Shown: positions 1-38,362 of the stretch, one piece after another
How the letters are laid out: each line of letters begins with the position of its first letter
Position numbering within the stretch: the first letter of the stretch is position 1
NCBI GenBank assembly: GCA_913044115.1
Contig: CAJWNO010000006.1
Span: 1-38,362 of the forward strand
Reading direction: 5' to 3'
Source: an uncultured Gammaproteobacteria bacterium
GTDB lineage: Bacteria; Pseudomonadota; Gammaproteobacteria; Magnimaribacterales; TMED112
Length of the DNA stretch: 38,362 nucleotides
Notes under the pieces: generated by a model
Seen by the model: only the letters and a program-made list of their open reading frames with translations
The model's database searches: none
Told to the model about the DNA's origin: nothing
Program-made: the position numbers and the translations under genes

Positions 1-398
1 ATATGACCATTGCTAATATAGCTATCGTAGATCAAGCTCGAGGAGGAACAGGTTGCGCAATAGTCCATTCTGACAGTGCAAGTGGTATTCAAAGATTAAA
101 TCAAGAAGCTGCAAAAGCTCTTGCCGCAGGCAGAGAAGCAGGTTTTGATATTTCAGAAGAGAGAGCAATGACATGGATTACAAAGAATCCTGCGAAATCT
201 CTAGGAATTCTTGAACAAACTGGAACATTAGAGCAGGGCAAAGATGCTGACATTGTAGTTTGGAGTGGAAATCCATTTAGTGTTTACACAAAAGCTGAAA
301 AAGTTTATATCGATGGAGCATTAGCATTTGATAAGGCTACAAATTTTATGCCTCATACTGATTTTGATCTTGGTATAAAGGAATGGGAGGATAAATAA
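1..398 (+). CDS. Amidohydrolase family protein, C-terminal fragment (5' end outside window)
   Basis: Reading frame open at the window edge; C-terminal amidohydrolase motifs HSDS and NPAKSLGI...GTLEQGKDADIVVWSGNPF. Confidence 0.8.
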   Translation, partial: MTIANIAIVDQARGGTGCAIVHSDSASGIQRLNQEAAKALAAGREAGFDISEERAMTWITKNPAKSLGILEQTGTLEQGKDADIVVWSGNPFSVYTKAEKVYIDGALAFDKATNFMPHTDFDLGIKEWEDK

Positions 399-1657
399 TG
401 AAAATTTTACGATTATTATTGCTCCTGCCTTTTTTGTCTCTAACTCATGGAGATGACCTCTATCTACTTAAAGGGGCAAAAGTATTTATTGCTGATCAAG
501 GATTTGTTGCTAAGGATATTTTGGTTGACGACGGAAGAATTGTTTTAGTTGAAGACTTTATTGACAATATTGAAACTGGAGATGTTATTGATCTGCAAGG
601 TAAATTTATTACCCCAGGTCTCTTAGTATTTTCAAGCTTAGGGCTTCTCGAGATTGGAGCATTACCAGAGACCAATGATGCTGGATCAGATATTTATAAT
701 GCTGGATTTGATCCAAGCAGAGCGTATAACCCTTTTTCTCAGGCAGTAAGGTTGAATAGGTCCAAGGGAGTAACTTCTACAGTTAATATTCCAGGAGCTT
801 CAGGCTATTTCTCTGGCATGCTTACATACACAAAAATTAATGGTGGAATGAAACAGAAAAAGCAAGGACCCCTAGGCTTAGTTACAAGATATGGCCAATC
901 TTATAATGATTCGAGGGCAGCCAACTTGATGTTCATGGAAGATCTGTTCAGTTATGTGCGAACAAATCATGATGATAATTATGCAGATATGACACAATTC
1001 ATGCTTGGAACTAGTAACGAATATAAATTCACCAGCAGAGACTTTAAGGCAATAAAAAAAGTTTTAGATAATGAAATTCCGTTGGTAGTTCAAGTAAATA
1101 AAGCTACTGATATTTTAAATGTACTAAAGTTTGCTGAATCTCAAGAGATTGACCTTGTACTATGGGGAGCAAATGAAGGGCATATGGTAGCAAGTGAAAT
1201 TGCTAAAGCTGACGTCCCTGTAGTTATGGACCCACTTAATAATATTCCAAATTCATTTGATTCTCTTAATGCTACTTATGAAAATGTGACAAGGCTAAAC
1301 GAGGCAGGAGTAGAAATGGCTTTCTATTATGAGCAAGGGGCTGGTGCTCATAATGCTTATTTGGCAACCCAGTCAGCAGGCAACTCTGTAGCTATGGGGC
1401 TTGATTACAGTGAAGCATTAAAATCAATAACATCTAATCCAGCTGATATTTTTGGCTTAGTTAATGTGGGCTATATTTCACAAGGTTATGATGCTGATTT
1501 AGTGGTTTGGGATAATGATCCGCTAGAGCTAATGTCGTCAGTGGAAATGGTAATGATCGATGGTATAAAACAAGATTTATCTAATAGGTATAAAGAATTA
1601 ACTGATAGATACACCAAAGAATTAGAAAAGCCTAATTCTTACAGATCAAGAAAGTAA
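398..1657 (+). CDS. Amidohydrolase-like protein (tandem paralogue, predicted secreted), degenerate metal-binding motif
   Basis: Signal-peptide-like N-terminus; FITPGLLVFSSLGLLEI replaces the usual PGxxDxHxH; C-terminal NPADIFGL...GYDADLVVWDNDPLEL; start overlaps the upstream stop. Confidence 0.8.
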   Translation: MKILRLLLLLPFLSLTHGDDLYLLKGAKVFIADQGFVAKDILVDDGRIVLVEDFIDNIETGDVIDLQGKFITPGLLVFSSLGLLEIGALPETNDAGSDIYNAGFDPSRAYNPFSQAVRLNRSKGVTSTVNIPGASGYFSGMLTYTKINGGMKQKKQGPLGLVTRYGQSYNDSRAANLMFMEDLFSYVRTNHDDNYADMTQFMLGTSNEYKFTSRDFKAIKKVLDNEIPLVVQVNKATDILNVLKFAESQEIDLVLWGANEGHMVASEIAKADVPVVMDPLNNIPNSFDSLNATYENVTRLNEAGVEMAFYYEQGAGAHNAYLATQSAGNSVAMGLDYSEALKSITSNPADIFGLVNVGYISQGYDADLVVWDNDPLELMSSVEMVMIDGIKQDLSNRYKELTDRYTKELEKPNSYRSRK

Positions 1658-2089
1658 GTTTTTGACTATTGAGCTAGCTTCAGACATTTCAGCATTGGGA
1701 TGTCTGGATCTTAGTTCCTTCATAACATTTCCCATGTCCTGCATTCCACTAAAATTATGCTCAGAAATAATGGCCTGAAGAGCATCTTTAAGAGCATCTC
1801 CATTTAATGCCTGAGGTAGATATTTATCTAATAAATCTAGCTCATTCTGTTCAATTTCTTCTAAGTCAGGTCTGCCACCATCTCTATATTGTTGAATTGA
1901 ATCCTTTCTTTGCTTGGCCATTCTCTTAAGAATAGCAATGATGTCATCGTCAGTAGGTTCCTGTCTTTTATCTACTTCAAACCTTTTGATTTCTGAAGTC
2001 ACCAAACGCAATGTATCTCTTACAAAAACATCTTTATCCAGCATGGCCTGCTTTAGTTCAGAATTTATTTGATCTCTTAATGAAGACAA
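1646..2089 (-). CDS. yqeY: GatB/YqeY domain-containing protein
   Basis: MSSLRDQINSELKQAMLDKDVFVRDTLRLVTSEIKR, typical YqeY; adjacent to rpsU. Confidence 0.9.
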   Translation of the reverse strand: MSSLRDQINSELKQAMLDKDVFVRDTLRLVTSEIKRFEVDKRQEPTDDDIIAILKRMAKQRKDSIQQYRDGGRPDLEEIEQNELDLLDKYLPQALNGDALKDALQAIISEHNFSGMQDMGNVMKELRSRHPNAEMSEASSIVKNLLS

Positions 2090-2090
2090 C

Positions 2091-2300
2091 TTATTTAAGT
2101 TTTGAGAAAGAGTCTTTCATAACCCTTTTATAGTTTCTTTTTACTGCAGCTGCAGCTTTTCTTTTTCTCTCTTCAGTTGGTTTTTCGAAGAACTCTCTTT
2201 TACGAACTTCAGTGACGATGCCTGCTCTTTCACACGCTCGTCTAAATTTTCTTAAACCTACATCAAAGGATTCAGTTTCTTTAATTTTTATACTTGGCAT
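2091..2300 (-). CDS. rpsU: 30S ribosomal protein bS21
   Basis: [28 protein letters not shown]...[23 protein letters not shown]. Confidence 0.95.
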
Positions 2301-2342
2301 AATGTAGTGTGTATTTTAAGGATAAATATAAAAGAATCAACA

Positions 2343-3347
2343 ATGTTAGTTTTAGGAATTGAAAGTTCATGCGATGAAACTGGCTTAGCCCTTTATTCAG
2401 AGGAGCATGGGCTAATAGCGCACCTAGTGAATTCCCAGATAGAATTGTTCACAGAATACGGTGGCGTTATTCCAGAGATAGCAGCAAGAGATCATAGTGC
2501 TAAAATTATTGGAATCTTAAGCCAGTTATTAGAGCAAACAAAATACAAGTTAGAGGATATTAATCTTATAGCATATACAGCTGGACCAGGGCTTATTGGA
2601 TCATTAATGGTAGGAGAAACTGTTGCTAAAACAATATCAAATGTTTTAGATATTGAATTACTCCCGATTAATCATTTAGAGGGTCATATCCTTGCACCGG
2701 GGCTAGAAGAAGATGGTTTAGAGCCGCCTTATCTTTGTTTGTTGGTTTCAGGCGGACATACTCAAATTATTAGGTGTGACGATTACGGTAAATATGAAAT
2801 TATCGGTGAAACAATAGATGATGCGTGTGGTGAAGCATTTGATAAGGTAGGAAAGCTTCTTAATTTAGAGTATCCAGGCGGACCAAAGGTATCAAAGCTT
2901 GCAGAAAAAGGAAATAGCAATCGCTTTCAGTTTCCTCGGGCATTAATGAAAGATAAAAACTTAAACTTTAGTTTTAGTGGACTTAAAACCTCAGTTCTTT
3001 ATGCATTAGAAGATCTATCCGAAGATGATTATTCAGATGTAGCAGCCTCATTTCAGGAAGCAGTTATTGATGTGTTAACAAAAAAACTTACTTGGGCAGT
3101 TGAAGTTACAAATTTTAAAAAACTTGTTTGCTCAGGGGGTGTAGCTTCTAATAAACTGTTAAGAGAAAGATTAAAGCAAATGGCGCAAGATAATAATTTG
3201 GAAATAAGCTATCCAAGAATGGAGTTTTGTACCGATAATGCAGCTATGATTGCTTACGCCGGATATATGAGGAAGAAACTAGCATTACAGGCTTATTCAA
3301 CAAACTTTGCTAGACCACGCTGGCCTTTAGGAGAGCTATATGATTAA
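2343..3347 (+). CDS. tsaD: tRNA N6-adenosine threonylcarbamoyltransferase TsaD (start trimmed to the ATG at 2343)
   Basis: MLVLGIESSCDETG; HLEGHILAP; SGGHTQ; divergent from rpsU. Confidence 0.95.
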   Translation: MLVLGIESSCDETGLALYSEEHGLIAHLVNSQIELFTEYGGVIPEIAARDHSAKIIGILSQLLEQTKYKLEDINLIAYTAGPGLIGSLMVGETVAKTISNVLDIELLPINHLEGHILAPGLEEDGLEPPYLCLLVSGGHTQIIRCDDYGKYEIIGETIDDACGEAFDKVGKLLNLEYPGGPKVSKLAEKGNSNRFQFPRALMKDKNLNFSFSGLKTSVLYALEDLSEDDYSDVAASFQEAVIDVLTKKLTWAVEVTNFKKLVCSGGVASNKLLRERLKQMAQDNNLEISYPRMEFCTDNAAMIAYAGYMRKKLALQAYSTNFARPRWPLGELYD

Positions 3348-3711
3348 AAGAGACAAAATATATGTTGAAGACCTTAGGGTTAAAGGCACAATTGGAATCT
3401 TTGATTGGGAAAAAAAGATAAAACAGGAGATAAGTCTGTCTTATGAAATTGACCACGATAACTTATCTGCTTCCAAGGAAGATAAGATTGAAGCAACAAC
3501 TGATTACAAAACCATTACAAAAAAAATTATTGCATTTATTGAAGAAAACAAATTTGAGCTTGTTGAAACATTTGCTGAAAAGATTGCTGAAATGGTAATC
3601 AAAGATTTTGACGTAAATTGGATAAAGCTTAGGGTTTCAAAACCAGGAGCTTTAAGATTCTCTAAAGATGTTGGAGTTGTTATAGAGCGCTCTTCAGAAG
3701 ATTATGAATAG
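3340..3711 (+). CDS. folB: Dihydroneopterin aldolase
   Basis: IYVEDLRVKGTIGIFDWEKK...TTDYKTITKKI; overlaps tsaD and folK. Confidence 0.9.
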   Translation: MIKRDKIYVEDLRVKGTIGIFDWEKKIKQEISLSYEIDHDNLSASKEDKIEATTDYKTITKKIIAFIEENKFELVETFAEKIAEMVIKDFDVNWIKLRVSKPGALRFSKDVGVVIERSSEDYE

Positions 3712-4105
3712 ATTCTATGTTCTTATTGGTTCAAATATAGATCCCAATGATAATGTAAAAAAAGGACTCAATTACCTCAACCAATCAGATTCAATTGATG
3801 TAGAGGCAGTGAGCAGTGAGTTTATTTCAAAACCAGTGGGCATGGAGGGTTCTGATTTTATTAATATAGCTTTGCGTTGCAGCACAAATCTTGAATTCGT
3901 AGAAACAAATATCCTTCTCAAAGAAATTGAAGCAATGTGTGGAAGAGAAAGAGATCCTAAAAATAAATTTACGCCACGTACCTTAGATTTGGATATTATT
4001 TGCTGGAATAATTTTGAGGGAATAATTGAAGGATATAAGTTGCCTGATCCAGATATTGAAAAATACGACTACATCAAAGTCCCACTTGCCGAAGTAAAAC
4101 TTTAA
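3704..4105 (+). CDS. folK: 2-amino-4-hydroxy-6-hydroxymethyldihydropteridine diphosphokinase
   Basis: YVLIGSNIDP...; GRERDPKNKFTPRTLDLDIICW. Confidence 0.9.
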   Translation: MNRFYVLIGSNIDPNDNVKKGLNYLNQSDSIDVEAVSSEFISKPVGMEGSDFINIALRCSTNLEFVETNILLKEIEAMCGRERDPKNKFTPRTLDLDIICWNNFEGIIEGYKLPDPDIEKYDYIKVPLAEVKL

Positions 4106-5124
4106 TCTAAAGTTGCTCTTATTCTTTGTTGTTCAGTGAAAATAAATCTTTGGCTTAGAGGATCCCAGAATACAAAAGCTTCTTGTTGAGCAATTTTACT
4201 TGCTTCTAGTGCTACATCTTTATTCATAACCCTAAGAGGCTGTTTTCTTTCTTTGAGATATTTTAGATATTCTATAAAAGAAACTTTTTCATAATCACTC
4301 ATAGTGTAGTAATAATCTGACTCTAGAGTGATATATGGATCAACATCATTAATGATAGTTTGGTATTCAGCTACAGCTAAATCTCCATAGATTTCAAAAA
4401 ATTGCAAAGCTTCTTGTTCATCTACTGAGTCAATATTTGCTCCATTTGACAATACTAGTGAAGCATAAATATCGAAGGAATAGCCCTTTTCTGTTAAGCA
4501 TTTAATAACTGAAGATTTAAGAACAAAAGCTTTGATACTACTGTCAGCTGAAACATTATCACTAATGGAAGCTCTTTCACTTTCAGCTGCTATTGCACTA
4601 AGCAAAACTATGGGCCCTATTGTTGCTGCCAAAGAGCTTGCAACACCGGTGGCAGCTGCGGTTCCTAAGCCAGCGATTGCACCGCCAGATGCACCAAGTG
4701 ATCCTGCAATTGGTCCTAATAAAGCAATGGCGAGAATACCGGCTGCTAAAGCTCCAGCTCCAACAGCAGCAGCTCCACTTGCAACTACTTCTCCAGCACC
4801 ACCGTTTTCTATTTCTTTTTGAGTTATATATTCTTGAACAAATTGATTATGATTCACGTCGTAAGTTAAACCAAAATCTACACACTCTTTAATATCCGTA
4901 CCAACACCATACTTTTCATTTGAGAAAACAATACCTTCAAAGCTTGGTAGTAGCTCAATAATATAAGGAGTTGAGAGAAGTAATTGTCTCTGCTCCATTG
5001 GTGTAAGATTTTCTCTATAAGCTATATCTTCGGCTTCTGAAATTGAATTAGCAGGAGCTCTTTTAACTGGTGCAGGAGCACAGGCACTGAGAAAGAGTAT
5101 TAAAAAAAGACAAAAATATCTCAT
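4102..5124 (-). CDS. Putative lipoprotein with a long Gly/Ala-rich (glycine-zipper-like) hydrophobic segment
   Basis: Lipobox-like N-terminus FLSACAPAP; internal GGAGEVVASGAAAVGAGALAAGILAIALLGPIAGSLGASGGAIAGLG. Confidence 0.6.
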   Translation of the reverse strand: MRYFCLFLILFLSACAPAPVKRAPANSISEAEDIAYRENLTPMEQRQLLLSTPYIIELLPSFEGIVFSNEKYGVGTDIKECVDFGLTYDVNHNQFVQEYITQKEIENGGAGEVVASGAAAVGAGALAAGILAIALLGPIAGSLGASGGAIAGLGTAAATGVASSLAATIGPIVLLSAIAAESERASISDNVSADSSIKAFVLKSSVIKCLTEKGYSFDIYASLVLSNGANIDSVDEQEALQFFEIYGDLAVAEYQTIINDVDPYITLESDYYYTMSDYEKVSFIEYLKYLKERKQPLRVMNKDVALEASKIAQQEAFVFWDPLSQRFIFTEQQRIRATLD

Positions 5125-5168
5125 ATATGATTAGGATAAAGCAACGAGGGTAAAGTTCATATAAAAAG

Positions 5169-5966
5169 CTACTTATTTGTGCTTTCGAAGATTTTATCAG
5201 CAGATTTAGCTACGAAACCTTGGTAAAGATTACCATTTGCTTCAGGATACCTTTTTGCAAATTCATAGTAGCAACTAGGTATTTCAGCAGCATAAGAGCC
5301 AAAGTTAACTTTTACTTTATCTGCCATAGTAGATGATTGTTCAAGCAGTTCCGCAATAGATCCTTTAATTTCACCTCCAGATGAATTTAGTAAATAACCT
5401 TCATTTTTTATCATATTATTGACATCAGATAGGTCATTAAAATTAGCTAGGTGATTAACTGATACTGTGAAGTGGTTAGGGCAAAACCCCCAAACATATA
5501 GCCAAGAGGCATACTCAGACTCTTTAGCTAGCAGTTCATACTTATCATAATCTATATCCCAAGTTCTACCACCAATCAATAAATCTTCTGGATTATCAGA
5601 AAAACTATCAGATATATCATTAATTATTATGCGAAGTTCATCTGTAAAGTCTTCGCAAATTAATTCTGATAGAAAAATTTTTGGGTGCGCAGGATCAATA
5701 TTTTCCAGATGAATAGCTTGAAGTCTTTTTTGCTCGAAGAAGTAGTCACCGCAAACTTTATATCCATATGAACTAAGAAAATCTGCTTGTTTATATATAT
5801 TGCACTTATCTAAGTTAAAAGTTCTAAACGCTATATGATCATTAATAACCCTTTCACCAAAAAGTTTTGATATTTTTTCTGCTGAAGGCGTATAAGATAT
5901 ATAGCTTTCCCAAAGTCGCTGTAAAAATTTTTCTACATTCATGATATTTTTTTTGCTTTCTCCCAT
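5169..5966 (-). CDS. DUF1338 domain protein (2-oxoadipate dioxygenase/decarboxylase HglS-like superfamily)
   Basis: NDHIAFRTF near N-terminus; WGFCPNHFTVSVNHL; overall DUF1338-like layout. Confidence 0.75.
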   Translation of the reverse strand: MGESKKNIMNVEKFLQRLWESYISYTPSAEKISKLFGERVINDHIAFRTFNLDKCNIYKQADFLSSYGYKVCGDYFFEQKRLQAIHLENIDPAHPKIFLSELICEDFTDELRIIINDISDSFSDNPEDLLIGGRTWDIDYDKYELLAKESEYASWLYVWGFCPNHFTVSVNHLANFNDLSDVNNMIKNEGYLLNSSGGEIKGSIAELLEQSSTMADKVKVNFGSYAAEIPSCYYEFAKRYPEANGNLYQGFVAKSADKIFESTNK

Positions 5967-6973
5967 CCTAAGTTTGCATAAATTTTTGCTCTTTTACCCA
6001 TTTCAACTGCAAAATCGCTTGCTGCTGTGCCATCTCTAACTCTCCCAAGAATTCCCTGGCATATTCCCGCAGCTTTAAAAAGTGAAAATATTATATAAAA
6101 GTCCCATTCACTTTCTAATTCCATTTTTGTACGTGAAAGGTATAGGTCAACATATTCCTTCTCCGAATGAATTCCTAGTGATTTAGCCATATCGTCTGAT
6201 ATTTCTCCCACATGCCACAACATACAGTGATAGCCAAAGTCTGCTAATGGATCTCCTATTGTTGATAACTCCCAATCTAGCATTGCTTGTATCTCATCAT
6301 TTTCATGAAATACAACATTATCTAGCCTGTAATCACCATGCACTATTGAAGTATATTTTTGTTCAGGAGTATATTTAGGTAGCCATTCAATCAAACTATG
6401 CATAGATTCTAAAGTCTCAGTTTCAGAGTCAAAATATTGTTTAGTCCATCTGGAGACTTGTCTTTCAATATAATTACCTGGTTTACCATAATCCTCTAAA
6501 CCAATACTTTTGTAGTCTTGTGTATGTAATCGAGATATACCTAAATTCATTTGATCAAATAACATCTTCCTTCGGCTTATATCAACTTCTGAAGCGACAG
6601 GATCCCAATAAATTTTGCCATTACAGTATTCCATTAAGTAAAAAGGAGTACCAATAACATTTTCATCTTCGCATAATATTATTGTTTTTGGTGTTGGAAC
6701 GTTTGTTTTATTTAGGCCTGTTAGTACTTTAAACTCTCTATCAACTGCATGAGCTGACTTTAATAACTTTCCTGGTGGCTTTCTTCTTAGAACATATTTA
6801 TTTTCAACTGTAGTTAATAGATAAGTTGGGTTAGATTGCCCGCCTTTAAATTGCTTATAATCTTGGATTTTAGGCATACCTATGTCTTGATCATCCAAGT
6901 AAGCATTTAATGCTTCCAAGTCAAAAGTTAAATTTTCAGAAACATCTTTAGTGCCTGAGAATTGATCATTCAT
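5939..6973 (-). CDS. Phosphotransferase family protein (APH/ACAD10-like kinase)
   Basis: FKGGQSNPTYLL; VHGDYRLDNVVFH; MLDWELSTIGDPLADFGY. Confidence 0.85.
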   Translation of the reverse strand: MNDQFSGTKDVSENLTFDLEALNAYLDDQDIGMPKIQDYKQFKGGQSNPTYLLTTVENKYVLRRKPPGKLLKSAHAVDREFKVLTGLNKTNVPTPKTIILCEDENVIGTPFYLMEYCNGKIYWDPVASEVDISRRKMLFDQMNLGISRLHTQDYKSIGLEDYGKPGNYIERQVSRWTKQYFDSETETLESMHSLIEWLPKYTPEQKYTSIVHGDYRLDNVVFHENDEIQAMLDWELSTIGDPLADFGYHCMLWHVGEISDDMAKSLGIHSEKEYVDLYLSRTKMELESEWDFYIIFSLFKAAGICQGILGRVRDGTAASDFAVEMGKRAKIYANLGWEKAKKIS

Positions 6974-7151
6974 TATTCTTTTTTTCCGTTGTCTTGATAA
7001 GAAGTGATTGATTTTCTGACTGAAGAATTTCTATTTTTCGATGTAATTCCGTAATTTTGTTCCTCATTGACTTAGATTCAGTCTTTAATTTGAAATTTTG
7101 CTCGATAAGTTTATCCACTAAGGCCGATAATTTTTTAATTTTTTCGTGCAT
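6966..7151 (-). CDS. Short coiled-coil protein (TIGR02449/ZapB-like)
   Basis: 61-aa heptad-rich ORF divergent from pepP; comparable small coiled-coil genes lie next to pepP in gammaproteobacteria. Confidence 0.6.
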   Translation of the reverse strand: MHEKIKKLSALVDKLIEQNFKLKTESKSMRNKITELHRKIEILQSENQSLLIKTTEKKNNE

Positions 7152-7162
7152 AATATCCGTCT

Positions 7163-8455
7163 ATGTCAGATTTAAATATATATAAAGCCAGAAGAGCTGA
7201 AGTAGCAAAAAGAATGGAAGATAATTCTATTTTAATACTCAGTTCATCTAAACTAGTAGCTAGGAACAATGATACTACATTTCCTTTTAGACAAGACAGC
7301 AACTTCTTCTATTTGACTGGCTTTCAAGAGCCTGATTCCGTACTAATAGTTCATAGCGATGGTAGATCCATATTATTCTGCAGAGAAAAAAATCCAGATT
7401 TAGAAAAATGGGACGGTTTCATGTGGGGACCAGCAGCAGCACAAGAAAACTTTGGTTTTGATGAGGCTCACGATATTAATTTAATAGATGAGATATTGCC
7501 AAATCTCATTAGAGGGCACAAAACACTTAATGCACTTATTGGAAAAAACTTGGATTTTGATTCAAAGGTAACAAATTGGATAAATAAAGCTAATAGCATG
7601 GAAAGACATCAGGGCAATATTGATTTAAAAAACTTTTCTAATCAGTTGGGGAGTATGAGGCTTATAAAAGACGCAAATGAAATTTCCCTGATAAGAAGAT
7701 CGTGTGAAATAGCAGCTGTTTCACATAAAGCGGTTATGCAAAAAGCGAAAGTTGGTATGTCTGAATACGATCTTGAGACAATGTATATGAATGAGTTTAA
7801 GGTAAATGGATCTCGAGAAGCATCATACACTCCAATCATAGCTGGTGGACCAAGAGCTTGCATTCTGCATTACATAGATAACGACCAGCAAATAGAGGAT
7901 GGCGAACTAGTCTTGGTTGATGCTGGTTGTGAGTATGGGATGTATGCATCTGATATTACAAGAACATATCCAATAAATGGACAATTTACAGGCGAACAAA
8001 AAGCAGTCTATGATGTTGTGCTTGAAGCACATAATGCAGCATGCCATGCAGCTAAAGTTGGAAACCCTTGTACGGACCCTCAAAAAATTTCAGAAAAATC
8101 ACTTTCACAGGGCTTAAAAGATATAGGTTTATTAGACGGCAGTTTAGACGAAATATTGGAGAAAAAATTATTCAGAGAATTCTATTACCATAAAATCGGA
8201 CATTGGATGGGTCTGGATGTGCATGATGATTGCCCTTATTCAGTTGATGGTAAAGAAATTCTCTTTCAAGATAATATGGTAATGACTATAGAACCTGGCA
8301 TTTATGTGAATGATACTGCAAACGTTGATGATAGATGGAAAGGTATTGGCATCAGAATTGAAAATGATATTTTGATTACATCAGACGGATACGAAAACTT
8401 AACTGCAAAAGTCCCAGTTGAAACTGAAGAGATTGAGCAATTAATGGGAGGATAA
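7163..8455 (+). CDS. pepP: Xaa-Pro aminopeptidase
   Basis: FPFRQDSNFFYLTGFQEPD; LVDAGCEYGMYASDITRTYPI; HKIGHWMGLDVHD; MTIEPGIYV. Confidence 0.93.
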   Translation: MSDLNIYKARRAEVAKRMEDNSILILSSSKLVARNNDTTFPFRQDSNFFYLTGFQEPDSVLIVHSDGRSILFCREKNPDLEKWDGFMWGPAAAQENFGFDEAHDINLIDEILPNLIRGHKTLNALIGKNLDFDSKVTNWINKANSMERHQGNIDLKNFSNQLGSMRLIKDANEISLIRRSCEIAAVSHKAVMQKAKVGMSEYDLETMYMNEFKVNGSREASYTPIIAGGPRACILHYIDNDQQIEDGELVLVDAGCEYGMYASDITRTYPINGQFTGEQKAVYDVVLEAHNAACHAAKVGNPCTDPQKISEKSLSQGLKDIGLLDGSLDEILEKKLFREFYYHKIGHWMGLDVHDDCPYSVDGKEILFQDNMVMTIEPGIYVNDTANVDDRWKGIGIRIENDILITSDGYENLTAKVPVETEEIEQLMGG

Positions 8456-9543
8456 TGACCAAGCCTGTTTTAATTGCTGGGGCTGGTGTTATTGGTTGTC
8501 TTCTTGCCCATGTTCTAAAAAAACATCAGATTCCTTTTAAAATTGTAGAAAAGAGTCCAGGATTTAGAAAAATTCCGTACAGAACAGTAGCTCTGACTAA
8601 AGATTCAATCCATTTCCTTAATTCTATAGACAAGAATTTAGACTTAAATGAATGGACAACGCCCGTGCAGAAAATGGAACTTTTCCATAAAAATGATTTA
8701 GGAATAGTTTTAGATTCAAACAACGAAGAAAAAGTTACATCGATTGCACTTCTATCAACATTGCATGAAAAATTACTCGAAAATGTTAAAGATGAAGTCC
8801 TATGGAATTCCTCAATATCTGATATTTCAAGTAATGGATCACTTAAAGTGCAAACCAATAATGAAAAGCTTGAAGCAAATTTTTTGTTTGCAACAGATGG
8901 AGCAAATTCAAAAGTTAGAGAGCTTTGTGACTTTGAAAGTGAAGAATGGTTTTATGGTCAAAACGCCTATGTTACCTGTATTGAAGCCGAGCATAAAAAT
9001 ATTGCTAAACAATATTTCACAAAAAATGGGACCTTGGCACTGCTTCCATTAAATGATGGCAAACAGTTTTATTCTGTTATTTTTTGTACTAATTCTACAG
9101 GAGATGTTAAGCAAGACCTTTTTGATATGAATGAGCTTTTTAATATTCAATTGAATCTCAATAATATTGAGTTTAGTTCTGGCTTTGAATTAAAGCATTC
9201 AAGAGCATTACAGTTATATTCATCTCGCATATTACTATGTGGTGATGCAGCAAATACCTTCCACCCTATGGCAGGCCAAGGACTTAATCTTGGTATTGGC
9301 GATATCATGGAAATTGAAAAAAATCTTAAGGACCTTGTTGTAAATAAAGAAGAAGCGTTAAAAGCATATAGTGAAAAAAGAAATAACAAGAATCTTCAAA
9401 TGACTTGGATTATACAAAGCTTATTTGGTGCATTTGGTAATGCGAATGGTGTAACAGAGATAATACTCAGCTCGGGTATGAAGCTTCTCGACAAAGCACC
9501 GAGTTTAAAACAAAAAATTATTGAATACGCTAATAAGAATTAA
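8455..9543 (+). CDS. FAD-dependent monooxygenase, UbiH/UbiF/Coq6-type
   Basis: IAGAGVIGCLLAHVL; DGANSKVRE; LLCGDAANTFHPMAGQGLNLGIGD. Confidence 0.85.
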   Translation: MTKPVLIAGAGVIGCLLAHVLKKHQIPFKIVEKSPGFRKIPYRTVALTKDSIHFLNSIDKNLDLNEWTTPVQKMELFHKNDLGIVLDSNNEEKVTSIALLSTLHEKLLENVKDEVLWNSSISDISSNGSLKVQTNNEKLEANFLFATDGANSKVRELCDFESEEWFYGQNAYVTCIEAEHKNIAKQYFTKNGTLALLPLNDGKQFYSVIFCTNSTGDVKQDLFDMNELFNIQLNLNNIEFSSGFELKHSRALQLYSSRILLCGDAANTFHPMAGQGLNLGIGDIMEIEKNLKDLVVNKEEALKAYSEKRNNKNLQMTWIIQSLFGAFGNANGVTEIILSSGMKLLDKAPSLKQKIIEYANKN

Positions 9544-10115
9544 GCTAAATCTAATTCTTTAAGAATTTCATAAGTTTCATGAATCGGCAAACCCACTACA
9601 TTGGTATAACTGCCTTCTATATTTGTGACGTATTTTCCTGCAGGACCATGAATGCCATAGGCACCTGCTTTACCAACACCTTCTTCAGATAAGACATACT
9701 CTTCTATCTCTGCATCCTCCATCATTTTAAATGAAACCTTTGTTTCACAAGTTCTAACGATTTCTTGATCACAATTAGAAATCATCACAGTAGAAAAAAC
9801 GCTGTGAACTTTGCCTGAGAATTCTCTCAGAAGCTTTCTGGAGTGATCGTAATCCTTTGGTTTACCAACGATTTCTTTACTAGGTGTAAAAACAAGAGTA
9901 TCGGCAGTGAGAATTGGTAAGTTTTCTTTTGGTGATCCGACCAGTAATTGTCTAGCACTAATATTCTTACCTTTTACAATATTTTGAGAGCAAACTATTG
10001 GATCTAAATCCTTAACTGAGTCTTCATCAAATTTTTGTTCGACAACTTCATGGTGAATTCCCATTAAATCTAATAATTCTGTACGTCTTGGTGATGCTGA
10101 AGCTAATAGAAGCAA
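9540..10115 (-). CDS. maf: Maf family nucleotide pyrophosphatase
   Basis: LLLASASPRRTELLDLMGI; ADTLVF; GKAGAYGIHGPAG. Confidence 0.92.
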   Translation of the reverse strand: MLLLASASPRRTELLDLMGIHHEVVEQKFDEDSVKDLDPIVCSQNIVKGKNISARQLLVGSPKENLPILTADTLVFTPSKEIVGKPKDYDHSRKLLREFSGKVHSVFSTVMISNCDQEIVRTCETKVSFKMMEDAEIEEYVLSEEGVGKAGAYGIHGPAGKYVTNIEGSYTNVVGLPIHETYEILKELDLA

Positions 10116-10117
10116 AA

Positions 10118-10354
10118 TTAAACTTTAATGCCTTTTGATCTAATATCTTTAAGGACAGCGTCTATGCCATTCTTATCAATTATTCGCATTCCTTTTGTTG
10201 ATAGTGTAAGTGTTACAAACTTGTTCTCTGATTCAACCCAAAATTTATGTTTATGCAAATTAGGTTTAAATAGTCTTTTTACACGGTTTTTAGCATGGGA
10301 GACATGATTGCCTACCATTGCTTTTTTACCTGTTACTTGACACACGTTACTCAT
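10118..10354 (-). CDS. rpmB: 50S ribosomal protein bL28 (start trimmed to ATG at 10354)
   Basis: [39 protein letters not shown]. Confidence 0.95.
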
Positions 10355-10411
10355 AAGAACGGATGATAATAAAATAGTAATTGATTTTATGCAATAATTA
10401 ATATTCTGCTG

Positions 10412-10864
10412 ATGAAACTTAAATTTAAAATTCTTGATCAAAGAATAGGTACAGATTTTCAAACCCCAAAATATCAAACATCTGGTTCTGCAGGCCTGGA
10501 TCTACTGGCTTGCATTGATGATCAGCTTATAATGCAACCAAATGAGTCAACAATTATCCCTTCTGGCATTTCAATATACATTGAAGATCCTGAATATGCG
10601 GGAATAGTGATTCCCAGATCAGGATTAGGCGCAAAAAAAGGTTTAGTATGCGGCAATCTTATGGGTTTGATAGATTCAGACTATCAGGGACCGCTAAGCA
10701 TATCATTATGGAATAGATCTAAGGAACCAATAACGATTAAAGCTGGTGATAGGGTTGCTCAACTTGTAATTATTAAAGTAAATCAAGTTTCCTTAGAGCA
10801 AGTTGATGAGTTTGATGAAACTGAAAGGGGTTCTAAGGGTTTTGGTAGTACGGGTTTAGACTAG
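10412..10864 (+). CDS. dut: Deoxyuridine 5'-triphosphate nucleotidohydrolase
   Basis: [53 protein letters not shown]. Confidence 0.95.
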
Positions 10865-11109
10865 CTCTTTTTACCGAATTTCTTCTCAAATCTTTGAACT
10901 CTACCGCCAGTATCAACGATTTTTTGTTGCCCTGTATAAAAAGGGTGTGAAGCTGATGAAACATCAATTGGATAATAAGGATAGGTCTTACCATCTTCCC
11001 ATTCTTTCGTTTGCGACGTATTTAACGTTGAACGAATTAAAAAATGCTTGTCTACGCTAGTGTCATGGAACAACACATAGCGGGACTCTGGATGTATTTC
11101 TTTTTTCAT
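10861..11109 (-). CDS. rpmE2: 50S ribosomal protein bL31 type B (Cys-free)
   Basis: [19 protein letters not shown]...[29 protein letters not shown]; no cysteine. Confidence 0.93.
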
Positions 11110-11162
11110 AACTTCTAATTTGAATGTGAAATAATATCAAATAAATTTTCTATTACAATAAA

Positions 11163-13130
11163 TTGATGAATTTTGTTCAAGTAGCTATTCCTTCACCTTT
11201 GCGCCAAACATTTACATATATAAATAAAGCGAATGAAGATCTTTTAGGAAAAAGAGTCTTAGTTGAATTTGGCAGGCGAAAAATTATCGGAGTCGTAGTT
11301 AGCGATTCTGATACGTTTGATGGCGATTATAAGTTAAAGAATATAATCGAAGTCCTAGACGAAAGGCCTTTATTTTCAAATAAGCTATTAAAAAAAATCA
11401 TTTCAATATCTGAAAATTACATGCATCCACTTGGAATTGTGGTTGAATCATTTATTCCAACATTTTTAAGAAAAGCCAAACCCCAAAAAGATTTAGAGAA
11501 ATACGTACAAAATATAGAAACAACAAGTCAATTTAAAAATTTCCATAAACTTACAGAAGATCAAGACCAGTGTCTAAAAGCAATTAAATCAAGTGAAACA
11601 GGCGAAATATTACTTTCAGGAATTACATCATCTGGAAAAACTGAGGTATACAAACATTTTATTAAAACTTTGATAAAAAAAGGTAAGAGTGCTTTAGTGC
11701 TTGTTCCAGAAATATTTCTTACACCCCAGATATTTCATAATTTTAAAGAGAGTTTTGGCGATATTGTGTTTCTTCATCATTCAGGTCTTACTCCCATACA
11801 AAGAATTAAGGTTTGGCTTGCGGCAAAGAATGAATCGCCAAAAATTATCATTGGTACAAGATCTTCAGTTTTTTTGCCTGTAAATAATCTGGGAGCAGTA
11901 ATATTTGATGAAGAGCATGATCAGTCATACAAACAACAGGAAGGTTTTAGGTATGATGCAAAAAAAATTGCACAAATTTTGCATGGAAAGATTACTAGAC
12001 TTGTTTATGCCTCAGCGACACCCTCTTTAAATAATATTAAGAGAATGAGAAGTGGAGATATTGAAAGTTGCTCACTCACAAAGAGAATTTCTGATGTACC
12101 AGCACCTAATATTTCAATTCATGAGGTAAATAAAAAGCAAACCACTGGAGGTATATCAAATGATTTACTTGAAAAGGTTATTGAAAATGACAACGCTGGT
12201 TTCCAAACTTTAATTCTTCTTAATCGCAGAGGTTATGCACCTATTTTTATGTGTAACTCTTGTGGATGGATTGCCAAAAGTAGCTGCTGTGAAACTTCAC
12301 TCGTATTACATCAAAACGTAAATAGACTCAAATGTCATAGGTGTGAAAGTGTATGGGGAATACCAAAAATATGTCCAGAATGTGAGGCGAATGATTTCAC
12401 TTACAAAGGCATTGGAACTCAACAAGTTGAAGAAGTGCTTTCAAATAAATTGCCAAACTCGAAAATTGTAAGAATAGATAGTGATACTGTTTCTGGGAAA
12501 AATAAAAGGGAAGAAAATATTGCAATTTTTAATGACCCAGCACCCAAGATTTTCATTGGAACGCAATTGTTAGCAAAAGGTCATGATTTTCAAAATGTTA
12601 GTTTAGTTATAGTTTTAAACTTAGATTTTGGCCTTTTTGGTGCTGACATTCATATGCAAGAGCAAACAGCACAACTAATAGTACAAGTTGCTGGCAGGGC
12701 AGGTAGATCTGGCATAGAAAATAATGTCTTCTTGCAAACAAGAGTTGCAGATCATCCTTTATTTAATCTAATAAAAACCGGTGATTACCAACAAATTGCT
12801 AAAGAACTTCTTGCTGAAAGGAAAAAATTAGATTTAGCCCCATTTATTGATCTGGTATACCTGAAAGCAGAGGACTCAAATCAAGCTAGGCTTAGAAAAT
12901 TTCTAGTAGATTCAAAAAAAGAATTATCGCAAACAAATATAGAAGTTTATGGACCATTTGATGGGCCTGTCACCAAAATTGGGTATAAACATAGAATGTT
13001 TTGCATTATTCAGAGCAGCAAAAGAGAAGAAATGTTGCAGGTTCTATCTAGATTCGCAAAAAATACTGATACTAAGAAAAAAGAAATATCAAATTGGGTT
13101 CTCGACATTGATCCGATCAATGCAGTCTAA
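11163..13130 (+). CDS. priA: Primosomal protein N' (replication restart helicase)
   Basis: GITSSGKTEVY Walker A; FDEEHDQSYKQQ; zinc-binding CNSCGW...CHRCES...CPECEA. Confidence 0.95.
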   Translation: MMNFVQVAIPSPLRQTFTYINKANEDLLGKRVLVEFGRRKIIGVVVSDSDTFDGDYKLKNIIEVLDERPLFSNKLLKKIISISENYMHPLGIVVESFIPTFLRKAKPQKDLEKYVQNIETTSQFKNFHKLTEDQDQCLKAIKSSETGEILLSGITSSGKTEVYKHFIKTLIKKGKSALVLVPEIFLTPQIFHNFKESFGDIVFLHHSGLTPIQRIKVWLAAKNESPKIIIGTRSSVFLPVNNLGAVIFDEEHDQSYKQQEGFRYDAKKIAQILHGKITRLVYASATPSLNNIKRMRSGDIESCSLTKRISDVPAPNISIHEVNKKQTTGGISNDLLEKVIENDNAGFQTLILLNRRGYAPIFMCNSCGWIAKSSCCETSLVLHQNVNRLKCHRCESVWGIPKICPECEANDFTYKGIGTQQVEEVLSNKLPNSKIVRIDSDTVSGKNKREENIAIFNDPAPKIFIGTQLLAKGHDFQNVSLVIVLNLDFGLFGADIHMQEQTAQLIVQVAGRAGRSGIENNVFLQTRVADHPLFNLIKTGDYQQIAKELLAERKKLDLAPFIDLVYLKAEDSNQARLRKFLVDSKKELSQTNIEVYGPFDGPVTKIGYKHRMFCIIQSSKREEMLQVLSRFAKNTDTKKKEISNWVLDIDPINAV

Positions 13131-13562
13131 AAATTTATTATCTTTGGTATCAAATTTAATGCTTCTGTAATCCTTATTTACCGTTAGTTCTAAGAAATAC
13201 TCAATTCCAAAATTAAATTTAGAAATTTTCTCTGGCCACTCGATGAAAAAGATACCCTTCGTTTTATCATTTATCTCTAATCCCAACATTTCAAAATCGG
13301 CCTCATTATTTAAGCGGTAGAGATCTGAATGATAAATATTCACTCCATTAATATGATATTCCTCTAGGATGCTGAAAGTAGGGCTTTTTACTGACCCACT
13401 CCAACCCATTGATTTAAGTATTTCTCTAACTAAAGTTGTCTTTCCTGTTCCTAAGTCTCCGTCTAGATAAAAAATTGCTAACCCATCAAATCTTTTTAAA
13501 TAATCAGAAATTACTTTTCCTAGTAACTCTGTTTTGGAGATTTTTGTTATGTCTAATTTCAT
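13089..13562 (-). CDS. tsaE: tRNA threonylcarbamoyladenosine biosynthesis ATPase TsaE (start trimmed)
   Basis: LDGDLGTGKTTLVREIL; SPTFSILEEY; YHSDLYRL; FIEWPEKI. Confidence 0.9.
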   Translation of the reverse strand: MKLDITKISKTELLGKVISDYLKRFDGLAIFYLDGDLGTGKTTLVREILKSMGWSGSVKSPTFSILEEYHINGVNIYHSDLYRLNNEADFEMLGLEINDKTKGIFFIEWPEKISKFNFGIEYFLELTVNKDYRSIKFDTKDNKFLDCIDRINVENPI

Positions 13563-14215
13563 TAAAAAAAGCTTGGTGTTAGATTTACAAATTCTCTTCC
13601 TTTTATCTCTCTTTTTAAACAATCAACTACTTTTGTATAATCTTCATCGCTCTCAACAAAATCAACATCATTAACATCAAGAACCAATAATGGTGTTTCA
13701 GAATAGTCAAAGAAAAACTCTGTATAGGCTTCACAAAGTCGTTCTAAATATTCCAAAGCAACATGGTCTTCATATGATCTAGCTCTTTTATTCACTCTCT
13801 CTAAAACTCTCTCTGGTGTCGCTTGCAAATAAATAAGCAGGTCTGGTTTTGGGTGAGTTTTATAAAACTTAGCCTTAACTTCTTTAAAAATTTTTAATTC
13901 GTCTTTTGTTAAATTTAATTGAGCAAATAGATCTTCTTTTTGAAACATAAAATCGGCAACAATCTTTCTCTGGATTAAATTATCGGAAAAATACATATTA
14001 ATTTGGTGAGCTCTTTGCATTACAAAATGTAATTGTGAGGCAAAAGCATAGTTTTGTTTATCTTTATAAAATGATTTAAGGAAAGGATTATCATCAGATT
14101 CTTCGAGACATAACTCATGCCCAAAATCCATAGCTATTTTCCTTGAAAGAGAAGTTTTGCCAACTCCAATCGGGCCCTCTATGGCAATATAGTTAGGAAT
14201 TTTGTCTTCTAGCAT
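13562..14215 (-). CDS. Deoxynucleoside kinase family protein
   Basis: IAIEGPIGVGKTSLSRKIA; PDLLIYLQATPERVLERVNKRAR. Confidence 0.88.
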   Translation of the reverse strand: MLEDKIPNYIAIEGPIGVGKTSLSRKIAMDFGHELCLEESDDNPFLKSFYKDKQNYAFASQLHFVMQRAHQINMYFSDNLIQRKIVADFMFQKEDLFAQLNLTKDELKIFKEVKAKFYKTHPKPDLLIYLQATPERVLERVNKRARSYEDHVALEYLERLCEAYTEFFFDYSETPLLVLDVNDVDFVESDEDYTKVVDCLKREIKGREFVNLTPSFF

Positions 14216-15425
14216 TCTTTTTCTTATAAGTATTTAAAAGTCTTATCTTCTTATCATAGTTTGCAGTCTTAAATTCTGTCCACCAGTCTATTGAAGGCTT
14301 AAGGTCCGGCTCCATCTCTCCTCTAAGTAACATGAAATCGTATGCAGCTCTAAATCGTAAGTTTTTTGTAAAATTCAAAGACTTCTTACCAACTCTACTA
14401 AATCTAACTTGATTCATCCAAACATCTTTAATAAAGCTGGAAAACTTTTTTGGCACTGAAGTTATTATTTGTTGTTTTCTTACAACCCCAGCAATAGATC
14501 TATAAAACTTTTTAAAATTTATTCGAGTACTTATTTCTGAATCAATGAAAACTCTTGGCCAAAGCAAAACTGCATATATAAAACCAACGTTCAGTTTTTT
14601 CCCAGAATCAAAGCGTCTATCAGTTTCTTTGAATGCATTTAAAAAGAATTTATGAAATTCTCCTTTCTTATCGTGGTAATGAGGAAATAAAACATCAAAC
14701 ACCCCATGCTTCTTCAGTTCTTTATAAGAATTTTCTGCATGCCCAGATAAAAAAAGCTTCAATACTTCTTCATAAAGTCTTGCAGATGGCATTTCAAGAA
14801 GATGATGACGATGCTCTTTAATACCTTCAATTATTTCTTTGTCGATTGTGAAATTTAGTTTCGCCGCAAATCTTATGGCTCTGAGTATTCTCACGGGATC
14901 CTCTAGTATCCGATCACTTGATTTTCCGATAAAACGTATTTTCTTATCCTTTAGATCCTTTATGCCATTGGTATAGTCAATTACTTCATGAGAAAAGGGA
15001 TCATAATAAATAGAATTAATTGTTAAGTCTCTCCGCACAACATCTTCTTCTTGTGTTCCCCATTGGTTATCACGAACTATTCTGCCCTTATCATTTACTT
15101 CAATTGATTCTGAAGTATTTGTATTACCAGACCTGAATGTAGTTGTTTCAATTACTTCGTCATGAAAAGCTACGTGAACTAATTTGAATCTACGGCCTAT
15201 TATTCTTGAGTTTCGGAAAATTTTTCTAATTTCCTCTGGCTCACAATCAGTAACGATATCAAAGTCTTTGGGGTTAAGACCCTTGATCATATCTCTAATG
15301 CCTCCTCCAACTATGTATGCTTTAAAACCTGACTTATGAAGTTTTGAAATTATATTAAGTGCGTTAGGAGATATATCTTTATGATTTATTCCAAATCTTT
15401 TGTCGTTGTAAATGTCAGGAGTCAC
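14193..15425 (-). CDS. pcnB: Poly(A) polymerase / CCA-adding nucleotidyltransferase family; proposed GTG start at 15425
   Basis: AYIVGGGIRDMIKGLNPKDFDIVTDCEPEEIRKIF; RRDLTINSIYYD; EDPVRILRAIRFAAKL. The ORF track extends to 15500, but that would overlap the upstream gene by 86 nt. Confidence 0.88.
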   Translation of the reverse strand: MTPDIYNDKRFGINHKDISPNALNIISKLHKSGFKAYIVGGGIRDMIKGLNPKDFDIVTDCEPEEIRKIFRNSRIIGRRFKLVHVAFHDEVIETTTFRSGNTNTSESIEVNDKGRIVRDNQWGTQEEDVVRRDLTINSIYYDPFSHEVIDYTNGIKDLKDKKIRFIGKSSDRILEDPVRILRAIRFAAKLNFTIDKEIIEGIKEHRHHLLEMPSARLYEEVLKLFLSGHAENSYKELKKHGVFDVLFPHYHDKKGEFHKFFLNAFKETDRRFDSGKKLNVGFIYAVLLWPRVFIDSEISTRINFKKFYRSIAGVVRKQQIITSVPKKFSSFIKDVWMNQVRFSRVGKKSLNFTKNLRFRAAYDFMLLRGEMEPDLKPSIDWWTEFKTANYDKKIRLLNTYKKKNARRQNS

Positions 15426-16410
15426 TTTCAGCTTTTGAATAATCAGCCTTGAGTTTTTGATATAACTCAACTGAAAGTCTTGGACTTTTTTCTTGAACAA
15501 TTATTGAAGAAGCATAATTGCCAAACCTACAAGCTTCTATAAAGCTTTGCCCTTCTATAACTTTATGCAATGCTGCTCCAGCAAAAATATCGCCCGCACC
15601 ATTTGAATCAATCGCTTTAACTTTTCTTGCTTCAATTTCTGCATAGTTATCACCTTCCATAACATAAGATGATTCAGAACCATTGGTAACAACATAGTTA
15701 ATGGCAACATCTTTTAAAGCATCGATAAAATTTTCACCAACAAGGGCAGTAGCCTCCTCTTTATTACAAAAAAGGTAATCTACTTTGCGGACACTAAAAA
15801 CTTCCGTAAATCTATCTCTAAAACCACTGACTACACCGGGATCTGAAAGGCTTAGCGCAAACTTAGTTGCTAAGTTAGTGCCTTTAAGAATTTCTAAAAA
15901 AGCTGAATAATTTTCTTGGGATGTGAATTGATAACCCTCTGAAAATAAAATTTTTGAGTCATTAGCAATATCAATAAATTCTGGGTTAAATACTAATTTT
16001 TCCGATGCTCCAAGATAAGTTCCCATAGTTCTCTCACTATTAGGAGTAATGAAAACTAAACACCTCCCAGTTCGGACTTCTTGATGATAGAAGGTGTTCA
16101 TAGACGCTATACCATTGTGTGTGAGGTTATCTTCATAAAGCTTGCCTCTTTCATCATTAGCAAGTTGACAGATATGTGCACAATTTGATCCAAAATTTGA
16201 AGTCGCTGCAAGACTGTTAGTGGTTGATCCACCACAAACTACATCTGGCTTAGCATCTGCTGGCAAGCCAGATAATATTTTTTCTTGTTCCTGATAAGAA
16301 ATTGACTTGAATTGGTTAAAGAATAATTCAGTGGAATCTACAAAACTTTTTTCAACATAAAAAGTCTCATCGACTAGAGCATTTCCAACGCCCAAAATAT
16401 CAAATTTCAT
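15415..16410 (-). CDS. PfkB-family sugar kinase, adenosine-kinase-like
   Basis: VCGGSTTNSLA; DSNGAGDIFAGAAL PfkB signature. Confidence 0.85.
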   Translation of the reverse strand: MKFDILGVGNALVDETFYVEKSFVDSTELFFNQFKSISYQEQEKILSGLPADAKPDVVCGGSTTNSLAATSNFGSNCAHICQLANDERGKLYEDNLTHNGIASMNTFYHQEVRTGRCLVFITPNSERTMGTYLGASEKLVFNPEFIDIANDSKILFSEGYQFTSQENYSAFLEILKGTNLATKFALSLSDPGVVSGFRDRFTEVFSVRKVDYLFCNKEEATALVGENFIDALKDVAINYVVTNGSESSYVMEGDNYAEIEARKVKAIDSNGAGDIFAGAALHKVIEGQSFIEACRFGNYASSIIVQEKSPRLSVELYQKLKADYSKAESDS

Positions 16411-17695
16411 TTTTAATTTCTTCTAATGACAGTTCTGCAATTTTACCAGCTTTTAACATTTTTTCTGCGTCATGTTGTGTTGAAATGAAACAACTTTCGT
16501 AAGCAGATGGCGGTAAATAAATATTTTTCTCTAACATTTTTCTAAAAAACTTAGAGAAAAAATCAATATTTGTTTTCTGAACTTCATCAAAATTCTGGGG
16601 TAATTCTTCAGAAAAGAAAAAACCAAACATTCCACCTCTAACATTATATGAGAAAGGAATTCCAAGTCTGTCAGCAGCTTTCTTCGTGTACTCAAGAAAT
16701 TTCTTAGCATTATTTTCCATCTCTGAATAAATACCTTTGTCTGATAATTGTTTAAGTAATGCAGTGCCTGCGCTTACTGCTATTGGATTGCCAGAAAGAG
16801 TGCCAGCTTGATAAACAGGACCATCAGGCGATATGTTGTTCATTATTTCTGCCTTACCTCCATAGACACCGACAGGCAGGCCTCCACCAACTATCTTTCC
16901 AAGAGCTGTTAAGTCTGGGTTAATATCAAAGAGCTCTTGAACACCACCTCGAGCAACTCTGAATCCAGTCATAACTTCATCAAATATGAGTATTGTTTTA
17001 TTGTCAGTACAAACTTTACGTAAATGTTGTAAAAATTCTATTTCTGGCTCAATGAAACCCATATTTCCAGCTATTGGTTCAATGATCACAGCTGCTATAT
17101 CATCAGAGAATTTTGCAAATGCTTCATCTAAGCTTTTTATGTCGTTATAAGGAAGTGATATTGTTAATTCTGACAATTCTTCTGGGATGCCAGGTGAATC
17201 TGGAACTCCCAAGGTAGCAAGACCAGAACCTGCCTTCACTAATAAAGAATCAACATGCCCATGGTAACAACCCACGAATTTGATAATTTTTTTTCGGCTT
17301 GTTGTGCCTCTGGCTAACCTCACACAACTCATGGTTGCTTCAGTACCTGAATTGACCATACGTAGCTTTTCAATGCTTGGAAGATACGATTTAATAATTT
17401 TAGCTATTTCTAATTCATTCTTGGTTGGTGCTCCAAAACTAATGCCTTTGCTTGCCTGGTTCTTTATTGCATTTATGATATTTTTATTTGAGTGCCCAAG
17501 AACCATGGGACCCCACGAACCTACAAAATCTAAATATTTGTTCCCATCTTCATCATATAAATAACATCCTCTAGATTTTTTAAAGAAAATAGGGGATCCG
17601 CCTACACTTTTAAAAGCTCTTACAGGAGAATTAACGCCACCTGCTATGTGGTTTTTGGATTTTTCAAATAAATCTTGTGAGTTTTTTGTTTTCAT
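16400..17695 (-). CDS. hemL: Glutamate-1-semialdehyde 2,1-aminomutase
   Basis: GGVNSPVRAFKSVGGSPIFF; CYHGHVDSLLVKAGSG; ALGKIVGGGLPVGVYGG. Confidence 0.95.
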   Translation of the reverse strand: MKTKNSQDLFEKSKNHIAGGVNSPVRAFKSVGGSPIFFKKSRGCYLYDEDGNKYLDFVGSWGPMVLGHSNKNIINAIKNQASKGISFGAPTKNELEIAKIIKSYLPSIEKLRMVNSGTEATMSCVRLARGTTSRKKIIKFVGCYHGHVDSLLVKAGSGLATLGVPDSPGIPEELSELTISLPYNDIKSLDEAFAKFSDDIAAVIIEPIAGNMGFIEPEIEFLQHLRKVCTDNKTILIFDEVMTGFRVARGGVQELFDINPDLTALGKIVGGGLPVGVYGGKAEIMNNISPDGPVYQAGTLSGNPIAVSAGTALLKQLSDKGIYSEMENNAKKFLEYTKKAADRLGIPFSYNVRGGMFGFFFSEELPQNFDEVQKTNIDFFSKFFRKMLEKNIYLPPSAYESCFISTQHDAEKMLKAGKIAELSLEEIKNEI

Positions 17696-17780
17696 TTGAA
17701 TATTCTTGATGATCTATATATCTACAATGATAGTTTTATATGTCTAATTAAGCTAATAGCAACAGCATTAGCGCTGATAC

Positions 17781-18323
17781 TTACGAAGTCAGAATTTTAT
17801 TTAAAAAATTCTTACTGAATGTCTTAACTTTGTCCCAATCAGTGAATTCAAATACTTTTTTTTGATCTGTTGGGCCATTACCCATCCACATTATGAATCT
17901 AATCATATGCTTATCAAAAAAATTATAATCTGGATAAGATATTTTGCCTGAGAAAACCTCTAGCATGTCCGGCTGCCATCTAACTTTTTTCAAAAATTTC
18001 TGCATGTATGGATTTGTTTCAACTGAGTTTTTATCATCTTTGCGCGCAACAGCATTAACATTAAAAAAAGCAGTTATTTTCTTTGAAAGTAATGCCTCAT
18101 TTTTATTTATAAATGAATAAAGATTGGGCTTATGACTGCCATATCTTATGCTGGCTCCCAAAATAACGCAGTTAAAAATATCTAAATCTCTATTCATTGC
18201 CTCTTCTACGCTAAAAAGCATAACGCTTGTCTCTTGTTCGATAGTATTTTTGATATTTTTACAGATCTCTACAGTATGCCCATCTGTGCTTGAATAAATA
18301 ATTGCAGTTTTTTTCATATTCAA
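17781..18323 (-). CDS. hemG: Flavodoxin-like protoporphyrinogen oxidase (HemG family)
   Basis: IIYSSTDGHTVEICKNI; ILGASIRYGSHKPNLYSF; FFNVNAVARK; MGNGPTD; near hemL. Confidence 0.8.
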   Translation of the reverse strand: MNMKKTAIIYSSTDGHTVEICKNIKNTIEQETSVMLFSVEEAMNRDLDIFNCVILGASIRYGSHKPNLYSFINKNEALLSKKITAFFNVNAVARKDDKNSVETNPYMQKFLKKVRWQPDMLEVFSGKISYPDYNFFDKHMIRFIMWMGNGPTDQKKVFEFTDWDKVKTFSKNFLNKILTS

Positions 18324-18370
18324 CAGAATTATAAGTCAATAATAATTTTTGATAGAATTACATTGCAGAT

Positions 18371-18718
18371 ATGGATATAAAAACAAAAAAAGCTACACCT
18401 TTTGATTTATCAGACAGTGCTATTGCAAAAATTTCTGTTTTAAAAGAGTCTGAGACTAATAAATTCTTTAGAGTTTACGTCACAGGCGGCGGTTGTTCAG
18501 GGTTTCAATATGGTTTTAAATTTGATGAATTTGATCAAGAGGAAGATGCAAAATTGGAATTCGATAAAGGTGTGTCAGTTGTACTAGATCACATGTCATA
18601 TCCATATATTCTTGGATCAAAGATTGATTATATTGAGAATTTGATGGGATCTAAATTTACAGTAGAAAATCCTAATGCTTCCTCTACCTGTGGTTGCGGT
18701 GCTTCATTCTCTATTTAA
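18371..18718 (+). CDS. erpA: Iron-sulfur cluster insertion A-type carrier ErpA
   Basis: RVYVTGGGCSGFQYGFKFD; ENPNASSTCGCGASFSI. Confidence 0.92.
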   Translation: MDIKTKKATPFDLSDSAIAKISVLKESETNKFFRVYVTGGGCSGFQYGFKFDEFDQEEDAKLEFDKGVSVVLDHMSYPYILGSKIDYIENLMGSKFTVENPNASSTCGCGASFSI

Positions 18719-19685
18719 ATAGCACAGCTCTTTTTTCATATGCTAGATAGGCAAAAGCAATTGCCTCAATATATTTTGAAGGAGCAATATGGTCTATTGT
18801 CTTTACTTCAACGGGTGATGCCATTGATGATATTCTTTCCATAAGATATCTATTTTCAGTACCACCTCCATGAATAACTAATTCATCAACCTGACCACAA
18901 GCTTCTATAAAATCATTGATTTTTTTAGCTGTAAGTTCTGTCAATGTACAAAGCATATCTTCTGCTGCAAGTTCATGAAGTTTAGTCTTATGTTTTTCAA
19001 AAATTCCGGTATAAACACTTATATCGTCTGCTCTTGGGTAAGATAAGCCATTCATATCCTGCAAAAATAACTGAAAAATATCAGTATTAAGATTCCCTTT
19101 GTTAGCTATATCACCATTCTTGTCATAATTACCTAAGTTAAGTGTTCGCATAGCTGCATCCATAAGGCAATTACCAGGACCAACATCTGAAGCAAGTTTT
19201 ATTTCTGATCCACAGAGGTAAGTTCCATTAGCTATACCACCGATATTAAAAATTATTTTATTTTTTGATTCTTCGCTTAATAAAAATTTATGAAAAGCTG
19301 GAATTAGCGGCGCTCCTTTGCCCCCCTTGCTAATATCAAAATTCCTAAAATCGCCATATACCGGTATTCCTAGTTCTTTTGTTAGAGCTTCTGGTGAGCC
19401 TGCTTGTAGACTAAATTCATCAGTATGAGAAATAGTCTGGCCTGGGAATGCAATTGCAACAATGTCTTCTTTAGATCTTCCTGATACTAATTTATCTACC
19501 AAAACAATACTTTTATTTGTGATCTCTTTAGATATGAAATCTTCATCCATTGATGATTGATAGTTTTCTGAAAAATTAACGGTCTGAACATCCTCAATTT
19601 TTAGACCATTCTCAAAACTTACCAAACAGCCATCTAAGCTATCTCTACTAGTGCCTGACATTAGACCAATGTATAAATTGCTCAT
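18711..19685 (-). CDS. anmK: Anhydro-N-acetylmuramic acid kinase
   Basis: YIGLMSGTSRDSLDGCLV; GDFRNFDISKGGKGAPLIPAFH; IFNIGGIANGTYL. Confidence 0.93.
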   Translation of the reverse strand: MSNLYIGLMSGTSRDSLDGCLVSFENGLKIEDVQTVNFSENYQSSMDEDFISKEITNKSIVLVDKLVSGRSKEDIVAIAFPGQTISHTDEFSLQAGSPEALTKELGIPVYGDFRNFDISKGGKGAPLIPAFHKFLLSEESKNKIIFNIGGIANGTYLCGSEIKLASDVGPGNCLMDAAMRTLNLGNYDKNGDIANKGNLNTDIFQLFLQDMNGLSYPRADDISVYTGIFEKHKTKLHELAAEDMLCTLTELTAKKINDFIEACGQVDELVIHGGGTENRYLMERISSMASPVEVKTIDHIAPSKYIEAIAFAYLAYEKRAVLFK

Positions 19686-20920
19686 TGAATGCTTGAGATA
19701 TTTGAGATTATCTCTGTTCTTTCCTCAACTAACTTATCGAAATATTTTTTGTTATAAGAATTTATAGATTGGGCATTTGGTGGTTCGACTTTTACTGGAT
19801 CCGTATGTTTGCCATTGATATGGAATTCATAATGCAAATGCGGGCCAGTTGCTAAACCAGTTGATCCAACATAGCCGATAGTTTGGCCTTGAGTAACTTT
19901 TGCGCCCTTTTTAATACCATTCGCAAAGCCTTTCAAATGGGCATATCTTGTCATGTACTTGTTGTAATGCATAACATCAATATAGTTCCCATAGGAATTT
20001 GAATACTGCGCGTTTTTTACAACTCCATCACCTGTAACTTTGACAGCAGTCCCTGCTTTTGCGGCATAATCAGTTCCTTTATGGGCTCTGATTTTATTAA
20101 GTATTGGATGCTTTCTATTTGGATTGTAATGTGAGCTAATTCTCGCAAACTCAATAGGCGTTCTTAAAAAAGCTTTTCTCACATTATTGCTGTCTGTGGT
20201 GTAATAATCTTTTCTGCCTTTTTGTGTAAAACGTATTACATTTATTTTGGTGCCTTTATTAGTGAACTCTGCAGCAAGTATGTCTCCGTTAGATACTAAT
20301 CTTCCATTCGAAAAAATATCTTCATAAAGTATTTTTACCTTATCTCCATTTCTTATGTCGTATGCATAATCAATATCCCAGCCAAAGATATATATCAAAT
20401 CCCCTAAAACTGATTCTGGTACGCCCGCTTTTTTTCCGGATGCATACAATGAATCAGATATTACAAATTCTCTAAATTGGGCAATCTTTTCAAGATTGTC
20501 TCTTCTTTTTTCGAAGGAGTAGTCACTACCATCTATAGTGAGCACATCTAGATAAAAATTGTCATCAAATCTTTTAACAGAGATAACACCATTATTAGAA
20601 GTAATATAGATTTGGTCGTTAACTTGTAGGCTAATAAACTTTTTTAACTTCCTGTCTTTTCCAATCTTATTTATTGTTGCAGGACTTACATTAAATTTAA
20701 TAAGTGTTGAATAGAATGTATCGCCAGCCCTTATAAGAATCTTATCTTCTGTTGGCAGGACAATATCACTATCAATTGGAGAAAGAGATATTCTTTCAAC
20801 TGTTAATTCAGAATCGTTATTAAAATTTCTATTTTCAGAATCTGCTGCTATTAAAAATATAAATACCGAAGGTATTAATAATATAGCTAGAATTAATTTT
20901 AAATGAGAGCCTGTGTACAT
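19682..20920 (-). CDS. Peptidoglycan DD-metalloendopeptidase, M23 family (MepM-like)
   Basis: RAHKGTDYAAKAGTAVKVTGDGVV; GNYIDVMH; GSTGLATGPHLHYEFHINGK. Confidence 0.9.
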   Translation of the reverse strand: MYTGSHLKLILAILLIPSVFIFLIAADSENRNFNNDSELTVERISLSPIDSDIVLPTEDKILIRAGDTFYSTLIKFNVSPATINKIGKDRKLKKFISLQVNDQIYITSNNGVISVKRFDDNFYLDVLTIDGSDYSFEKRRDNLEKIAQFREFVISDSLYASGKKAGVPESVLGDLIYIFGWDIDYAYDIRNGDKVKILYEDIFSNGRLVSNGDILAAEFTNKGTKINVIRFTQKGRKDYYTTDSNNVRKAFLRTPIEFARISSHYNPNRKHPILNKIRAHKGTDYAAKAGTAVKVTGDGVVKNAQYSNSYGNYIDVMHYNKYMTRYAHLKGFANGIKKGAKVTQGQTIGYVGSTGLATGPHLHYEFHINGKHTDPVKVEPPNAQSINSYNKKYFDKLVEERTEIISNISSIQ

Positions 20921-20945
20921 GTTCTGATATTATATATAAAGCTTT

Positions 20946-22148
20946 ATGAATGATCCTAAAAAACAAATTGAGATTATAAAACAAGGAATCGATGAGATCA
21001 TCGGTGAAGATGATTTAATTAAGAAATTAGAATCAGGAAAAAAATTAGTTGTGAAGGTCGGTTTTGACCCAACTGCACCTGATTTACATCTCGGCCACAC
21101 CGTAATTTTAAGAAAAATGCGGCAATTTCAAGACTTGGGCCACACCGTCATTTTTCTAATTGGTGACTTTACAGGCAAGATTGGTGACCCCAGTGGCAAA
21201 AATAAAACAAGGCCCCCTCTTACTGATGAAGATATAAAACAAAATGCAAAGACCTATGAAGAACAGGTTTTTAAAGTTTTAGACAGCAAGCAAACAAAGG
21301 TAGATTTTAATTCAAGGTGGGGTGACAAGCTATCTGGCGCAGATATGATTAAACTAGCTGCCCAATCGACTGTTGCCAGAATGATTGAAAGAGACGATTT
21401 TTCCAAGAGGTACAAAAATAATCAACCAATATCTATACATGAGTTTTTATACCCGCTAATGCAAGGTCTTGACTCTGTTGAGTTGAAAGCAGATGTTGAA
21501 TTAGGCGGAACAGATCAAAAATTCAATTTACTAGTAGGCAGGGATCTGCAAAAAAATGCAGGCATGGCTCCTCAAACCATAATTACATTGCCTCTTCTTG
21601 AAGGGTTAGATGGCATTAAAAAAATGTCTAAAAGTGAAGACAACTATATTGGTATAACAGAGAAAGCCGATGATATTTTTGGAAAAACCATGTCTATTCC
21701 TGATGACATAATGTTTAAATGGTATGACCTACTAAGTTTAAAAACAGTCGATCAAGTAAATGCTTTGAGAGCTAGCGCAAAAGATGGCGCTAATCCCAGA
21801 GACATTAAAGTTGAATTGGCCATGGAGCTTACTGAAAGGTTCACCAATCAAGATGATGCACTGAAAGCCAAAGATAATTTTTTCAAAAAATTTTCTACTA
21901 ACGAATTGCCTAGCGATATAGAAGAAAAAATAATTGAAACAAAAGAAACATATGCATTTGCTAATCTCCTAAAAGATATTGGTTTTGCAGTAAGCACATC
22001 AGAGGCCATTAGACTAATAAATCAAGGAGCTGTAAAAGTAGATCAAGAAAAGGTTGATTCAAAAGACTATACTCTGGAACCCAATGTGAAAAAGTTAATT
22101 CAAGTTGGGAAGAAAAAATTTGTCTATTTGACATTAAAACAAGGATAA
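20946..22148 (+). CDS. tyrS: Tyrosyl-tRNA synthetase
   Basis: [54 protein letters not shown]. Confidence 0.95.
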
Positions 22149-22151
22149 AAA

Positions 22152-23309
22152 ATGAGCGAAAAAGAATTTGATTTGATTGTATTTGGCGGTACAAGCTTTA
22201 CGGGTAAGCTGGTTGTCGAATATTTAAACGAAAAATATACTGACGATTTCAAGTGGGCAATTGCAGGCCGTAATGAAGAAAAAATCAATGCAGTAAAAAC
22301 TGAATTGTCATGTGATGTCCCACACATCATTCTTGATTCATCAAACATTCAAGATATTGAGGCTGCAATGCAAAAGACCAAATTAATTTTAACTACGGTT
22401 GGACCGTATCAGCTTTATGGTAATGAAATTGTTGAGATGTGTGCAAAACACGGTGTTGATTACGTTGATTTAAGTGGAGAACCAGGATGGATGTATGAAA
22501 TGCAAAAACATTTGGATGCTGCAAAACAAAGCGGCGCAAGAATAGTTCATAGTTGTGGCTTTGATTCTATTCCTTCTGACTTGGGCGTACTTTTTCTTCA
22601 AAACTTAGCCAAAGAGAAATTCAATAAGCCATTTAAACAAGTTAAATGCAGGGTCCGTTCAATGAAAGGTGAGTTTTCCGGTGGTACAGCTGCCTCCTTA
22701 AAAGCAACTATCGGATCTTTAAAAGAAAAACCTGACTTATTTAATGTCCTTATTGATCCTTTCTGTCTTTGTGAGGGCAATAAAGGCCCCGAACAACCAA
22801 GGGATAATAAGCCTTACTACGATGAAGTAACAAGTGAGTGGGTAGCGCCGTTCTTTATGGCTCCAATAAACACAAAAAATGTGCATCGTTCAAACATGAT
22901 GTTGAATTATCCTTATGGAAAAGATTTTATCTACGATGAAATGTTTTCTATGGGCGATGGAGATGCTGGCAAAGCAAAAGCTGAAGCAATGGCTTCTTAT
23001 AACCCAATGATGGGTGACAATGTTCCAAAACCAGGAGAGGGCCCATCGAAAGAAGTTCGAGATTCGGGCAGTTATGACATGTTGTTTATGGGAGTTGAGC
23101 AAGATGAAGTAAAGCTGAGAATTTCAGTAATTGGAAAAGGTGATCCTGGTTATGCTTCGACATCAAAAATGATTACAGAAAGTGCACTATGCTTACTTCA
23201 AGATTGTCCTGATTTGCCTGGAGGCATATATACTACTGCCCCAGCTATGGGTGAAAAGCTCATAGAGAGATTAGAAGCAAAAGACGTGATGCATTTTTCA
23301 GAAGAATAA
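22152..23309 (+). CDS. Saccharopine dehydrogenase-like / trans-acting enoyl reductase family protein
   Basis: DLIVFGGTSFTGKLVVEYL Rossmann motif; VDYVDLSGEPGWMYEM; HSCGFDSIPSDLGVL. Confidence 0.85.
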   Translation: MSEKEFDLIVFGGTSFTGKLVVEYLNEKYTDDFKWAIAGRNEEKINAVKTELSCDVPHIILDSSNIQDIEAAMQKTKLILTTVGPYQLYGNEIVEMCAKHGVDYVDLSGEPGWMYEMQKHLDAAKQSGARIVHSCGFDSIPSDLGVLFLQNLAKEKFNKPFKQVKCRVRSMKGEFSGGTAASLKATIGSLKEKPDLFNVLIDPFCLCEGNKGPEQPRDNKPYYDEVTSEWVAPFFMAPINTKNVHRSNMMLNYPYGKDFIYDEMFSMGDGDAGKAKAEAMASYNPMMGDNVPKPGEGPSKEVRDSGSYDMLFMGVEQDEVKLRISVIGKGDPGYASTSKMITESALCLLQDCPDLPGGIYTTAPAMGEKLIERLEAKDVMHFSEE

Positions 23310-23322
23310 TAAATTTTAAAAA

Positions 23323-23350
23323 TAGACTTAAGTATTAAAAAATCTATAAT
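23323..23350 (+). promoter_or_regulatory. Putative sigma70 promoter of tRNA-Ile
   Basis: TAGACT - 16 nt - TATAAT, with the tRNA beginning 13 nt after the -10 hexamer. Confidence 0.55.
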
Positions 23351-23362
23351 ATTTTGTTCTTC

Positions 23363-23439
<77 letters not shown>

Positions 23440-23452
23440 GTTTGGAGATGAG

Positions 23453-25009
23453 ATGAAAAAAATTGCCTTAGTATTCTTAAGTCTGCTTAGTTTTTCAATT
23501 ATTCCGCATGACAAGTGGAGCCCAACAAAGTTATCCGAAGAAATTGCTCATGCACCGTCAGTATTGCCAGACCGAGTGGTTTTAACTTGGAACAATGACC
23601 CTGCAACTACTCAATCAGTCACATGGCGTACAGACACTTCAGTAATGGCAGGGCTTGCAGAAATAGCAGTAGCCAATGCCAATGGTAGAGCATTAAAAAC
23701 AACAGAATACAAAGCTAAAACATCTTTTTTTGAGAGCGACATCAATAAAGCTCATTACCATAACGTCACCTTTAAAAATCTTGAGCCAAATACTCTTTAT
23801 GCATACCGTGTTGGTGATGGCGAAAACTGGACTGAATACTACCACTTTAAAACTGCTAGTTTAGATGCAGAGCCATTTAGTTTTATTTATTTTGGTGATG
23901 CGCAAAATGAGGTAAAAACACATTGGTCAAGAGTCTTCAGAGAAGCATTCCGTGATGCGCCAAGAGCAGCATTTACCCTTCATGCTGGAGATCTAATTGA
24001 TGAACATTATATGGATGCTCAATGGGGAGAATGGCATCAGGCTCCAGACTGGGTTAATGGCACAATACCGGTAATTGCTACTCCAGGAAATCATGAATAC
24101 TTGAATGACTCTCAGCGTAAGAGAATTTGGAAAAACAAAAATGGTAAAGACATAAAAATAGAAATTGAGGAATATACCCAACAAGCACCAGGAGTATATA
24201 AATTAACAATTGAAGATGCAGATAAGCAGAGCGGGTCTCTAATAATTAAAGCGCCCGGTAATATTGATTCAATAGATTCAGGCATTGAATCGATAACGGG
24301 TTTTTCTGCAGCTGAGTTAGTTGGCACTGATATTCAAGGAGGTGGTGCTCCACTTTATGATCGCTTACAGAACCCAACTGGAACGCCAATTCTAAGTACG
24401 CATTGGCGACCTCAATTTTCTTTTCCTATCCAAGATGTACCAAAAGATAGTCTTAAGGAAACTGTTTATTTTATTGATTACCAAGGTGTCAGATTTATTT
24501 CATTAAACTCGAATACTGCTATGGCAGAACAAGTGCCATGGTTACAAAGGGTGCTTGAGCAAAATCCAAATCATTGGACAGTTGTGACTTTTCATCACCC
24601 AATGTACTCACCTGCTTCAGACAGAGACAATATTGAATTAAGAAAAATGTGGAAACCACTTTTTGATAAATATAGAGTCGATCTAATTCTAAGTGGACAT
24701 GATCATACTTATTCCAGAACGGGCCTTGTTGATACTAGTAATCTAAAAAATGTGCCAACCGGTTATCAGCAAGCTTATGACCCAAAAATTGGCACAGTAA
24801 ATGTAGTCTCAGTGAGTGGTCCAAAATTGTATGAAATAACAAAAGGCAAATATGCAAAAACCTTTGCAGAAAACACCCAGCTTTATCAGATCATAGATAT
24901 AGAAGGTGATAATCTTCGTTTTAGAGCTTTCACAGCAACAGGTGATCTTTACGATGAGTTCCTTCTTCAGAAAAGAACTGACAAACCCAATCTATTAATA
25001 GAGAAATAA
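23453..25009 (+). CDS. Purple-acid-phosphatase-like metallophosphoesterase with fibronectin-like N-terminal domain
   Basis: SVTWRTD; YFGDAQ; HAGDLIDEH; PGNHEY; TFHHPMYS; LSGHDHTYSRT. Confidence 0.88.
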   Translation: MKKIALVFLSLLSFSIIPHDKWSPTKLSEEIAHAPSVLPDRVVLTWNNDPATTQSVTWRTDTSVMAGLAEIAVANANGRALKTTEYKAKTSFFESDINKAHYHNVTFKNLEPNTLYAYRVGDGENWTEYYHFKTASLDAEPFSFIYFGDAQNEVKTHWSRVFREAFRDAPRAAFTLHAGDLIDEHYMDAQWGEWHQAPDWVNGTIPVIATPGNHEYLNDSQRKRIWKNKNGKDIKIEIEEYTQQAPGVYKLTIEDADKQSGSLIIKAPGNIDSIDSGIESITGFSAAELVGTDIQGGGAPLYDRLQNPTGTPILSTHWRPQFSFPIQDVPKDSLKETVYFIDYQGVRFISLNSNTAMAEQVPWLQRVLEQNPNHWTVVTFHHPMYSPASDRDNIELRKMWKPLFDKYRVDLILSGHDHTYSRTGLVDTSNLKNVPTGYQQAYDPKIGTVNVVSVSGPKLYEITKGKYAKTFAENTQLYQIIDIEGDNLRFRAFTATGDLYDEFLLQKRTDKPNLLIEK

Positions 25010-25032
25010 CGCCATATTTCAATTAGTCTAGT

Positions 25033-25038
25033 TATAAT
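25033..25038 (+). promoter_or_regulatory. Putative -10 element (TATAAT) upstream of the TPP riboswitch
   Basis: TATAAT about 8 nt before the predicted P1 helix; no good -35 seen. Confidence 0.4.
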
Positions 25039-25045
25039 TACTTAA

Positions 25046-25126
25046 GTGCAAAGGGGAGGCTTAGCCTGAGATCTTTGATAGGAACCCTTTGAACCTGAAC
25101 CATATAGTGATGGCGGAGGAATTGCA
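25046..25126 (+). promoter_or_regulatory. TPP riboswitch (THI element)
   Basis: gtgcaaaGGGGaggcttagcCTGAGAtc...gaACCCTTTGAACCTGAacc...ggcggaGGaattgca matches the THI-box consensus; P1-P5 can be drawn by hand; sits upstream of a receptor/PnuC/kinase operon. Confidence 0.93.
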
Positions 25127-27228
25127 TGAAACACATCATAAATTATCTATATTTACTCGTTTTATTATTTGCATCTGAAATTATTCTTTCAGATGAAATT
25201 GAAGAAGTAATCGTTACAGCAGATTACAGAAGTACAGAACTCAATAAAGAGGACTCAAGTATTTTTGTTCTAGATGCAGAAGAGATTAAAACTCAACCAA
25301 TAAAGCATTTTGAAAATCTTTCATATTTAGTCCCAAATTTGAATTTTGCTGCAAGTGATTCGCGGGCAAGATACTTTCAGATCCGAGGAATTGGTGAAAG
25401 ATCAGGGTATTTGGGTACACCAAATACTTCAGTAGGTTTTCTGATTGACGATGTTGATTATTCTGGACAAGCAGGCATTGCTACTACCTTTGATGTTGAG
25501 CAAATAGAAATATTTAATGGTCCACAAGGTTCAAGAATTGGAGCAAACGCTCTAGCAGGTCTTATATATATCAAAACAAAAGATCCAACTGATGAATTTG
25601 AAGGCACTTCAGAAATCACCTATGGAAATTACAATACACTAAGCACTGGCTTAGCATTTGGCGGCCCATTAACTGAAAGCAAAAACATTAAATTTAGGCT
25701 TGCTTTAAGAAAAGATAATACAGACGGGTTTAGAGAAAATTTATATTTAAATAGGTCTGATACCTCTAGGAAAGACGAGACAACAGCAAGATTAAAAATC
25801 GATTTTGAGCTTGATAATAAAACTAATGCCAAAGTCTTGCTGAGCCAAGTCGATATGGATGATCCAGCAGATATCTGGACGATTGATGGCTCTTTGAATA
25901 CGCTTTCCGATCGCCCTGGAATGGACTCTCAAAAGACTGATACATTTGGTTTAAAAGTGATAAGGGCTAACAGGTACAACCAGTTTGAAAGTTTAACCAG
26001 TACAACTGATACAGATGTAGTTTTTAGTTATGACGCAGATTGGGGTAACGCTGATTCACACGCACCCTATACGTATGATTATTTTTCTGAAACTTTGAGA
26101 GCAAGAGAATCTTTTAGCCAAGAATTTAGATTTGTTTCCAATGAAAAATACAAAGCAGAACGTCTACCTTTTGACTGGGTCGTTGGTGTTTCATACTTAA
26201 AGCTAGATGAAACAAATGATCGACAAGATGACGGCATTTATGGAGATCCAAATGATCCATTTTCACCTTATACAAGCTTAACCACCTCAAAGAGTGACTA
26301 CAGTTCAACTAATATTTCTATTTTTGGAAATATTGATTACGAATTCTCTGCTTTTACAAAATTAAGTATAGGCCTAAGAATGGAGGATTGGTCAGCAAAA
26401 TATTTTGATTCTAATAATGAAAGATTTAGTCCTTCAGATAACATGATGGGTGGAAAAGTTTCACTCATACATTCGTTTAAGGAGGGCATGAATATTTTTA
26501 CTAATTATGCCAAAGGTTATAAGCAAGGGGGCTTTAATGTTGGTCTTGGTTTACTCGATAGCACGACGAGTTCTGATTTGGAGTACGATCCTGAATTCTT
26601 AACTAATTATGAAATAGGAATGGATCTTTCAATTTCAGACCAGACAGATCTTAGAATTGTTGGATTTTATTCAGAGAGAACAGATCAACAAGTTTTAATA
26701 TCTACGCAAGTCGACCCCAATGATCCAAACACGTTTGTCTTTCTTACACAAAATGCAGCCGAGGGAGAAAACTACGGATTTGAGTTAAATTTAAACTCAG
26801 ATATATCTAATAGCTTAGATGTTTTTGTAAATTTAGGTTTATTAAATACAGAAATAAAAAGCTGGGAATCTAGGCCTGAAATACAAGGTAGAGAACAAGC
26901 TCATGCTCCAAGTAATTCTTATTCATTTGGTTTAAATTACAGACCAACGTCTAAAACTTATTTAAATCTTCATGCTACTGGAAAGAGTGGTTTTTATTAT
27001 TCAGATTCTCACAATAATAAATCAGATTCGTACACCTTAGTAAATACAAGTTTTGGTTATACCCAGGGAGATTGGGTTGTGGAGTTATGGGTGAGAAACT
27101 TATTTGATGAATACTACGCAACTAGAGGATTCTTTTTTGGCAACGAAGCACCAAATTTTGAAGATACATTGTATGAAAGGCATGGAGACCCACGTCACTT
27201 AGGTCTTTCAGTTAGATATGATTTCTAA
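25126..27228 (+). CDS. TonB-dependent outer-membrane receptor, predicted thiamine/B1-related
   Basis: EEVIVTADYRSTELN; IRGIGERSG; GPQGSRIGANALAGLIYIKT plug motif; C-terminal LGLSVRYDF; TPP riboswitch leader. Confidence 0.9.
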   Translation: MKHIINYLYLLVLLFASEIILSDEIEEVIVTADYRSTELNKEDSSIFVLDAEEIKTQPIKHFENLSYLVPNLNFAASDSRARYFQIRGIGERSGYLGTPNTSVGFLIDDVDYSGQAGIATTFDVEQIEIFNGPQGSRIGANALAGLIYIKTKDPTDEFEGTSEITYGNYNTLSTGLAFGGPLTESKNIKFRLALRKDNTDGFRENLYLNRSDTSRKDETTARLKIDFELDNKTNAKVLLSQVDMDDPADIWTIDGSLNTLSDRPGMDSQKTDTFGLKVIRANRYNQFESLTSTTDTDVVFSYDADWGNADSHAPYTYDYFSETLRARESFSQEFRFVSNEKYKAERLPFDWVVGVSYLKLDETNDRQDDGIYGDPNDPFSPYTSLTTSKSDYSSTNISIFGNIDYEFSAFTKLSIGLRMEDWSAKYFDSNNERFSPSDNMMGGKVSLIHSFKEGMNIFTNYAKGYKQGGFNVGLGLLDSTTSSDLEYDPEFLTNYEIGMDLSISDQTDLRIVGFYSERTDQQVLISTQVDPNDPNTFVFLTQNAAEGENYGFELNLNSDISNSLDVFVNLGLLNTEIKSWESRPEIQGREQAHAPSNSYSFGLNYRPTSKTYLNLHATGKSGFYYSDSHNNKSDSYTLVNTSFGYTQGDWVVELWVRNLFDEYYATRGFFFGNEAPNFEDTLYERHGDPRHLGLSVRYDF

Positions 27229-27805
27229 TTTTTTTATAGAAAATTGGTTTGAAATTGTAGCTGCACTTCTTGCTATCTCTTATTTATTTCTAGCTATGCG
27301 CCAAGATGCTAAGTGCTGGGTAGCTTGGATCTTAAGTTCGCTTATGTATCTTTTTGTCATGTATTCTGCTGGCCTATACATGGAAGCAGCATTGCAAATT
27401 TTTTATTTAATTATTGGCTTTTATGGCCTCTATGAATGGAAATATGCACATAACACAAAAGCACAACTAACTATAAAAATTTGGTCATTTAGGAAGCATA
27501 GTTTAGTTTTATCTTTCCTCTTTTTTCTTGTTATTTCATCGGGCTATATTTTGGCTAATAATACTAATGCTGCATCACCCTATGTAGATGCATTTACTAC
27601 ATGGGGAGCGATTATTGCATCTTACATGGTCGCCAAAAAAATATTAGAGAACTGGATTTATTGGTTTGTTATAGATTTTGTTTCTGTTTTCTTATTCATA
27701 TCTAGAGAACTTTACCCAACTGCGCTTTTATTTATTGTTTATTTGATTTTAGTAGTTTTTGGTTACAGATCTTGGAAAAGGGAGTGGCAGCTAAAACATG
27801 GGTGA
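27218..27805 (+). CDS. pnuT: PnuC-family transporter, predicted thiamine permease (PnuT-like)
   Basis: Multi-TM; FYGLYEWKY; ENWIYWFVIDFVSVFLFISRELYPTALLFIVYLILVVFGYRSW; overlaps receptor and kinase genes. Confidence 0.85.
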   Translation: MISNFFIENWFEIVAALLAISYLFLAMRQDAKCWVAWILSSLMYLFVMYSAGLYMEAALQIFYLIIGFYGLYEWKYAHNTKAQLTIKIWSFRKHSLVLSFLFFLVISSGYILANNTNAASPYVDAFTTWGAIIASYMVAKKILENWIYWFVIDFVSVFLFISRELYPTALLFIVYLILVVFGYRSWKREWQLKHG

Positions 27806-28511
27806 ACTAATTTTTATTGAGCAAATTAAAAAAACAAAGTTATCACTAATAAATCTCTGTACGTTTAAGGGTCAAAAAGTAATATCCAAGAATAAAACGC
27901 TCTTCCCTTTCACTAATAACCTTAATGCCGAACTTGCGATACATACTAAACTTGCTAAGGAAAAATTATGCCCAGAAATTATTGATTTTGATAAGAAAAA
28001 AAATTTAATTATCTATGAATATTTAGAAGGCACTAATGATATTTCTAATTTAGATGAAAAATTCTTATCTAAGCTGGGTAGAACTCTAAAAAGATTTCAT
28101 CAAGCAAGCATTCAAGACGCAAAAATTAGCACTTTTAAGGAGAAGATAGGAATGTATAAAGAAATTTTAATTAATTCTTCTGATGCAGCTGTTAAAGCGG
28201 GTTTTGAGTTATTTGATCGACTATATGAAGATAGTGAAGATTTTGTATTTTGTCATAATGACATTAATGCTTCTAATATTTTTTATAACAATGATATAAA
28301 ACTTATAGACTGGGAATACGCAGGTTTTAATCTTCCAATTTATGATATTGCTTCAGTCTCATCGGTGTTTAATTTGGATGACTACCAGTTATCTATTCTC
28401 ATGGATTCTTATAATAGCAATCTAGATATAAGCTCAATAAAAAATTTTGAGTTACTTAATTCTATGGTTGAGTATATCTGGCTCCAAGCCTTAAAGATTT
28501 CAGATTCATAA
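27798..28511 (+). CDS. APH/choline-kinase-fold phosphotransferase, predicted thiamine kinase (ThiK-like)
   Basis: FCHNDINASNIFYNNDIKLIDWEYAGFNLPIYDIAS; last gene of the riboswitch operon. Confidence 0.75.
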   Translation: MGELIFIEQIKKTKLSLINLCTFKGQKVISKNKTLFPFTNNLNAELAIHTKLAKEKLCPEIIDFDKKKNLIIYEYLEGTNDISNLDEKFLSKLGRTLKRFHQASIQDAKISTFKEKIGMYKEILINSSDAAVKAGFELFDRLYEDSEDFVFCHNDINASNIFYNNDIKLIDWEYAGFNLPIYDIASVSSVFNLDDYQLSILMDSYNSNLDISSIKNFELLNSMVEYIWLQALKISDS

Positions 28512-28547
28512 AATAACAGACTTTATTCAATTTTTTATGCTTATTAA

Positions 28548-28576
28548 TTGATATTTGTATATAAAATAGCTATATT
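28548..28576 (+). promoter_or_regulatory. Putative sigma70 promoter of gap
   Basis: TTGATA - 17 nt - TATATT upstream of gap. Confidence 0.5.
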
Positions 28577-28626
28577 CTTACGAAAATTGACTAAATTAAT
28601 TACAAAAAAGAGGTTTTAACATAAAA

Positions 28627-29661
28627 ATGAAGATAGCAATTAATGGTTTTGGCAGAATTGGCAGAAATATTCTTAGATCTTATCTAGCTAAAGATCAGGT
28701 TTGGAAAAAATTTAATCAAATAGAGATAGTAGCAATAAACGATTTGGGTTCGTCAAAAGACAGCGCACATCTTCTTAAATATGATTCAGTGCATGGAAAA
28801 TTAAATAACCTTATAGAGCACACTGAGCAAAGCATAAAAATTGATGGCCAAGAAATTGCATGCTTTTCTGAAAAAGATCCAAAAAACCTACCTTGGGCAA
28901 AGCTGGGAGTTGATGTTGTTTTCGAATGTACAGGCCTTTTCACTACTAAAGAGAGTGCTAGCAGTCATTTAGATGCAGGTGCAAAAAGAGTTCTCATATC
29001 TGCTCCAGGCAAAAATGTAGATAAAACTATAGTTTATGGCGTAAACCACGACACACTTACAAAGGATGATTTAGTAATTTCAAATGCATCCTGTACAACG
29101 AATTGTCTTGCGCCAATTGCAAAAGTTATACATGAGCACTTTACAATTTTAAATGGCATGGCCAATACTATTCATGCTTATACTAATGATCAGTCTTTAC
29201 TAGATGTCCATCACTCAGATCTATTAAGAGCTCGAGCTGCAAGTCTTTCTATGATCCCAACTAAAACAGGCGCTGCGTCGGCAGTAGGTGAAGTCTTGCC
29301 AGAACTATTAGGCAAACTTGATGGTTTAGCAGTAAGAGTTCCTGTTTCGAATGTATCTTTACTAGATTTTACCTTTACTACCGAAAAGAAATTCTCTATT
29401 GATGAGTTAAATAAAAAACTTGAAGCAGCCTCTAAAAATGGTTTAACCGGAATTTTATCGATAAATGAAATTCCTTTAGTTAGTACTGATTTTGGGAATG
29501 ACCCTCATTCTGTTATCTATGACAAGTCTCATACTAAACAGATTGGTAATTCTACAAAAATCCTTGCTTGGTACGACAATGAATGGGGATTTTCAAATAG
29601 AATGCTTGATGTGGCCAATTATCTTAATCAAGTAACCAACAAAGAATTCAAGGCAGCATAA
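28627..29661 (+). CDS. gap: Glyceraldehyde-3-phosphate dehydrogenase, type I
   Basis: MKIAINGFGRIGRNILR; VISNASCTTNCLAPIAK; IPTKTGAA; WYDNEWGFSNRM. Confidence 0.95.
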   Translation: MKIAINGFGRIGRNILRSYLAKDQVWKKFNQIEIVAINDLGSSKDSAHLLKYDSVHGKLNNLIEHTEQSIKIDGQEIACFSEKDPKNLPWAKLGVDVVFECTGLFTTKESASSHLDAGAKRVLISAPGKNVDKTIVYGVNHDTLTKDDLVISNASCTTNCLAPIAKVIHEHFTILNGMANTIHAYTNDQSLLDVHHSDLLRARAASLSMIPTKTGAASAVGEVLPELLGKLDGLAVRVPVSNVSLLDFTFTTEKKFSIDELNKKLEAASKNGLTGILSINEIPLVSTDFGNDPHSVIYDKSHTKQIGNSTKILAWYDNEWGFSNRMLDVANYLNQVTNKEFKAA

Positions 29662-29670
29662 AAGCTGCTT
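29651..29670 (+). other. 7-bp stem-loop spanning the gap stop codon (possible processing or weak termination element)
   Basis: AGGCAGC-ATAAAA-GCTGCTT; no clear U-tract follows. Confidence 0.35.
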
Positions 29671-29702
29671 GAAATTTATTGATCCAGCCTTAAAACTGTT
29701 AA

Positions 29703-30200
29703 ATGAGAAATTTAATTTTAATTTTACTTTTATCAATGGGCTTAAAAGCTGAGATGTCTGAAAATCAAAACGACTGGTATGTTGTTACTGACAGGGTCAT
29801 GGGTGGCTCTTCTAATCTTGATGCAGATTACAACGATGGAACATTCAAGATGACAGGTAATGTTGTCAAGAAAGATGGAGGTTTTGTGAGACTAGCGCAT
29901 AGACCTGAAGCATTGAGCAAAGATGCAAAGGGAATTAAATTTTTGGCACGTGGTAACAATGAAACGTACGAAGTTCACCTTACACTTAAGGGTGTAAAAA
30001 TGCCGCCATGGTCTTATATGAGTAAAACTTTTGAAGTTACAGAAGATTGGCAAGAGATCACTATCAATTTTGATGAATTCACAAAAAATGGCTACATGAT
30101 GGCATCTATGAAGCCTAGCAACATTAGAGAATTCAGTATTGCTGGCTATGGCAGAGACTTCGATGTTGATCTTGAATTCAAAAACGTAAAAGTTTTTTAA
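29703..30200 (+). CDS. CIA30 family protein
   Basis: DWYVVTDRVMGGSSNLDADYNDGTFKMTGNVVKKDGGFVRLAHRP; C-terminal REFSIAGYGRDFDVDLEFKNVKVF. Confidence 0.8.
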   Translation: MRNLILILLLSMGLKAEMSENQNDWYVVTDRVMGGSSNLDADYNDGTFKMTGNVVKKDGGFVRLAHRPEALSKDAKGIKFLARGNNETYEVHLTLKGVKMPPWSYMSKTFEVTEDWQEITINFDEFTKNGYMMASMKPSNIREFSIAGYGRDFDVDLEFKNVKVF

Positions 30201-30279
30201 TCAACCCTCTAAACCTTAAAACGATTGAAAAGTTTTTGAACTTTTTGTCCATTTTTGCCTCAAAAATATAGAGGGAAGA

Positions 30280-30426
30280 ATGAGCAAAAGTAACAGATTG
30301 CACAAATCAGAGCATGCTCGCAGCAGAAGACATGCAACAAAAAAAATAGTTGAAGATAGATTAGAAAACTTTTATCAGAAACTTAGAAAAGAAAAACTAA
30401 AGAAGAAAAAACAAAAAGTTCACTAA
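30280..30426 (+). CDS. Small highly basic protein, 48 aa (not in supplied ORF track)
   Basis: ATG with upstream gaGGGA; MSKSNRLHKSEHARSRRHATKKIVEDRLENFYQKLRKEKLKKKKQKVH. Confidence 0.6.
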   Translation: MSKSNRLHKSEHARSRRHATKKIVEDRLENFYQKLRKEKLKKKKQKVH

Positions 30427-30445
30427 ATAAAGTACTATACCGATA

Positions 30446-33022
30446 ATGAAAAAATCTTTTTTCATCTTCTTTATCTGCCTTTTATCTCAAGGTTATTCAG
30501 CACTTTACGCTAATGAAACTGAAGAGGTTGTTGTAACAGGTACATTATTAAAAGATGTTGAGTCTGATAGTTCTCCTGTTGAGCAAATAACTAGTGATGA
30601 TTTTGATGATCTAAATGTTAATAATATTGCTGAAATAACTAAGTACTTAAACAGCACTTCAGGATCACATTTTCAAACAAATGCTTTAGATGGCATTGAT
30701 CAAGGTATGAGCAACATAACTTTAAGAGGCTTAGATCATGCATCAACATTATTGCTCATAAATTCAAAGAGACATACCTTTGCTGGTACTCCTTCTGATG
30801 AAGGAGAAGGCTATATTGATGCAAACATAATCCCAGAAATAGCTTTTGAGAAAATTGAGATTCTAAAGGAGGGTGCTACTTCAATATATGGCTCAGATGC
30901 TGTTGCTGGTGTAGTGAACTTTTTGACCTATAAAAAATATGATGGCTTTAAAATTAGGTTTGGTGATCAAAGTACAGAGAATTACAACAATAAAGAAACC
31001 ACCTTTGGCTTAATTTTTGGCACCGAATTGCTTGGTTTTGATATGGTATTTGGTTACAACCAATTAGATAGATCGCCATTATCAGCAGCTGAAATTCCAG
31101 GGATTGCTGAGCTAGCTTTAAGCTCTTTAGGAAACACATTTATTGTCTCAGAAGCTGATCAAATAGATACAGGAATATATGCTGGAAGTTATGCCGCTGG
31201 AGAAGTCGTTCCTGACCCAAATTGCGAACTTAATGGTGGAGTTCTAGATGGATTTTGCAAATTTCTATATGGAACAAGATTTAATATCTTTAATGACGAG
31301 AATCACTCTAAATTTTATTTCAATCTTGCAAATAATAATCACAATTTAACATTAATTAATTCGAATGTTTCAGTTAACGACAATCCACAATCACCTTCCT
31401 ATCCGGCATTGCCATTCTTATCTAGATCCATTAATCCTGGCGAAGGAGGCAGTCCATTTAATGTGCCAGTTAAGTGGTATGGTAGACCATTAGGAGCTAG
31501 ATATGCTTCACCTATATCACCTAAAGATATTTCCCAATTTCATTTAAGCTACAGCTACTTTATCTCGCTAAATGATTTTGATGTAGATTTCTCTTTAACT
31601 ACGAGTGAGCATAGCAATGATCACAATAGGCCTGATATTATCGACTCTCGTTTTCAAGACGCATTAATAGGCCAAGGTGGCCCAAATGGTGATCAGACAT
31701 GGAATATTTTTATTCCAACTGAAAATTCACCAGAGCTTGTCGATTATGTAAGAGGAGCTGAAATATCCCAGAAAGTAGGAGATTTAACCACAATTGATGT
31801 GTTGGCTAGGTCTTCAATAAATGATTTTGATTACGTCTTAGGCCTTCAGTTAAATAATGAAAATCTTGATATTAAATATAACGATCTAGCACGAGCTGAA
31901 TTTGATCAAGACGGAAAAATAACTAAGACAGCAGATCTATTTTTTCTAGGTGGTGGAAAAAATGTTGGCGAAAGTAGAAATAAATATGCTGCCTTTATAG
32001 AGGGAGAACAACAATTTTTTAATTCTTTAGATTTTCGTATAGCTGCAAGGTATGAGTCATCAGACAACTTTTCTTCTCTTGATCCAAAGCTATCGCTTAA
32101 ATATAAACCATTTGATAATTTAGCTATTAGAGCATCTAAAGGAACTTCATTTGCAATGCCATCTATGGCGCAGATGTTTTCCAGTGACATAAATCTTGGC
32201 AGTGTAAGAGATCAAGATGCAAATATATTTGTAAGACAAGCGAGGATAGGTAATCCAGACCTAGAGCCTGCAACTGCTGTAAATTCGAATTTAGGAGTAA
32301 TTTTTAAAACAGATTTCAATAGATTAACCCTTGATTATTGGGAGATTGAATACGAAGACAGAGTGGTAGCACAAAGCGCTCAAGCCTTACTTCAGTCAGA
32401 TCCTCAAGGACCAAGTATTACAAGAAATACAGATGGTGACCTTATAGCAGTAACAACTACATATTTTAATGAAGAGACAACCGAGCTATCAGGCATTGAT
32501 TTAAGTTATGAACATTATATTGATTTAGATACTAATGGACTTCTGGATTTACGTTTAAAAGCAACTTCCTTTATTGAATTTTTAACACCTAATACTTCAT
32601 CAGATTCATCAAGTGAATTAATAAATCGTGTTGGTAAATTTAACTTTGATGCCAATACCCACTCTGTACCTAGAAATAGAATTAATGCATTTCTAAAATG
32701 GAAGTATAAGGATTATCAAACTGCCTTAAATGCCCGTTACATTAGTGGCTACAGGAATGATAGAACTATCCCAGAAAGTGCTTTAAATCTTGGTTATAGC
32801 AATAAGGTAAGCTCTCACCTAGTGTTCGATCTTTCTTTTGAAACACCAATTGGCATTTTATTTAATAATGTTAGCTTGGATGGAAAATTTGCTTTAGTTA
32901 ACCTATTCGATGAAAGTGCGCCAAGACTTTATGATGCTCCTGATTTTAGCTTTGACACAAGAACACATGACCCAAGAGGCAGAATGTTAAGCATTCAATT
33001 TGAGCTTGGACTTTTAGATTAA
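30446..33022 (+). CDS. TonB-dependent receptor, substrate unknown
   Basis: NETEEVVVTGTLLKDVESDSSPVEQIT; LRGLDHASTLLLINSKRH; ILKEGATSIYGSDAVAGVVNFLT. Confidence 0.9.
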   Translation: MKKSFFIFFICLLSQGYSALYANETEEVVVTGTLLKDVESDSSPVEQITSDDFDDLNVNNIAEITKYLNSTSGSHFQTNALDGIDQGMSNITLRGLDHASTLLLINSKRHTFAGTPSDEGEGYIDANIIPEIAFEKIEILKEGATSIYGSDAVAGVVNFLTYKKYDGFKIRFGDQSTENYNNKETTFGLIFGTELLGFDMVFGYNQLDRSPLSAAEIPGIAELALSSLGNTFIVSEADQIDTGIYAGSYAAGEVVPDPNCELNGGVLDGFCKFLYGTRFNIFNDENHSKFYFNLANNNHNLTLINSNVSVNDNPQSPSYPALPFLSRSINPGEGGSPFNVPVKWYGRPLGARYASPISPKDISQFHLSYSYFISLNDFDVDFSLTTSEHSNDHNRPDIIDSRFQDALIGQGGPNGDQTWNIFIPTENSPELVDYVRGAEISQKVGDLTTIDVLARSSINDFDYVLGLQLNNENLDIKYNDLARAEFDQDGKITKTADLFFLGGGKNVGESRNKYAAFIEGEQQFFNSLDFRIAARYESSDNFSSLDPKLSLKYKPFDNLAIRASKGTSFAMPSMAQMFSSDINLGSVRDQDANIFVRQARIGNPDLEPATAVNSNLGVIFKTDFNRLTLDYWEIEYEDRVVAQSAQALLQSDPQGPSITRNTDGDLIAVTTTYFNEETTELSGIDLSYEHYIDLDTNGLLDLRLKATSFIEFLTPNTSSDSSSELINRVGKFNFDANTHSVPRNRINAFLKWKYKDYQTALNARYISGYRNDRTIPESALNLGYSNKVSSHLVFDLSFETPIGILFNNVSLDGKFALVNLFDESAPRLYDAPDFSFDTRTHDPRGRMLSIQFELGLLD

Positions 33023-33061
33023 AAAACAATATTAATATAAAAATAGTTTAAGATTAGCCCT

Positions 33062-33877
33062 ATGAAGAAACACTTTATTGCACTAATTTTCCTTTCTTTT
33101 TTAAGCCACACTGAGATTAAAGAACATCAGGGGCTGCTAGCAACTTTGTTTGTGCAAAGTTCTGCTGAGTTCTATACAAATTCAGTCAGTGTTTATAAAG
33201 CTGCAGAATATCAGCTTGAATCAGCAGTCAAAGATGTGAGCTATTCAGCAGCAATTGAGCAAACAAAAGATTTTAGTGGTAAACCACCAGCTGTCATTCT
33301 GGATGTAGATCAAACAGTTTTGGATAACATCCCTTTTCAGGCTAGGAAAATTATGGATAGGTCTTTTTACCCAGATGGCTGGGATGAGTGGTGTATGGAA
33401 GAAAAAGCAACTTACATACCAGGTGTTGAAGATTTTCTCGCTAGAGCAGCTGAGTTGGGAGTAGAAGTATTTTTTGTAACCAATAGAACTGCTAATTTAG
33501 AAGAAGCTACAAAAAATAATCTTGAGAAATTAGGCTTTAAGTTTGCTAAAAAAATAGACCAGCTCTTGATGAGGTATGAAAGGGAAGAATGGGGCTCTAA
33601 CAAAAATACTAGAAGACAACACGTAGCTAAAGACTACAGAATTGTCATGATGATTGGAGATAACCTGGGTGACTTCGTAGATGATGAGGAAAACAGTTCT
33701 TCTCCGGACATTAGAATGGCAGCTGCAGAAAGATATTATGATATGTGGGGTAAATATTGGTTCATGCTTGCAAATCCAACTTATGGAGACTGGGAAGGTG
33801 CTTTAATTGATTTCAAATATGAAATTCCTAAATCAGAACAGCTTCAAATTAAATCCCAAGCACTAGATGTCAAATAA
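33062..33877 (+). CDS. HAD acid phosphatase / 5'-nucleotidase, e(P4)-like family
   Basis: PPAVILDVDQTVLDNIPFQARKI; FFVTNRT; MMIGDNLGDF. Confidence 0.88.
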   Translation: MKKHFIALIFLSFLSHTEIKEHQGLLATLFVQSSAEFYTNSVSVYKAAEYQLESAVKDVSYSAAIEQTKDFSGKPPAVILDVDQTVLDNIPFQARKIMDRSFYPDGWDEWCMEEKATYIPGVEDFLARAAELGVEVFFVTNRTANLEEATKNNLEKLGFKFAKKIDQLLMRYEREEWGSNKNTRRQHVAKDYRIVMMIGDNLGDFVDDEENSSSPDIRMAAAERYYDMWGKYWFMLANPTYGDWEGALIDFKYEIPKSEQLQIKSQALDVK

Positions 33878-35129
33878 GAGCAATTTTATTTTTCCATCAA
33901 TATCAAAAAATACTATCTTTTCAGGATTATTCTTCTTTTTCGTTCTCTTATCACTTTTTGTGCTAAGACCATTTAGACAGACCATTGCTGCTGATATAGG
34001 GACAGCAGATTTAACCTTTTTCTTATTTCTTGTAGTAATAGTGATGCTGTTGGTGAACCCAATCTATTCATATATGGTTTCAAGAATTAATCAAAGAAGA
34101 ATTGTTCTGTACATATATGGATTTTTCATCATTAATCTAATTGGGTTTCTAATTTCTTATACAATTTTTCCTTCGAGTTTTGCTGTCAAAGCAATTTTTT
34201 ACGTTTGGTACAATATTTTTAACTTTTTTCTAGTTGCAATTTTTTGGGCGATCACAGTAAATTCATTCAACATAGAGGGAGGCAAAAAATTCTTTGGTCT
34301 CATTAGTGCATGTGGCTCATTAGGTGCGGCATTTGGTGGGTTTCTTGTAGACTCTTACTTATACGATAAGCAGAATCTCTCTCTCGTCATAACTGTTATT
34401 ACTTTATCCCTTGCCATTTTTTTCTCATCTAAAGTTGAGAGAGAAGAGGTCAAACTAAGAGACAATAAATCTAGCGCTGTTGATGATATCTTCGAACAAT
34501 TTAAACAGATTAAACAAAATCCAATCATACGAAGTTTTGTTCTTTATGCTTTTACTTGGACCTGTTTATCAACAGCACTATGGTTTTTCCAATTAGAATT
34601 AGTCAATAGTTATACCGATGACTCAGCCATTAAAACTAGAGTATTTGGAAGGGCTGATTCAATTGTGCCAATAGTTACATTAGTCATTCAGTTGCTTTTT
34701 ACTTCATGGATCCTTAGATCAAGATTCTTAGGTATAAGATTCGTGTTAACTGTTTATGGGTTTTTATTCGCCTTAGGTTTTCTAGCAATTTCTGGCTATT
34801 TCTCAGAGTATCTTTTAAGCACAACTGGTCTGATGTTATTTTTAGTCCTCCAAGGAACAATGAGGCCATTTGAATATGGATTAAATAAGCCTGCAAGAGA
34901 AGCGGTTTTCACAACTCTTTCTTCAAAAGAAAAATATAAATCAACAGTATTCATCGATACATTCACAAACAGGTTTGGGGATGCTACTGGCGGTTTCTTA
35001 TTCAATTCACTGTTCTCCTTTGGTCTGGTGCTCTACACAGCTCCATTGGCAATAATACCTTTAGCACTATTCTTAATTGGGCTTGGTTGGAATATTTCTG
35101 GCAGTATCGAAAAAGGTAAAGCAGCGTAA
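33867..35129 (+). CDS. MFS-like multi-TM transporter (NTP/NDP exchanger-related group)
   Basis: About 12 TM segments; FVLRPFRQTIAADIGT; overlaps the phosphatase gene. Confidence 0.7.
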   Translation: MSNKSNFIFPSISKNTIFSGLFFFFVLLSLFVLRPFRQTIAADIGTADLTFFLFLVVIVMLLVNPIYSYMVSRINQRRIVLYIYGFFIINLIGFLISYTIFPSSFAVKAIFYVWYNIFNFFLVAIFWAITVNSFNIEGGKKFFGLISACGSLGAAFGGFLVDSYLYDKQNLSLVITVITLSLAIFFSSKVEREEVKLRDNKSSAVDDIFEQFKQIKQNPIIRSFVLYAFTWTCLSTALWFFQLELVNSYTDDSAIKTRVFGRADSIVPIVTLVIQLLFTSWILRSRFLGIRFVLTVYGFLFALGFLAISGYFSEYLLSTTGLMLFLVLQGTMRPFEYGLNKPAREAVFTTLSSKEKYKSTVFIDTFTNRFGDATGGFLFNSLFSFGLVLYTAPLAIIPLALFLIGLGWNISGSIEKGKAA

Positions 35130-35196
35130 AATACTGTAAATAATTCAGATATTGGTTGATATTTTCTGTTTCGTACATAGAATATTTGTTTCGATT

Positions 35197-35601
35197 ATGC
35201 TTACTAAAGACAAAATTTTAAAAGCTCCTAAGAAGAATTACATGAATAAGGAGCAACTAGCTTTCTTCCAGAATTTGCTTGAAGATCTAAAAAAAGAAAC
35301 TCTTTCCCACATCAGAGAAGCTAAAGATAGATTAAGTAACCCTCCATCATGTAGTGATGAAGTTGATAGAGCTCAACATGAAATTGACTCAATGCTTTTC
35401 TTAAGAATCGTTGAAAGAGAGTCAAAGCTGCTTCCGAAAATCGACAAAGCAATAATGCGAATCAAATCTGGAGACTACGGTTATTGTGTAGAAACTGGTG
35501 ATCCAATAGGTCTGCCAAGACTAATATCTAGACCAACTGCAGAGTTCTGTGCTGAAGTAAAAACAATCAACGAAGAAAAAGAAAAACACTTCGCCGACTA
35601 A
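35197..35601 (+). CDS. dksA: DksA/TraR-family transcription factor with partial zinc-finger Cys set (start trimmed)
   Basis: NKEQLAFFQNLLEDLKKET; DEVDRAQHEIDSMLFLRIVERESKLLPKIDKAI; GDYGYCVETGDPIGLPRLISRPTAEFCAEVK. Confidence 0.88.
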   Translation: MLTKDKILKAPKKNYMNKEQLAFFQNLLEDLKKETLSHIREAKDRLSNPPSCSDEVDRAQHEIDSMLFLRIVERESKLLPKIDKAIMRIKSGDYGYCVETGDPIGLPRLISRPTAEFCAEVKTINEEKEKHFAD

Positions 35602-35644
35602 ACAATTTTCATATTATTTTGTATTTGCTTATAATTTAGCAATT

Positions 35645-36082
35645 ATGAGTATGCTCAACAAAGTTACAGAACCTATTGCAGAAGCAAAAATGGGGATTTT
35701 ATCCGAATGGTCATTAAGAATTGTTTTAGCATATCTCTTTTTTTCACACGGGCAGCCAAAGCTTGGCGGACTAATGGATAACCCAGGTGAACCACTTGGC
35801 TTTGTAAAGAATTTATATTTCTTTTCAGATTTTCCTGTTATTTCTTCCTACTTAGCTACTATTGCAGAATTAGTTTTGATCCCCATATTTTTAATTGTTG
35901 GTGGCCTAAAATTTATAGGACCAACTGCAAAAGCCTTATCAACTTTAGGTGGTTTATTGGGTACTTTTGTAATGGCGGTAGTGATATTTGGTTTTCATTT
36001 CGGTGTCCTCGGAGAAACCTTTGCAGACGTGAAATACCAATTAGCACTATTTGCTATGTCGATTTACTTTTTATTTAAATAA
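35645..36082 (+). CDS. DoxX family membrane protein
   Basis: SLRIVLAYLFFSHGQPKLGG; multi-TM; LGGLLGTFVMAVVIFGFHF. Confidence 0.75.
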   Translation: MSMLNKVTEPIAEAKMGILSEWSLRIVLAYLFFSHGQPKLGGLMDNPGEPLGFVKNLYFFSDFPVISSYLATIAELVLIPIFLIVGGLKFIGPTAKALSTLGGLLGTFVMAVVIFGFHFGVLGETFADVKYQLALFAMSIYFLFK

Positions 36083-36085
36083 ACA

Positions 36086-36322
36086 TTGTTTAAACAAACT
36101 ACAGGAACAATAATTTCGTCTATCCTCATTGCTACAGTAATGACAGGGATCGTATCTTTTTTCGTAACAGCTATTAATAGCGATCAATTCCCGCCAAATC
36201 TTAGTGAATGGGTTAGGGCTTGGATGTTAGCATGGGCAATTGGTACACCTGGAGTCTTATTATTGTCACCATTATTTAAGAATGTCGGCTTAGCATTTTC
36301 TGACGATCCTAGAGATAAGTAG
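36086..36322 (+). CDS. DUF2798-like small membrane protein (TTG start)
   Basis: TTG start 3 nt after the DoxX stop; two TM segments; TVMTGIVSFFVTAINS...WVRAWMLAWAIGTPGVLLLSPLFK. Confidence 0.65.
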   Translation: MFKQTTGTIISSILIATVMTGIVSFFVTAINSDQFPPNLSEWVRAWMLAWAIGTPGVLLLSPLFKNVGLAFSDDPRDK

Positions 36323-36351
36323 TTGTAATTTTCATCATAGGTATTTATTAT
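36323..36351 (+). promoter_or_regulatory. Putative sigma70 promoter of tRNA-Ala
   Basis: TTGTAA - 17 nt - TATTAT, tRNA starts 13 nt downstream. Confidence 0.5.
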
Positions 36352-36363
36352 TTGTGTTCTTGT

Positions 36364-36439
36364 GGGGCTATAGCTCAGCTGGGAGAGCACCTGCTTTGCA
36401 CGCAGGGGGTCAGGAGTTCGAATCTCCTTAGCTCCACCA
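36364..36439 (+). tRNA. tRNA-Ala(TGC), CCA encoded
   Basis: GGGGCTA/TAGCTCC acceptor stem; CCTGC-TTTGCAC-GCAGG anticodon arm; AGTTCGAATCT T arm; encoded CCA. Confidence 0.96.
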
Positions 36440-36446
36440 CTTGAAG

Positions 36447-37229
36447 ATGGAATTAGAAGTTTATTTCGTTGATTCTTTTACCAGCAAAGTTTTTGGTGGA
36501 AATCCAGCAGGCGTAGTTTTTCATGAGCAAGATCTTACCCAAGATTTAATGCAATCAATTGCTGCAGAAAACAATCTATCAGAAACAGCATTTGTACATA
36601 CTTCTAATAACAACCGTATCAAGTTCTTTACTCCAGAATTGGAAGTTGATTTGTGCGGCCATGCAACTTTAGCTTCAGCCTTCACATATTTTCATTTCCT
36701 AAACACCTCAGCTGATGAGATAGTTTTTCAGGCCAATAGAAGCCACATCAAAGCTGTGAAAACAAACAATGGCATTACATTGTCATTACCAAAAGATGAA
36801 CCGATAAAAGTTGATGACATAAGTGCTTTTACCGAAGCATTGAATACAAAAGTACTAGAAGTCTATCGCGGTATAGATGACTTTGTAGCTGTACTTGAAG
36901 ATGAGGAAGCAGTAGAAAATAATAATCCTGACTTCAGTCTCATTAAGCATATGGATTCAAGAGGTTTGATAGTAACAGCCAAGGGCAATGAGGTAGATTT
37001 TGTTTCTAGATGGTATGGTCCTCAAACTGGTATTAATGAAGACCCAGCAACTGGCTCAGCTCATGCACTTTTAGCAACATATTGGTCTAAAGTCTTAAAT
37101 AAGCAGGCAATGAGTGCTCGACAGCTATCAAAAAGAGTAGGCCATTTAGACTGTGCAGTTAAAGAGGATCTTGTTGAAATTACTGGACAAGCAAAACTCT
37201 ATTTAAGAGGAACTCTGCAGGCTAGCTAA
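36447..37229 (+). CDS. PhzF family isomerase/epimerase (ATG at 36447; TTG at 36441 also possible)
   Basis: VYFVDSFTSKVFGGNPAGVVF; NNLSETAFV; FTPELEVDLCGHATLASA; EDPATGSAHALL. Confidence 0.9.
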   Translation: MELEVYFVDSFTSKVFGGNPAGVVFHEQDLTQDLMQSIAAENNLSETAFVHTSNNNRIKFFTPELEVDLCGHATLASAFTYFHFLNTSADEIVFQANRSHIKAVKTNNGITLSLPKDEPIKVDDISAFTEALNTKVLEVYRGIDDFVAVLEDEEAVENNNPDFSLIKHMDSRGLIVTAKGNEVDFVSRWYGPQTGINEDPATGSAHALLATYWSKVLNKQAMSARQLSKRVGHLDCAVKEDLVEITGQAKLYLRGTLQAS

Positions 37230-38243
37230 GTCTTGCTTCAACCAATTTCGCTGAGATTCAATTATTTCAATAATTCTTTGATTTAAGTCTTTATTGCTTG
37301 AATTCATTCTATATGCTTTTAGAAGGTACGGTAGGCCTCCAATAGAATCACCTAATTGAAGCAAGTTCATTCCACACATATAGTTATCAAAAACTGTGTA
37401 TGTGCTTTCACATATATATTCATATTCTTTAAAAACATTCATTTTATATGCCAAAGATAAGGTTCTATTTCTCACTTCCTCTACTACTTTTGGATCACCA
37501 CCTAAACTATAGGACTTGATGTAATTCTGAAGAGCAGTGTCTAGGTCATTAAGGTTTTCAGATGCAAATCCAAGCCAATAGAATTTGATGTAATTATCAT
37601 CAACACTTTCAGCCAGTTTTTTTAATTTTCCCCACTCCTTTTTCTTGATGAAGCTCATTGAACGGTCTAATTTTCTACTCTGAATATCAACATAGACTTT
37701 TCCATCCTCAAAGCCCTCCAATTCATATGTATATTTATGTGGGACATCACTTATCCTTACAGAAGAATCTAAATCATATTTATTTTTTCTTGCAGCGTTC
37801 AGAGAAGCAGTATTGAATACAGTACAATCCTCGTAAGGATATACACGATTTTCAATACATTTGCCTTCAATAACGTAATGGTTTGAGGTTGAGCCATCTA
37901 CTTCAATATCAAATGCAAGAATGACATAGCCCTCTGTACCTTTATTTTTTGCAGCAGAAGGATATTTAGGCATGCCCTTATATGAAGCTTTATACAACTG
38001 ATTTGCCTTCTTTTGATAAAGCACCTCACCCAAATTTTTAGTTTTAGTATCCCTGCAAGTCTCTAAGTAGATACAATCTTGATTCCGCAGAATAAGTTCT
38101 TTATGAAAATCTTTAAGTAAGTTTGCGTAAGCATTATCTAAATAAACAAAATCCTTATCCTCATATTGAACATCAACAGAATTTTCTTCACTTGAAACCA
38201 AAAAACATATTGAAAAAAGAAAATATGTAAAAATCTTAGACAT
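37203..38243 (-). CDS. Secreted protein with TonB C-terminal-like domain and TPR-like C-terminal region
   Basis: Signal peptide; PKYPSAAKNKGTEGYVILAFDIEVDGSTSNHYVI...FNTASLNAARKNKYD resembles TonB_C; helical-repeat-like C-terminal half. Confidence 0.65.
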   Translation of the reverse strand: MSKIFTYFLFSICFLVSSEENSVDVQYEDKDFVYLDNAYANLLKDFHKELILRNQDCIYLETCRDTKTKNLGEVLYQKKANQLYKASYKGMPKYPSAAKNKGTEGYVILAFDIEVDGSTSNHYVIEGKCIENRVYPYEDCTVFNTASLNAARKNKYDLDSSVRISDVPHKYTYELEGFEDGKVYVDIQSRKLDRSMSFIKKKEWGKLKKLAESVDDNYIKFYWLGFASENLNDLDTALQNYIKSYSLGGDPKVVEEVRNRTLSLAYKMNVFKEYEYICESTYTVFDNYMCGMNLLQLGDSIGGLPYLLKAYRMNSSNKDLNQRIIEIIESQRNWLKQDLASLQSSS

Positions 38244-38265
38244 ACTTATAGGATATAATAACTGA

Positions 38266-38362
38266 ATGAAAAATCTATCCTATGTACTAGTAGGCTTCCT
38301 CTTTGTCATGGGTTTATATTTTTTGTTTAATACATTCATTAGGGAAGAAGCAATGCCAAAAG
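38266..38362 (+). CDS. Partial ORF, N-terminal TM helix (runs off window)
   Basis: MKNLSYVLVGFLFVMGLYFLFNTFIREEAMPK; divergent from the TonB_C-like gene. Confidence 0.5.
   Translation, partial: MKNLSYVLVGFLFVMGLYFLFNTFIREEAMPK

Follow-up and report, generated by a model that had tools for sequence, protein, structure and literature searches.

The closest described counterpart of the locus considered here is found in gut Bacteroidetes, where the genes OMthi, pnuT and tnr3 mostly form one operon controlled by a TPP riboswitch, and where growth phenotypes are on record for both the receptor and PnuT (PMC5613172). PnuT is cited as a transporter of thiamine (PMC7749635, PMC5613172), and the specificity of PnuC-like proteins is predictable from the riboswitch class, according to a paper on the pnuC motif (PMC7749635); the Shewanella woodyi PnuT, cited in that paper, is likewise a thiamine transporter of the PnuC family, to which the permease described below also belongs. 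As to SAR86, one study reports for two of its clusters that omr1, a TonB receptor gene, lies close to a TPP riboswitch, and calls SAR86 B1 auxotrophic (PMC10881298), and transcription of gammaproteobacterial omr1 has been reported from the Baltic (PMC12442306). Receptor-PnuT operons under TPP riboswitches are already known from Bacteroidetes, and for SAR86 the vicinity of a TonB receptor gene to such a riboswitch is on record; no earlier description of a receptor-PnuT-kinase operon in SAR86 was found in a literature search that covered few subscription journals.

The window, that is, the whole stretch of 38,362 nucleotides that was analysed, is contig C6 of a 742-kb genome bin (83% complete) of a marine bacterium of the SAR86 lineage. 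Open reading frames and Pfam searches reveal three genes downstream of a TPP riboswitch, namely those for a TonB-dependent receptor, a PnuC-family permease and a kinase of the APH fold (Table 1). The receptor and PnuC genes overlap by 11 nt (27218-27228) and the PnuC and kinase genes by 8 nt (27798-27805), exactly as an earlier note on this DNA had put it, and the THI-box leader that the note had placed ahead of the three genes is borne out by a full-length Infernal match to the Rfam TPP model (RF00059, cmscan; 59.9 bits, E 1.8e-9, model positions 1-105), which exceeds the gathering score of 54.3 bits and supports control of the operon by TPP. This copy is the sole TPP element of the 742-kb bin. 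The next gene, which codes for GAPDH, begins 115 nt after the kinase gene; since a sigma-70-like site ahead of it scores within the range of shuffles, the assignment of the operon end rests on this gap and on the changed neighbours in relatives.

Table 1. Features of the putative thiamine-uptake operon and of its leader (positions in the window)
Feature	Position	Strand	Basis
TPP riboswitch aptamer (THI element); functional core 25047-25126	25042..25138	+	RF00059; compensatory changes in relatives
P1 5' strand UGCAA, pairs with 25122-25126 (UUGCA)	25047..25051	+	Rfam match structure, pair counts
Shine-Dalgarno GGAGG, 6 nt ahead of AUG 25126	25115..25119	+	sequence
TonB-dependent receptor, 700 aa, predicted Omr1/OMthi-like by role	25126..27228	+	Pfam barrel and plug
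PnuC-family inner-membrane permease, 195 aa, predicted PnuT-like	27218..27805	+	PF04973, AlphaFold, motif
APH/choline-kinase-fold small-molecule kinase, 237 aa, predicted thiamine kinase	27798..28511	+	PF01636, AlphaFold, motifs

Common to this locus and to OMthi-pnuT-tnr3 are the TPP riboswitch, the TonB-dependent receptor with PnuT, a phosphorylating enzyme within the operon and, as predicted here, the uptake of intact thiamine. The difference lies in the enzyme: whereas Bacteroidetes employ tnr3 (named thiamine pyrophosphorylase in the respective paper, with the role of a pyrophosphokinase), the SAR86 bacterium has an APH-fold kinase with ThiL acting downstream. The omr1 of SAR86 metagenome-assembled genomes (MAGs) shares with our receptor the clade, the receptor role and the riboswitch association; PnuT and the operon kinase are not named in the accessible part of that study (PMC10881298), to which the present analysis adds the operon, its exclusion with ThiE and the layout of the switch.

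As regards this layout, the start codon of the receptor gene lies inside the riboswitch, so that switch and gene overlap: the 3' strand of P1 (25122-25126) takes in the A of the AUG, which closes the helix, and the AGG of the Shine-Dalgarno sequence (25117-25119) constitutes the 3' strand of P4, where it pairs with CCU at 25094-25096. P4 is present in the minimum-free-energy fold as well and is invariant in all 29 aligned SAR86-type copies (27 from the survey of the order and two from named loci), among which P1 shows changes from CG to UA. Across these copies, 99.5% of the helix cells are paired, five pairs are altered on both sides, and the covariation score was reached by none of 500 shuffles. 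In 28 of the copies, the last letters of the element are GCGGAGGAAUURCAU (R standing for G or A), and the remaining copy has GCGGAGGGAUGGCGU there. Eight copies from outside SAR86 have GCGUAGG in place of GCGGAGG, and their AUG is found 48-50 nt beyond the element, except in Pseudomaricurvus (5 nt). The leader contains no terminator-like site, and its minimum-free-energy fold is no more stable than those of shuffles (z -0.43), which is why leader stability is left out of the evidence; no SAR86-type switch turned up in a scan of viral contigs. To judge from the letters, the SAR86 switch has no separate expression platform, as in nearly all SAR86 copies P4 contains the Shine-Dalgarno sequence and P1 the start codon, and, in the simplest reading, the folded aptamer would directly occlude the ribosome site. 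A limited literature search, in itself weak evidence, returned no earlier description of a TPP riboswitch with a Shine-Dalgarno sequence and a start codon embedded in the aptamer.

The gene order receptor-PnuC-kinase is kept in nine more kinase-bearing genomes of the genus besides the source window, and in the remaining ones the contig ends within the receptor gene (G004) or the operon is split across contig ends (G010). Among 80 named loci from a search with the PnuC alignment, a receptor gene stands upstream in nearly all and a kinase gene downstream in most, but not in family f2 (f2 and, further below, g5 are family and genus labels of the genome survey). Outside SAR86, a TPP riboswitch precedes the receptor gene at eight loci, in records labelled Lysobacterales, Xanthomonadales, Proteobacteria or other Gammaproteobacteria and in Pseudomaricurvus alcaniphilus; two of the eight (L163 and L168) lack a kinase match, and the TPP-controlled receptor-permease-kinase operon is found in Lysobacterales-labelled MAGs and in Pseudomaricurvus. 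At L111 and L155, some 250 nt lie between the receptor and PnuC genes and about 70 and 166 nt between those of PnuC and kinase, whereas the genes overlap or are closely packed elsewhere. The same SAR86 operon, with a PnuC that is 64% identical, is also present in L098 (NYXO01000058.1), whose title, 'Euryarchaeota archaeon isolate ARS96', probably reflects a mis-binned or mislabelled contig.

The distribution of thiamine pathway genes was surveyed in 101 genomes of the order and 21 genomes of the genus, with completeness of 60-97%, so that single absences are weak evidence, which does not hold for the overall pattern. ThiL, which converts TMP to TPP, is matched in 99 of the 101 genomes, an upper count because some of the weaker matches are a paralogue (86 matches exceed the curated cut-off); in the source genome, it is a partial match of 129 bits where a contig ends (G000:C13:44-484). 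The catalytic domain of thiamine pyrophosphokinase (TPK, PF04263) was found in none of the 101 genomes; among 14 reference genomes, 7 gave a positive control. Where ThiL is present and both ThiE and TPK are missing, thiamine is usable only if something makes TMP, so that a kinase yielding TMP would be required of importers. Within the genus, the kinase is present in 12 of the 21 genomes and PnuC is confined to these, while strong matches to ThiE (above 60 bits) and ThiG (above 270 bits) occur together in the same nine genomes, which are exactly those without kinase and PnuC. Such a perfect split would arise by chance with a probability of 3.4e-6 among independent genomes, a premise that does not hold here; on a tree of a GAPDH paralogue that comprises 17 genomes and leaves out G002, the kinase versus ThiE/ThiG label requires three changes, at least two of them forced by well-supported branches, so that the exclusion does not reflect one split between clades. 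ThiC is found in 28 genomes of the order and in none of the 21 of the genus. Throughout the order, 55 genomes with a TPP switch or the kinase and 43 genomes with ThiE or ThiC show no overlap, and three genomes have neither. The nine ThiE/ThiG genomes of the genus (G003, G005, G006, G009, G013, G014, G016, G018 and G020) contain neither ThiC nor a TPP riboswitch and are predicted to draw on external pyrimidine (HMP) instead of intact B1.

The kinase genomes of the genus, then, have kept ThiL and are devoid of ThiC, ThiG and ThiE, which supports the dependence on external B1 that had been suggested for this lineage; by its gene content, the source bacterium is a B1 auxotroph that has lost the synthesis of the vitamin. 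It could still be argued that the operon imports a precursor or breakdown product (HMP, thiazole alcohol or carboxythiazole) and that the kinase phosphorylates this compound and not thiamine, inasmuch as TPP riboswitches also govern precursor salvage (PMC3766115), related marine bacteria import HMP (PMC8269220), and the substrates of APH-fold kinases are varied. The joining of precursors, however, needs ThiE, an enzyme that all 12 kinase genomes of the genus lack, as do all 55 importers of the order, and neither ThiG nor ThiC is there to help in the kinase genomes of the genus, so that this explanation appears very unlikely and uptake of intact thiamine is to be preferred.

The receptor matches the TonB-receptor barrel (PF00593, 2.6e-27) and the Plug domain (PF07715, 7.7e-12) and, among NCBIfam models, is best described by generic siderophore-receptor models. 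The permease belongs to the NMN_transporter/PnuC family (PF04973, 1.2e-46) and receives the NCBIfam name 'nicotinamide riboside transporter'; its AlphaFold model (pLDDT 90.6) has seven helices, and in the PDB nothing but two chains of PnuC 4QTN matches it significantly (TM 0.70-0.71). Taken at face value, these names would suit a receptor and a PnuC that serve some other nutrient, such as a siderophore or nicotinamide riboside, next to an incidental TPP element. Such a coincidence is highly improbable, considering that the TPP element is found directly upstream in SAR86, where a receptor orthologue follows it in the relatives too, as well as in the Lysobacterales-labelled MAGs and in Pseudomaricurvus, that the presence of the operon tracks the loss of ThiE/ThiG, and that the permease displays an invariant W146-x2-W149-x3-D153, with WxxWxxxD in all copies of two alignments, whereas 4QTN has WxxWxxxN. 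The aspartate of this motif may be a marker of thiamine specificity. The PnuC fold, the TPP element upstream and the conserved gene pair thus support the PnuT-like permease paired with a receptor that the earlier note had envisaged; the permease would have thiamine as its substrate, and the receptor, by analogy with Omr1 and OMthi, would take thiamine up across the outer membrane. PnuT reportedly works by facilitated diffusion, as the title of a 2018 paper by Jaehme and co-workers claims.

The identity of the kinase is less straightforward. It matches the Pfam families APH (PF01636, 2.1e-15) and Choline_kinase (6.6e-12), and E. coli ThiK also matches APH and then Choline_kinase, the latter below its cut-off. 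Its NCBIfam scores, 65.2 bits for GntI and 52.9 bits for ThiK, are both far below cut-off, and the cut-off of the ThiK equivalog (TIGR02721, 299.45 bits) was passed in none of the 185 genomes surveyed in the class. All 26 kinases of an extended alignment match the GntI and ThiK models (the best ThiK score is due to E. coli ThiK itself being a member), and H153, D155, N160 and D171, which belong to APH-type catalytic motifs, are invariant in this set; HNDxNxxN and DWEYA are conserved in the operon kinases. A profile comparison with E. coli ThiK gives a weak match that spans 188 columns and the catalytic motifs. The AlphaFold model (pLDDT 93.5) has the LicA choline kinases 4r77, 4r7b and 4r78 as its nearest solved structures (TM 0.74-0.80, about 18% identity), and ThiK is absent among its solved-structure matches. 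With E. coli ThiK (YcfN), the kinase shares the APH fold, the HxDxxxxN and DWEYA motifs and, presumably, the conversion of thiamine to TMP that feeds ThiL; it differs in sequence (19% identity in the aligned set, and a score far from the equivalog cut-off) and in context, the ThiK gene of E. coli K-12 not being located beside a receptor or permease of the operon's kind. The kinase is therefore, by its scores, not a curated ThiK, and of the epithet 'ThiK-like' the fold and the predicted reaction stand but the family membership does not; the enzyme probably works like ThiK, the reaction being deduced from the pathway, and orthology to ThiK goes beyond the evidence.

Grouping with choline kinases, which the earlier note had named as a refutation, is indeed what sequence and structure indicate, yet it is a weak objection because E. 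coli ThiK also matches both Pfam models and no ThiK is found among the structure matches. The kinase could, nevertheless, be a hitchhiking choline/ethanolamine or other small-alcohol kinase, with thiamine phosphorylated by another enzyme, and the operons of family f2, which keep all but an adjacent kinase gene, fit such a view. We consider it improbable, since several lineages have the kinase gene next after PnuC in operons headed by a TPP element, since the kinase excludes ThiE exactly in the genus, and since TPK is missing from all 101 genomes, which also supports the use of a kinase other than a pyrophosphokinase. Unlike LicA-type enzymes, the operon kinase stands in the context of thiamine, not choline, and it is this context, with ThiL kept, TPK absent and ThiE lost in exactly the kinase genomes, that decides for thiamine as the predicted substrate.

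A riboswitch but no strong match to the kinase was seen in 21 surveyed genomes of family f2, and the eight such loci that were examined (L065, L067-L070 and L073-L075) comprise riboswitch, receptor and PnuC but no kinase. ThiE and TPK are missing from the switch genomes of this family too, leaving no recognisable TMP-making step there, so that the kinase was either replaced by something unseen or is not indispensable. Weak APH-kinase candidates of 294-297 aa occur in g5 of this family; at L171, such a candidate lies beside genes of 271 and 275 aa that, by eye, resemble panB and panC. APH matches of 327-330 aa, considered as unlinked thiamine kinases of family f2, were rejected as unrelated proteins that look ACAD10/11-like by eye.

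Several other genes of the window deserve mention. Some 32 nt separate the riboswitch from the end of a purple acid phosphatase gene (23453-25009), which several close relatives share, and a second TonB-dependent receptor gene (858 aa, 30446-33022) has the gene for an acid phosphatase of class-B type (33062-33877) behind it; judged from position alone, both enzymes could release thiamine from its phosphates outside the cytoplasm. Together with this phosphatase and a protein that resembles MFS transporters (below cut-off), both encoded at 33062-35129, the second receptor seems to form a further cluster for the uptake of nutrients. Two more kinases, encoded at 5939-6973 and 18711-19685, are a strong match to the APH family (164 bits) and an AnmK anhydro-MurNAc kinase; they possibly take part in AmgK-like recycling of cell-wall sugars and are probably unrelated to the thiamine kinase.

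The riboswitch, the gene order, the protein families, the presence of ThiL, the absence of TPK and ThiC, and the exclusion with ThiE/ThiG are established directly, and they make it probable that the operon serves, under repression by TPP, to take up and trap intact thiamine in a SAR86 bacterium auxotrophic for B1. The substrates, the facilitated diffusion, the kinase reaction and the translational control can be envisaged as follows. When TPP is scarce, the leader would leave the Shine-Dalgarno sequence and the AUG free, and the three overlapping genes would be translated together. The receptor would take up scarce thiamine across the outer membrane, thiamine would pass the inner membrane through the PnuT-like permease by facilitated diffusion, the kinase would trap it as TMP, and the chromosomally encoded ThiL would convert TMP to TPP, which would fold the aptamer, with P4 taking up the Shine-Dalgarno sequence and P1 the start codon, so that both are buried. 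What counts against this scenario is that the kinase scores slightly higher with GntI than with ThiK and has choline kinases as its nearest structures, that family f2 operons have no kinase, and that the receptor fits siderophore models. The route of import and trapping from the outer membrane to the cytoplasm that the earlier note had proposed is, thus, largely supported, apart from the membership of its kinase in the ThiK family. We would give even chances to a broader proposal, namely that the operon kinases make up a separate, undescribed family of thiamine kinases, non-orthologous to E. coli ThiK and recurring in TPP-controlled receptor-PnuT operons of Gammaproteobacteria, that the SAR86 switch is a single module with the Shine-Dalgarno sequence and start codon in the aptamer, and that SAR86 lineages repeatedly swap the operon for ThiE/ThiG and vice versa.

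SAR86 bacteria are among the most abundant bacteria of the surface ocean. What is new here is most likely a gammaproteobacterial variant of the Bacteroidetes system with a different kinase; current annotation would make this kinase a 'phosphotransferase' or 'choline kinase', and it names the PnuC a nicotinamide riboside transporter. Whereas the acquisition of B1 by SAR86 previously rested on a receptor near a riboswitch, there is now a complete, testable predicted route across both membranes to TPP. Moreover, the related SAR86 genomes of our sample have the import operon or ThiE/ThiG but in no case the two together, so that sequence separates predicted consumers of intact B1 from predicted users of its precursors.
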